Shown here in pieces: positions 1-64,000 of a stretch of 64,000 nucleotides of DNA (position 1 is the stretch's first letter; each line of letters begins with the position of its first letter). The notes under the pieces are model-generated. The model did not search any database. It saw only the letters and a program-made list of their open reading frames with translations, and had not been told where the DNA came from. Source of the stretch: Onchidella celtica (taxonomy: Eukaryota; Mollusca; Gastropoda; Systellommatophora; Onchidiidae); assembly GCA_963931925.1 (NCBI GenBank), contig OZ007573.1, positions 42,235,711 to 42,299,710 on the forward strand. Direction: 5' to 3'. The translations under genes and the position numbers were made by a program.

Positions 1-225
1 GAATTTTCATTTGATGCTGCTGATGTTGTCTTTTTAGTATGTAAGAGCTAGACGAAATTGTTAGGGAATAATAAGTAAATAAATTTGTGGCCCTGCAGGT
101 CTCGATAAAAACCATTCAGATTGTTATTAGTATGTGGCATGGTATGAATGAGTAATTCCTAAAAACCTCTCGATTTTTAATTGCAGTCGTAACACTTATA
201 ATTCTTAATAACCCAACTCGTGACA
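1..225 (+). mobile_element. Right part of an LTR (retrotransposon), cut by window edge
   Basis: The segment closely matches the last part of the solo LTR at 26318-27764. Both share a stretch beginning gatgctgctgatgttgtc, then tttgtggccctgcaggtct, then a cagattgtt...gtgtggcatggta block and an acctctcgattt...gcagtc block. It ends in tgaca at 221-225, the same terminal style as the complete LTRs in this window. The left part and any left target duplication lie outside the window. There is no primer-binding-site or gag/pol-like sequence to its right, so it is probably another solo LTR or the right LTR of an element whose body lies to the left. Confidence 0.75.
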
Positions 226-231
226 TCATCC

Positions 232-390
232 AAAATTGTAAGATTGTTGTTACTCGCACGTACTCAACCCACCCGTTTTGCGCTAGGGCCACGTGCCTAC
301 ACGTCTCTATCCCTAACCCCGTCCTTGTGCTCAAACTCAAATCTTATCGAATCCCTAATCCTGCCCCCTACCCTTTGACCAAAAAAAACA
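232..390 (-). repeat. Repeat I, copy 1
   Basis: The reverse complement of this stretch aligns well with 41525-41690. Shared landmarks are a gtagggggcaggrttaggga block, ggattcgata, aaggacgg and agcgcaaaac. No coding capacity or family name is evident. It abuts the end of the LTR. Confidence 0.6.
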
Positions 391-2138
391 ACAAAAAAAA
401 AACACAAAAAAACCAGGAGAAAAACAAAAAGAAAATATGAAAGACTAATTAATTAAGGCTGTTGTTAGGACCATTCCTTGGCGGGTTCGAAGCATCGCTA
501 CCGATGTTATAAAACTGATACCAGAAGAATTTTGTCTGTATCAAAATTGAATCACTGTAAATTCTGACCGGAAGCCTGATACAGATTGTGCTGCTAGAAA
601 ATGAATAATATCTGTATTAAGGTTTACGCCATCAAATAAATAGTGTCATTCTAAAAGACCAAAGGAAAGTGAACGCCTTGGGGGCCATGCGTAAAGTACG
701 CATGCTCGGAAGGGAAGGGAGTGGGTTGACCCCCAGCCTATAAAAGTTGCGAAACCTGGAAGAAAGGGGGGGGGGGGTGGTTCTGTGGAGCGTACACAAG
801 CTTTTCAATTGAGATAATGAATTAGGAGATTTCGTTTCATTTACTTTTTCTTTCAACGAAAAAACTGTAAGATTAGAGTATCTATGGCAAACACACCAAC
901 TAATCCATACAAAATCCATGGACAGTCACCATTCAGATGGTCGTAGGCTCGTACAAGGATGGGGTGGGGTCTGAAGCCAAGTGTACGAAAAGCTTACAAT
1001 TTGGGAGGGGGTGGGAGAGTCAAAACTGCCAATTTTCAGGCGTACGAACTTTATACATGACCCCTTACTGCACGCTATTACCTGTATGCCAGGGAAGAAT
1101 TTAGACTTCCTGTTAGATACAAAGTATCTCGCATAGTCTCGTTTTCCGAGATTTCGTTTCTTCCGGCGTATCAAGTTAAAATTGTGTGTACGTAAGTAAG
1201 TAAGTGCATGCATATAATATATGTGACAGGTAGATTTGAATGGCGACAGTGGTTAAGCATTCCTTAGCATCATGCTGCGGTCCTTCACTCACAAAATCGC
1301 AAGTGCCTCAGGTGTGACAGTTGCCCCGACTGCACTGAAGCATAGACACTTCGGTAGGGATATTCAGCTGCAATGCTTTACGTTCATGACTGAAAACTAT
1401 GGAAGTCCGTTGCGCCCTTAAGTTCGAAATGTTTGTTTTTGTTTCTGTCATTACGTTTATTATTTTACTTTGACACAGACAGTAAAACTGCTGTAGGTTA
1501 ACATTTCGTTGCTTGCCAGGAAAAAATATACTCTTCCCTTTCTCAAAACAATATGATATAATAATGACAACTGTTCCTGCTGCACTTTCCACCTTCACCC
1601 CCCCCCCACCTCCCCACCCTTAATTCACGACCATCACTTCAATATCGTCGGATATTTGCCATAATTATTGTTGCAGGTGATGCTTGCCTTCTCGAGAATA
1701 TGAGGATTGACGTGTCGTCGGCAAAAGGGGCATAAAACATTACATCACAAATACATATCTCGAAAAGTTTTCATTTGATAGGAATGACATTTATACAAAA
1801 TGAAATTAAGAGCAAGAGAATCACTTTTATGACAAAACCCCAAAATGGGCAAAATGTCACATACACCAATACGGCAAATACCCCTCGAAACTTACATTCC
1901 AGCACCACTAACCTCGTATTAAAAAACCAGTGTGTTTTGACAACCTGGAATAGACGACAGACGCGGGGCTGATGTGGAGGGTTAAAAAACATAATTGTGA
2001 GATGTACTTTCCCGTTGTGAGCCTTTTATCAGCATGGCATGCGTTTCGACGATATCACACGCTTTGAAATCGCAGCTATCCCCCATCCCCACTCACTCTT
2101 TGATGTACAACATTTTGACAGCTTACATTTGTCGGACG
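391..2138. other. Unassigned noncoding stretch
   Basis: I see no gene or recognised repeat family here. It holds an A-rich run near 380-430, a G run at about 764-777 and a C run near 1598-1607. Several 65-96 codon open frames occur on both strands, but none has recognisable composition or motifs. Confidence 0.5.
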
Positions 2139-2250
<112 letters not shown>

Positions 2251-3074
2251 AACGCTCCACTGAGAGAAATTCCATACCTGCTATATGAAGCTTGCTTTGT
2301 TCACTTCACTGGAGGTCCATGTATCACTTCAAATGAATTGATAAGGATAAAAAAAACTTCCGGTAATTGTTGATATACGAGCGAATGTTGTGCTGGAGTT
2401 ATCCCTCTGAGAAGGTGGCGTTCGTAAATAATTTCAGTTTTGAGTTCCAAAGTGCATCAGCTCCCTGACGGCTTTGCTGTGTCCTAAGAGGTTTCTGACC
2501 AGATATAATTTCTAAAACCTGAAAGTATTACAAAGTTTTACAATGGACGTCCAGTGACACCTGCACTTTCACGTAGCTAGAAATGTCATGTACAGAAAAC
2601 ATGTTCAGCTGATATTTTGTATATTATGTAAAAATATTGAAAACAAAAACAACGATAAAAAAGAAACAAACGATACGAACAAACAAACAAACAACACAAC
2701 AAACAAATAAACAAATAAAACAAGCACACGAAATCAATGAAATTTTAACTAGGAATTATCAATTTGGTCTCAGAGGTTAGAGGATGAGAGTAGATTAAGT
2801 GTTTTTTAATGTGTGTGAGTGGGTGCACGGTGAATTTATTTTATGTTAATCTTGTTTTTTAATTGTAGTTCGTCGCCTTAGAGCACATCATATTTTGTGG
2901 TTTTGAGCGTTATATAAACTAATTATTACATTGCATATTACATTGCATTACAGTATAAAAATATCAGTAGGACAAGGAAGCAGATGGACACAGTAGATGT
3001 CCATTTGGTGCCAGGAAAGGACCAGATAACGTCAGAGAAAGATCGGACAGATGTATAATTATAGTGTCGTTAAA
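2251..3074. other. Unassigned noncoding stretch
   Basis: AT-rich. It contains an aacaaacaaacaa-type tract near 2675-2725 and a short attacattgca direct repeat near 2925-2955. No gene is visible. Confidence 0.5.
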
Positions 3075-3079
3075 GTCTG

Positions 3080-4306
3080 TGTCATGATTCAGATGTTGTT
3101 AAAACTCACGCAGAGAGTGAGTTGTTGTTGTTTACCAGGGCCATGAGAAATTGGCTGGTGGCCTTGAACGGCCCTCACGAATTATAGTTGGTGAGTAAAT
3201 AAATGTAAAGTTAAACTGCTAGAGTCACGCTTGTCGGCTTTAATGTTCGTGATTAATAAGTAATGGAGTAGGGGTGAAACAAGGTGGGGATAGTTGACAT
3301 TGTTAAGTATGACTAGACAAGTTTTTGCACGTTAACTGGCTGGTAGAATAGTGCAGACGTATTACTACAATTAAAATGGTGGGAGGTTTCGACCTATGAG
3401 ATAGCTGAACTAATTGGGCCAGCGGACTAGCACGCTGGGTAGCCAGATAGTATAAAACATCGTGTAACGTTCAGATTTGGGGAATACAGACGAGCAGAAG
3501 CATCGTGTCGTGAAGTATCTCCGGTTGACCAGTACCTGAACTGTGTGCTTTGAAGACAAGGAGTCCTTGCTAACGGACTGACTGAGCTCTAGAAAGAAAG
3601 GTCTGAGTGGGCTGACCTTTGAAAGCCCACGCTGCGCTATATTGATGTTCGCGCCTACCAGTAGGCGTGACCAATGGTAATATATCTTATTTGTTCAAGC
3701 ATAATAGAGATCGGAGATAGAGAGAGAACTACAGCCTCATAGGAAGACTAAGGAAACCCCAGCTGGCACTCGACCACGAGTGTCCTGTATCATAGATCTA
3801 TTGCCATAGTATGATTGGAATAATATAGCACATTGTTGATGAATTGAATAGTGATTGTGCATAAAATATAGTCTTTTGGCAACTGCTTAAATTACCTACA
3901 AGCCGAAGAGTGCTTCTGTAGGCTTTGAACATACTGGGCTCTCCTAACACTCAAGCCCATATGATTTAGGGAGAGTTTGCCTGGCGACTGGCCAGTGGCG
4001 ACTCAACTGTCACTTTAAATTGATATCTAGTTTCGTATAATATACCTATTTGCTATTGATTGCAGTACCTCCATAGTTACATGAATATCATTGGTTAAGT
4101 TATTAATTAGAGTTTTTTTGGTTTGAATATATACCCCTATTGTCTTTTGTTTTGTTATTAATATTTATGTAAACTATGGCCTGACCGGCCTGACATATAT
4201 ACGCTCTAGTTATTTAATACTTTTCTTGTGTGGTTGTGTCCGAGTGTGAGTTAGCTGCCTCTCGTGCAGTCGTAACATCCCCAAGACCCTAACTCTGCTC
4301 GTGACA
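3080..4306 (+). mobile_element. Complete solo LTR (1227 bp) with 5-bp target duplication
   Basis: The element begins tgtcatgatt and ends ctcgtgaca, i.e. TG...CA termini. It is flanked by the identical 5-mer gtctg at 3075-3079 and 4307-4311. A 5-bp duplication is typical of Ty3/gypsy-like and some other integrases. No gag-pol body is present, so it is best explained as the product of LTR-LTR recombination. A TATA-like tataaaac at 3451 suggests a promoter with U3 to its left. Termini, length and target-duplication size match the LTRs at 13401-14634 and 26318-27764, although internal similarity is patchy, so it may be a separate subfamily. Orientation is inferred from the TATA position and from the cagtcgtaaca block near the right end, also present at 182-194. 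Confidence 0.85.
3451..3458 (+). promoter_or_regulatory. TATA-like box in solo LTR
   Basis: tataaaac lies about 370 bp from the left terminus of the LTR, where U3/R promoter elements are expected. The other two LTRs have a TATA-like element at an equivalent place. It is a sequence match only; activity is unknown. Confidence 0.4.
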
Positions 4307-4311
4307 GTCTG

Positions 4312-4640
4312 GACACATAGGAAATCTCATTAACTATATTATTTGACCTCCACAGATTAAAGACGACAGTGTGGAGTTATTGCATCGAGTTCATGTGAAT
4401 CTCTCAAAGACCATGGATATTTGCATAAAAAATGGTGGAAATCACATTCAAGATGTTATTTGTTCATATTCCAGTTGAATAAAATGTTGCTGAAAATTTA
4501 ACGTGTATTTCTTGAAAATATACATTTTGCCTATGTGTCCAGACTCTAGGGACACACAGTACAGTTGCCCATAATCCTCACCGACCAGGTCTGAAGCGAG
4601 GAAATAAATCTGGACCCTTTGAAGTGAAAGACAACAGAAG
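4312..4640. other. Flank of the solo LTR with short inverted repeat
   Basis: The 14-mer tctggacacatagg at 4308-4321, which overlaps the LTR target duplication, is exactly inverted as cctatgtgtccaga near 4531-4545. The LTR therefore landed next to, or inside, a small inverted-repeat structure. No coding sequence is recognised. Confidence 0.4.
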
Positions 4641-4895
4641 ATCTTCAGAGGTTTCATTTGAGTTTGGCATGACAACAGCCATCCTACACCTTTCACGGAC
4701 TATCTGGGTACTTTATGTATGTCTGGTATTCAGAACCTCATCAGTTTAAGTCTCACGAACAGAGTTCAATAGTACCATATAAACTTTATGTTATTGGTAA
4801 ACTTGTCAAAAGTTGTTTTGTGAGTTCTAAAAAGAATTTTGTAAATGTGTGTAAAATGTTTGTAGATCAAATTGTAGTTCTTAGCCTCTTTAAGC
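4640..4895 (+). repeat. Repeat E, variant copy (4.6 kb)
   Basis: It shares with the E copy at 38160-38960 the series tttgagttt, cctttcacgg, attcagagcctcatcag-like, ttggtaaa, aaaattgttttgt and aagaattttgtaaatgtgt. It lies directly before a second E copy in the same orientation. Confidence 0.6.
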
Positions 4896-4901
4896 GTTTG
4901 A

Positions 4902-5260
4902 GTTTTGAGTTTTGGGTTTTACGGTGCGTCAGCACGATAACGGCCACTTTGTTCCACTGATGGCCTATTTCGGGTACATTTTCTTTATTTATGTTTCGTA
5001 TTCAGAGCTGTATTATTGGTTTAACAAAGAATTAAATATAATCATATAATTTTAACACATTGGTAAAAATCTAAAAGGTATGTATTGTATAGATCTGGAA
5101 AAAGTTTTGTAAACGAGTATAAAAGTTATTAAATCAAGTATAGATCTCTCAGAAAGAACGGGATGTCTTGTGGGTCCACGTCAGGAAATAAATCGTTCAT
5201 GGATCTGCAGGCATAGTGTCTTCTTCGGATATGCATGAAGTCTGCATATTCAGTTAAACT
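4902..5260 (+). repeat. Repeat E, copy (4.9 kb)
   Basis: It starts with the characteristic E terminus gttttgggttttacggtg then cagcacgataacggccac. It runs to a conserved block whose reverse complement reads catgcatatccgaagaa and tatgcctgc. The same structure is present inverted at 20893-21225. It is probably a non-autonomous transposon; the superfamily is not determined. Confidence 0.65.
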
Positions 5261-5644
5261 ATGTTTTATTGATAGTTGTGGCAATTGCATGCCACACATT
5301 TGGAGGATCTTCCCCCCTAAGTAAAAAACAGTGTGTGAGGTGGTTATGACCCAGACCGAGTCTACTAAGGACGATTTCATCTCTCCGATTTTATTGAGAG
5401 GCCATGAGTCCGCTGTCCAAGTTGATCTTGGATAAATTGTAGTTTTTATTTGATGTTTGTTGGTCCCATCTTTCCTGCCATCTCGATTTAATGAGTTTTT
5501 AAAAACGAGTTTAAGGTCAGCGTATGGTATTTTTAGGTGTTGTAGTGAACGTTTCAATGTTTCTTTGGCCAGGGTTATTAAATCAAGTTGTAGATTGAAG
5601 TGCCGTTGGGCAAATGTTTTGCCCCCGTCTTCGTTAGGCGACAA
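5129..5644 (-). CDS. 171-codon ORF of unknown nature, overlapping repeat E
   Basis: This is the longest open frame that is neither simple-repeat nor LINE-derived. I do not recognise the product. The C-terminal ~40 codons come from the end of repeat E; the related E copy at 20.9 kb encodes a similar HIRRxHYAC stretch. Since E copies are otherwise noncoding, the frame may be chance read-through from unique DNA into a repeat. No signal peptide, membrane segment or catalytic motif is visible. It could be a fragment of an unrecognised transposon protein. Confidence that it is a real gene is low. Confidence 0.12.
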   Translation of the reverse strand: MSPNEDGGKTFAQRHFNLQLDLITLAKETLKRSLQHLKIPYADLKLVFKNSLNRDGRKDGTNKHQIKTTIYPRSTWTADSWPLNKIGEMKSSLVDSVWVITTSHTVFYLGGKILQMCGMQLPQLSIKHSLTEYADFMHIRRRHYACRSMNDLFPDVDPQDIPFFLRDLYLI

Positions 5645-6570
5645 AGGTTCTTTCTCTCTGAAAAATCCCTGTGCGTTGCAAAAAAGAAACCATACTGAAT
5701 TATCATTTTCTCATTCTGAAATGTTCATAATGATTGGAACAAATACAATGCCTGGAAAAAACTCAGGACTGTTTACATTTCAAAAATAGCTAACTTTTTC
5801 TTTACGAGCTTAATAATTCGCTATGCGAAAGTAAATTGCAGGTATCACAGGTTTTCACACAACTGACATTCCCAAAGAAGTAGTGTATATCTCACTTCAA
5901 ACACACAGGCACACTCACTACATATTATTATACACACATACAAACCTCAACATACTTTATTATTAGAGGAAGGAAAATAAAAGAAAAACAGAAGATAAAA
6001 GAATGGCATCACCCCCACCCCCCTCCCCCTCCCTTTTTTCCGTCAAAACATTCCATTTCTATCGCTTGCTGCCTGCCAAAGAGAATTATCTTTGTCCTAT
6101 CGCTGAAAACGGAACTCGACCATCTCAATGAACACATGCACAGGGCACGTTGGAAAAAGTTACCATAAAAAACTTGCCGAGATATTTAAAGGTTCCTAAA
6201 TTGTGATTGCTACATTATTGTATTTTAATACAGGGTCGTAACTCTTGGCCCTTATCGCTGACAGGACAGACCAGGATGTATCTCCAAGACTATCAGGGAT
6301 GTTACAGATTAGGACAAATTCACATTTCAAGATATACATCCCATAGATCTACATGTTAAATGGTCTAGAATTTCCGGCCTCTCCAGTCTTATCGAACGGA
6401 ATATGTATGTAAACGGTGTCCTTTAATACAAAATGTTCAGATTAAATTTGTAGGGGGGATTGAACGGCGCAAAGACGTAATGCTACAGGCAGAGGTGGGT
6501 ATGACAAGAATGAGTTGTGTGTATGTGGTGGGGGGGGAGGGGGTGAGGTTTTTGGGAGTGAAGGGGCGGG
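5645..6570. other. Unassigned noncoding stretch
   Basis: AT-rich, with a C-rich tract near 6010-6035 and G runs at 6522-6577. No gene or named repeat is recognised. Confidence 0.5.
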
Positions 6571-6583
6571 GGGGGGTTATAGT

Positions 6584-6740
6584 CAGAGCCGTCTTAACGC
6601 ATAGGCACACTGTGCAGTTGCCCAGGGGCCCCGAGGGTTTAGGGGAGCCCCATGCATGCAAATTTACACTGGTTTTTGAAACGGGGCAGAAAATCCCATT
6701 GCTTTGCCCAGAGGCCCACATTGATGTTAACACGGTCCTG
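6584..6740. mobile_element. hAT-type MITE (157 bp) with 8-bp target duplication
   Basis: The element runs from cagagccgtcttaac to gttaacacggtcctg, an imperfect ~15-bp inverted terminal pair starting CAG and ending CTG. It is flanked by identical 8-mers gttatagt at 6576-6583 and 6741-6748. Eight-base target duplications with short CAG...CTG inverted termini are the hallmark of the hAT superfamily. It is too short to encode a transposase. The intact duplication suggests a fairly recent insertion. Confidence 0.85.
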
Positions 6741-6748
6741 GTTATAGT

Positions 6749-7137
6749 GTCGATATGGACGACATGTATACACAAATCCATGTCACATGCTACATAAAAG
6801 TAGATAAAAGATAAAAAAAGTTATTTCTGAAACTGCACTTGAAAACATTTCTCAGAGACAAGAATAATTCAAGATATAAATCTCCCAAGAATTGCGTTCA
6901 TAATTTATTACAGTAACGCTTGCCTTTCCACCGACCAGGTTAAGATTCTATTGAATAATGAAAAAAGCATTAAAAAAATCTTGAACTTAAAAAAAACATA
7001 CCTCTATCGTGGTTTCATATAAGAATCTTGTCATTTAATATGAAATTCGCCTTTAGAGAGAAATTTATATTCTGTCACTTGTCAGATAAATTCAGAACGT
7101 TATTCTTACGTTTGAAGACACAGTCATAGCTTAGGCC
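6749..7137. other. Unassigned noncoding stretch
   Basis: AT-rich single-copy-looking DNA. Nothing is recognised. Confidence 0.5.
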
Positions 7138-7215
7138 AGTGGTTCTCAACCTGTTTCAAGCAATAGCCTCCTTAGGCTCCGTAAAATGTACTTACTTTAG
7201 CAAGTTAAATATGTT
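7138..7215 (+). mobile_element. hAT-like terminal fragment
   Basis: cagtggttctcaacctg at 7138-7154 is close to the well-known hAT-type terminus (cagtggttctcaa...). No matching right terminus or target duplication was found, so the extent is uncertain and it is probably a decayed fragment. Confidence 0.45.
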
Positions 7216-7434
7216 CAGCGCTGAAGCTGCTTGATGGTGCATTTGTGGATGGATCTGACAAAAGGGGGCTAAAGGTGAACTGTTTATACTTTTTATACCA
7301 TATTACAAAATCAAAATAAGAAATTTCTAAGACAATTTCAAGCAAAACATTTTAAATTAGTGCAGAAAAAAATGGCTAATCTTTCATTTTATAAGAAAAC
7401 CTCAATGACCATAGCAAAAAATTTTTCCCCCTTC

Positions 7435-7500
7435 TCAGGAATTTGGCCTTTCAGCTTAAGCCCGATTTCGTCAGATCCACTCACATTTGCTGCAGATCAA
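7435..7500 (-). repeat. Repeat O fragment, copy 1
   Basis: Its reverse complement (gtgagtggatctgacgaaat then cgggctt) matches segments at 53985-54030 and 56805-56850. A short dispersed repeat; family unknown. Confidence 0.5.
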
Positions 7501-8640
7501 CAGCAGTCGCGATTCATTGAATGTAAGAAAGAGGCCAAAACTTAACCCCGATCAACGTGCACCAGGCAGTGCTCCCAAAACTGAAAAAAACTCTGGATTT
7601 TTGACAGCATTCGTTGTTTTTGCGAGCGGCTTTTAAAGACTGAATGTTGAAAGATTTGCCTCATGATTCCCTTTTCGTCATCTCGACAAGTGCAACAGTT
7701 AAACTTTGTCATGTAGATGGACATAAAATAAATTTACTGGAAACGATAAATTGAACACAATTCTTCCAAAAATTAATGTCACGAAACAATGTCTATGGAC
7801 AAGTTTTCAGAAAGAAATGACATTTTACAGATTTCTGAACAGATGTTCTTATTTTCAACGATTTAAAATGGAAACGTTAATATGTCGTACTGACATAAAT
7901 ATGTCACAGATGTTCACATAGCATTCCTCGAGATAGGTAAGTGATAAATTTTAATACTAAAACGTGCTCCTCTGTTTCAGCGAAGTGGACGAAGATTGAT
8001 GTTCGTGATAATAAAGAAATAAAGAAGACAAAAAAAAGGGCAGAAAAGGAAAGAAGACAAGGACAATGGCGGAGGACGGTATATCCAGGGATGGGCAAAC
8101 TTCCAAGGAAGACGAGCTGTCTTTCAGATTGTCCATAGAATTCAACTTAATAGTCAACCGTAATACGCGTTAAAGTTTAGTCCAGAGGTAGCGCAACCGG
8201 CTGCTCACCAGCCACGTCCACTTCTTTTAGCTTTCATATATGACTCTTTTGCTCTCTTGATTGCCTAAAATGATAATAATGACAATAATCATCTCCCAAT
8301 GAGGTAAGAAAAACACCAAAAAAAACGCTCTGACGGAGGGTGGCATCAAGCGGTGTCAAGAATAATCATGATAACATTCTATGAAAATATCAAAAATATT
8401 TAAATTCAAAGGAATTCATCATCGTCAGTTATAACTGGGCATTGGGCTGGTTAGCTGTTGATGGGAAGGAAAGTCAATTGTGCACAGGCCGTATGAATTT
8501 CATGCGAGAAAAACGTGACAACACGAGGTCTACTAAGTTGACGGACATTTGGTACTTAAATCTGTGTACATATTATGAGGACACAATTCTAATTTAAATT
8601 ATGATGCATAGGCTTACTCTCGAAAGTTCTAAGGTCAGCA
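7501..8640. other. Unassigned stretch with a possible hAT-like terminus
   Basis: No gene is visible. cagggatgggcaaacttc at 8086-8103 resembles a recurring hAT-type terminus (cagggrtgggcaaact), but no partner end is seen. The rest is AT-rich with A-rich tracts. Confidence 0.35.
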
Positions 8641-8650
8641 ACTGTGGATT

Positions 8651-8678
8651 GGTGAAAAATAATAATAATAATAATAAT
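8651..8678 (+). repeat. (AAT)n microsatellite
   Basis: Short run of aataataataataataat. Confidence 0.85.
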
Positions 8679-8869
8679 GCAAATATTCAGATAAACACAA
8701 TGGGTTTAAAGTAACAACAACAAAAACAACCAAAAATTCAAAGGTGCTGGATTGATGCAGGTTGGGGTACCGGGTGGATAGCCTTATCCTTTCCGCTGCG
8801 GACATGGTGAGACATTGGTCTCATATTAATATACTATCTACACGTTATCAACTACACGTGTTCTCTCCA

Positions 8870-9160
8870 GTCAAGTGGGTGGTTGGTGGGCATTGCTGGT
8901 AGGCTCTCCTTCTGCTATAATTCTTTCCACCGTCTTGCTTCAACCTAGCACAGTTATCCCGTTATTTTGTCGACCTGTTTGCTCCAAAACTCAAGCTTAA
9001 ACTCTGAAGCGCGCGGGTAGTTGGTGGACACTTCTGGCAGAGTCTTCTTCTGTCCTATCGTCCTTTTATTATTATTATTCTGTCCATCGTCTCCCTTCTT
9101 CCTAGCACAATGTGACCGGTATCGCGTCGTCGTGCTTTCTTCAAACACAAACTACACGTT
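8870..9160 (+). repeat. Repeat K, two tandem diverged copies
   Basis: Two similar blocks (about 8875-8960 and 9012-9155) each read gggtrgttggtgg, then ctcctctg/cttcttctg, then ctagcacagt/ctagcacaatgtgacc. A third copy is at 34532-34650. No coding potential. Confidence 0.55.
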
Positions 9161-9860
9161 GTCCCTTCTTGAATTTAAGTCGACGTCGTCAACATGGCTT
9201 CAATTCACTTAGAGGCGGAATTTTTCAAGCTTTTGAGAACACGCAATGGGGAACTTTTTTTTTTTTGTACACGAGGTTACAATTTTTTTTTTAATTCAAA
9301 GAAATAATCATAAAAAAAGAGACAGACAACAAACTACAAACGCAGACCTGGAATCTGACGCAAAAAACATTCAAGCGCACCATTGTTTTAACTTTCCAGC
9401 CAGTAATTAAATTGTTATTGTTCATTTTGTTTGATTTCAATCTGGCGTTGTGTTACCTCCCCTGAGCAGCTCGTTCCCTCGCGGCATCTCGCGCGCTGGC
9501 CTAGACTGTTTGTCGCCTGAGTGGGGCCAGACCAAGGATAAAACTCTGGCGTGGCTATCAGTTTCCGCCTCCGTTTATCTGTAACTCGAGAATTATTACA
9601 TTTCTTTTTCGTATCCGACTTCAAATTTTTCATCTACCTTTCGTGCCGCCATGATCTTCCGCAGGGGAGTTAAACAAGTGAATCTAGAAAATGTTTTCCT
9701 ACCGGCCAAAAATTTCTTAGATTATTTTTGTCCTTTTTCAGTCATTTCTAAAATTTTTTTAAAATGTCTGCCACTTCTCCGTTCGATGACAATTAATCCA
9801 ATGAAGGGAATATAAATCTAGTGATGGGAAACTACAAAAAGAGAAAAAAAAACCCAGAAC
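9161..9860. other. Unassigned noncoding stretch
   Basis: Contains T runs near 9248-9260 and 9280-9292. No recognised gene or repeat. Confidence 0.45.
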
Positions 9861-9889
9861 AGAACAAACTCAAAATATTCTTTAAAACA

Positions 9890-10045
9890 AAAAACAACAG
9901 AATATCTGCAGTTTCCCAGCAAGGTTTGAAGCAAAGACAAAATGTGGTGAAAAAGAAAAAGTTGTATGTTGCAAAGCCTGGCATAAGGAATAAGACAGAA
10001 GCATTACCATCCAATGCAAAGGACGTGGAAAGATTTGTCTTTCCA
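9890..10045 (+). repeat. Repeat N, copy 1
   Basis: Shares caaaatgtgg...aaa, ttgtatgttgcaaagcctggc and aggaataa/aagaaataa with copies at 40085-40180, 41230-41380 and 59440-59580. In the 41.2 kb copy it lies just inside a hAT-like terminus, so N may be the subterminal part of a hAT-related element. Confidence 0.5.
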
Positions 10046-10404
10046 TTTCCATTGCTTTTTCTTAAGATCTTGTATCGTACTAATCACACATTTTGGCATT
10101 TTTAATGTAGTGAAAACAACATTTGCAACATTGTCAAGGAACATAAAAGAAATATTTTGTTTAAACAAATCGAATTTATGTTTTCAATGCGTTCGTTTGT
10201 AGACAAAGCAGAAAGGCCAGGGAATAAGACATGCACGTAAACCAGACTGAGAAAGGTTTACTTTTGCCTGACAAAACTGCCAACCAGTTATGACAATTTT
10301 CTTTTTCAGGAATTGAAATGAAGATGATAACGATAAGTGTGAAAACATACAAAATAAGAGCTCGAAAGTGAAAGAATCAAAGTAAAGAAAGCGATGAAAT
10401 GCGA

Positions 10405-10460
10405 CAAATAACAATAATAATAATAATAATGATAATAATAATAATAATAATATAATAATA
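10405..10460 (+). repeat. (AAT)n microsatellite
   Basis: Imperfect aataataat run, about 50 bp. Confidence 0.85.
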
Positions 10461-10489
10461 AAGTAATTATAACGTTGTGAAATACGAAA

Positions 10490-10800
10490 GTAAACAGGGA
10501 TCACCGACATGTTAAAGTATGTCCTCAAACAGAAATGGAAATAGGCAGGACGTGTGTCACTGTTTGGATATAAGGACAATAGGTGGACAAAAAGATGTAC
10601 TGATTGACAACCAAGAACTGGTATGATATCCAGAGGTCCACCAGCAAGAAGATGGCAAGATGGCATCAGAAAGCATGAGGGTACAACATGGTAGAGATAG
10701 GCAGATGACAGAACCAAATAGAAGAAATGTGCGGAGGACTACATCCTGCAGTGGACGAACAACGCCTAGAATAATCATGACAACAACAATAATAATAACA
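10490..10800 (+). pseudogene. LINE (RTE-like) 3' end, C-terminal RT remnant
   Basis: Conceptual translation gives the C-terminal region of a non-LTR retrotransposon polyprotein. It shows LKQKWK, an in-frame stop where Trp is expected, then AGR, RWTKRC-like, RWQDGI-like and YILQWTNNA, then a stop. The order is the same in the fragments at 49174-49425 and 37628-37702. It ends in a simple AAT/AAC-rich tail, as expected for a LINE 3' end. It contains stops and frameshifts and lacks the catalytic domain, so it is a dead 5'-truncated copy. The clade is not resolved. Confidence 0.7.
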
Positions 10801-11480
10801 ACAATAATGATAATAATAATGATAATCGTAATGGAAACTCAACTTAAAGAGAAACCGAGACCATATATGCAAGAAAGAAGAAAATAAAGGAGCATAAGTA
10901 ATGAAGAAAACGGAAATGATATAATTGAGATTGAGATAGTCTATCATGAAGAGAAGATTAAAAAAACCCGGAAGATAAACAAAAAGATTATGCCGACGAT
11001 ATTAAGTGATACAAATGTAGAATTTTACAGTATGCATTACACTTGCAAAAAGTTAACGAAGATAACTATCTCACCGCAGATAACAGACGTGCAACTTTTC
11101 ATTCATGCAGGAAAGATGAAAAGAGACGATGACAAAATGAATGAGTCTCCTTCCTCTTCTGGTTCCGTGACTTCCTTATCCAAGTTTATTTTCTAATGCA
11201 ATTTTTGATTACGACAAGAAGTTAAGTCTTTGTGTTGCCAGTTTGTCTAGAGATGCTTTGTTTGTTGTGTGGACAGACATCTTGAGTGCACAGGGGCACA
11301 CTTAGATCGGACTTGCTACACTGTGGCAAATTAGCAGCTTTGAAACTTCGGAAGTGTATAAATGCCGCACATTCTTAAACATACAGATGCCCATACACAC
11401 ATAATCCATTAGTGAGCATTATCACTGCAGAAACCTAGGCACTCGGAAAATATCCTGACCTACCCATCTACACAAGGGTA
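10801..11480. other. Unassigned noncoding stretch
   Basis: Begins with AAT/AAC-rich simple sequence continuing from the LINE tail. The rest is unrecognised AT-rich DNA. Confidence 0.45.
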
Positions 11481-11483
11481 ATT

Positions 11484-12046
11484 TACGTATTTACCTACCT
11501 ATCCACATATCTACCTACTTATCTACCTACCTACCTACCTACCTACCTACCTACCTACCTACCTACTTACCTGCCTGCCTGCCTACTCTGTCTACCTACC
11601 TACCTACCTAACTACTTACCTACCTACCTACCTACCTATCTACCTGCCTGCCTGCCTACCTACCTACCTACCTACCTACCTACCTACCTACCTACCTACC
11701 TACCTACCTACCTATCTGCCTGCCTGCCTCCACCCACCCACCCACCTGCCTACCTACCTACCTACCTATCAATCTACCCACCCCCCACCTACCTACCTAC
11801 CTACCTACCCGCCTATCTACCCGCGTATCAACAAACATTCTATCCACTACCTATCTACCTACCCACCCACCCATCCACCTACCTACTAGTTACTTACCTA
11901 CCTCCTACCTGCCTACCAACCTACCTACCTACCTACCTACCTACCTATCTTCCTACCTACATACCTACCTATCTACCTACCTACCTGCCCACCTACATAT
12001 CTACCTATCTACCCACAACCTGCCTACCCACCTAATTACCTACCTA
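11484..12046 (+). repeat. (CTAC)n tetranucleotide array, about 560 bp
   Basis: Long, impure array of ctac units with ctgc, ccac and ctat variants clustered in blocks. That clustering suggests local duplication of variant blocks. No coding. Confidence 0.95.
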
Positions 12047-12301
12047 TCGATTGTTACACTTTTGACATGACGTCAGAACATCTCATGAAGTTTGAGAAAA
12101 TGCTAAGAATTAGTCCCATCTGATCAATCTAATAACATTGCAACCTATTTTTATTGAAATAAACTTTATCGTGTGCGAATGATTTGTACTTGGACTGCGC
12201 ATGGGTTCTCGTGTGGTTATCAATTGTTAATAAATATTTCCGAATACAATTTATGCTGTTACAGTTTTATGTAGTCTGTCTGTCTTCTTTGCTTCCATCA
12301 T

Positions 12302-12651
12302 CAGGGCCGGCGGAAGACCGGCATTTAAGACAAATCCTTGGGTATGGAGCTTATGGTAAATTTTGATTAACTGGGTAAAAATTCCATCCTATTGTTGCCC
12401 TTAAAAACACACACAAAACAAATCAAAACAATATATAAATATACAAAAAAAAAACGACAAAAATGTAGAAACACTTTTCAAACTAAAGTTCTATAACCTG
12501 TACATTTCGTCTTCAAGCTTTCCCTTGTCCAAACAATGTAGTCTATTTTAATTTCACTGAAATCTGTTCAGAATTCCCCCCCCCCCCCCCACCCCCTACT
12601 CCACTCCCACCCAGAGTGACCTCTTTTGCCCAGTGGACAGTATTAGCCCTG
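12302..12651. mobile_element. hAT-like non-autonomous element (350 bp)
   Basis: Begins cagggccggcgg and ends attagccctg (inverted CAGGGC...). It is flanked by tccatcat (12294-12301) and accatcat (12652-12659), a 7-of-8 matching putative 8-bp target duplication. Size and termini fit a hAT MITE. It contains a C run at 12578-12591. Confidence 0.6.
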
Positions 12652-12659
12652 ACCATCAT

Positions 12660-13134
12660 GTTTTTCATTCATACCCTGTTCAATTCTTCGAACATAGCAA
12701 AATGCGGCATTCGTTAGTTCGACAGTTCCTACAAAAATCTACCAGAAAATCCTGCAGTTTTTTTCCTTCTCCGATCAGGAACCTGGAGCGCATGGCCATT
12801 TCCCTGTAACCACCGTGGAACAAGTGTGGAGTCACAGAGACCTTTTCCGGCCGGGCCTGCGATAAGTGGCGAAAGAATCCCCCCCCCCCCTTCTACCCCA
12901 GGGGCCCCCCTTGGTGGAGGCAACAAAAGCGATAGTGTAACATTAAACCTTGTCAGATAACCCACGAGGGGAAATGGAAAATGAGCAGGGTGGTATAGAG
13001 CACAACACAAACGGACATCTAAAAAACACAAACTCTGACACAATCTGGGAGAAAGACAATGAGAGGACAATGTTTTACATTCTGAAATACGCTACTAGCC
13101 TTGAGTAACAACAAAACCAGCAGAGGCGACAATA
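12660..13134. other. Unassigned GC-richer stretch
   Basis: More GC-rich than the surroundings at about 12765-12930, with a C run near 12880-12890. No gene is recognised. Confidence 0.4.
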
Positions 13135-13284
13135 ACTTTAGCACAGATTGACACGCTGGTCTAGAAGCAAAGTGCTCGCCTCTCATGCCGAAGGTACCCG
13201 GTTCGATCCCCGCTCGGTGCAGGCATGTTGAACTTTTTGGGGTCACCTGTCACCTGTCACCTGTCGGCTTCATCGTCATCGATG

Positions 13285-13400
13285 TTAGCTGCTACAGTGG
13301 ATGTCACGACAAAATCTCCTCCACCCAATCCTGTCCTTAGCTTTCCTAGTTAGTTCACTTATTTCCAGCTGGCTGACTTTCTTGATGTTATCGTGATATG
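13285..13400 (-). pseudogene. LINE RT C-terminus, beyond the solo LTR
   Basis: When the LTR and one copy of its 5-bp duplication are skipped, the LINE frame continues uninterrupted: PPITY, then HDNIKKVSQLEISELTRKAK, then DRIGWRRFCRDIHCSS and a TAA at 13287-13285. The seamless frame independently supports the LTR boundaries at 13401 and 14634. It is too short and Met-less to appear as a gene on its own. Confidence 0.85.
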
Positions 13401-14634
13401 TGTCAAGAACAGATTTGATTCATAAATGTTTCCACTGAGTAAATTTTTGTGAGAGAGCAGTGAGTAATTTTTACAAACGTAATCATTGTGCGAGCCAGCA
13501 TAACTTGGTCTCGTAAACAATTTGTTTTGAACAGTTTTTTTCCTAATAGATAGACAGAAGATGTGGGGAAGGTAGACGGACAGCGTAAGTGTGCATGACT
13601 GAGCACTTTTTATATCTCGTGTTTTGAACTAGGTTTAGTAGAGAGGGAAGGGGTGAGTAGGAATTAAATGTTATTGAGACGTCTGTTGACGTACAGAAAA
13701 TCCGTGATCCAGAGTAAAAGCTCGGGGTTTTGAACATGTTAAGAATTTATTGCTATAAAATAACATTTTATTGTCTTGAGTGATTCGACCTTTGATGTCG
13801 ACCCAAGGTCGTTGCGTAGGGCTGTTACTTAAAATAACTCGGTTCGGCAGCTGAGCTAGAGGTGGTTGCACCAATCAAATGTATGAATCTGGACGGAAGG
13901 TCGAGACATAGCTTTAGTATTTAAACCCGTGCAGAGCTTAGTTAGAGGCCACATATAGACAATCCATTTACGAGGTGGACGGCGATAGTCCTCAGCCAGA
14001 TGAGAGACATTTAAGACGCAGTTGAGCAGTCCATATTGTGAGGAGCCTGATTTAAAGCTCCAGAGCCTAAGCTACTTGGTTTGATATGAACCCACAGCGT
14101 TTACATCCAGCGCTCTCACTCCTAGTGAGGGCCTCATGGTGAGAGTCCATACTAATTTGTAATGATGAAAGTGAACCGTTCTACTTACTTTTGAAGACAG
14201 TTTCAGAGCTACCGCCAGACAACGCATGGTTGTACAAGCATTCTCCATGGCGTGTCTAGAGGAAATGTCCATATCATAACATGTCTCATTGAATTAATAG
14301 AATTTAAACTGTTATATCCGTCGCCACTTGCGCGGATTCTATTTGGCATATAACTCATATGATCTGCAAGTAGTTAGAGTGAATAAGTTAGTCTTTATAG
14401 AAAGCTGTAGTTTCATTAGTTAGATTCAGTTGCCTTTGAATTGATATTTATATTTATAATTATATTTGTTACATTAATTCCTGTAATTAAACTGCCCTAC
14501 AGTTCTGCTAAAAATCAAAGCAATTGATTTATTTAGTTTTTAGAGTGCAAGTATTTTTTTGTGTTCGTCGATTGTGGGAGCGGACCTCGAAAGAGTGTCA
14601 GTCGAATTCTCCCCATCTAACCCACATCGCGACA
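13401..14634 (+). mobile_element. Solo LTR (1234 bp) inserted in the LINE, 5-bp target duplication
   Basis: Begins tgtcaagaac and ends catcgcgaca, and is flanked by atatg at 13396-13400 and 14635-14639. Shared with the LTR at 26318-27764: a ggaaggggtgagta/agaaggggtgaata block, ttgcaccaatcaaat, ctggacgg and a TATA-like element. There is no internal gag-pol, so it is a recombination product. Insertion interrupts the LINE codons for ITY/H, so the LTR is younger than the LINE. Confidence 0.9.
13869..13925 (+). promoter_or_regulatory. CCAAT and TATA-like elements of the LTR
   Basis: caccaatcaaat at 13869-13880 is followed about 40 bp later by tagtatttaaac. The LTR at 26.3 kb keeps the same pair (ccaatcaaat near 26764, then gtataaaagc at 26811). 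Conservation between copies fits a polymerase II promoter in U3. Confidence 0.4.
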
Positions 14635-15219
14635 ATATGTAATGGGTGGTCTTCCTTGTTTTCTCTTTGTTTCTGTCTTTCCTTGAAGGATTGATATCAT
14701 AAGGGCCGTGCTTTTGTTTCGGGCCGCGTGGCCGATGTATGCAAGTCTTCTTTTATTTATTTCAGGTGTTATTCTTCTGGTGGTGCCAAGCTGTTCTAAG
14801 ATGCTTGTATTTGTTCTCCTTTCTGTCCAACTTATTCTGAGTAGCCTTCTGTAAAGCCACATTTCAGCTGCCTCCAATCTTGTTATGTCTGCCTTTTTGA
14901 GTGTCCAGGCTTCACAACCATATAGTAGGACTGGCCAGATCAAGCACTTAAGTATGTTCACTTTGAGGTCCGTTGGTGTGCCTCTATCCTTCCAAATGTT
15001 GTTTAGTTGAACCATTTTGTGTTTTGCCATTCCTATCCTTGTTTTTATGTCCTTTGAGCAGCTTCCATCTTGCGATTTATGTGATCCTAGGTATTTGAAA
15101 TCAGTCACTTTTTCTAGTGCTGTTTTGTTTACTAGTATCTCCTGGTGTTCATGGTGCCCTGTTCCAGTATGCATGACTTTCGTTTTCTTAGCATTTAGGT
15201 GTAGGCTTGCCCGCTTCAT
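14635..15219 (-). pseudogene. LINE RT C-terminal part, after frameshift
   Basis: Continues the RT in a different frame: LHLNAKKTKVM, FKYLGS, LLYGCEAWTL, WLYRRLLRISW and RRLAYIGHAAR, then KQGRPPITY at the insertion point of the solo LTR. These are standard thumb and C-terminal landmarks of RTE/CR1-like LINE proteins. The open frame formally runs to 14617, into the LTR, but codons past 14635 are not LINE sequence. Confidence 0.88.
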
Positions 15220-15957
15220 CCACTCTGTGCAACACTCTTTTCATGCTGGTGATGTTATCTGACATGAGAGCTGTGTCATCAGCGTAGCGAAGGTTTGTGA
15301 TGTTTCGGCTTCCGATCTTTATTCCCATATCTTCTATGTCTGCGTTTCTCATGATCTGCTCAGTATAAATATTGAAAAGATGAGGTGAAAGTATGCAACC
15401 CTGTCTGACTCCTTTCTCGGTGTTGAAATATGGACAGTTCTCATTGTTCCATCTAATCGTTGCCTTTTGTTCGTGGTATAGTGCAGCGATGAGGGTCACA
15501 AGGTGTTTCGGGAATCCCATCTTAATCATTATATCGAACAGGTGATGGTGCCTAACGCTGTCGAACGCTTTGCTGTAGTCTATGAACGTGATGAAGGCTT
15601 CGTTTCCATTGCTTCTTATCTGTTCAATCATTATTTGTAGTATGAAGAGCATGTCAGCGGTTCCTCTGTTGGTCCTGTAGCCAGCTTGACATTCTGATAG
15701 TTCCTCTTCTACCTTAGATTTCATTCTGTTGAGTATGATGATGAGCAGGATTTTGCTGGTGTGACTGATGAGGGCGATGGTTCTATAATTTCCACAGTCT
15801 TTGACATTGCCGCTTTTGTATAGCATGACGAATTCTTGTAGCTTCCAGTCTGTTGGCCATTCATTTGTCTGCCAAATTTTGCAGATCATTTGGTGGAGTG
15901 CTTTTATTCCTGATTCGCTGGTATGTTTCAGGAGTTCACCTGGTATGTTGTCTAATC
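15188..15957 (-). pseudogene. LINE reverse transcriptase, catalytic domain (5' part of broken ORF)
   Basis: RT fingers/palm region of a non-LTR retrotransposon. Counting from the Met at 15889, motif FIDYSKAFDSV lies at residues 102-112 (first catalytic Asp 104), RQGCILSP at 162-169 and YADD at 202-205 (catalytic Asp pair 204/205). An AGYRTNRGT motif is at 69-77. The open frame extends upstream of that Met to 15957 without a start, because the element is 5'-truncated. All catalytic residues are intact. A one-base frameshift near 15215 moves the downstream part into another frame, so the protein is not continuous. The element would act in target-primed reverse transcription of its own RNA. The endonuclease domain is missing. 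Confidence 0.9.
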
Positions 15958-16251
15958 CAGGGGGGTAAAATTCCTGTCCCTGATCCTACGGTAGGTAGGC
16001 TGGAGAACTTAGTTTTCTCGGATAAGAACGAAAAACTCGGAGGGCCGGTTTGTATGTTGCGGACGTTAAAGATACCTTGGCAGTTGAAAGTCGAGAAGAG
16101 CAGGCTGAACAAGGCCGCAGCCTGGACAAAATTCTAAATAACTAATTCCTACCACCACAAAACACAAAAACAAAAACAAGAAAAGTGAGGTGTTAATGCT
16201 ACGAGAAGTGAACCTACTAAAAAAAAAGACCTCAACACATTACTTTAGCAC

Positions 16252-16375
16252 CAACAACATTGGCATAAACCAAAGAAGACCAACAGTTTAGAACCTCAAA
16301 GACTGACAGTAACTCGGGAAATTTAAATTTCTTTTTTTTAAAATATTAATCCATTGCCATTCCATTATCATTTGC
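16252..16375. other. Short flank without features
   Basis: Sequence between the SINE target duplication and repeat P; nothing recognised. Confidence 0.4.
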
Positions 16376-16379
16376 ACTA

Positions 16380-16600
16380 ATGCAACGATATATTGCACGT
16401 TAATTACCTCCACTAATACTTTTATTGTGCACCATATTCTTTTTCTTATATCCCTTTCAAATTTCTAGTTATCTTGAAACTGAATAATGGCAAACGTACT
16501 TTTTAAAGTGTTGGTAGGACAAGTTTTTTCTCCCCTTCCATCGCCAATGAAGGTTTGTTAACATCTCAGCGGCATTCTTGCCCCGGTTGCTTTCTAACAC
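16380..16600 (+). repeat. Repeat P, copy 1
   Basis: Diverged match to 18990-19240. Shared landmarks are cacgttaattacct/cacgtcaattacct, ctgaataatggcaaacgta/atgaataatgacaaacgta, ccatcgccaat/ccatcgctaat and cttgcccngttgctttc. Noncoding. Confidence 0.6.
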
Positions 16601-17450
16601 AGACTTATTCTCTGTCAACACTCGCCTTGCAGAGCCTCAGCAGTCTCCACCTTGTCTTAATCCAGGTCCGAGAATGATGTGCCATACAGCTGACTGGAAC
16701 TAGCCAAAGCTGGAACATAGTGACCTCGTCAATGGATAAAATGAAACAATTACATGGAGATAATTAAATTATCCCTATTGTTACGCAATCTATTACAATC
16801 GCCAGCAAGTGTCGACATGTGAACGAACATCAGATCCGTTCCAATCGGCAAATATCACATCATGATTTAACCCCGTCTCAAAGCTTAGTTTTTATCACTC
16901 TCAGCTAATGTTGGACGGCTATAATACACAAGAGATGCAGAAATTCAATTTGGCCTTTTTGTTGTTGGACACATGGCAAGCACAACTGGCATTTGCTTAA
17001 TTGCCCGTCATAAGTAGAACAAAAATGAATAGTGGGAGGCTGGAATTTGTTGTTGTTTTTTTTTTTTAGTTTAAAATCATTCTCATTACATGCCACAGGG
17101 GACACGCGACTGCTTTTGTTTTTTAATCAGGATAAAAAAAAAAAAAGGAAGAAAAAAACAGAAAAAAAAACAACAATATGGTAGTCGCTTCTTTGCGAGT
17201 GAAATACGCCAAAGTTGATAGTTGATGAATTTTTTTTTTTTTTTTTTGGGCCTATAATGAAATGTATTCACATGAACATTCACATACAGTAAAGGAAAGA
17301 AGATACCAAAAACGAATTTTTCGGGGAAATCTACTAGTCCTATTAATCATAAGCTGCGGCAACGGAACTGCTATGAAACGGAGTAAACGAACAGGTTTTT
17401 TGTTTCATGAAAACTCTGCGTACTGTATCAAACTGTCATTCAACGGATAA
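16601..17450. other. Unassigned stretch with A and T homopolymers
   Basis: Contains T/A runs near 17055, 17132-17175 and 17229-17248. No gene or repeat family is recognised. Confidence 0.45.
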
Positions 17451-18115
17451 TCTAGACGGAATTTAATCTAGACAGTTGTGTTATATTATATCTCTTCACC
17501 TTCCACACCGTATCAAAAGCGCGAGTGGTCTCGCCGACTACAAAGGGAATAAGACAAAGATCAATGGGGCGACCAGGAACTTTAATAATATTGAGTTTCT
17601 CCTTTCCCCGGCTCTCTAGAGGAACGACATGGTTAAAAAAAAAAATCCGATTAATATTTTTAATCCAATCCAGCATTTCATCAATTTCTTCCTGACTGCC
17701 AGCGGGGTCTGGCCAATGTCTTTCGATGCTGGTTCCCAAGGAAGACAGGCGTGCCTGGCAATGCCAAGTGACGCAATCGGAGCCAATCAGGAAACAGGAT
17801 ACATTCCAAAGGGCGAGCCCGTGAATCAAAAGTGGCGAGCTGATTGGTTGAGAGAAGGAGTGGGGAAAAGTCAAAGTGCTAAGTGTATCGTGCTGCTATC
17901 TGTCGGCCAGATGAGCCAGCATTTGGGATGGCGTCTCTCTGGGCAGATTCAATTATTTACCTTCCTGATAATTGTTCATTGTGTCGATACCTGGACTTGC
18001 AGGTGGAACGGTTTTGGAGACTCGCTGTAATTATTGTGCTATTGTGGCCGTGCCATTTGCCTCTGTATAGTGGGTAGCAAACAAACAATCCACCAATAGA
18101 TCTCTTCTCTAAAAT
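17451..18115. other. GC-richer stretch with paired CCAAT/ATTGG motifs
   Basis: About 17690-17880 is noticeably more GC-rich and holds gccaatca (17782) and gattggttg (17842), so CCAAT motifs in both orientations. Open frames of 140 and 133 codons overlap on opposite strands; neither translates to anything I recognise. A promoter-like or unknown conserved element is possible. Confidence 0.25.
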
Positions 18116-18207
18116 AAAAAAAAAAAAATACAACAAACACAACAAGTCAGGTTCTTAAATTGATCTGTCTGGCTCCATATGTACCACCAGGATATCTTCG
18201 ATCAGTG

Positions 18208-18440
18208 ATACTCAACATTTTTTTTGTCTCACGCGCTACTTCACTCCCCCCCCCCCCACCCCCCCCCCAAAAAAAAAACAAACAACAACAACAAAAACAC
18301 ACACACACACACACACAAAACGTGCGCCTCACCATGATCGGACAAGTTAATATACAGTTTATTCTGAAGTCCCACGCCACACCAAAATATTGCCACAACC
18401 CACTGGGGCATGTGTCCCGCCGGGAGAAACGCTGACTGAG
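18208..18440 (+). mobile_element. Possible decayed hAT-like fragment with C, A and CA tracts
   Basis: cagtgatactcaacatt at 18208 resembles the cagtggttctcaa-type terminus. It is followed by C runs (18246-18268), A runs and a (CA)n tract (18297-18318). No partner terminus is found. Confidence 0.3.
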
Positions 18441-18985
18441 ATTATCAGTAAACGTTAAACATTTAAAATTCCAAATATGTCCATGATGACCATGGGTAAA
18501 AATTCGTTTTCGTTTCTGAGGCCTCAGATTTCGAATTGTCTGCTGTAGTCTTTTAGGGAGGCCGAGAATTTTGTCCTGTGATCCATTATTGACACTGAGT
18601 TGAAGAGCCATCTTTTTACGCTCGAAATATCAATAAATATTTCTTGGTTTATTTTTCTTTTCCTATCCCTGAATATAAATTTATTTGTGTGCTTGTGTGT
18701 GTGTGTGTGTTTCAGTATAGATACGAAATTAATGTGGTAAAGGGCTTGGCCACAGAGCTTACAGCTTGGTCGTTAGCGAGAAGAAGCGTTATCTAAAAGC
18801 TCTGTATATTTATTATATATCACGAAAAAAAAATTGAAATAACAATCACAGATCGTAACAATGTTTGCCAATTTCAGTCCTAATGAAGAAAATCGAAGAG
18901 AACTGTCAGCGATGGATATTCTCCCTCCCCCCCCCCCTCTAATTAGTAGTCATTTACTGTAATTTTCTTATCACTGATATTTATG
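18441..18985. other. Unassigned stretch
   Basis: Contains a short (TG)n at about 18692-18711 and a C run near 18921-18935. A 154-codon minus-strand frame running 18611-18147 is disrupted in plausibility by the homopolymer tracts it crosses. No gene call. Confidence 0.35.
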
Positions 18986-18989
18986 TAAC

Positions 18990-19240
18990 AATTTAATTAA
19001 CATTCGAGATACTTCACGTCAATTACCTTCACTCCTACTTTCATCGTACAACGTATTTCATGTCTAAAATATTCCTTTCAGGCTAATAATCAACTGGAAA
19101 ATGAATAATGACAAACGTAATTTTTAGGTGTCAGTTGAAGAACCCTTCCCGCATCCCCCCCCCCCCCCTCCATCGCTAATCTGGATTTGTTACAACTCTT
19201 AACCGCACTCTTGCCCAGTTGCTTTCATTTACAATTTTGT
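18990..19240 (+). repeat. Repeat P, copy 2
   Basis: See the copy at 16380-16600. A C run at about 19156-19169 is inserted relative to that copy. Confidence 0.6.
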
Positions 19241-20590
19241 CTTAATTAACCATTGTCACTTGATTTCAAATAATTCAAATATCATAATTCAGGCGTACAC
19301 AGTTTTAGTGTTATCAATCGCCTTTTTTCCAATTGCCAACATTCTTTACAGAGGTAAACAATTCCCTTTCCTCTTTTAACCACAGAGAAAGACATTAACC
19401 TACTGCTCTAGTTGGGTGCACCATCAGCATCTGCAGAAACTCTCTCACTGATGGACAGAACCGACCATTAAGTGCACTGACGAAAGATCTGTTCATTGCT
19501 CACAGTGTTAAAACCACTGGCCATTTGAGACTGGCAGAGTCTGATCCAAGGTAAGAGTAGTTTCTAAATTACCACTGACCAAATTGAGCAGGAAGTGCCC
19601 ATTCCTTTAATATATTGCAGAACTGCACACTCTTCTCAGCACTACAAGAAACATATTGGCCCAAACCCACCGGCCTGAATGTCAAATTCTATGGTGCCCT
19701 TTAGAACTGCAGAAAACCGTAAATTTTCTTAAAAGAACAAATCTGCAGATTTAGATTGGTGAACGAAAGAAGAAGAAGAATGAAACCCGCCGTCTTCGTC
19801 GTACTCTCCATCTTAGCCATTTTGGACTAGCCCCCTTTCTCATATCTCAAATACGCTTTTCATACGCTTGGCTTCACCTTCTCCCCCCCATCCAACTGTA
19901 CGACCATGGTGAATGTTCCTGATAAGATCTCGATCGTTCAATCCTTTAAGTGGCATTTTGCAACCAACAGTTTTACTATTTCATTAGATACATAGCCCAG
20001 AATCAATAAAAAAAATTTTTTTTATGGAATCCTACAACTCATTCCGTTGGGAAAACTATAACAACAACAACCACCTCAAACTTTGAAATTTATAACGATT
20101 GAAAAGGGTAACTATGATCTCCTTACCGCCGCCCCCATTCACATGCACGCATTTCACTTGCTGAAGGACCCCCCCCCCCCCGCTCTCGCCTCCGTCTGAG
20201 CGGCACTTATTTCGTAGATTGCTCATTAGTTTGAATTTTCAAGATGGTCGTAAGTGCCATCGACGTTCAGGAAGATGAAATAAATATATAAATAAATAAA
20301 AAGTCAGACCATCAACCGATCTTAATTTGTTTCCAATTTTGCACTCCAGGTTCTGTTCTTTCTTTACCAACATCGTCTACAAATGCAATTGCTTCATACA
20401 TCTCCAAATGACTACGGTGACCAATGCAGCTGATGTGTTCTGGTCATTTCCTGACGGGCAAGCTACGGGAATTAATTGTCCTGCGGAAAGGTCAACTGAT
20501 TTTCTAATCGGCCGAACGGTTCAGTGATTTACTCAAGGTTCTGGTTTACTTCTTTGGCCGTCTAGACGGCACGAGGGACTCATTCCACAC
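19241..20590. other. Unassigned noncoding stretch
   Basis: No gene or named repeat is recognised. A C run lies near 20169-20182. Confidence 0.45.
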
Positions 20591-20593
20591 TCG

Positions 20594-20885
20594 GTGATGA
20601 CACACACACACGCACATGACATCATTATCATCACCAATGTCACCACCGTCACCATCATCAACATTATCACCACCAGTATCATCACTATCATCTTCGTCAT
20701 CATCATCACCACCACCACCACATTATCGTCAGTCGTAAAAAAGCAAAAAGAAAGAAAAACATCAGCAGCAACAATGAAATGTAATTTAAAAAAAAGTACC
20801 AAATGGCGTCACCAATCGCCATATCCCCCCCCCCCCCAAAGGCTACCATTACCACCACCACTATCACCACCACCACCACCACTAT
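20594..20885 (+). repeat. CAT/CAC/ATC-rich trinucleotide tracts
   Basis: Imperfect atc/acc/cac repeats at 20615-20725 and 20840-20885, with a C run at 20826-20837 between. Open frames across them are Thr/Ile or Val/Met homopolymers and not real. Confidence 0.85.
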
Positions 20886-20892
20886 TTTAACC

Positions 20893-21225
20893 AAATGTGT
20901 AGACTTCATGCATATCCGAAGAAAGCACTATGCCTGCGGATCCATGAAAGAATTAATTTATCCCGTCCTTTTTGAGAGAGGCTAAGGTCTACAACTTGAT
21001 TTCAAACTTTTATACTCGTTTACAAAACTTTTTCAAGATCTATACAAAAATACTTTTTTAGAGTTTTACCAATGTGTTAAAATTATATGACTGTATTTAA
21101 ATTCCATGTTCAACCTAACAGCTGTGAATACGACACATAAATAATGAAAATGTACCCAGATAGACCGCGAGGGGCGCAAAGTGACTGTTATCGTGCCGAC
21201 GGCCGGAAAACCCAAACTCAAATCA
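20893..21225 (-). repeat. Repeat E, inverted copy
   Basis: Starts with cttcatgcatatccgaag and tatgcctgcggatccatgaa, the inverse of the inner part of the E copy at 4902-5260. It ends with gttatcgtgccgac and aaaacccaaactcaa, the inverted E terminus. Confidence 0.65.
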
Positions 21226-21902
21226 TCGCATATTTTTCTACACATCGCAGTTCTAAAACTTGACAAACTTTTCTGTAAACCACATAATTTAAGACGGTTC
21301 TCAAAAGTCTCTCTGGACGGCATCCTGATGCCACCACCACAATTAGTGCAGTATCGTAGCTGGCGTAGACAAACAAACATACTGTCTCGTAAACCACACA
21401 GCAATCACTGATCCTACACCGGGGATTCCCCCTGAGTAAACAAACAGCACCGTCTGGCATTGGCGCAGCTGAAAGGGCAGGTCACTGCACCTGGCCGCGC
21501 CAAAGGGGAATAATCATTTAATTGTTTTAACTTTGTTTATAAATAACTTCTATTTATCAAGCAAGCTATCGTATATAAATTTATCTATACGCCGTAAATC
21601 TAGATCAAATTTCAAGAATTGAGATTAGAGATGTAATAACAAAACTCCGAGTTTAATATTCTGTGTATGGCCGGAGTTGTTGCCAGAGCCTGGACATGTC
21701 TATTATGTAGAAATGTTCTGTCTTTTTAGATTTATTTATAATAATTATTTAATTTTTTATTTTTTTTTAAATTCTATATAATTACCTCCTACAGAACCTA
21801 ATGTGCACAGCTAAGGTCTGCATCTGTCTGTGGTCTGCCTCCACACCTTGACTTCTCTTGTCTTCATATGAACTGCACAGAGGAACAGGGAAATTGAAGC
21901 AG

Positions 21903-21905
<3 letters not shown>
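21226..21905. other. Unassigned noncoding stretch
   Basis: AT-rich; nothing recognised. Confidence 0.45.
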
Positions 21906-21907
<2 letters not shown>

Positions 21908-21948
<41 letters not shown>

Positions 21949-22275
21949 AAAACCCACAGCCTTACATTAGTCTTCTGTTATGCAAATAATTCTTCGGACA
22001 TGAATCCTCCTTTTCACCCGCCCTCTCCCTCTCTCTCTCTTTCTCTCTCTCTCTCCCGCGTTTCTCTCTCTCGCTGTCTTTCTGCTCGTCATGCTGAACA
22101 TAAAATGTTTATAAAAAAAGAGGCTTTTAAGGAGCCATTTCTTTTTATTGTATCCTCTGTTTTAAACACACCCACGCAACTACATACACATTCACACGTA
22201 AGCACACGCACTTACACACAAACATACACACACATACACCCAAACATACACACACATACACACAAACATGCATGC
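21908..22275 (+). repeat. Cluster of AG, CT and CA microsatellites
   Basis: (AG)n at about 21909-21944, (CT)n at about 22024-22071 and imperfect (CA)n at about 22184-22268, with short unique DNA between. Confidence 0.85.
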
Positions 22276-22490
22276 AAAGCGTGCGTCGAGGCCTGGATTT
22301 ATAAACTTCAATAAGTACATGCACTCTTTTATGAGACAGGTGAGTAAACACATCACTAAAGACTGACAGAGACAGAAAAGGTAAATTTGCCTTGCTTGGA
22401 GTACCAAGGCAGTGGGGAGTGAGCAGCGATAGTTTTAGAGCAGCAGGCCTGTCCAACGTAGGCCGGATTCGTTGTTTTAGGCCTTATTTT
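22276..22490. other. Unassigned spacer
   Basis: No recognised feature before the SINE. Confidence 0.4.
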
Positions 22491-22494
22491 ATGA

Positions 22495-22829
22495 GGTTCG
22501 CTGCTCTTGGCCTCTACATCTCACTTTTCTTGTTCTTGTTACTGTGTGTTTTTGTGGTAGGGAATAGTTTTTCAGAATTTTGCCCGGGCAGCGGTTTTGT
22601 TCGACCTGCTCTTCTTGACGTTCAACTGCCAAGGTATCTTTAACGTGCGCAACGTCCACATGGGCCTTGCCTTCACATAGGTGCTCTATCCTACCTACCA
22701 TAGGATCGGGACAGGAATCCCCCCCCCCCCCCCCAAAAAAAAATCCAACATGCCTGCACTGACCAGGATCGAACCCGATACCTTCGGCATGACAGGCGAG
22801 CACCTTGCTTCTAGACCACCGTGTCCCTT
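22495..22829 (-). mobile_element. SINE family A copy
   Basis: Near full-length and antisense. From left to right it shows the 3' region (cacttttcttgttcttgtta), the body (tttgcccgggcagcg, ttcaactgccaaggtatct, ttaacgtgcgcaacgt), a long C tract at about 22719-22733 (oligo-G in the sense strand), and the tRNA-like head with inverted B-box (ggatcgaacc) and gcttctagaccacc. No clear target duplication. Confidence 0.85.
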
Positions 22830-23170
22830 CATTGGTCCGATTCCGGCCTTCCAAAGACTTTCATCGGCCCGGCTGGTTCAACAACCTTTACCTTTTTATT
22901 TTTTAAACAAAATCTGTAACCTTTTCTTTTTTCCAAATTTTTAAAACACATTATTTCACCCATTTCATTTTAGTCCTCTAATATTTTTTTTTTATAATCA
23001 CGAAAGAATGATAGATCTATAAAATCACTGCAATTGTCAGAAGCAGAATGTCGTGAAGCGAAATCAGGCCGGGATTTTAACGAAATTGATGGAATTTATA
23101 AAAGAAAATCATGATCATTGAAATATCGGCCAGGTGTCTTTTCCTGTAGTTTCCTTCACATTATATACAT
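22830..23170. other. Unassigned spacer
   Basis: AT-rich; nothing recognised. Confidence 0.4.
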
Positions 23171-23784
23171 CGCGGCCTCAGTTCTTGTTTGTTCGAACTC
23201 GACTTTTTACTCAACCGAGAAATTCAACGTTAAACAATTGCGGCTTTAGAACTATGATAAGGAATTAGAGTAAATCGGAAGTGTGAAACAGCCAAATAAG
23301 TGTCACAACGCATTTTAAGCGAGTGCCAAAGTGTACTCTGTCCCTATGCACCTACGAGAGATCTTAGGTCTCAAAATTCAAAATTTTTAGAGGTACCAAG
23401 ATCCAAACTTAAGAGATATGGTGACAGAGCTTTTAGTATTGTCGGACCATCTGTTTGGAATTCATTGCCATTTTCATTGAGGTCTGCATGCAGTGTTGCA
23501 ATATTCAAAAAACACCTCAAGACTTACCTTTTTAAGAAATATTTTTCAAACTAACTTCTATATCATTAGGAATCTGTGCATGTGCTTGAGTGAGATTGTG
23601 TGCATATTATGTACAATTAGAATGTGGGAGTGAATGCGTTTGTAAAGCGCTTTGAGGTCTAGGCATAAAGCGCTATATAAATGTACTTATTATTATTATT
23701 ACATTTGTTATATCTCTTCTACATACTAAAAGATCTCCAGTTTTTCAGAAAATGGAGACAGAACAAAGAAGAACTAAGGTCGCG
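23171..23784 (+). mobile_element. MITE family C copy C1, interrupted by a LINE
   Basis: The inverted termini match over about 38 bp with mismatches: cgcggcctcagttcttgttt on the left, and the inverse of gaacaaagaagaactaaggt then cgcg on the right. Flanks share at. Without the LINE insert at 23338-23700 it is 251 bp, equal within 2 bp to copy C4 (253 bp). The consensus across the break is seen intact in C2 and C4 (gtcaaagt...tttgttatacc). Superfamily unknown; no coding capacity. Confidence 0.8.
23338..23700 (+). mobile_element. CR1/L2-like LINE 3' fragment inside MITE C1
   Basis: The first ~217 bp encode the C-terminus of a CR1/L2-type RT: VPRSKLKRYGDRAFSIVGPS, then VWNSLPFSLRS, then FKKHLKTYLFKKYF and a stop at 23552-23554. 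The YGDRAFS...WNSLP...FK..LKT.LF signature is typical of that clade's C-terminus. The 3' UTR contains gtaaagcgctttgaggtc and aaagcgctatataaatgta, and ends in (TTA)n. No target duplication is seen, as is usual for CR1/L2. A 5'-truncated dead copy. Confidence 0.85.
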
Positions 23785-24430
23785 ATATTTCATTACTATC
23801 ATCATCATTCCATTATTTGCAATAGGAGAAGCTGTTTGTCAGTGGAGATCACACCTTTTGTCATCTTTCTTTTGAGATCTCCATCTACATCACGACTTAC
23901 TGGAATATCCACCCACGGGTTTGCCTGTAATGAGATGCCAGAACACGGTCAATGGATTCCGAGGAAACTTTTAGGAGTCTCTGGCCGAAATAATCTTTGA
24001 AAGTTCTCACCACCAGGGGATCCCCTGCAGGGAAAACAGAAGGCCATTTTCTCGCCAGGGATCGTTAGCATGCTCGCAAGATGCCCATTTGGCTTTGAAA
24101 TCGCCCGGTGTGTTTGGCCAGAACTCCATCGCTTTGTTTAAATCTGTGTGTGGCGATTGCCGCATTCAAAAGAAAGAAACAGACCAAATGCTCACGTGAT
24201 TACCTCTTTTCTTCTCAATAAAAACTTTAAGAGTCATTTTTTCCCCCGGTGAAAGAAAAACAAAGAAAAGGGAGGAAGATGTGAAAATACATCTCTTGTA
24301 CTTTTTTGTCAAATATTTCCGTTTACGATCAAAGTTCAAGATTTCAAAGTTTGTTTATTTGTAAGTGTTAAGACTCACTCCTGTGAGGTGGATTGAAGAA
24401 ACAAGAACATAAAGAAGATACGCAAGAAAA
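23785..24430. other. Unassigned noncoding stretch
   Basis: No gene recognised. A ttcaaagtttgtttattt block near 24335-24360 weakly resembles the start of repeat B. Confidence 0.4.
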
Positions 24431-24437
24431 GACAAAC

Positions 24438-24508
24438 AACAACAGGAAAAGTGAAGTGTAGATGCTAAGAGCAGTGATACTCCTAAAACAAAGACATCAA
24501 ACCTCCTG
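24438..24508 (+). mobile_element. SINE family A, 3' tail fragment
   Basis: aacaggaaaagtgaagtgta, then gatgctaagagcagtga and cctaaaacaaagac match the 3' region of the SINE copy ending at 16241 and the reverse complement of the one at 22495. Confidence 0.6.
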
Positions 24509-26060
24509 TGAAGTGGTAACAGTCCTTGTTTTGGAAAAAAAGACAGTTTGAGACTTCCACCAGACATATTTCAATTAATTGTTTGTTAAAAAAAAATAAT
24601 TAAGAAAATTTTTTTTCAAAGATGATACAATAAGAGAATTTTCTGTGTTTTCCTGACTGGCGCCTGGAGGGCACAGACACGTTCTTTCAGTCTACTGGTT
24701 GGCAAAGTTTAATTTTGTGTTTTTCTTCTTTTTCTTTTCACCCAAAACTGGTACATCCGTGTGTCATTGCTGGCACATCCTATCACACGAGCGAGACTTA
24801 CGCCTTGCTCCTCCCTCCCCTTCCAAGGAATACATGTTTTTATTTTTTCAGCTTTCATAGTTGCATTATTTGAAAGCTTGGATTTTTTAACATAATTTAT
24901 ATATTTCAAAAGTAACTGAAGAATCCGGGAGAAATCTCTGCTTTTCCAGGCTCTGATTCATGTCTCGCGGTGTATGTGCGAAGTTTTATAAACTTAAATT
25001 TATATAAAACTCATGAAATTTGTTTCATTTCTTTCACCATTATGTCAATTCCTAAAACAATGATCACTGTAAGAAAATTGTCTTTTGAAGGTCATTTATC
25101 AACACATGACCCGATTTTGTCTTTATGCCAAAATACCTTCCAGGAATGAGATGATCCAGTTGTGACTCTGGTCACAGATGTCATATTTCTTGTGACTTCG
25201 ATCATGGCTATAAATACATGACATCCAGAAATTCCTTTCTGTGCTAAATGTCCTAGTTTCATAACTCTGAGCTTTCTGGTCTCTTGTGGGAAAACATCTG
25301 GAAGTTTAAATACGACTGTTTTCGTTTTCAGCGAGCCAGACTAATTAGTATTTTGTATGACACTTTCCCAGCTCTGTCTCTGAAGAGTTTCTCTGCAATC
25401 GCACTCGAGACAGCCTGCTGAATGAAGATGAGAAAGTAGTTTTTATTTTAAAATATTTCATACAAGTCATCTAGGTATTTGTTTGTGATATACAAAAACT
25501 CGGGGAGTGGAGAAAGCTATGTAAAAGCACTTACTGGCAGAGATTATTTACACAAAGTATACATCGGCAAACTAACGAAAGCGAGATCCCTGAATCCAGC
25601 GTCAGAAGAAATTTTATGAGTTTGTTATCCAAACGCAGCCTCTCACAAGAAAATTTTGTGTACGTCATGAAAAGTGTGAAAACAGGAAAAAGTTATCGTC
25701 ATTTTGTACACATAATCAGTTATCAGCAGCTGGAGAAGCGAGTGAGGGGAGAAAAAAAAAAAAGGTGTTAACATCCAGACATAAATTTTAATTGACGACA
25801 GCGAATTTTTTTTTTTTTTTTTTAATCTAGCAGTTTACAAGAGAGATGTATAAAAGCTTTATGTAATAATCACGTTTTACAACCACCTGCACTCCCACCT
25901 CACAAACCATTCCCCCCTCTGCCTGAACGACCCACTGAGGTACAAGAGAAATTCAAAAGAATGTTCAGTGTTGATGCATCTGCCAAGAGCGACCCACATC
26001 AACGTCCATTTGAAACCCTAGCTTAGTTGAAATAAAACGAACAGAGCGCGTCTTTTCAGT
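24509..26060. other. Unassigned noncoding stretch, about 1.5 kb
   Basis: AT-rich DNA with an A run near 25749-25762 and a T run near 25806-25824. I see no gene, no recognised repeat and no tandem array. Confidence 0.5.
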
Positions 26061-26069
26061 TATTCTCTA

Positions 26070-28040
26070 TACACATGGGGTCTCCAAAAAAAATGTATAC
26101 CCAAAGGAACGGCGTAATGTTGTTTGCAACTCTTTTGAACTGCGTTGTCATCAGTGTCTGGCCCAGAAAGACCATCAGTTTGAACATTTGCGATAACCCA
26201 AATCTTTACCCATCTGTCCTCCTAAATTTGAATGATAAATCTTGCATGTATCTTGGTTGACATTGTATTCAAAGTGTGTATAACTTTTTTTTGGAAAACT
26301 CTGTATTACATCTATATTGTCATGGTTTAAGTACTATAATTGCCGTGCTGGGTCACGACTTGCAAGGAGTTGATTTTTCACGGTCTCGTTGATTATAACC
26401 AGCGTAAGTTGTCCTTGAACTGTTCTCGTGAACAGTTTGTTTTTGAAACACTTTTTCTTAGAGATGGAAAGAAAGTGGGGCGAGATAGAATAAATGGATA
26501 AGTTAGGAGTGACAGTGCAATTCTCGACCCCGTGATTTTGATGAACACTTAGAAGGGAAGAGAAGGGGTGAATAAGGATAGATAGTTTAAGACGCTTAGT
26601 CGCGTTCAGAAATTCGTACATAAAATGTAGAAAGCACGAGGGTTTAAAGATTTCAGTAATTGTTTTGACATTTTAATTTGACCTTGTCTGTTTTTAGTAC
26701 AAGGCCGTGACCAACTCCCACGTAGAATATATTAATACTGCGAGATGAGCTCGCATGGATGCACCAATCAAATCTAGGGATTTGGACGGTAATTTGCAGG
26801 TGGCTGCACAGTATAAAAGCGTAGCCATACCTATGTCCATTACTCCATACAGAAAACTCCAATCTGTGCAGGCGTCGGCACGGTTCTGCCTGAAGAATCC
26901 TAAGTCTGTTCGATGTCATGTCTAGTCCACTATAGACATTTGAGATGAAGCCATATGCTTGAATGAGATATGCCCACTGCTATTGTCCACTGTTCCCTGG
27001 TTGTTTCTAACACCAGGGACCAAGCGTAAGTGTTTGTCCATTGATGACTCAACAATGAACGAGGAGCTGAACATAAGTTATCCACTAGGACAGAATTGCC
27101 GCATATACTAGGAATGCTGCCCAAGAATGCAAGACAAAGATTTATATTGACTTGCAACTAGTATGAATGTTTGGCATACACATCTGTGAATTGGGATTGA
27201 TTTGTCTGGATGAGGCTGGGGATTGCCAGCCCATCCTAGAGTAGATCTCTAGACTTAGCTACGTCAGTTTATATTGACGGGCTCGATTCATTATAAGCGG
27301 TAGGCACAAATAGCTGAGATGACATCGTCGCCAGAGACCATATTAGTATATTGATTGATATATAGTAGGCAGACTATATCTGAGAGATAGATAATTAGTA
27401 CTTAAATTGTTAGTGAGTCAGAATTATCATAAGATTATAGGAATCTAGAGAAGACTTCTAGTGACATATTATTGAATTTAGATTTGATGCTGCTGATGTT
27501 GTCTTTACTATGTAATAGATCTAGACAAAATTGTTAGGGTAATTAATGTAATTAAATTTGTGGCCCTGCAGGTCTGTTTATGAAACTTATTCAGATTGTT
27601 CTTAGTGTGTGGCATGGTACGAAAGATTAAATATTAAATACCTCTCGATTTAAATGCAGTCATAATACCATCATTGAGAAGACCCTCTTCATAACAGCTA
27701 GAGGGGACTTTAGTCGAGAACCCTAACACTGGAGGGCACTATCACCCAGACCAGATTCGTAACATATATCCAAACGGAAAACTGATTCACATGACAGCTT
27801 TTCCCGAACGGCGTATGGGCTGAGTTTAAATATTTTTTAGATCAGTGAAAACTATGTCCATTGACTCTGTCGTTTATGGTAGAAAAATTCCAAAAGGGCC
27901 CGAGACCTGGAACCAGCGGTGTTAGGTACAAAGGTTTAGTAGACGCCACTCCAAGCCACACTTCATCTACCACTTTAAACAATGAAAAAGAGAGAGTCCC
28001 TTGGTTTCACATCGAGGGAAAGGAATGACGTCACGAAACC
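26070..28040. repeat. Repeat QG, copy 1 (interrupted by a solo LTR)
   Basis: Consists of 26070-26317 and 27765-28040 once the LTR is removed, about 520 bp. The same sequence occurs inverted at 29902-30640: gcaactcttttgaactgcgt, then tgtcatcagtgtctgg, ttggataca/ttggatata junction, ctacgccgttc, ttccaaaagggcccgagacc and ctgtcgtt...tgacgtcac. The Q part itself has imperfect inverted ends (ggggtctccaaaaaaaatgt versus its inverse ending ttttttttggaaaactctg), resembling mariner-type termini. Confidence 0.7.
26318..27764 (+). mobile_element. Complete solo LTR (1447 bp) with 5-bp target duplication
   Basis: Begins tgtcatggtt and ends gattcgtaaca, and is flanked by tatat at 26313-26317 and 27765-27769. 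Its right part is nearly collinear with bases 1-225 of the window, and its middle matches the LTR at 13401-14634. gtataaaagc at 26811-26820, with ccaatcaaat about 45 bp upstream, gives a plausible promoter. No internal coding region. It lies inside repeat QG, whose uninterrupted form is seen at 30.4 kb. Confidence 0.88.
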
Positions 28041-28078
28041 TCATCACGTTTCCCAATTGGTGACACCACGTGACGTCA
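28026..28078. promoter_or_regulatory. Two palindromic CRE-type octamers (tgacgtca)
   Basis: tgacgtca occurs at 28026-28033 and 28071-28078; the second is part of cacgtgacgtca, which also contains an E-box. The first is conserved in the inverted QG copy (29909-29916). Binding is inferred from the motif alone. Confidence 0.3.
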
Positions 28079-28690
28079 CAGAACGTGTGCACCTACTAAA
28101 TTTTGAACTTTATTTCTTTTTTCGTCGAAGTTCCAAGGCTATGTTTGGCACTCATAAGGGGGATATTATCACACTAAGCCCAGAACAGCACAGTCAGCTG
28201 CTGACAGACACAAAATGCACACCATAATTTCCTGTATTTTCTCAGTAAATCTGGGAAAACCCTACCACACGAAGCCCGGTCAGACACTGTCAGCTTCTGC
28301 CACCATTTGTTGGGTGTACATTTCGCTGGCAGTAACTGACTGTGACGTTCCGGGCTACTTAGGGTTTCAATTCTTCTTTTTGCATTTCACCCAGTCTTTG
28401 CAAGTACGCATGCTCAGATCCGGTGCACTTGGGGCGAGGGGTGCATCACAATTTTGGGTGGCATAAATGGAACAAACCAATTTTTTCCTCGAAATTTCAA
28501 ACTCCAAACAGTCTGTTCTCAAAGACATTCGCTTATTGACCAATTACGCGTACTTGAAGCTGATACTCCACCGCCTTTGCTTCCCCTTCTAGCCATCCCA
28601 GTGTTGACTTGCGCACGTGCCCGCCCTCTCCCAGGGGGCGCTACCGCACTGGCCCGCTCGTGAGTAGCCCATTATCATCATCGTAATCAT
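28041..28690. other. GC-richer single-copy segment with CTCF-like motif
   Basis: Holds a short direct repeat (cacactaagcccagaacagc around 28170; cacacgaagcccggtcagac around 28266) and, at 28628-28644, ctcccagggggcgctac, very close to the deeply conserved CTCF core (ccasyagrkggcrct). No coding region is recognised. Confidence 0.35.
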
Positions 28691-29650
28691 CAGCCTTGTT
28701 ATCTACATTATCAGCGCAGTAAAGAGAGGCCCACGTAACAGGCTTATCATCCCTGTGCTGACGGATGATTTGCGGTATGGGAGGAGCGCGTGATTGGTGA
28801 GTGTAGCTTTCACGTAACTGCTAGTCCAAACATGAAAGAGTGAGCGGTGAGTTGTGGTTCTTGAATGGATTGGATTTCAGGGTTATCCTGCCCTTGGTGG
28901 CATACAGAGTTATCTTTTCTTGTGTGTACACAGTGATAAAGGCAAGACAAACTTGATGGTGCAAAGTGAAATTAATGGAAATTTAGAAGAATTTGCACAT
29001 TGGACACTAGTTTTATTGCCAAAACTTGAAATTCACGGACAAAAAAATGAATTAACTACACTCCGATACTGGAATTTTATTTTAAAATTTTTATAATATG
29101 AGAACAAATATGAAACAGAATTTTATAATCAACAAATATCACAATTACTGCTGGGACACAATAAAAGCGGAAAAAATTGTAGACATATTAATGTATAAAC
29201 CACCTGGGGAGTCCTCTCCAACAATCTGCACCTTCTTTCTCAACGCACAAATAAACACACAACTCACGGAAATGCTCATACGCTTGATTGCCCTTAAAAA
29301 AACATTTATTTTTTGTTCTGAAACTTCCTCTATCTTTTTTTTTTTTTTCAAATACATTTCATTGGAAGAGAAAATTCTCATCTTTTCTTTTTTTTTTTTT
29401 TTTTATGTCCGAGGAGGTTCATCCCTTTCCGTTGTATGAAAAAAAATGAAAATGTTTTGTGAACTGAAATTTGCCACGAACTGAATGCTTTAGTGATGAA
29501 AGTCGTAGCCTTGTGTTACCTAACAACGCCCGGTGACAAATGCGTCTGGAACTAGGGAAAATGGTCTCATGTCCACAGCGTTATTTCGCCAGACGGGTTT
29601 TTGTCTTAACCTTTGGGATATGAAATATTATTATTATAGGCCTGATGCTC
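28691..29650. other. Unassigned noncoding stretch
   Basis: T runs near 29336-29348 and 29385-29404. Open frames of 80-113 codons on the plus strand are AT-driven and unrecognised. Confidence 0.4.
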
Positions 29651-29651
29651 T

Positions 29652-29880
29652 AATATATTTACAGGATTTATATAAACATTCTTTTCAGTACGGGTTTTTT
29701 TCCCGTTAGATGTTCAACTTCGCGTTTATTTGATCTTATTTATAGAAATCTGAGGTCTGAAGACTAGCCCAAACTAAGATACCAAAAAAAGCCGCCAAAA
29801 GCACAAAAATTACCATCATGGCGCCGGCGCATCGTTAAATCCGAACCCAAACTCAGACTCAAACTCCAAACTGCTAAGCC
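29652..29880 (+). repeat. Repeat F, copy 1
   Basis: Matches 54440-54660: cagtacggg...ttttcccgttagat, atttgatcttattta and aaatctgagg/aatcagagg. It ends with gccggcgcatcgttaaat and ccgaacccaaactcagactc, which is an inverted E-type terminus, so F may be an E relative. Confidence 0.6.
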
Positions 29881-29901
29881 TCTCTCTGCGTTGAAAGCGA
29901 A

Positions 29902-30640
29902 CATTTTGTGACGTCACTCTTTAGTCTCCATAGTAAGGCAAGAGATTCTCTCTTTTTCAGTGTTTGAAGTAGTAGATAAAAGTGTGGCTTTGAGTGGCAT
30001 CGACTGAATCTTAAAAGCGAACACAGAACTTTTCCAGCATCTGATTCCAGGTCTCGGCCCTTTCGGAATTTTTCTATCTTTATGATCGAAAGAGTCGATG
30101 AACTTAGTTTTCAACGAACACGGATCTGAAAAATATTTAAACTCTTCGTATACCAATCACGGATATATCGGTTCCTCCACTGGTCAAATTTTGTGCCAAT
30201 CACAGATGTATCGGTTCACAAGAATGCTAGGCTATTTTTGTATTTGGGAAGAAAGAAAGTCGACTTTCTATTCATAAATGTTACTGTAGTTAGTCTTCAT
30301 TCATATCCTCCACTATTTTCTTCCCGTATCTGCAAAGGTGGAAAAATTCATGGCACACAAAGAGTTAAGCTCAATCCCTACGCCGTTCAGGAAAAGCTGT
30401 CGTTTGAATTGGCTTTCCTCTTGGATATAATACAGTTTTCCCAAAAAAGTTTATACACACTTTTAATAAGTATGAATACAGTGTCAACCTAGATACACCC
30501 AAGGTCTTTCAATAAGTATGAATACAGTGTCAACTTAGGTACACCCAAGGTTCATCATTCAAATTAAAGAGGACAGTTTATCGCAGGTGTTCAAACTGAT
30601 GGCTGATCTGACCAGACACTGATGACAACGCAGTTCAAAA
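29902..30640. repeat. Repeat QG, copy 2 (inverted relative to copy 1)
   Basis: The G part is 29902-30147 and the Q part 30371-30640. Between them about 220 bp (30148-30370) are absent from copy 1 and are flanked by aaactc/aagctc, suggesting another insertion. That insert holds a local tandem pair, ccaatcacggatatatcggt at 30152 and ccaatcacagatgtatcggt at 30196. The Q part bridges the site that holds the solo LTR in copy 1. Confidence 0.7.
30469..30552 (+). repeat. Tandem duplication of about 45 bp
   Basis: aagtatgaatacagtgtcaa followed by acacccaagg occurs twice in a row. Copy 1 of the same repeat has one unit only, so the duplication happened after the two copies separated. Confidence 0.8.
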
Positions 30641-31255
30641 GAGTTGCAAACAACACTGCCCGGATCAAATGCGTCAAAATCGCTCTCTCCTGTTTTCCCG
30701 TTCAAAAGTAAATACATTCTTCATTTTTTTTCCTTCCAAGCTGTTCGACCCGCTACATACATGCCTGAAAATGTCTTCTCATACCCTCAGGAATGCAAAT
30801 AAGAATCTGAACTTCATTCTGGGTCAACTTACAACGTTTTAATTTACCCTGTGATGCCCCTGATTCCCTGTCCACGCGTACAAGAGACCGCCATGAATCT
30901 CTCTGCTGGTGCAGCATGATTTGTAACCCCCTACCCCAGGGGAGGAGGGAAGCGGGGGGGGGGGAGTGTCCACTGGTATATGCATGTCCTGGTCACGGTG
31001 ATCATAACTTGACCCCCATGGGAGTCTCTGATAAGGACAGCAAGGGGGTCGAGCTCTTGATGTGACCCCCGGGGAGGAGCTGGCCAGACCACCAGAACTA
31101 CGCCAATGACCACTGCAGGTCTTCCCAGAGACCATTAGTGGTCAGTGGCCAGCGCACAGCGCCGTGTAACCACCACTGGCCCACCAGATGGGGGGTCTTT
31201 GATCGCATGGTCATCTGGTCACTGTCTTGCTGGGACAAAAGATAAAGAGATTGAA
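30641..31255. other. Unassigned stretch, GC-rich at 30840-31200
   Basis: GC-rich and G-tract-containing (30952-30963), with catgggagtctct and similar motifs but no recognised gene or family. Possibly part of an unlisted repeat. Confidence 0.35.
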
Positions 31256-31435
31256 GAAGATAAACATGCAAAGATAATACAATGATGATGATGATGGGGA
31301 TAAAGGTGGTGATGATGACAGTGACGCACTGTGGCCTTTGAAGTTTCCGTCTTTTTCTGCAAGAAATGTGCAGTTGTTGTCACGACCTCTTTGTTTCATC
31401 GTCGCCGTCACCGTCAATGTGTTTAGGTTTCATTC

Positions 31436-31800
31436 CAATTTCCTTCACCATTATAATAATAATAATAATAAATGGCATTTATATAGCGCTTAACCCTGTT
31501 CCACAGGCTCTAAGCGCTTTACAGAACTTATTTACTACTTTACAAACGCATTCACTCCCACATTCTAATTGTACATAATATGCACACAATCTCATGTCAA
31601 CCACAGAGCAGAATGGAGCTGCCTGCGAGGCGCTAAAACACACTGCACTGCTTCTTTCTCTCTCGCTGTCTCACTCACTCTCTCTCTCTATCTTGGAGGA
31701 AATTGTAACGAAGCCTGTTAGGCGCAGATCACAATTCACAACAGTTCACAACTCACAGCAGTTCACAACTCACATCAGTTTACAACTCACATAATATTTG
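31436..31800 (-). mobile_element. SINE-like repeat J, copy 1, with CR1/L2 LINE tail
   Basis: Read on the minus strand it ends gcgctatataaatgcc then (TTA)n. From 31500 to 31592 it is the reverse complement of the LINE 3' UTR at 23575-23665 (for example gcattcactcccacattcta, attgtacataatatgcacac). The remaining part (ccacagagc.gaatggagc, ctgcttctttctctc, gcctgttaggcgcag) matches copy 2. This is the pattern of a SINE sharing its 3' end with a LINE partner, or a LINE fragment fused to J. Confidence 0.65.
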
Positions 31801-31910
31801 AAAATTTATTAATAACAATATATATTTAATAACGAATAATAAAAAATTTTTGTTGTTGCTGGTGGGGGAGGGGGGATGATATGGATAAATCTTAATCTAT
31901 TAATTTCAAT

Positions 31911-32182
31911 TTCAATTTTGCCCGGGCAGCGGCCTTTCGGCCTGCTCTTTACGATTTCCAACTGCCAAGGTATCTTTAACGTGCGCAACGTGCACACGGG
32001 CCCTCCGAATTTTTTCGTCCTTATCCGAGAAGACTAGGTACTCGATCCTACCCCCCAATAGGACCAGGGACTTGAAAATATGAGAAAAATCCAATTTCCA
32101 ACATGCCTGCACTGCCCGGGTTTAGAAGCCGGGACCCTTGGCATGAGAGGCGAGCACCTTGCCTCTAGACCACCTGGTCCCC
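31911..32182 (-). mobile_element. SINE family A copy (subfamily without oligo-G)
   Basis: tttgcccgggcagcgg, tttccaactgccaaggtat, gtgcgcaacgtgcacacggg, then aatatgagaaaaatcc in place of the oligo-G tract, then the inverted tRNA-like head ending ccttgcctctagaccacc. The copy at 60120-60388 shares the aatatgagaaaaatc variant. Confidence 0.85.
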
Positions 32183-32545
32183 TGGTTGAAACATACATCA
32201 AATGGTAAAGTAAATTATGCCACAGAAAACTCAATAGAAGCTTTCCCTTTTATGTTTTCTGGTTTTCCAGCTCACCAACCCCTCACCACTCCATTTTTAT
32301 TGCATAAATGATCATTTTATTATGTTGATGTCACTCAATTTTTTTTTTGCTAGAATCCAAGACCTGGCATTTGAAAAATAAGTAACAAACTCAAAATGAT
32401 TTTAAATGCAAAATGACAAAGCGAAATATCACTGAGCCCCCCGTTATATATTTATTGCTGTCTTGCAAAATGTTGAACCGTCCGATCTTTTCTATCGTCT
32501 TCAATATAAAGATTCAAACGCCACATCTTCTCAAGTCACATTACA
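32183..32545. other. Unassigned spacer
   Basis: AT-rich; nothing recognised. Confidence 0.4.
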
Positions 32546-32547
32546 AA

Positions 32548-32830
32548 TCTGTAATAATAATAATGGATGGCATTTATATAGCGCATATCCATTTAAAATG
32601 CTCTATGCGCTTTACAGAAGCAACATGTCAACCACAGAGCGGAATGGAGCGCCTGCGAAGACACAACGCACGACACTGCTTCTTTCTCTCTTCCTGTCTC
32701 GCTCACTCTCTCTCTCTACCTCGCTCTCAGAGCAAATTGTAACGCAGCCTGTTAGGCGCAGTTCACAACTCACAACTCAAATATTTGAATATTTATGAAT
32801 AATAATATATATTTAATTTTGTTGTTGCTG
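32548..32830 (-). mobile_element. SINE-like repeat J, copy 2
   Basis: Same body as copy 1 (catgtcaaccacagagcggaatggagc-type block, ctgcttctttctctc, agcctgttaggcgcag, tttgttgttgctggtg). The LINE-like tail is shorter: atttatatagcgcatatcc next to (AAT)n. Confidence 0.65.
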
Positions 32831-33890
32831 GTGTTGCTGTACTATGGGAAGTGCACTTTTCTTTTTCTTTTTCTTCGAAACATTTTGATAATCTCAAAAT
32901 TTCCCTGGAATTTCCCATTTCAGTGGAGAAATGCTCCTGTGCAGATGAACATGTGAAATAACTGGCGAAATGTGATAAATAAAACACTTTCACTCTGGGT
33001 ATTTTTTTTTGTTGTTGTTGCCATTTTTGGATATTTTTTCGGTATTTACAAGTTGTTGTTTTGTTACCGTTGCCACTGACGCTAAGCCAAAATTTGATAT
33101 AACTGTAGTTTGTCAATAAACAAAACCAAGACAGAGTAACTAAGCAAAGGGAACATGTTCATTTCACCCCATTTCATTATGCCAAGTAATCAAAGGATGT
33201 CTTGCGACAGGCCTTTCAATCTTTGGAATTTTTGATATTCTGAATTTAATACAAAAGATACACATGCTATCCCATGAGGCAAACTGTCTTCTACAGAGCG
33301 TTTAAGAGCACGTACATGGTATACACATCTAATACATCATGATATAAACATTTCATAACTCAATAATAAAGTATACCAGAATACTACAATAATGTTCTGT
33401 CTTTATAAATCTTCTGACTATTTCCTTGCTTTCGTAATTAAAAACAATCATTATTTACGTTCGTTACTGTCAAAGGCGTCAAAACTGACATTCCTACAAT
33501 TTCACCACCAACACCGACGACCTCTGTACTAACAAAACCACAAACGCGTCATTTCCCAAGGTCACCAGGAGTAGAAAAGAAAAACCCAGTCACTAACTAC
33601 ACAATAAACTTCCAGTCACTAATTTACCTACCAAATATACAATCTTTTATTTATACCTAGATAAACAGAGTCAAGTGGAGGGGATTGGTTTACGTACTGT
33701 TATAATGTCTTCATCGACTTGGGATATCGTGGAGAATTTTCCCCGTGTTTAGATTGGTCCAATCGTCTCGAGGGAGGTCAGAGCGAATGGCAAAATAGTT
33801 GAGATGGAGATCTGGGTGTGTATAACGATTGGTTCTGAGTATAAACAATTTTTGTGCTCATCCTGGTGGCGTGCTGGGGGGTAATGATGG
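32831..33890. other. Unassigned noncoding stretch
   Basis: AT-rich; no gene or repeat family recognised. Confidence 0.45.
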
Positions 33891-33893
33891 TGT

Positions 33894-34470
33894 GCAATGA
33901 AAGATGTATGGAAGGTGCGATCTCCTGGGGAGATAACTGACGAGGGGAGACGACCTGTTCCGGCTTTTTTCATTAATCTTGGTATACATTTAAATATCTA
34001 TAATAATATGAAGTGATAGTATCAGAGCACAATAGTTTAGTGGTTTCATAATACACATTCAATCAGTTGCGTTTAAGATACGCAATGAAAGATGTGTGGA
34101 AGGTGCGATCTCCAGGGGAGATAACTGACGCGAGCTTGAGGTGACGACCTGTTCCGGCTTTTCTCCATTAATTTAATCTTGGTATACATTTAAATATCTA
34201 TATATGAAGTGATGGTATCAGAGCACAATAATTTAATGGTTTCATAATGCACATTCAATCAGTTGCCTTAAAGGTACGCAATGAAAGATGTGTTGAATGT
34301 GCGGTCTCCAGCTGAGATAACTGACGAGGGGAGACGACCTGCTCCAGCTTTTTTTCATTAATCTTGGTATACATTTAAATATCTATATATTACTATGAAG
34401 TGATAGCATCAGCGCATAATAATTCAATGGTTTCATAATACATATTCAATCAGCTGCCTTAAAAGTACGC
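33894..34470 (+). repeat. Three-unit tandem repeat, about 190 bp per unit
   Basis: Units start gcaatgaaagatgt at 33894, 34082 and 34278. Each contains gagataactgacg, gacgacctg.tcc.gctttt, cttggtatacatttaaatat, tgaagtgat and cattcaatcag.tgc. Unit lengths are about 188, 196 and 193 bp. Satellite-like, but only three units are present here. Confidence 0.9.
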
Positions 34471-34531
34471 TGGTCTTGGAAACACGAGCTATGGCACTGG
34501 ATGCAACAGGATAATGCTTTTAAACGTAAGG

Positions 34532-34650
34532 CAAATGGGTGGTTGGTGTGCGTTCAGGGCTTCCTTCTATCCTGTCGTTCTGCTAAATTCTGTCTTTTGC
34601 CCAGCGCAATTTGACCGCTGCCGTGTCGACGTGCTTTCTCCAAAAAACTG
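34532..34650 (+). repeat. Repeat K, copy 3
   Basis: gggtggttggtg, ttccttct.tcctgtcgt, cagcgcaatttgaccg and gacgtgctttctcc match the two K copies at 8870-9160. Confidence 0.55.
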
Positions 34651-35232
34651 GAACTCAGAATAGGTTTCACCAATTTTACCCAAAAGTCCCAAATTCTATG
34701 ACCCTAACCTTGCTCTGAAGTGAGACAAACATTGCATTTCGTACCAGTCAGTTGATATGAGTAGTCTGAGCTTTACTCATGGCCAGTTGTATTCCTCACC
34801 TTCTCAACCCACCACTCTATTTGATGGCTGACCTACATTCAGCTAGCTGGGTTTACCCCCAAATCTTGTTTTCTACTATTAAAAAATTACAACTGATTCG
34901 AACACTATTTTCGAGACATGGAGTGTTGAAACATACATCAAATGGTAAAGTAAAACCTCTGGGCAAAAAAAACCCCTTTTATTGGATCGGAAACAAAAGC
35001 GCTTGTAACACCAGGCAGTGAATATTTATGATCCCACTTTTGGCAATTTGGGAATGTAAACATTTTGTGATTTAATTTCTGTCTGTTCATCTTAAATCCG
35101 CACTGAAGACATTCTCAGAATGCACAGATCAGCACCCCCCCCCCCCCCCAAAAATGTGGGGACGAAAAAAAAGATTGTCTTACGTAGTTAAGAACCAAGT
35201 TTAGTTGAGCCTGGTAGTGGCAGGCAGCAGAA
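34651..35232. other. Unassigned spacer
   Basis: Contains a C run at 35136-35150. No gene. Confidence 0.4.
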
Positions 35233-35234
35233 CG

Positions 35235-35236
<2 letters not shown>

Positions 35237-35283
<47 letters not shown>

Positions 35284-35366
35284 ACACACACGCGCACACA
35301 CTCACATGCACACACACACACACACTCACACACACCTACACCTACACACCACACACACATGCACGC
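35237..35366 (+). repeat. (CA)n microsatellite
   Basis: About 130 bp of CA with ct/cg/cc interruptions. Confidence 0.95.
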
Positions 35367-35660
35367 ACGCATATACACAAGAACTGCTTTTTTTTTCAGG
35401 CAAGAGGAAAAAGAAAAAAAAAGGCTATATTCAAAACATAGCACACTTCAAAATAAACGTCTTAAAAACTGTTTAGAGTTTGGGCGCTTTTGTTCTCGTC
35501 TTACTGACATAACAGAGATGGCGCTGTGCTTGCAGTCTTTACCTGTCCTGTCACATTTGAAAAAAAAAAAAAAATCAGCAAACTTATTTATTTACAACCG
35601 GGATCGGCTTTGTGTACCTTTTTAGGTAATTATGCAATGTGCGGTGGCCTGCCTAGACAA
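35367..35660. other. Unassigned spacer
   Basis: A-rich tracts at 35412-35423 and 35560-35573. No gene. Confidence 0.4.
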
Positions 35661-35663
35661 GTC

Positions 35664-35937
35664 CCGACCTTGTCTTGTTTGTTCTGACTCCATTTTCTGA
35701 ACAACAACAATAACATCCACAACAAACTGGAGATCTTTCAGTATGTACAAGAGGTGTGATAAATGCACACTTTGACACTTGTTTAAAATGGGTTGTGGCA
35801 CGTATCAAGCCTTATCAAGCTGTTTCATAGTTCCGATTTATTCTAACTCCTGATCTTGATATTCAAGTCCCAAACGTTTAACGTCGAATTTCTCAGTTGT
35901 GCTAAAAGTGGAGGTGGAATAAACAAGAAGTAAGTGA
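35664..35937 (-). mobile_element. MITE family C copy C3
   Basis: Starts ccgaccttgtcttgtttgtt and ends aaacaagaagtaagtg. The interior in reverse orientation matches C4 (gcacactttgacacttgttt, gttgtggcac, tccgatttattctaac). A cacaacaac-type insertion near 35700-35730 lengthens it. Confidence 0.7.
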
Positions 35938-36770
35938 TTGATTCAAAGACCCGGTGCGCACTTAGCCAATTCTGACCGGCCAAGTAGTGGAGTGATGGCG
36001 TCATGACGTTGCCTTTCAATGAGAATCGCTCATCAGCCAAAGAGTTTGATCTAAATGAAACCAGAGAGTATAGATTTATAGAGAGATCTCACTTCCGCCA
36101 AATCGCGAAACTAGGTCGCTGCGGTAAACAAGACATTGAAGAATTGAAAGAGACCAAAGATAGTGTGCATATCTGTTTACTGTGGTTTGTTAATATTTTT
36201 GGGCTGATTGAAACTATTTACAACCGTTTGTAAGCTCCTACTCCCCGTGGAAATGCACAAACGGATATTGTTTACCGTAGCGACCTACTTTCCGCTCCAT
36301 ACTAAAAGTGGTTTCGGTCTCTCGCAGTGCAAATCGACCAATAGTGAAACCTCTCTATACATAATACTCTGATGAAACTCAATGTTGTGACCTCATCATA
36401 AAACTACCTGGCCGACCAAAATCGGCAAGTGCGCTCTAGAGGTAAAGAAAAAATGCCTTTCCTCCCCCCCTCTCCCATACTTTCTGTGTGAACATAAAAT
36501 AATGGAAATTGAAAATAATCACACATTTCAGAAATTTTAATGAAACAAATGAAAAGGTAAAGTATAACAATTAAATCACATAATTTAGATATTTAAAAGA
36601 TGTTTAAAATTTTTTTCAATTAACACGGCGAGCTGGAATAGAGAAGTAGTGGAATGCAGAAGTGTTGTTGCTTTGTCGTGATCCTGATACATTGGGGAAC
36701 GAGATACAACATATTTATTTAGGAAAGTGGAAACGGGTGGAGGGCGTGGGGGGGGGGGGGCGCATTCAGT
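35938..36770. other. Unassigned noncoding stretch
   Basis: No gene or repeat recognised. A G run lies at 36749-36760. Confidence 0.45.
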
Positions 36771-36774
36771 GCCA

Positions 36775-36990
36775 CTGGATGGCTGGATGGCTGAATTGAT
36801 GGATAGATGGATGAATGAATGGACGGATGGATGTTTGGGTGGATGGCTGGATGGATGCATGAATAGATAGGTGGATGGATAAATGGATGGATTGGTGGGC
36901 TTGTGGATGGATGGATTGGGTGAGTGGGCTAGTGGATGGATGGATGGATTGATGGGTGAATGGATGGATGGATTGGGTAGGTGGGTGATC
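36775..36990 (+). repeat. (GGAT)n-type microsatellite
   Basis: About 215 bp of imperfect ggat/gaat/gggt tetranucleotides. The His/Pro/Ser-rich frames read on the other strand are artefacts. Confidence 0.92.
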
Positions 36991-37625
36991 CTGATACATT
37001 GGAGAACGAGGTATTTAGCAAAACGGTGGGGGGCGGGGAGGCGGGCTGGGCGTTCAGTGTCTTCAAGAAGTTTATTTGATACAAAGATTAACATCACATC
37101 AAGCTCCTGGGACCTCAGGATTGTTTCTTCATCTCCATCTTTGCCCTCAATTTAACGTACAGGAAGGAAAGGCTTGGGGGGGGGGGGCTGGGAAGCTCGG
37201 CAAATTGTAAACAATCGTAGAGAACTCAGGGCGGCGTGAGGATGGAGAGAGGAGACAGAGAAGGCGTTGGTGAGGGAGTGGGGTGGGGAGGAGGGGGAGA
37301 GTTGAACGGAATGTGATATAAGAAAGTAAACGTAAAAAATAATAATAATTAGGATAGGATGATAGGATTTTTTAAATAAAATGGATCCGCAGAATAACTT
37401 ACATAATGAAAGTCATAGATTGTTTAATTGCAATGTCATTTTTTCTCATTAAAATATGGACATTTGCAAAAACAATGTAAAATCATTACAATGATAAGAC
37501 AGAGTCATTATGAATAAAATAGAGTACACTGATGCCTACACATTAGGTTTAATTTTCAACTGGTAACATTTACAATTCAGTTACTTTGGTAAAAATACTG
37601 TGAGAATAATTTCAACATTTCAGGT
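36991..37625. other. Unassigned stretch
   Basis: cctgatacattgg.gaacgag occurs on both sides of the GGAT array (36684 and 36989), so the array sits inside a short direct duplication. G-rich near 37177-37300. No gene. Confidence 0.4.
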
Positions 37626-37627
37626 GG

Positions 37628-37702
37628 AAGAAAGTCTGTGGGAGGGCTACATCCTGCAGTGGACGAACAACGCCTGGAGGATGAAGAAGAAGAAGAAGAA
37701 GG
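37628..37702 (+). pseudogene. LINE (RTE-like) extreme 3' end
   Basis: gagggctacatcctgcagtg then gacgaacaacgcctgg, followed by (GAA)n, is the same terminus as the LINE fragments at 10490-10800 and 49174-49425 (YILQWTNNA, then a simple-repeat tail). Only the last ~20 codons remain. Confidence 0.65.
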
Positions 37703-37790
37703 AGCAGAAGAGTTATTTAAAAATGAAAAGAGAAATTGGTTCTGTTACCTGATCCTGCTCAAGCCTACGTCTCCCCCAAATGTAGTATGC

Positions 37791-37833
37791 TCACGTATCT
37801 AGTAAGCTCACGTATCTAGTAAGCTCACGTATC
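37791..37833 (+). repeat. Three copies of a short tandem unit
   Basis: gctcacgtatctagtaa-type units of about 17 bp repeated three times. Confidence 0.8.
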
Positions 37834-37979
37834 CACACACATTTAGTTCTATGACGGATTAAAAGTTCAACAATTTTCTCTTACTTGCGCTTGTTTTCAT
37901 AGAGTTTAATGTTCATCTTTGGCACATCAAACATTAATTAAACAATAGTGTCGTCCACGTGGGAGTTTGGGTGTTGAAT

Positions 37980-38100
37980 TTGAGTTCGAATGTGGCCGTT
38001 ATCGTGCTGACACGCCATTAAACCCAAACTCAGACTTGATTTGGGGTTTTACAGAGCGCCGGCACGATAACGGTCACATTGCACCTTGCACGGTCTATTT
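37980..38100. repeat. Two repeat E termini, head to head
   Basis: gtggccgttatcgtgctgac...aaacccaaactcag runs directly into gatttggggttttacag...ggcacgataacggtcac. These are two E termini in opposite orientation, about 10 bp apart. Confidence 0.6.
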
Positions 38101-38159
38101 TGCTGTATTCTAATCATGTTTGGTATTCAGAACTTCTAGATTTCACCAACAGAATTACA

Positions 38160-38960
38160 CAGTAGTAAATGGGCAGGTTTGAATTTGAGTTTGAAGTTGA
38201 TTTTACGGCGCATCGGCACGACTACGGCCACTTTACGTCTTTCACGGTCTAATTGGGATACTTTACGATTAGTGTTCAGAGCCTCATCAATTTTAATTTT
38301 CACATTTAGAAGTAAATGTGAGTGTGCATGAGAAAACCCGGTATAAGTCGGCAACATAACATTTTGAGTTATGTACATATAATAAAAGACAAGACATTTC
38401 TGATAAATTGAAGACAATGACCCCCCTAAAACAAGATTTTGAGAAAACGGCATTTAATCGTATTAGTGGCCATAGTTAATTGACCAAGTAATATTGGAGT
38501 GATTGCTGTTAGGAGACCGAAGTCTAATAACTAAGCAGTTATAGAGATCATAGTGAGTAGTGTTCACTGCTCATCTACAGTTTACCATGTAACATGCCAC
38601 GGTCCCCTAGCAACAGCCGAGTCGGAAGTTTTTGGATCTTGTTAGGAGGCCGTAGTCTAATTACAAAGCCGTTATAGAGATCATAGTGAGTAGTGTTCAC
38701 TGCTCGTCTACAGTTTACCCTGTAACATGCCACGGTCCCCTAAACAACAGCCAAGTTGGAGGTTGGTGTCGGACCCATATTTTCACTTCAAAGCCGTTTT
38801 TCTCAAAATCAGCTCTGCCGACTTATACCGGGTTTTCTCATGCACACTCACAAATAGTTCCGTTACAACATTATTATATTGGTAAAATTCTCGAAAATTG
38901 TTTTGTATGGATTTGAAAAGAATTTTGTAAATGTGTATAAACATTTTTAAATCAAGTTTC
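38160..38960 (+). repeat. Repeat E copy, interrupted by a 536-bp inverted-terminus element
   Basis: The left part (38160-38316) has the E terminus gattttacggcgcatcgg...gactacggccac then cctttcacgg-like and gcctcatcaattttaa. The right part (38853-38960) resumes with ttggtaaaa, aaaattgttttgta and aagaattttgtaaatgtgta, as in the E copy at 4.6 kb. Confidence 0.65.
38317..38852. mobile_element. 536-bp MITE with perfect 37-bp terminal inverted repeats
   Basis: The left terminus 38317-38353 (starting tgtgagtgtgcatgagaaaa) is the exact reverse complement of 38816-38852 over 37 bases. A second inverted match lies inside: 38433-38456 (agattttgagaaaacgg) against 38789-38812. The interior holds a direct duplication (38509-38635 and 38641-38768; units start gttaggaga/gttaggagg, share ttatagagatcatagtgag). 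There is no coding capacity and no clear target duplication. The superfamily is not determined. The host is a copy of repeat E. Confidence 0.85.
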
Positions 38961-38965
38961 AAATT

Positions 38966-39146
38966 TCAAGTTTAGTTTATTGTAGGCTTGACGGCCAATT
39001 CAAAATACACAGAAGAATCATGCAAACAAGCTTTGAAAACATTAAAAACAAACAAACAAACAGACAAAACGCACGATTATTCACTCTCCGCTCCCTGCTG
39101 CCTACTATAATTTATACACTTACTTACTACAGTACATGTATACAAT
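38966..39146 (+). repeat. Repeat B, copy 1
   Basis: caagtttagtttattgtagg, cggccaatncaaaatacaca, gaagaatcatg, aaacgcac and cgctccctgctgcct match copy 2 at 44785-44972, which is inserted in a SINE. Probably a short non-autonomous retroelement; type not determined. Confidence 0.7.
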
Positions 39147-40080
39147 AAAATACAACTTGTAATTGCCAGCAACAGTCATCATTTTTCAATTCCCCCCCCC
39201 CCCCCCAACACACACACAACCGATTTTTTCTCCCTTTTATCTGTTGTGAATTTACTATAATTGAAGATATCACTATGATTTATTTTTTCACACAAAGAAG
39301 AATTCAGTTTTCAAGTTGCACATCTTAGCCTCTTCCAGAAAGGACGAGACAAAGAGAGTGATACTTTAAAGTGCTATCCTTGAACATCAATGAAAATGCC
39401 CTGGCTTTGTACGTCAGAGAAAAGAGAGAGAGAGAAGCGGTGCCAGGGTAAACTAAGAAGGAGGAAGGAGAGGAATTTGATGCATGCATACATCTGTGTA
39501 TATCTCCGCATTGAAAGGTCCAGCAAACTTTAAACATGGTGTGAGCAAATCTGTCTGTCAACCGCTGCCCTTAGTCAAATAATTAGGAGATACTTGTGAG
39601 TACTTACCAGAGATTCCCAGGCGGGATTGGATGAGATGAGGGGCCATGTTTTGTTGATTAGTTTACAAAAAGTCTAAACAAATTATTTACAAAGTCTCCG
39701 GCTTGTCTTTCACCGGGAGACCATTTTGTCGAGGGCGATGTGAGTTACAGGTACTTGGAAATGTAAACTACAAACAAGTGCGTGGGGGAGGGGAGGTTGG
39801 AAGGGGGGGGGGGGAGTGATGAGGGGGAGGGGTAACAAATCTCCAGGTGTGTTATGAATGAATTTAAAATGTGTGCACGGGTGCGAAGAACTGCTCCTGT
39901 GTGTGCGTGAGAAGTTAGATCGTGCGAAGTGTATCTTTTATAGTCCTGTCTTTTATTCCATCTAGTAGTGAACCACCCTCCCCCCACCCCCCCCCCCCCA
40001 AATAAATTAATTAAATAAATATTTATTTGGAGTCGCTGATAAAATCCGACAACTTTCAAAAGAATATCGAGGGGAACAGA
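39147..40080. other. Unassigned noncoding stretch
   Basis: C or G runs at 39193-39206, 39803-39813 and 39983-40000. No gene is recognised. Confidence 0.4.
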
Positions 40081-40084
40081 TCAC

Positions 40085-40180
40085 AGCCACAACTTTGTGG
40101 TCAAAATTGGGCAAAAAGAAAATGTATGTTGCAAAACCCCGCTGGAGAAATAAAACCCAAACAATACAAAGCAAACTAAA
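40085..40180 (+). repeat. Repeat N, copy 2
   Basis: aaaatgtatgttgcaaaacc, then aagaaataaaac-like sequence, as in copies at 9.9 and 59.4 kb. Confidence 0.45.
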
Positions 40181-41205
40181 GAGAAGACAGAAAATACATA
40201 AAATGTTCGGCTTTCGCCTTTTTCAAGTGGAAAAAAAAAACGAATAAAAGACTTCAACAGGAACGAAGTGAACTTTGTGGTCAACTGGCTCACGATTTTC
40301 AAAATTTTTATGTATGTACGCACAGGGAAATCTGAATTTTAGGAAAAGTCAAAGTAATGAACTCTAGCAAAATGACAAGCTTTCAAATTCTGCCCCGAGT
40401 CACATAAAACCCCCTAGTTATCAGAGCAGGAGGAAAGACTATAATTATTTCGGATGTGGTGTCTGAAAACGTCAGTTAACAGAAAGATGGAGGTCAACGT
40501 AGGAACTGTAAAAATTGAGCATGTATATTCATGGTTCACAAAATATGAATGAATAAATAACTGAGTTCGGCCGAGTAAATTAAGAAATGAATGAATGTGA
40601 CTGAACAGTCACTAGGCGAACAAACATGACCAATAAGTTGGGGCGGGGTGGGGGGTGGGTACGGGATTGCACATTGTAGAGTCCAACGTTTGAAGCAAGC
40701 AGTAATGAGACTATTCAATAATAATCTTAAAAGAATTAGAAATGGGGGGAAAAAAAAACTTTCGACCATTAATAACTTTTCCTCAGAAAATACAATAAAA
40801 GCAACAACAAGAAAGAAGAAAAAAAACAACCTAGTGTAATTGAAACAATAAATGAAAAATTAATGCTAAAATGTCTAATTGATTGGTTCCAACGAGCAGG
40901 AGTGACACAAATGAATGAGTGAGAAAGCCATGCGTTTGTGAAACAAAATTTTAAACGAACAACAAGATAGAGGGAGAAAAAAAAAAAAAGAAAAGCCAAA
41001 CATGACAAAAAGTAACCCGGTTCGGTGATTATTTACAAAACAAATCTAAAATGTAACAAACACAAACACACTTGTAACGTCATTCAAAATCTCTCCCTTC
41101 CAAAATCCCAGATCTCATTAGCACGACAACTTTTCTTACAGACAGATGTCGAGTGATCTCTGGGCTCCAGGAACAAAGGGCGAAATGAATTGGGAAAACA
41201 AGGGC
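40181..41205. other. Unassigned noncoding stretch
   Basis: AT-rich with A-rich tracts; nothing recognised. Confidence 0.4.
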
Positions 41206-41208
41206 AGC

Positions 41209-41997
41209 GGTTCTTAAACCTCACTGGCCGACACCTCAAACTGAGTTGGGGCTAAGCCAAAGTGTGGCAAAAAGTAAAAAAAATGGGTAGCCAAGACTCA
41301 AGTAAGAAATCATACCGAGACGAGACAATAAAACGCAATGGAAAAGGGAAGACAAATCAAGCTTTCGGTGTTTCTCTGAGGAATGTTGTTAAAAGTACGT
41401 ACGTCACTCCAACTTTTTTTGCGGCTAAGGTTAGGTATATTAAAGCCTTTTGTGACTCCAGAGCTAGACAGCTCCTTCCGAAATACTCCTAACAACAGCC
41501 CTAATTAATGATTCTTTCAGTTTTTCTTTTTGTGTGTTTTCCCCATGTTTTTTGGTTGAAAGAGTAGGGGGCAGGGTTAGGGATTCGATAGGATTTAGGG
41601 TTGAAGATAAGGACGGTGATAGAAATACGTACGTATACGCATGTGCTAATAGCGCAAAACGCTAGGGGTGCGTACGCATTTATAACAACAGCCAAGAAAT
41701 AATTCCAAAAGCGATACAATCAAACGCAATGGAAAATGGAAGACAAATCAAGCTTGCCGTGTATCTTTGAGTTGGGGCTGTAGTGGTTCGTTTTACCTGA
41801 CGTCACAGAAGTTGGGCTCCGACGAAAATTTGAATATTGTGTCGTCATTCGTCGGAAATTCCATACAAAAACAAGAAAAATGAAAATTAATGATCCTCCG
41901 AAAACAAAGACTCAACCTATGTACGTTCTATTGTGATCTCTGCTGGTGTTCTTGTGAATCCGCCTGGGGTAGTGAGAAGGCGTTTTGAGAATCACCG
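41209..41997 (+). mobile_element. Old hAT-like non-autonomous element
   Basis: Left end cagcggttcttaaacctc. Right end gcgttttgagaatcaccg is approximately its inverse. Internal repeat N sequence follows the left end (gttggggctaagccaaagtg, aaaacgcaatggaaaaggga, agacaaatcaagcttt). A second partial N block occurs at 41710-41775 (cgcaatggaaaatggaag). No target duplication remains, and no transposase frame. Confidence 0.5.
41525..41690 (+). repeat. Repeat I, copy 2
   Basis: Inverse of 232-390 (gtagggggcagggttaggga, ttcgatagg, aaggacgg, agcgcaaaac). It lies inside the presumed hAT-like element. Confidence 0.55.
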
Positions 41998-42420
41998 ACG
42001 TGAGAATTCAGGACAATGACAAGGAACTTGATAATTGATAGACTGAATGAGTTTGTTGCTCGACATAAAAAGTGAGTTCTTGAAGAAAAGCCAAATGAAT
42101 TTGGGGTCTCTCATTAATTACATTTCTGCGGTTGAAGTATATTTCTATTGTACACGTTGTAGGAAAACACAGACTTTTGCGGATTGGAGTGGTGACGAGA
42201 GAGAAAACGGGAGGGGGAGGAGATGAGGGGAACGAGATAGAATAAAATTTGTACATCAGAAAGTCGGAGGGTCTAAAAGCTTACTATAAACAAAGCTATT
42301 AGTGTTAGCTTGGGGTATCCGGCTCGGGGGAAACTCCACGGCGCCAGAGGGTGAGTAGCGATGGCTCCATGAGGAAAATGAGCTCACACGTGTTTGTCTA
42401 GCTTGTTAGTGCCCCAGTGT
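41998..42420. other. Unassigned spacer
   Basis: No gene or repeat recognised. Confidence 0.4.
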
Positions 42421-42489
42421 TGGGGGAGGGGGGGGGGATTATGTAAGGGGATGAGCGGCATAGCGGCAGCTTCAGGATTTTTGGGGGGG

Positions 42490-42785
42490 GGGGGTAGGGG
42501 GGGGTGAGGGGAGAGGGGGGAGGGAGGTGTAGGCCATATGAGAGAAGAGTGGGGGGGGGGTGAGGGGAGAGGGGGGAGGGAGGTGTAGGCCATATGAGAG
42601 AAGAGTGGGGGGGGAGTGAGGGGAGAGGGGGGGGAGGGAGGTGTAGGCCATATGAGAGAAGAGTGGGGGGGGGGGTGAGGGGAGAGGGGGAGGGAGGTGT
42701 AGGCCATATGAGAGAAGAGTGGGGGGGTGAGGGGAGAGGGGGGAGGGAAGTGTAGGCCATATGAGAGAAGAGTGGGGGGGGGGGC
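42490..42785 (+). repeat. G-rich minisatellite, five units of about 58 bp
   Basis: Each unit has tgaggggagagggg, a gggagggaggtgtaggccat core, then atgagagaagagtgg and a G run of 7-11. G-run length varies between units. Pro/Ser-rich frames on the minus strand (up to 151 codons) arise from the repeat. Confidence 0.93.
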
Positions 42786-42867
42786 GGATGAAGAGCACAA
42801 GAAAAGAGTTTGAAACTATAAATGATCTGTTTGGGAATGATTTGTTGAATCAATGACTTAAATGCTC

Positions 42868-43241
42868 AAGAAGGGAAGGAAGGAAGGAAGGAAGGAAGGA
42901 AGGAAGGAAGGAAAAAAAGAAGGAAGGAAGAAAGGAAGGAAGGAAGGAAGGAAGGAAGGAAGGAAGGAAGGAAGGAAGGAAAAAACGAAGGAAGGAAGAA
43001 AGGAAGGAAGGAAGGAAAAAAAGAAGGAAGGAAGAAAGGAAGGAAGGAAGGAAGGAAGGAAGGAAGGAAGAAAGGAAGGAAGGAAGGAAGGAAGGAAGGA
43101 AGGAAGGAAAAAAAGAAGGAAGGAAGAAAGGAAGGAGGAAGGAAGGAAGGAAGGAAGGAAGGAAGGAAGGAAGGAAAAAAAGAAGGAAGGAAGAAAGGGA
43201 GGAAGAAATGAAGGAGGGAAAGAAAGGAAGGAAGGAAGGGA
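42868..43241 (+). repeat. (GGAA)n microsatellite, about 370 bp
   Basis: Purine-only tract of ggaa units, with gaaaaaaagaag interruptions recurring at intervals. All four ~140-codon frames across it are artefacts. Confidence 0.97.
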
Positions 43242-43545
43242 GTATTCCTGGGAAAGTGGCAAGAGACAGACATAAGTTCTCTGACACGACTTTCTGAGGA
43301 AGTGACTTTAATGGACAAAACAGTAATTATAATAATATATATATGTTTACTTAGTGCCCTATCAGCCGAGGGGTCTCGAAATGTTTTACGACTTTTTTTT
43401 TTTCCAACATTTCACATAAAACACAAATACATTAAAAAATAAAAACATTCGTCAGTTCAATTTCGTGCAACTATTGTCATCAGTCAAAGCTAGGACCCTT
43501 ACAGAGTGAACAAGTAAGTCTTGACATGTTTCGTTAAATCGAATG
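43242..43545. other. Unassigned spacer
   Basis: AT-rich; no gene. Confidence 0.4.
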
Positions 43546-43730
43546 TAGATGTCTAAGACAAAATGTGGGTGATTTTATTTCATAACCTAATAAAAAGTAT
43601 TCATGTGACGGTGTTGAAATTATTGCAGTTATTTTGAATTTCATTAAAGTGACACATTTTAAACTCGTTGTGTTCAATTTGACTATTTTGGACAGAAGAT
43701 ATTCTGGTTGCCAATCCTTGAAATGTTCGA
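43546..43730 (+). repeat. Repeat M, copy 1
   Basis: gattttatttcataac, tgaaattattgcagttattt, tcattaaa, caatttgactatt and attctggttgccaa match 46960-47150. Confidence 0.65.
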
Positions 43731-43870
43731 AAGAAAGGAGGAAATTGATGACTATTGAGTGGTTGGCATATTTAAATAATGCTGGGGGAGGGGGGTGGTG
43801 GTCAAGCGGAAGTGGCAGAAGTAAAATCTTGGCCATAAATAACTTATCAGTCATGACTGTCCGAGTTAGT

Positions 43871-44212
43871 GGACACGTTAATCCAGAGGCAGGGTGCTCG
43901 CTTCTCATGCCGAAGGTACCGGGTTCAGTTCCCTATTGGTACAGGCATGTTGGAATTTTGGGGGGGGGGGGGAAATTCCTGTCTGTGGCCCTATGGTAAG
44001 TAGGATCGAGCACCTAGTCTTCTCGGATAAGGACGAAAAACTTGGATTGCCTGCCTGCACGTTGCACAAGTTAATGATACCTTGGCAGTTGGAAATCGAA
44101 AAGAACAGGCCTAACAAGGCCGCTGGACGGGCAATTGAGAAAAACAATAGAAAACCTACCATAAATGTCAAGAGCAGCGAACCTCCTACTATACAATAAA
44201 GACCCAAAACCA
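43871..44212 (+). mobile_element. SINE family A, full-length copy with 15-bp target duplication
   Basis: 342 bp, flanked by identical actgtccgagttagt at 43856-43870 and 44213-44227. Order: tRNA-like head (43871-43950, B-box-like ggttcagttcc), catgttgg, a G run of about 13 (43957-43970), cctatggtaagtaggatcga, agtcttctcggataaggacg, gataccttggcagttgga, then an A-rich 3' tail. The intact, precise duplication makes this the reference copy for the family and shows that it moves by target-primed reverse transcription, using LINE machinery. Confidence 0.93.
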
Positions 44213-44227
44213 ACTGTCCGAGTTAGT

Positions 44228-44580
44228 AACTTTGATGGACAAAAGGAGGAAGGATGAATAAAGAGGCCCTGGCAGCGTGCAACAAAGAAAGAAAGGTGCG
44301 TAGGGAAAATAGGGTGGCAAAAAAAAAGCTTGTGGCCGCATTTCGAAAGCTAAGGGGGCGGGGCGGGGGGGGGGGGGGGGAGAGAGAATGAGTAAGTTTG
44401 ATGTGATGTGCTTGAGAGTCAGACAGCAATTGTTTCACTCTCTAACATTTGAGAAATTCATCTCTTCACGAAGAATTTCTGTCAAGTTCAACATTCAAAA
44501 CGCCCCTTATCCTGTCCTACCCTAAACAGATTTCCCATTCATAAACTCACTCCATTCTTCCACAACTAATTCTTCAAAAG
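44228..44580. other. Unassigned spacer
   Basis: G run at about 44353-44380. No gene. Confidence 0.4.
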
Positions 44581-44582
44581 TA

Positions 44583-45145
44583 GGGATACGCTGTTCTAGA
44601 GGCAAGGTGCTCGCCTCTAATGCCGAAGGTACCGGGTTCGATCCCTGGTCGATGCAGGCATGTTGGAATTTCTTTTGGGGGAAAAATTCCTCTCCCTGAT
44701 CCTATGGTAGATAGGATCGAGCACCTAGTCTTCTCGGATAAGGACTGAACGCTGGGAGGGTCGGTGTGCACGTTGGGCATAATAATTCAAGTTCAAGTTC
44801 AAGTTTAGTTTATTGTAGGCCTAACGGCCAATGCAAAATACACAGAAGAATCATGTAAACAATCTTTGAAAACATTACTAACAAACAAACAGACAAAACG
44901 CACGGTCATTCACTCTCTCCGCTCCCTGCTGCCTGCTACAATTTATACACTTACTTACAATCGTTTACAATAAAAAAGCTACCTTGGCAGTTGAAAGTCG
45001 AGAAGAGCAGGCCGAACAAGGCCGCTGCCCCGGGCAAAATTCTAACAAACAAATCCCTACCACAAAAACACACAGTAACAAGAACAAGAAAAGTAAGGTG
45101 CATAATGTCAAGAGCAGGGAATTTCCTAAAATAAAGACCTAAACA
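44583..45145 (+). mobile_element. SINE family A copy, interrupted by repeat B
   Basis: The head and body are at 44583-44780 (B-box ggttcgatccc at 44635-44645; the oligo-G is replaced by ttttgggggaaaaa) and the SINE resumes at 44973 (ctaccttggcagttgaaagt, gagaagagcaggccgaaca). It ends in the usual tail (aagagcaggga, aataaagacctaaac). The break corresponds to the cacgttgcgcacgttaaagat region of intact copies. Confidence 0.85.
44785..44972 (+). repeat. Repeat B, copy 2, nested in the SINE
   Basis: Begins with three ttcaag units, then tttagtttattgtaggccta, acggccaatgcaaaatacac, and ends near ttacaataaaaaag. Collinear with the copy at 38966-39146. Confidence 0.75.
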
Positions 45146-45755
45146 CACACACATTTCTTCAGAAGACCGTCATTCATTTCCTTCTCCCCTTTCCATTCTT
45201 TCCGAATCCTTTCGATACCCCCCCCCCCCCCACATATCTCCCAGCTAGCGCAGACTGTCCAGGATATCAGGAGATTATGGATGAAAGTAAAAGCCAGGCA
45301 GGGGCCATGTGGTCGTAGCATCAGGTGAATCTGATTGAATGGTGAACCAGCTTTAAGTTTTGTGTTCATCTTAGCTAGTGAACCGGTGGATCTGTGCTGC
45401 ACTTGGATTGATTGGTTGTTTGGTTGATTGCCTTGAATGGTTTGTTGGCTGCTTGGTTGATCGATATGTCATTTTGTGTGATTGTGTTATTGGCTGGTTG
45501 ATGTTTTGACCCAGGCATGAAAAAGAATCTGTAATACAATATAACGGTGGATTCAATATATCACATCGGTCTTTTATCTTCTTACACACTGCTAGAACAT
45601 CATCCTAATATAAGTAAGTAAAATACACGGTGTAGCAAGGCATGGTTGTATATCAAAAGATCCTATTCCTGTGCCGTAATAGAGTTTCAAATAATGCACT
45701 GTGCGTTTTAGAGGTTTAACCAAGCAAATGGTCACTAAGCCAATGCTTGATTGGT
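45146..45755. other. Unassigned spacer with tggttga-rich area
   Basis: C run at 45218-45230; ttggttgattg-like degenerate repeats at 45405-45500 and 45740-45775 that resemble the sequence from which the next minisatellite grew. No gene. Confidence 0.4.
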
Positions 45756-45761
45756 TAGATG

Positions 45762-46450
45762 GTTAGTTGGTTGACTCTGCGAGCGACCCAGTGAATTGTC
45801 TTGGCAAATTTGAGTTTTCTGAAGCCTTGCTTATGTGGTTAGTTAGTTGGTTGACTCTGCGAGCGACCCAGTGAATTGTCTTGGCAAATTTGAGTTTTCT
45901 GAAGCCTTGCTTATGTGGTTAGTTAGTTGGTTGACTCTGCGAGCGACCCAGTGAATTGTCTTGGCAAATTTGAGTTTTCTGAAGCCTTGCTTATGTGGTT
46001 AGTTAGTTAATAGTTTTCTGAAGCCTTGCTTATGTGGTTAGTTAGTTCATAGTTTTCTGAAGCCTTGCTTATGTGGTTAGTTAGTTCATAGTTTTCTGAA
46101 GCCTGTGCTTATGTGGTTAGTTAGTTCATAGTTTTCTGAAGCCTGTGCTTATGTGGTTAGTTAGTTAATAGTTTTCTGAAGCCTTGCTTATGTGGTTAGT
46201 TAGTTCATAGTTTTCTGAAGCCTTGCTTATGTGGTTAGTTAGTTCATAGTTTTCTGAAGCCTGTGCTTATGTGGTTAGTTAGTTCATAGTTTTCTGAAGC
46301 CTGTGCTTATGTGGTTAGTTAGTTCATAGTTTTCTGAAGCCTTGCTTATGTGGTTAGTTAGTTCATAGTTTTCTGAAGCCTTGCTTATGTGGTTAGTTAG
46401 TTCATAGTTTTCTGAAGCCTTGCTTATGTGGTTAGTTAGTTCATAGTTTT
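45762..46450 (+). repeat. Composite minisatellite: three ~80-bp units, then eleven ~39-bp units
   Basis: The long unit is agttggttgactctgcgagc, gacccagtgaattgtcttgg, caaatttgag, then ttttctgaagccttgcttat and gtggttagtt. The short unit keeps only tagttttctgaagccttgct, tatgtggttagttagtt. Short-unit variants (aata or cata start; gccttgc or gcctgtgc) follow a four-unit pattern that is repeated twice, then three identical units. This is a higher-order organisation. Confidence 0.93.
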
Positions 46451-46465
46451 GAAATTGGGGCCTCT

Positions 46466-46863
46466 CGGCAGGTGGAAATTCGCTGGTCTTGGCATTTACA
46501 CTTCACTTTTCTTGTTTTTTTTTTTTTTTTGGTCTTATTTATTTATTTTTCTTGTTAATGTTTTTGTGTGTTTTTGTGGTCGGAATTTTTTCTTCTTTAA
46601 ATTTTGCCCGTGGAGCGGCCTTGTTATGCCTGCTCTTCTCGATTTCCAACTGCCAAGGTATCTTTAACGTGCCCAACGTGCACACGAGCCCTCCGAGTCT
46701 TTCGTCATTATCCAAGAAGACTAGGTGCTCGATCCTACTTACCATAGGATCAAGGACAGGAGGTTATCCCCCCAAACTCCAACATGCCTGCATCGACCGG
46801 GAGTCGATCCCGGTACCTTCGGCAAGAGAGGCGAGCACCTTGCCACTAGACCACCATGTCGCC
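46466..46863 (-). mobile_element. SINE family A copy
   Basis: 3' region at left (cacttttcttg, T run, ttgtgtgtttttgtggtcgg), body (gatttccaactgccaaggta, gaagactaggtgctcgatcc), a shortened C tract, and inverted head (gagtcgatcccggtaccttc, ccactagaccacc). It abuts the minisatellite. Confidence 0.85.
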
Positions 46864-46959
46864 CAGGAAAAGTTTGTCCAGGAAAAGATCACAATTTGAT
46901 AAATAGATGGTTATTAACCACAATGTGTTATGTCCAGGTTTATTCATTGCTCTTAAATG

Positions 46960-47150
46960 CCTGTAGATATCCAAGACACAAAGTGTGCGATTTTATTTCA
47001 TAACTCAAAAAAAATAATTATTCAAGGGACCGTATTGAAATTGTTGCAATTATTTGAAGTTTCATTAAGATTATGAATTTCAAATTCGTTTTTCCTCGAT
47101 TTGACTATTAATTTTGGACATGAAACATTCTGGTTGCCAACCCTCAAAAT
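46960..47150 (+). repeat. Repeat M, copy 2
   Basis: See 43546-43730; same order of blocks with about 75-80 percent visual similarity. Confidence 0.6.
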
Positions 47151-47298
47151 GAAATGGCTTTCTTGTCACAGGTCCAGTCTGGGACAGCTTGATTCGTAGT
47201 AGGTTGGTGGTTGTTTCGGAGTGGACTGAATGGTGAGAGGAACACTTTATGTAATTGTGATTTCTATTGCATTCAATAACGAACAATGAAAAGCTCAT

Positions 47299-47551
47299 CG
47301 CGACCTTGGTTCTTGTTTATTCTTTCTCCATTTTCTGAAAAAACTGGGGATCTTTTAGTATGTAGAAGAAGAGGTATAACAAACGCACACTTTGACACTT
47401 GTTTAAAATGCGTTGTGGCACTTATCAAACTGTTTCACAGGTCCGATTTATTCTAACCCCTTATCATAATACCAAAGCTGCAAACTTTTAAACTTGAATT
47501 TCTTAGTTGTGCAAAAAGTGGAATGAGAACAAAAAAATAACTAAGGTCACG
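47299..47551 (-). mobile_element. MITE family C copy C4 (253 bp), intact
   Basis: Termini cgcgaccttggttcttgttt and the inverse of aataactaaggtcacg. Flanked by tcat at 47295-47298 and 47552-47555. Interior gcacactttgacacttgttt and gttgtggcac. It is the best uninterrupted reference for the family. Confidence 0.75.
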
Positions 47552-47985
47552 TCATGCAAAGTTTACGATTTTGCATGTTTTTGGCGCAGTCCAGAAATCC
47601 CTGATTGTTGTAGGTCTAGAAATTGGGGCGTTGACCTAGGGTCCACCTGTTCTTTGATCTGTAGCAAACACCATTTCTAGCTCACAGTCTCGGCACAGCC
47701 GGAATTCTATATTAATCAGTGCGTGCTATCGTGATCAACGCACTAAATCTTCTATTCTAAACAATGTGTGCGTGTGTGTGTGCAAGCGTTAGTGTGTGTG
47801 TGTGTATGTGTGTATATGTGCGTGTATGCGTGTGTGCGTATACATGTGGTCTGACGAGCCATCACACCTTGACGTACTGGCTTTATTCCGAGGACCTGCA
47901 AACGATAAGCATGTGATAAATTACGATAATTGTATTTTTGTTTTATCTTATGCTACATTTTTTTCCTGTTGGCCGGAAGCTCGAT
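47552..47985. other. Unassigned spacer with (TG)n
   Basis: tg-rich microsatellite at about 47765-47845. No gene. Confidence 0.45.
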
Positions 47986-47989
47986 TTGA

Positions 47990-48310
47990 CGCATAACGAA
48001 ATTTCCTGTCATATTTGTTAATTCTACTCGAAGAAAATGATTTGGTTTTCCTTTGTCAGCTAAAAATGTCGGAACACTTTCTGATGTTCAACCAGAGAGT
48101 ATGCATGTTTAAATACACACTCTCTGGTTCAAGTCGGATGTGGCTCAAAATCAACGAAAGTACTAATATCGAACTTCAAGACCTTTTCAAATATGTCCAC
48201 GTACACCTTTATTGTCTTTCTATGCGTGATGTGACAGTTTGTTGAATTTATGTCTCAGCGGTTAAAAAGCCTATCATGATTACATTGGAGGCCTTTCTTC
48301 CTTTATAATA
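47990..48310 (+). repeat. Repeat D, copy 1
   Basis: aacgaaatttcctgtcata, aaaatgtcggaacacttt, tgtggctcaaaatcaacgaa, cagcggttaaaaagcct and tttataatatg match copies at 50980-51280 and 63290-63572. Uniquely it carries a hairpin: accagagagt (48091-48100) against actctctggt (48119-48128). Confidence 0.7.
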
Positions 48311-49170
48311 TGGTGATGTCGCTACTAAGTATTGTGTGTGAGTGAGTCTATACATCTGTGGGAAGTTAATGTAGGCGAGCTCTGTGAAATAATAACGAGG
48401 GCGACTTGAAAATAAGATCCGTTCCATCGAAAAACACGTTGGCAGAATTCTGAAAAATCGTATAACTGCAACCGTGGGCTGAGTGCACAGAACCTGTTGG
48501 CCTGAGTCCGATGGAAAGTATTAATAATGAGATAAATAATAATAATAATAATAAATGGCCTTTACATAGAGCAGGAATTTTGATTGATGTTGGGATGAGT
48601 GCAGCTGATGGACCAGTGGATCTGAGTATTTTAGCGGATATCTTGAAATCTGTGTAATCTTTTGCATCATCATCATCAGCATTATTGGCTTCCAAAAAGA
48701 AAAAAATGATGATGATGATGATGAAAGAACAGCTAAGCCTTAGATGTGCTCAGAAAGAAAAATAAAAGTCTCGAAGAGATTTCATTTTCCCTCTTAATGG
48801 CAAAATATTATTTTGGTAGTAGTGTTACAAGGGACGTAATAAGAAAAAATGACCACATTCTATATAATATAGCAAGTTGTCTCCCATCAAATTTACCAAT
48901 CAGGGGAAGTTAATGTGTAGTATTAGACTAACTGAAATTTCTTCAATTGTTTCCCTTGCTATTCGTTGTCTTCACAGTGCCTTAATGCGTTCTTTCATGG
49001 CGTGGCCTAATGTCATGTTGATCTGACTAATCTTTTATTTACTTCATGGTATGCTGACAAGTTACGATAAAATTCCACCAATAGTTAGACAATTGATCAC
49101 CAAGTCTGACAATGATTGCATCGACTAGACGCTCTGGATAACTATCATTACGTTATACACATCCATTTTA
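48311..49170. other. Unassigned stretch with AAT and GAT tracts
   Basis: (AAT)n at 48535-48553, followed by ggcctttacatagagc, which resembles a decayed LINE tail; cat/gat tracts at 48664-48725. No gene. Confidence 0.4.
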
Positions 49171-49173
49171 TTT

Positions 49174-49425
49174 GTTTGTAATCGTTCAAAGTGGAATTGG
49201 GCTGGACATGTGGGAAGGATGCATGACAATAGGTGGACAAAACGCTGCACAGAATGACAACCAAGGACAGGAAGAAGAACAAGAGGAGGACCAGGAAGAA
49301 AATGGCAAGATGACATAAAACAGAGAGGAGGAACATGATGGATGAGGAAAAGATCAGACAGAAAGGAATGGAAATCATTATCGGAGGGCGCTACATCCTG
49401 CAGCAGAAGAACAATGCCTAGGTGA
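49174..49425 (+). pseudogene. LINE (RTE-like) 3' fragment, C-terminal RT remnant
   Basis: Translation gives KWNWAGHVGRMHDNRWTKRC, TE, a stop, QPRTGRRTRGGPGRKWQDDI, a second stop, then a frameshift to the gctacatcctgcag terminus. This is the same family as 10490-10800 and 37628-37702. The WAGHV.RM..NRWT motif is characteristic of the C-terminal region of RTE-like LINE proteins. The catalytic domain is missing. Confidence 0.75.
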
Positions 49426-49621
49426 AAGTTGAAACTGTTCAACACTGCAACGGTCAACTTTACACTCATTAGATTTTCTGGTGTATAGAATTATGAGTGA
49501 CGTGAGTTTTTTTCCCCTTGATATTTACCAGAGGGGTATGAGGTTGATTGAGGGCGGGAATGGAATAAGAAGAGAACGTGGAAGGGGGGGGGGGGAGTTG
49601 GGTATCGCCGTCTTGAGTATC

Positions 49622-49871
49622 ACGTTCTCAGTTCTTGTTTGTTCCAACTCCATTTTTTGCGCAACTGAGAAATTGAACATTAAACGTTTGCTGCTTTAGC
49701 CTTATGTTAAGAAGTTAGAATAAATCGGAACTGTGAGAAACAGCTTGATAAGTGCCACAATGTATCATAAATTAGTGTCAAAGTTTGTTATACCTCTTCT
49801 ACAAACTAATAGATTTCCAGTTTTTTTTTTTTTAGAAAATGGAGATAGAACAAACAAGAACTAATGTTGCT
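49622..49871 (+). mobile_element. MITE family C copy C2 (250 bp)
   Basis: Left cagttcttgtttgttccaac, right ggagatagaacaaacaagaa, inverse of each other with few mismatches. Interior intact through the position where C1 and C5 carry insertions. The outermost ~8 bp are poorly conserved. Confidence 0.75.
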
Positions 49872-50027
49872 GTATGAGCCACAGATCGGCTACAAAGGCG
49901 ACTCTCAAAATTTGGTGTCCTCAGGGTGTGTGTAGTTCAGACGCAGTTTCAGATGGTTCAACTTGGTTACCCTTAAAGTTCTAACTGGTTCTTTTCGAGT
50001 TCAGACAACACAGGGCACTTTGTGACC

Positions 50028-50609
50028 CTTAGGCCGTGTTTTCCAATGTACGGAAACGGAAACGGCAAGGGGCACGTCAAAAATCCACTATGTAGTAAAA
50101 AGAAAGAGTGTTTCTATATGTACGAAAACGGTGCTTCAGTACACCATGGACATATTCTTTCCATTTCATTACTTGAAGGTTTTTTTGGCGTTGCTGTTGC
50201 CCTTTCCGTATCCGTACTACAGACTAATAAAATACCCAGACTGGATGATCCTGTTGTGTGACGTCACAAAACAGCGAAAGGTCATGAACCATCCGCCATG
50301 TTAGGTTTACGGCGGCGACCGACGCTTCAGCATAGCTACAATTTTGAATGATACCATTTTGACGCGCCTACTGAACCCGGAAGTTTGGTTCCGCACCAAG
50401 AAATTAATACATGTACAACCAATCTTGACAAATAAAAAGAAATTCTACTGCAGATAGAATTAGAATCGGAATTTCCCGAGCGGCGGCCATGTTGGTTATG
50501 CGGTCGCCGCCCGGGAAATTCCGTAAAAAACGACACAGCCCGAAGCTCGTGTTTCCAGTCTGGTTAATTTATTAGTCTGTGATCCGTACAAATGGAAACA
50601 CAGCTTTAG
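50028..50609. mobile_element. Inverted-terminus element L (582 bp) with internal hairpin
   Basis: Left end cttaggccgtgttttccaat then gtacgga; right end tccgtacaaatggaaacaca then gctttag, inverse with mismatches. A second inverted pair lies inside (50220-50245 agactaataaaatacccaga against 50556-50580). A strong hairpin is at 50467-50485/50505-50523. Also contains tgacgtca at 50259. No transposase frame; target duplication not evident. Confidence 0.6.
50467..50523. other. GC-rich hairpin (18 of 19 bp paired, 19-nt loop)
   Basis: cggaatttcccgagcggcg pairs with cgccgcccgggaaattccg with one mismatch. Could extrude as a cruciform or fold in RNA. Confidence 0.8.
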
Positions 50610-50888
50610 TACGAGATAGTCCTGCGGTAGAGCATGTTCTGTGTGCTTTTCTGTGTGAGGCGAAGGCCTCAAAACAACTTAAGGTTATTATAGATTTAAG
50701 CTCGAAATCGAGTTTCAGAAAAAAAAAAAATCAAATAGATGAAGGGTGTCAGATGTAGAGAAAGCTTGGAGCTTGGAGTTGGTAATGTTTTGATTTAGTT
50801 TACTGTTTCAGTTTGGTTAATGTTTTGATTGTACAGTCTCTCCAGTTTCATTCTTGAACTTGAGAAAATCTTAGACTGTCGGAACATC

Positions 50889-51433
50889 TGGCTACTTTAG
50901 TTCTTGTTTGTTCCAGTTTCACTTTTGGCACAGCGGGGAAATTCCACAATTTAAACGTTTGCTGCTTTAGTATTATAAGAACCAAGGTCCCACAATGTGT
51001 AATTTGAGGCGAAGAACGAAATTTCCTGTCATACTTTTTAATTGTGCTCCGAGAAAATGCATCTATTTTCCGGTTTAAAATGTCGGAACACTTTCCTCTG
51101 TTCAACACAGTTGTGGCTTAAAATCAACGAAATCATTAAAAATATAGCGAACTTCAAGATCTTTTAAAATATGCCCGCGTACACCTTTGCGTCTTTCCAT
51201 TCGTAATACGTGCTCAGCGGTTAAAAAGCCTTTCATGATTACACTTGAGGCCTTATTTTCTTTATAATATGATTATGACCAGGAGTAAGAATAAATCGAA
51301 GTTGGGACACAGATTGATAAGTGCCCCAACACATTTTAAACAAGCGTGAAAATGTGCATTTCTTCTACATACTAAAAGATTTCCAGTTTTTTTTTAGGAA
51401 ATGGAGATAGAACAAACAAGAACCAAAATCGTG
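50889..51433 (+). mobile_element. MITE family C copy C5, interrupted by repeat D
   Basis: The left part (tagttcttgtttgttccagt, aaacgtttgctgctttagta) breaks at about 50980. The right part resumes at about 51280 (aagaataaatcgaagttggg, gataagtgcccc) and ends atggagatagaacaaacaag. The uninterrupted sequence is visible in C2 and C4. Confidence 0.7.
50980..51280 (+). repeat. Repeat D, copy 2, nested in MITE C5
   Basis: gaacgaaatttcctgtcata, aaaatgtcggaacactttcc, ttgtggcttaaaatcaacga, cagcggttaaaaagcctttc and tttataatatgat, as in D copies 1 and 3. Exact junctions are blurred by similarity of the flanks. Confidence 0.65.
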
Positions 51434-51761
51434 ACCTCGTCCTTGTTGATGTTACCATGGGAGTGTCCTGCTCTGTGCACCATTATCAGATTTAACGTTC
51501 CACTATGTGAAAACAAACATCAAAGTTCACAGACAAAATGTAAACACATACGTCTGATGTCTGGACTACGGTACGCTTGAAAATTTAATGATGACATTTG
51601 ACGCAATTTGAATGTAGCAGACATAACATTTCCCTTCTTTGTGTAAGTTCTTTTCTGTTGAATAACTTTCATCTGCGGGAGACATTCATGTGTTGTAATG
51701 ATATTGCTCTCCGTGTCTGGAAACATTTAAAATGGAGTCAAACATTCATTATTAACAGTCC

Positions 51762-51868
51762 TAGGTTACAGCTTAGAATTCACTGACACTAAACACTCTA
51801 TGACGACATCATTGCAATCTGACACTTAAAAAAAAAAATATATACAAATTGTGAAATGACAGTAGGTC
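51762..51868 (+). repeat. Left copy of a ~107-bp direct repeat flanking a LINE
   Basis: Matches 52766-52873 with one substitution (cactgac/cattgac) and one small difference in the A-run region. Interpreted as an unusually long target-site duplication. Confidence 0.9.
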
Positions 51869-52627
51869 TTCTGAAGGTGTCGGAGAACTTCACCTATCTT
51901 GGCAGTACACTGTCTTCCGCGGCTCGTGTTGATACTGAAATTCTCTCAAGAATCAGCAAAGCCAGCTCTGCATTTGGCAGGCTTCGAAAGAGAGTGGGAT
52001 GTTGCCGGCATTCGCACAGACACTAAGCTGAAAGTGTACAATTCTGTGGTCCTTCCCACCCTACTCTATGGGGCTGAAACCTGGACAGTGTACCAATCGC
52101 ATGCCAGAAAGCTAAATCACTTTCATCTGGCCTGCCTTAGAAAGATCCTAAGGATCAAATGGCAGGATAAAATTCCAGACACTGAGGTCCTCAATCGTGC
52201 CAAGGAATTGAGCATCTTCTGCCACCTGAAAAAAATTCAGCTACGTTGGGCAGGACATGTTGTCAGAATGCCCGACTCCAGACTCCCTAAGCAAATCTTC
52301 TTCTCTGAGCTCTCCAATGGAACGAGGAATGTTGGGGCCCCAAAGAGACGTTACAAAGACACTCTCAAGCAATCACTGAAGGCCTTTGCCATTGATGTGA
52401 GTGAGTGGGAAAAGCTCTCGCTTGATCGTGCAAATTGGAGGGCGGCCCTTACCAGAGGCAGCAAAGCATGGGAAGCTGACAGAATCCAGCAGGCTATCAA
52501 AAAAAGAGAACGGCGCAAGAAAAGGCCCAGTGGTACTGAACCAACGGAGCACTCTTGTCATTTATGCGGAAGGGTCTGCAGGGCAAAAATAGGACTTATC
52601 AGTCACATGAGAAGCCATAAGTCATGA
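51869..52627 (+). pseudogene. LINE RT C-terminal region with CCHH zinc finger
   Basis: Starts mid-protein (FTYLGSTLSS, ISKASSAFGRLRKRV). A one-base deletion near 51995 shifts the frame to WDVAGIRTDTKLKVYNSVVL, PTLLYGAETWTV, LRKILRIKWQDKIPD, RWAGHVVRMPDSRLPKQIFF and GAPKRRYKDTLKQSLKAF, ending at TGA 52625-52627. The last 26 residues form CHLCGRVC...HMRSH, a C-x2-C-x12-H-x3-H finger (Cys220, Cys223, His236, His240 counted from the Met at 51899). Such C-terminal fingers in LINE proteins are thought to bind nucleic acid. It lacks the catalytic YADD region. A different family from the LINEs at 13-16 kb and 49 kb. Confidence 0.88.
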
Positions 52628-52765
52628 AAGAACAGTCTTTCCATTCTGTCCTCTGTGTCCTTTAGTTCTCTTTATTGTCCATGTGTTGAAGTTCTCAACA
52701 GTTTCTGTTCTTTATTCCTCTGGTGTTGTTAAGGTCATCATCATACCTGATGGACGAACTATTAT
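51869..52765 (+). mobile_element. 5'-truncated LINE 3' fragment (897 bp) between long direct repeats
   Basis: Begins inside the RT thumb coding region (KVSENFTYLGSTLS) and ends after a ~140 bp 3' UTR finishing gatggacgaactattatta. It is bounded exactly by the 107-bp direct repeat. The near identity of the two flanks implies a young insertion. Confidence 0.88.
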
Positions 52766-52873
52766 TAGGTTACAGCTTAGAATTCATTGACACTAAACAC
52801 TCTATGACGACATCATTGCAATCTGACACTTAAAAAAAAAAAAGATATACAAATTGTGAAATGACAGTAGGTC
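52766..52873 (+). repeat. Right copy of the ~107-bp direct repeat
   Basis: See 51762-51868. It contains an A run of 12 where the left copy has 11 followed by tata. Confidence 0.9.
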
Positions 52874-53975
52874 AAGGTACAAATTGAAAATAAAAAAGTT
52901 GGTATTTCGCATTGCTACAAGAAAACTTTACAGTAAATTATAAAAGAAGGATAAATTCTAATTCCTGTTTTATTTTCATGTGGAATTTAATCCATCTCTC
53001 GAGGCGCAAACAGGCAAGTGAGATCTTCCCCCTTCCATTCCCCGCCTCTCTCTTATCATTTTAGCACAAACTCTGATTCAAGAGTATGATTTAGTACACT
53101 TAATTCACAGCTACGATAATAGTCTGATGGTGAAGATAAAAAATAAAATAGGAAGGGGTTGGGGATTAAAATCAGGAAACATGAGCATTGCAGGTTTAAG
53201 GGATGATTTCCATGGGAGTCTACAAGACTTTGTAGAGATACGAGAATTGTTAGTTTGACTTCCATATGCCCGGAGTCACAGAAAACCTGGCCAGTTCTCA
53301 AGAACTCCCTGCCCCAGTGACTGCCGATCTCCCAGACTGCCTGTGTGAGCTAATGTCAAGTTAAGCTCACTTTAAATTCATGATTTTTATCTATGTTCCA
53401 TTGCTCCTTTCATCTGTCGCCCCTAGACCCTCCCCCTTTCCCCCGCCCCCTCTCTGTGTTCAGCTATCCTTGTTATCGTGAGATCTCACAGGCGTTAACG
53501 AGATCGTTATTGATGTCAGCTTATTGCGTGACCCAGGATTGAAAAGCCACTATAGCACAACCCAGGCATCAGAGAAAGTTCCAGCAATATGGCAGCGATA
53601 TGAACAACAAAATAATGATGATAAAAAATAATAACAAGTTGTTGCAATAATATTGATCATAATAATTTAGCTTGATTTATGTCCACACTTCAGAAGTACA
53701 CGTCATTTAGGTGACTTGTCAGTGAATGGAAAGCATTGATTTACCAGGAAAGCAGTCTTGCATTTTCCACTCTTGCTAATTCTCGACATTTGCATCAAAA
53801 GAAATTTCACTTTTGAGTGAAGCGCACAGCTGTTGGCACATTGTCCTCACAGGTCCTTTCATAGTTTTGCTAAAAGTATCCTTATTTGGTCACCTCTTTG
53901 CAGTAGTATTGGTTTTGTTTTAATCTTTTCCGCCAAGGGTTAATTAAACTTTACAACCGGCCATCTTTCAGTCTG
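52874..53975. other. Unassigned noncoding stretch, about 1.1 kb
   Basis: No gene or repeat recognised; pyrimidine-rich near 53030 and 53410-53460. Confidence 0.45.
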
Positions 53976-53979
53976 AAAT

Positions 53980-54065
53980 ATGTGAGTGGATGTGACGAAA
54001 TCTGGCTACAGGTGAAAGACCAACATCCTGACAACCCCCCCCCCCAATGGGGAGGGGGGGGGGGA
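53980..54065 (+). repeat. Repeat O fragment followed by C-run/G-run hairpin
   Basis: gtgagtggatgtgacgaaat then ctggctacaggtgaaagacc matches O copies. It is followed by C11 at about 54035-54045, aatgggga, and G11 at about 54054-54064, able to pair or to form G-quadruplex/i-motif. Confidence 0.5.
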
Positions 54066-54435
54066 TATTTTCTATAGAAACTGGGATTTGCTTATAATAT
54101 GAAAGATTAGACATTTTCCTGTGTTCTCTTACAATTATATGTGCAAACTATACCGTAACTCTAAAAGGAAAAAAAAATCAGAATAGTCTAACGTCTTTTT
54201 GTTTAGTTGGACTTCAGTCATTATGGGTGAAGAGTATCTGTTAGGTTCAGTTTTGTCACAATAATGTAGGATTCGATACCACCCCTCGAGTGGTGGAGGG
54301 GACATTGTAACTTAAGGTAAGAAAATAAGAAGACATTTTGCCTGCGGGTCGATGAAAGAATTTTCTGACTTGGACCCGCAGCGAATATTGTTGTATCTGA
54401 AGCAAGCCGAAGTCTAAAAGTTGATGTAAGAGATT
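54066..54435. other. Unassigned spacer
   Basis: tgcctgcgggtcgatgaaag near 54340 recalls the inner part of repeat E. No gene. Confidence 0.4.
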
Positions 54436-54439
54436 TTTT

Positions 54440-54660
54440 TTATTTTTTATCATAGTTACAGAGTTCATTTAGACATACTTTACAGTACGGGCCTTTTCCC
54501 GTTAGATCTTTTAAACTCTACTTTCATTTGATCTTATTTACAGGAATCAGAGGGCTGGAGATATGCCCAAAGTAAAATGATGAAAAAAACAACACGAAAA
54601 AACCGTGAAAGTCGCAAAGCGGCCCTTATCCTGCTAACGGCAGTTAAAACGAAACTAAAA
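54440..54660 (+). repeat. Repeat F, copy 2
   Basis: cagtacgggccttttcccgt, tagatctttt, tttgatcttatttacagga, atatgcccaaagtaa and ccttatcctgctaacggcag parallel 29652-29880. Confidence 0.6.
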
Positions 54661-54735
54661 CTAATAATTATGTAAGAGCTGAATGCTGATGATAAGTGAA
54701 GAGACTTGAGCTACGACATTCAGTAAAGACAACAA

Positions 54736-54738
<3 letters not shown>

Positions 54739-54768
<30 letters not shown>
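54739..54768 (+). repeat. (TG)n microsatellite
   Basis: About 15 TG units. Confidence 0.95.
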
Positions 54769-54771
<3 letters not shown>

Positions 54772-54914
54772 TTGCAGAGCATAATGGTGATGATTTGGGA
54801 GATTGATAAGCTATTGATAAGGACAATGAAATGGCGGATTCAGTGATCAACTCGATTCACCCCACTCAAACAAAACGACTCTTAGCATCTTCATTAGCAT
54901 CCTCATTATCTCTT

Positions 54915-54965
54915 ATCATGATCATCATCACCATCATCATCACTACCATCATCATCATCATAATG
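54915..54965 (+). repeat. (ATC)n microsatellite
   Basis: Imperfect atcatcatcaccatcatc run. Confidence 0.9.
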
Positions 54966-55618
54966 AACAGCCACAACAACCCCCTCCAACAACCCTTGAC
55001 ATCTCTAGAACCGAATGTTCCAGTTGACGTTAGTCATTGCAGGTAACAATAAAAAACTTGGCTGTCGATATCAAATAGCAGCGAAACAAAACCCCGAAAA
55101 TAAAATCTAAAGCTTTGACTTTGGACGTGGTATTTTGTTTCGCAGCGCACACTTTTACAACGGCCTTTTATATAGAAGCGGTTGTTAAATACGTACTATG
55201 AATAATGTATCCTAGTGCCGATTGTTTGGGGCGAGCACGTTCCGCGCCAGTGAGCGATCAGTCGCGTGCACGACTCACCCGGTCAGCTTGAGAGCGAATA
55301 CCCAGCTAAGCTCCCCTTAGCTGCTGTTGGAAACTCTGATCAAATATTTATCACTTTGCCATTGCAGACTGAGACTGCCTAAGTGAGGACGAAATGGAAG
55401 AAAGGAGTGAAAGAAAGAGAGAAAAGAACTTTATATTCTCCATTCCCCACCTTCTCTCACCTGACAGCCCATAAATTCAGCTCATAGCACTTAAAAACAC
55501 TTTAAAATGTAGGTTAACAAGGGCAACATTTCTACAGGCACGGATAAAGAAAAGTTGGAATTTGGTTTTAAGTTGGCCTGAAATTTGGTGCCTTCTACTG
55601 AAATCTGTCGCTACCCAT
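54966..55618. other. Unassigned spacer
   Basis: Slightly GC-richer, CpG-containing segment at 55215-55300. No gene. Confidence 0.4.
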
Positions 55619-55620
55619 AT

Positions 55621-55926
55621 GTGTCTGTCTGTCTGTCTCTCTGTCTGTCTGTCTCTCTGTCTGTCTGTCTCTCTGTCTGTCTGTCTCTCTGTCTGTCTGT
55701 CTGTCTGTCTCTCTGTCTCCCTGCCTGTCTCTCTGTCTGTCGGTCTCTCTGTCTGTCTGTCTCTCTGTCTGTCTGTCTCTCTGTCTGTCTGTCTGTCTGT
55801 CTCCCTGCCTGTCTCTCTGTCTGTCTGTCTCTCTGTCTGTCTGTCTCTCTGTCTGTCTGTCTGTCTCTCTGTCTGTCTGACTGTCTCTCTGTCTGTCTGA
55901 CTGTCTCTATATCTGTCTGTCTGTCT
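55621..55926 (+). repeat. (CTGT)n/(CTCT)n microsatellite, about 305 bp
   Basis: ctgtctgtctctctgtctgt arrays with a block containing ctccctgcctgtctc that appears twice about 80 bp apart, suggesting duplication of a larger block. The Cys/Leu/Ser frames and Arg/Gln/Asp frames are artefacts. Confidence 0.96.
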
Positions 55927-56175
55927 TTGTTCCCTGAAAAAATATACACGTTTCTCATGAATGAAAACTATTTAGACAACAGTTAACGCTGTTAAAAAAA
56001 CTTCATTTAAGTATATTAGCCGACCCGAGCAAGATGAATCGTGCAATTTCTTTTGTACCAAACCCAATCAAAATCTATATCTAGATCACATAATAATTAA
56101 CGGCACTTGGATTCGCTGCAAAGACTAATAGAGCTTCATGTTACACCATAATTATTTGCAGAATCCACAAATGTG
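55927..56175. other. Unassigned spacer
   Basis: AT-rich; nothing recognised. Confidence 0.4.
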
Positions 56176-56179
56176 ATAA

Positions 56180-56290
56180 AGTTGGATTTTGACCAGCAGT
56201 GTGTACAGAGAGATCAAGAGAGACGAAATTCAGATCACACTTTTCGATTTTACTCGACGAATATGTCGCTTTTTTGAACACGGAAAAAAA
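56180..56290 (+). repeat. Repeat D, diverged fragment
   Basis: gattttgaccagcagtgtgt, agacgaaattc, tcgattttactcgacgaata and tgtcgcttttttgaacac align loosely with the start of the D copy at 63.29 kb. Confidence 0.4.
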
Positions 56291-56800
56291 ACAACAACAA
56301 CAACGCAATAAAACCTGTAAATATTAAGGACTGAATTTTATCAAAAGTGGATGTGTCCAAGTAATTTATCGTGAAAAAGTGTCGCAGCAAACATAATTTC
56401 ATAATTTTTGGTCACATAGTGAAAAAAGTTTATGTACTTACATGTTAACCCTCTAACTCCATTATAGTATGGTTGGTACCGGGAACCTCGGTGCAATTTT
56501 ATGCTATATCATATACGAGTACAGGAACTTCTGTAATGGCGCCATTGGCTGCTTTTTTGAAGAGCCTGATCCTTGGGGTTCATCTTTTTAATCAGTCAAA
56601 AACCAGGAACACAATTTACCCCGATTCACATACCCCGGGAAACTTTTTAGCAGGCCTCTAAAGGAATTGCCGGTGAGGTTACGAGTAAGTCTTTGTCTTG
56701 GACAGAGTTTCTGGTTCTTGTAATACACTCGTGTGTCTCTCCATCATCTGTTCTACAACACCTTCGTTTAACTGTCTGTCTAACCACCTATTAACCTTAT
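56291..56800. other. Unassigned spacer
   Basis: AT-rich; no gene. Confidence 0.4.
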
Positions 56801-56804
56801 TTGT

Positions 56805-56870
56805 GAGTGGATCTGGCGAAATCGGGCTTTAGATGAAAGTCCAAGTTCCTGGGAAATGAAAGATAGTCCT
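56805..56870 (+). repeat. Repeat O fragment, copy 3
   Basis: gtgagtggatctggcgaaat, cgggctttagatgaaagtcc matches 7435-7500 (inverted) and 53980-54030. Confidence 0.5.
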
Positions 56871-58395
56871 TTGTCTGCGTTCAGTTAAAATAATTTGCTT
56901 GAAATCGTCTTAGAAATATTTTAGTTTGATTTTTTTAAAAACGGTTTTAAAAAGTTCACCTTAAGCCCGATTAACCCCACATCCAATCAGATTTCTGCTG
57001 GACTGACTGTCAGAATGTTCGGTTCACTATGTGCATTTTTTTCTTACCCAAAATTATAAGGAGTGTTGAAGCATATTATTTTGACGGATGGACAATGACA
57101 TCTGGCCCTTCTGGTACTCCTAGAGTTTAACTCCAGATCAGTGCATTATGAGAGAATCGGTGGTAAAAATTTTGTAGTTGAAATTAGAACAGCTTTTTAA
57201 TACTTCTGAATCTACTTTTCAGAGGTGAGAAACCTCCGAGATTTTCGCAAGAATGATGGACCACGCTTTGTGTGCCGCATTCGTCACTGCTCTACGACAA
57301 TGGCCTACGTCAGACCGATGCCAAAAGGCAACTGACAGTTTACTGCATTCTTGAGCATGAGAGCTACCAGACTGTATCCAAAACAACAACAACAACAACA
57401 ACAAAACGGGACCAACAGGGAAATGTAATAATCCAATAGACTCAAGACAAACATAAGTCACCAATAGACAAGAAGAGAAACACTTTTTTTATTAATGTCT
57501 CAAAAGTGTCAAAAATGATTTATGGCAATAACTAGAGGTCTTGTCTCAGTTCTTGTGGAAAAAAATAGCGACAGAATAAAGAAATGCTGTACTGGGGCGA
57601 CGATTTCTGACAATATTTTTATATTTTTCTCAGGTACCCTAGAATTGGTAAGATAGTATCTGTGTCCTCTCTCTCCCACCTCCGTGCCTATCTCCACATT
57701 AAAGCCCTAGATAGGGCTCCAGGGAAATCTCTCATTGTCTCAAGGCGGGAACCTTCTGGCACACCCCGAGTCCACCACCAAGCATCACCTTCGCCACATT
57801 CTTGAATAATTGACACGTCTTCTCAACCGCAGAGTCATAGATAGCAAGCTTCGATAGTTGGTACAGATCACGGCAAAGAAAAAAGATTTACTCCCATCGG
57901 ACAAGCAGACAGCTGGTGTTGATTAGACAGACAGAGAATTACTTTGGTCGTGCAAGAAATTTGATCTCCAGTGAGCAAGAAGTCGAGAGTTCCTGCAGAG
58001 TATAAGGAACGAGCCAGGTTACATCGATAATGACATGAAATATAAATGTCAAACTCGCAATCGAAAGATGTGAGTAATGAGTTAAACCAATGAACAACAG
58101 CAGCAGTAGCAGCAGTATCAGAAAGAGCAGCGCAACAACAACCAAAATAAATTTAACCCTATGCATGCCGGGAATGCATACTTGTAAACTGTCATTTGTA
58201 ATACAGGTTGTGAAATTACAGAAAGGTAAAAGTTCTTTTTAGAACATTAATGTTTCGTTATTTAGATTCATACCCACGACTTGAAACAAACGGCCTTAAT
58301 CATATTAAAAAGTAACGGGCAATATGAAAACTGTAACTTTTCGGTCTTGACAAGTAAAAGGTTAATGCAAAAATCTGTACTGGTGATTTGCTGGT
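56871..58395. other. Unassigned noncoding stretch, about 1.5 kb
   Basis: An (AAC)n tract at 57385-57404 and an agcagcagtagcagc tract at 58097-58115. No gene or family recognised. Confidence 0.5.
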
Positions 58396-58399
58396 TTTG

Positions 58400-58793
58400 A
58401 AGCTATGTGTAAAGATGAAGCTATATGTAAAGATGAAGCTACATGTGAAGATGAAGCTATATGTAAAGATGAAGCTACATGTAAAGATGAAGCTATATGT
58501 AAAGATGAAGCTATATGTAAAGATGAAGCTACATGTAAAGATGAAGCTATATGTAAAAATGAAGCTATATGTAAAGATGAAGCTATATGTAAAGATGAAG
58601 CTATATGTAAAGATGAAGCTACATGTAAAGATGAAGTTATATGTAAAGATGAAGCTATATGTAAAGATGAAGCTACATGTAAAGATGAAGCTATATGTAA
58701 AAATGAAGCTATATGTAAAGATGAAGCTATATGTAAAGATGAAGCTATATGTAAAGATGAAGCTATATGCAAAGATGAAGCTATATGTAAAGA
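58400..58793 (+). repeat. 18-bp minisatellite, about 22 units
   Basis: The unit is gaagctatatgtaaagat with c/t and a/g variants (tatatgtaaa versus tacatgtaaa; gat versus aat). Because 18 is a multiple of three, several frames on both strands stay open for 140-166 codons. They encode 6-residue repeats (for example YVKMKL or CKDEAI), but there is no start context or flanking coding sequence. Confidence 0.96.
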
Positions 58794-59435
58794 AAAACAA
58801 AACACGGACAATTTTCTAGGTCGCAACCGGACTTGGTACAAACTTTTATTTATTTTTTTTTCGTTTTCGTTTCTATTCTCTTGTGATTTATCATAAACAT
58901 TTCTTTTTTGTTTGTCTCCAGACCTAAGACTTTACAATTTAATTTTTTTTTCTTTTTATAGCTATTTTAACTTGATTTGACGCCGTCTGGTTTGCAAGCA
59001 GATGTCGTCAACTGCGAACCAGAAATGGCTGATTCAAAATCTGGAATTTGAGAAAATTTGAGAGGCTAGTTAAATATCTTCTAATTTACACTGTTTATGT
59101 AAAAATTAGACACAACATAAACAAAGCATATTTAACATCTAGGATTTTTGCAAATCCCTAGCCTGTATTTCAAATGCTGTTTGCTGCTATAAGCTTATCA
59201 GTTGTGATACTTTAAAATGGTTACTAGATGGAATCAAACAAGGATTTACATTGTGGGATTATTTAGATAATGAGAACACAGACAATAATTTCAGAGACAA
59301 TTATTTATACATGAAAAATGAGACTATGAAGGAAGTCTTAGCTCCCCCTATATAAAGATAGACTGGCCGGCGTTCTCCGCAAACTCCTCTCTTGTGTGGG
59401 TCGTAGGGAAATGAAAATTTCAGGATTGATTGAGT
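58794..59435. other. Unassigned spacer
   Basis: T runs near 58850-58862 and 58940-58952. No gene. Confidence 0.4.
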
Positions 59436-59439
59436 TTAT

Positions 59440-59580
59440 CTGGAGCAAAGTCAAAATGTAGCAAAAGTTGTACATAGCAAAGCCTGGCGCAAGAAATAAT
59501 GCTGAAATGTTACAATAAAACACAGGGTAAAAAGGAAGACAAATCAAGCAGGCTTGCAGCGACCCCCCAGTATTGTATGT
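59440..59580 (+). repeat. Repeat N, copy 4
   Basis: caaagtcaaaatgtagcaaa, agttgtacatagcaaagcct, ggcgcaagaaataatgc, acaataaaacacaggg and gaagacaaatcaagc are shared with the 9.9 and 41.2 kb copies. Confidence 0.55.
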
Positions 59581-59940
59581 GGTTTTAATAATATTTCGTC
59601 AATTTCATCGAAGCTAGGCTCGGTAAATATAAATGTTTTAACTTATGGTGCTGTGATTATCATGATTATTATTATTATTATTATTGCATTTTAATTATCT
59701 CGGCGAGTGTGTAATTACTGTCAACAGTTTAGGACACCTGGAACTACATAGAACAGAAGGCTGCCAAGCCATTAGCCTGTAAAGTATTGCTGTTCACTAC
59801 AAGTTCCGCACAAATGCGCACCATAGGAGAACGAATCAGAATTCCTGCGAGATCTTGGAAATAGTTGTTCATAGATTAGAATAGGTTATATGGAAATGTC
59901 TCGGTAGGGGACATGACAATGTCTCTATGAGTGTTCCTGT
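59581..59940. other. Unassigned spacer with (ATT)n
   Basis: (ATT)n at 59665-59685. No gene. Confidence 0.45.
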
Positions 59941-59944
59941 CTAT

Positions 59945-60388
59945 TATTTGTATTTGTATTTGTATACTACTTTAATCCCATTTGGGCAATTTGCCTTTGT
60001 GTCATTGCATCCAGTTACACGTCGTTGCCACAGTGCAGCTCCGGTAGGCGTTTTTTTTTTTTTAGGGGGGCGGGGGATGAGAGGGGGAGGGGGGGGGAGT
60101 GGATGAATTTTATTGATTTTTGCCCGGGCAGCTACCTGTTCGGCCTGCTCTTTTCGATTTCCAACTGCCAAAGTATCTTTAACGTGCGCAATGTGCACAA
60201 GGGCCCTCCGAATTTTTCGTCCTTATCCGAGAAGACTAGGTATTCGATCCTACCCCCTCAATAGGATCAGGGACACGAAAATATGAGAAAAATCACAAGC
60301 TTCCAACATGCCTGCACCGGCCGGGTTTTGAACCCGGGACCCTTGGCATGAGAGGCGAGCACCCCTTGCCTCTAGACCACCTTGTTCA
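59945..60388 (-). mobile_element. SINE family A copy (subfamily without oligo-G)
   Basis: Body 60120-60388 as in the 31.9 kb copy, including aatatgagaaaaatc, with inverted B-box (gttttgaacccgg) and gcctctagaccacc head. To its left, tatttgtatttgtatttgta and gcccaaatgg-type sequence (reverse strand) may be a longer 3' tail with ATACAA-type repeats; its membership is less certain. Confidence 0.8.
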
Positions 60389-61670
60389 TATTAAATTTTG
60401 AAACAAAATCTGACAATGGAAATAGAACGAACGATGAACTAAAAGGGCATATTATTATCCTTATGTTTAAAAAAAAAAATAGTTCACAGTCGAACTATCA
60501 AACATGGGAACACTTACAAAATGTGATTTAAAAAACAACGCAAAACAAAACAACACAGCACTCTTCTGAGGAGTTGGCCTCTTTGATGATTCGCTATGTT
60601 GCCAAAAATAATTCAATGATTACATAAGTGAGAATCTTTTCCGTTAGTTGGAAAGCAACATTAACAAAACAAAACCTGTCTGCCATCGAGCCGCTCTCAT
60701 GTATTACATTCTGATTTCACTTTAATGAAAGTTATCATGCTGTCCTAAATAGGCGGGGAGATAAGCCTTTCACACGCCCGGTGAACACCGTAATGGATTA
60801 AAAAAATTGAAATTTAAAGGTTTTTTTTTTTTTCCTTGCATTAAATTTGAAACTCTCTGGTGCATGAAATCATGAAAGTTATTTGCAAAGATCTGACCAA
60901 AAAATCAATGGAGGCTCCATGTAGCAATGAATACGCAATGAGATCAAGGAATCTCTTACACCGGTACAAAAAAACAACAAAACATTGAACATACGGAAAT
61001 AGAGGATGCGATTACAGTAATTCATTCGTACAAAAACCAATCAGGCAAATTCTTCACCTGTATTTGATCGGAAAGTAACGATGGTGAGATAAGAAACAAA
61101 TGTCTACTGGGCTGAATCCGTGATGACGTATCGATTCCAAAGTCAAACATGAGCGCGAATATGAATAATAATCGCAGCGGGAATACAAAATCTGCGCTTA
61201 TGAATTCTTGATTACGTTGCTGTTATATGATACACTGTGCACGAGGAATACCCACTAACCTTTTTACACCTCCCAGTTTCTCGCCAGATCACGTTCAAGA
61301 CAGGTAAATCAACTTTTATATCCTTATTCTCCACACCACTCAACTTGCATGCAATTCTTGTCGTGGCTATGCGATTGGAAAGTCTGATCGTTTCTCAGTG
61401 TCAACCTTCCCCCACCCACACACACAAAAGTGAAATCCAAAACCTTTTAATATTAGAATTAGAATTAGAATTAACAATGAAATGTTCAGATCATATGGTA
61501 AAATGCTCTCAAGGACCCCAGAAAGTGTCAAACCCAAGCCAAAAATTTGTATCATCAAAATATTATTGAGTCCTTTGATGTTTATTCAGTTTTCACTTTC
61601 TTTCCTCTGATCTGTCCTACACTTACAAACTCAGAGTGCATCCGACAGTTTAGGTATCATTTTCATCATA
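60389..61670. other. Unassigned noncoding stretch, about 1.3 kb
   Basis: T run at 60822-60834; (attaga)n near 61453-61473. No gene or family recognised. The 110-codon plus-strand frame at 61237-61569 crosses the attaga tract and is not convincing. Confidence 0.45.
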
Positions 61671-61676
61671 TCTTCA

Positions 61677-61865
61677 AACATAGAAACTTCGTGAGAAGAT
61701 AACATACAGAACTTACGGCAGTTAACTTACTATAACATAACATCAAAAACAGAAACCGGCTGAGAAAACATACGGAACTTATTGCCGTTACTTACGATAA
61801 CGTAAGGCATAGGAACTGCCTCAGAAGATAACATACTGAACTTACTGCTATTAACTTACTTTAGT
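61677..61865 (+). repeat. Three imperfect tandem units of about 60-70 bp
   Basis: Each unit has gaaac/gaact...tgagaa, gataacatac.gaactta, and ttacttacgataac/ttaacttacta. Divergence between units is substantial. Confidence 0.75.
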
Positions 61866-62085
61866 GGATGATAACTAAATCCATAGTGTGTGTAGCGATG
61901 ACAGTAAAATATACTCACAAGAAAATTTGATGCAGTAACACTTGTTTTTTTAACGGCATTTAAAAGTGGTTTAGTGTACTGAAGTCGGCATTCCTGGGTA
62001 TGTTTGAACTGGGAAAGTTCCCTTCTTTACGATGCTATCAGGTGTTGGGAAAGTTCGCAGCTTTGCATCCTGATGCATTTCGAGC
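61866..62085. other. Unassigned spacer
   Basis: AT-rich; nothing recognised. Confidence 0.4.
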
Positions 62086-62104
62086 TTGGGATTTAGTGTT
62101 TACA

Positions 62105-62265
62105 TCCACCACCATCACCAACAACAATTAACGTCTGCGGCAACGGCAACAAAAACGACAATAACAATAATAACAACAACAAAAAACGACCACAACAACA
62201 ACACGACGACAACAATAACAACAACAACATTAACGACGGCGATGACAACAACAACAACAACAAAA
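62105..62265 (+). repeat. (AAC)n-rich trinucleotide tract
   Basis: aacaacaac/aataac/gacaac units over about 150 bp; poly-Thr and poly-Leu frames are artefacts. Confidence 0.92.
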
Positions 62266-63285
62266 TTGGTCTCCTCGCACTATGATCTTTTTTCTTTTTT
62301 TTTTCATACTTATTCAATTGACACCTGGAAGCGGCTGTTATGATTTCTAGGCGACCTCTCACAGTCTTGGCATGGTTTATTATAAAGGCAAATTTAAACT
62401 TCTATCTCCTTCTTATATATCAAAAATTAATTTTAAAAAGTCCCCCTCCCCCCAACCACACCATCTCTTACCCTGTTGTCTGATGACCAGACCGTGTCAG
62501 TGGTACCAGAATGCCCATAAAATCTGGCACAAGTGCCTTTTTTCATTCTGAGCCTCATTTTGTATATCTTAACCCAGAGAACTGATGACAATTTGATTCC
62601 TTCTAAATCGAATAAAAAAATCTTTCTGTTTAGCAGAAATTATACTTCAAATATTTTGTAGGTAATTGTATTTCTAGTGAGTTGCCTTTTTGCCATGATT
62701 ATTTATTTTTAAATATATATTACTAGCTGAGTTACCTGGCCCTTCCCGGGAGAAATATCTTTACCTCGAAAACAACACGCACAATCGGCACACAGATGAA
62801 TGTAAATCTAGGTAGAAAACAACTCACAACTGGCACAGTAACACCCGCATGGCCCGTGCATAAGGTAGACGGCACAGAAACTCATGCCTTCAAACTTTGA
62901 AAGGCAACCGGAAGTTTAAAGTGGAAACAAAACAAAGGCAGGAGGGAGGCCATCATTGTTGAGGAGAAAACATTATTCGATATTTTTAGGCACATTTTCA
63001 TTTATTACAAAATTACGATACTTCGCTTTCATGTCAAAGGAATGGACATAGTAGCAAAAAGAACTATCTTTCACATGTATTTTTTTCAGGTCTGGGCATT
63101 TCTTCCTCGCAGCAGTGAATTTTTTTTCCTTGCTGTTTTTTTTTGTATAGATTGTAAAGCCCCCAGAGCCGATTTCAATGGAGAAAGTGTGCTGTGAATA
63201 GGTGTGCATTATTATTATTATTATTAATATCGTTATATACTTGGCTTGCTGATTCGGGAATACACGAATGTGAGTTTAAAGTGAT
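62266..63285. other. Unassigned noncoding stretch
   Basis: Contains a tactagctgagttacctggc motif at 62731, resembling a common invertebrate repeat end, and (ATT)n at 63209-63225. No gene. Confidence 0.4.
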
Positions 63286-63289
63286 TTTC

Positions 63290-63572
63290 GATCACCAGTG
63301 TGTAAATAAAGGGCAGAACGAAATTTGCTGTCATAGTTTTTGATTCTACTCAAAGAAAATGCGTCTTTTTTTCCGGGTCAAAATGTCGGACCATTTTCTC
63401 CCGTTCAGATCAGTTGTGGCTCAGTCAACAAAAGTATTAAAATCATAACGAACTTGACCTTTTAAAATGTGCCACATACACCTGTGGGTAATATGATATT
63501 TGTAGAATTAAGGCTCAGCAGTGAAAAAGCCTTTCATGATTGGAGGCCTTACTTCTTTTATGATATAATAAT
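63290..63572 (+). repeat. Repeat D, copy 3
   Basis: agaacgaaatttgctgtcat, caaaatgtcggaccatttt, cagttgtggctcagtcaac, aaaaagcctttcatgattgg and ttttatgatataataa, the last leading into an (AAT)n tract at 63565-63587. Confidence 0.7.
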
Positions 63573-64000
63573 AATAATAATAATAATATTAAATTAACAA
63601 GCTGCTCAAGATAAACATTGTTTTAATTTTTCATGCCGACGAAATCCTGCAACAATTAATCACGCCAAATAGCCATGGGCCACTTTCGGGCAACACCTAA
63701 TGTTATTGTTGACTCAGTCTTTCAGGAGAACATCGTGTTTCCTCTCAAAGACAGAATGTAGCAGAAAACGAGACCAAATGTCTCCTAAAAAATGAAACTC
63801 ACAGAAGGTCTAACAAAAGATCTATCTCAGCGATTATCGGTAAACATTTCAGACGAAAAAATCTGTTAGTAGTTGGAATTCAGTCATCGAAACATATCAA
63901 GGCTAGCAGAAATAATTGTTTCATTTGATTTGCCTCGAGGGGAGGTTTGTTTTTTTTATTTTTTCCCCTTCTTTTTTCTTTCATGCGAAGCCAATTAGAA
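63573..64000. other. Unassigned end of window
   Basis: (AAT)n, then unrecognised DNA; no gene. Confidence 0.45.

Follow-up and report, generated by a model that had tools for sequence, protein, structure and literature searches.

How do a SINE, a LINE and a long terminal repeat (LTR) come to lie one inside another within 3.1 kb of the genome of the gastropod Onchidella celtica, and can the order of their arrival be read from the sequence? The window, meaning the whole 64,000-nucleotide stretch that was analysed (C7:42235711-42299710), belongs to a genome of 1.14 Gb in 43 contigs. Its positions 12900-16500 were inspected completely, and all coordinates below are those of the window unless another locus is named. 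The simplest history that fits, and one that the evidence supports, is a SINE, then a LINE, then an LTR element, then a solo LTR. We hold with high confidence that three independent retrotranspositions struck one place and that a single recombination followed. Counted with the layers inserted into it, the SINE occupies 13145-16241.

The outer SINE

The SINE is bounded by a perfect 10-bp target-site duplication, ACTTTAGCAC, at 13135-13144 and again, letter for letter, at 16242-16251 (both plus strand). These are the flanking repeats, 3.1 kb apart, that had been claimed in the original prediction. The probability that a given 10-mer recurs by chance in a given 30-bp stretch is 0.0004, as estimated from 200,000 random placements within the window.

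Between the duplications lie two SINE parts, both on the plus strand. The 5′ part (13145-13241), delimited by genomic matches and a 26-copy alignment, extends from the tRNA-like head to a T/G run, and the 3′ part (15960-16241) extends from the G run to the SINE 3′ end, four of its G being equally attributable to the LINE. Among the best 40 genomic matches to the left part, 39 are at other places, with 88-95% identity. The 41 matches listed for the right part include the window itself and 40 others, whose alignments cover the query wholly or partly at 79-86% identity. The two parts adjoin, within 150 bases, in 32 of the 36 other genomic loci checked; in the remaining four (L048, L050, L060 and L064) the left part was not found at E 1e-5. 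Six of the 32 adjoining loci were dropped for length, and the other 26 passed the length filter and were aligned. At the join point these copies have a T-run and then a G-run of variable length, which places the LINE insertion in the oligo-G region of the SINE, as had been proposed. Skipping the LINE restores a continuous SINE, again as proposed, since the parts adjoin elsewhere and the halves match end to end.

The window SINE differs from the majority base at 40 of 361 columns (11.1%), the columns being those in which at least 14 of the 26 copies agree, and for the 26 other copies the median is 11.1% and the extremes are 8.0% and 14.7%. Its head has A-box-like and B-box-like motifs, recognised by eye. 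Judged by its sequence features (the tRNA-like head, seen by eye, the many dispersed copies and the target duplication), the SINE is tRNA-derived. Head, high copy number and duplication are those of known tRNA-derived SINEs, but the head here had no Rfam match at E 0.1 and no tRNA was called in it by ARAGORN.

The window holds further copies of the same SINE at about 76-80% identity (22484-22825, 31914-32172, 43872-44123, 46547-46860 and 60105-60385). A second split SINE of the family is found at 44585-45147, with parts at 44585-44775 and 44975-45147. The roughly 200 bp between them starts with short CAAGTT-type repeats, so that another nested insertion is likely there.

The LINE within the SINE

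The LINE lies on the minus strand in two parts. Its 5′ part (14635-15959) holds a reverse transcriptase domain and a C-terminal region, as identified by RVT_1 and a 12-copy alignment, and its 3′ part (13243-13400) holds the C-terminal codons past the LTR site, the stop and a short 3′ tail. The RVT_1 match has E=1.6e-31 (15188-15985, minus strand); in another copy of the family, L082, it has E=1.5e-38. The comparison set was 12 of the 39 other listed copies, all tied at the best score. Every one of the 12 extends upstream of the point where the window copy starts, at which they read CCCCTGGATT, and the window LINE is therefore 5′-truncated. This and the minus-strand RVT_1 bear out the claim of an antisense, 5′-truncated LINE.

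CA at 15958-15959 belongs to the LINE and the G at 15960-15963 fit LINE and SINE alike, so the 5′ edge is at 15959-15963; the 3′ edge is at 13242-13244. The span 13242-15957 given in the original prediction was right at its 3′ edge and fell 2-6 bases short at its 5′ edge. The tail consists of 3.4 copies of a 7-bp tandem unit (13242-13265, minus strand; Tandem Repeats Finder) that abuts GGGG, and other aligned copies end in similar short tails of differing length. The longest fitting target duplication is GGGGT, at 13239-13243 and 15962-15966, an ambiguous assignment, as part of it may belong to the oligo-G run or to the LINE tail; inside the G run an unambiguous LINE target duplication was not obtainable. 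Three retrieved copies have both ends visible. In L070 the element is flanked by direct repeats of 9 to 11 bp (two of the 11 bp possibly being tail), L075 has no convincing target duplication, only a shared 5-mer partly inside the element, and in L077 the two flanks share no repeat of at least 5 bp.

Compared with the 12 other copies, the LINE of the window shows 4 substitutions in about 1462 non-tail bases (about 0.27%) and one 8-bp deletion, a count that excludes 4 further differences in the variable tail. The deletion, at 15206-15207 (minus strand; the exact place is alignment-dependent), distinguishes the window from all 12 other copies and, quite apart from the LTR, disrupts the LINE frame, giving two open reading frames at 15188-15985 and 14617-15240. 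When the LTR is skipped, the LINE reads ...GRPPITY-HDNIKK...HCSS-stop. The claim that skipping the LTR restores the LINE frame holds for the C-terminal frame, from ITY-HDN to the stop, and fails for the frame as a whole at the 8-bp deletion.

The LINE is likely RTE-like, with what we take to be a likeness to BovB. Its 3′ tail is a short tandem repeat and not poly(A). Passages of PMC2887409 describe short tandem-repeat 3′ tails in RTE-clade LINEs, and, like the elements treated in passages of PMC2887409 and PMC13295347, the window LINE has its short 3′ tandem repeat soon after the stop codon; the tail unit here is 7 bp. The direct repeat around L070 is a further point of likeness to RTE-clade LINEs, and the 7-bp unit and the lack of a convincing duplication in L075 and L077 are points of difference. 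In L082, checked for an APE-type endonuclease ahead of the reverse transcriptase, the 182-aa frame upstream of the reverse transcriptase frame matched no Pfam family at E 0.001, and this copy is perhaps not full-length. Upstream of the LINE copy, L082 also has an open reading frame (2-742 of that locus) in which a DDE_Tnp_1_7 transposase domain, presumably of piggyBac type, ends (E=2.6e-9).

The solo LTR and its family

The innermost layer is an LTR of 1234 bp (13401-14634, plus strand) that starts with TGTC and ends with GACA, identified by genomic matches, its duplications and the internal domains of longer copies. ATATG stands on both sides of it, at 13396-13400 and 14635-14639 (plus strand), in agreement with the claim of a solo LTR with such duplications inside the LINE. 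Of its best 40 genomic matches 39 are at other places, at 98-99% identity. The 30 best-scoring loci, window included, are mostly solo, a share that is not a genome-wide estimate. The 5-bp duplication at the LTR ends is exact in 22 of the 30 (21 of the 29 others) and has one mismatch in three of the 29 (L017, L020 and L033). Five of the 29 (L013, L018, L021, L024 and L037) adjoin element-internal sequence. Two of these five, L013 and L024, have an open reading frame for reverse transcriptase and RNase H beside the LTR, that of L024 being nearly the same by eye; L018, which is also a 3′ LTR, has no such frame in its 1.5 kb. The window LTR differs from the column majority of the 30 at 9 positions, the most of any copy (others 1-7), comprising 6 private substitutions (0.49% of 1234), 1 private deletion and 2 shared states.

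The internal domains can be followed on contig C16. There an 851-aa open reading frame (L081, minus strand) contains Integrase_H2C2 (5.7e-20), rve (4.2e-13) and Integrase_p58_C (3.5e-8). Next comes a frame with the start of RVT_1 (7.6e-11; L081:1-339, minus strand). The series continues in L013, where the RVT_1 end (1.1e-13) is followed by RT_RNaseH (2.2e-35), and closes with the 3′ LTR. Integrase is upstream of reverse transcriptase, in the sense of the LTR, on this one contiguous stretch, which may be rearranged because the 5-bp flanks of its two LTRs (L021 and L013) differ. Integrase before reverse transcriptase is the mark of the Gmr1 clade among Gypsy elements in passages of PMC6238403 and PMC8220671; an annelid is among its reported hosts in the latter paper, and PMC8556966 places it in several phyla. 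Going by domain order, we assign the LTR to a young, abundant Ty3/Gypsy family with Gmr1-type order. As in the Gmr1 clade, the integrase domains precede reverse transcriptase and RNase H, and the 3′ LTR comes last; the likeness to the elements of PMC6238403 and PMC8220671 is one of domain order. The family is of a known kind, since the integrase-first order has already been reported for this clade in other animals.

Recombination between two LTRs is the usual known route to a solo LTR. That route, taken with the longer copies of the family, points to LTR-LTR recombination at this locus as well. The best-surviving alternative is that the single LTR arose otherwise, for instance if an LTR-only product inserted or gene conversion took place, and the locus has no LTR pair that would show the recombination directly. 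Against this stand the copies in the same genome that border internal sequence and the solo copies with ordinary 5-bp duplications, and we consider such an origin very improbable.

Junctions and flanks across the genome

Each of the four junctions was sought in the 1.14 Gb with up to 2 mismatches. The left and right LTR-LINE junctions have one match each, both at the window, and so do the left and right LINE-SINE junctions. The LTR-free LINE site, at the same tolerance, has 1431 genomic matches (688 forward and 743 reverse), the reversed-pattern control having 0, and all 12 other LINE copies align without a gap across the LTR site. The outer flanks (12900-13144 and 16242-16600) match only themselves, which is not strict proof of a single copy because very common words were skipped in the genome search; these flank searches found no deeper host element beneath the SINE.

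Near-identical copies of the LINE and the LTR across the genome are where assemblers fail, so a misjoin of unrelated repeat copies has to be weighed. From a misjoin one would not expect perfect duplications of 10 bp and 5 bp at the predicted places, nor SINE halves that match end to end, and we give this explanation a very small chance. Weaker still, and in our view virtually without prospect, is a composite that moved or was duplicated as one unit, whether as a segmental duplication, a satellite or a co-mobilised chimera: nothing was found for it, all three families being abundant with many copies of each part, and the single-match junctions and self-only flanks refute it within this assembly. 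The original prediction had named beforehand, as the sign of such a unit, the same junctions at many loci, and each of the four occurs once in the genome.

Order and age of the insertions

In the history that fits best, the tRNA-derived SINE inserted first, making its 10-bp target duplication. Much later, a 5′-truncated copy of the RTE-like LINE was reverse-transcribed in antisense into the oligo-G run of the SINE, with a short microhomology of four C/G at the truncated end of the LINE. Soon after, the Ty3/Gypsy element with Gmr1-type domain order entered the LINE with a 5-bp duplication, and lastly its two LTRs would have recombined to leave one. The first three steps are recorded in the interrupted sequences, the target duplications (that of the second step being ambiguous) and the unique junctions. 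The claimed order is upheld in that the interrupted sequences are continuous elsewhere, the junctions are unique and the SINE is the most diverged layer; for the last step, from LTR element to solo LTR, we infer the event.

Divergence is 11% for the SINE, about 0.27% for the LINE and 0.49% for the LTR, figures that express recent change in the window copy and not family age because the compared copies are near relatives. They support a SINE far older than the LINE and the LTR, as far as sequence divergence can tell. The LTR has slightly more private substitutions than the LINE that encloses it (6/1234 versus 4/1462), a difference that is not significant (Fisher p=0.53), so that the order of these two follows from nesting alone. 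The excess runs opposite to a naive clock, and variants of an LTR can predate its insertion. The window LTR is, besides, the most divergent of the 30 compared, the others having been chosen for their high scores. Dating the LINE against the LTR by substitutions was dropped as not decisive.

An inner element is younger than the one it interrupts, and the same logic orders whole families. TinT (PMC3014933) and REANNOTATE (PMC2672092) likewise use nested transposable elements as relative clocks; here, by comparison, a single locus with three retroelement classes was resolved by hand to the base.

Significance of the locus

This is an ordinary nested insertion. Nesting is common, and what is unusual is how readable the order of events is. 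The locus therefore carries little weight as a biological discovery and is of practical use. With its near-undiverged inner layers, it orders two young families against an old SINE and offers a presence/absence marker, and following it up brought to light a Ty3/Gypsy family, young and abundant, in which integrase comes first, the less usual order. We think it possible, if somewhat doubtful, that the LINE family and the LTR family with Gmr1-type order are expanding now or were very recently, and that the inner insertions, perhaps even the reduction to a single LTR, are so recent that they may still be polymorphic in the living species. If so, alleles with the full element, with the solo LTR and with an empty site could occur side by side, and one could measure directly how fast solo LTRs form.
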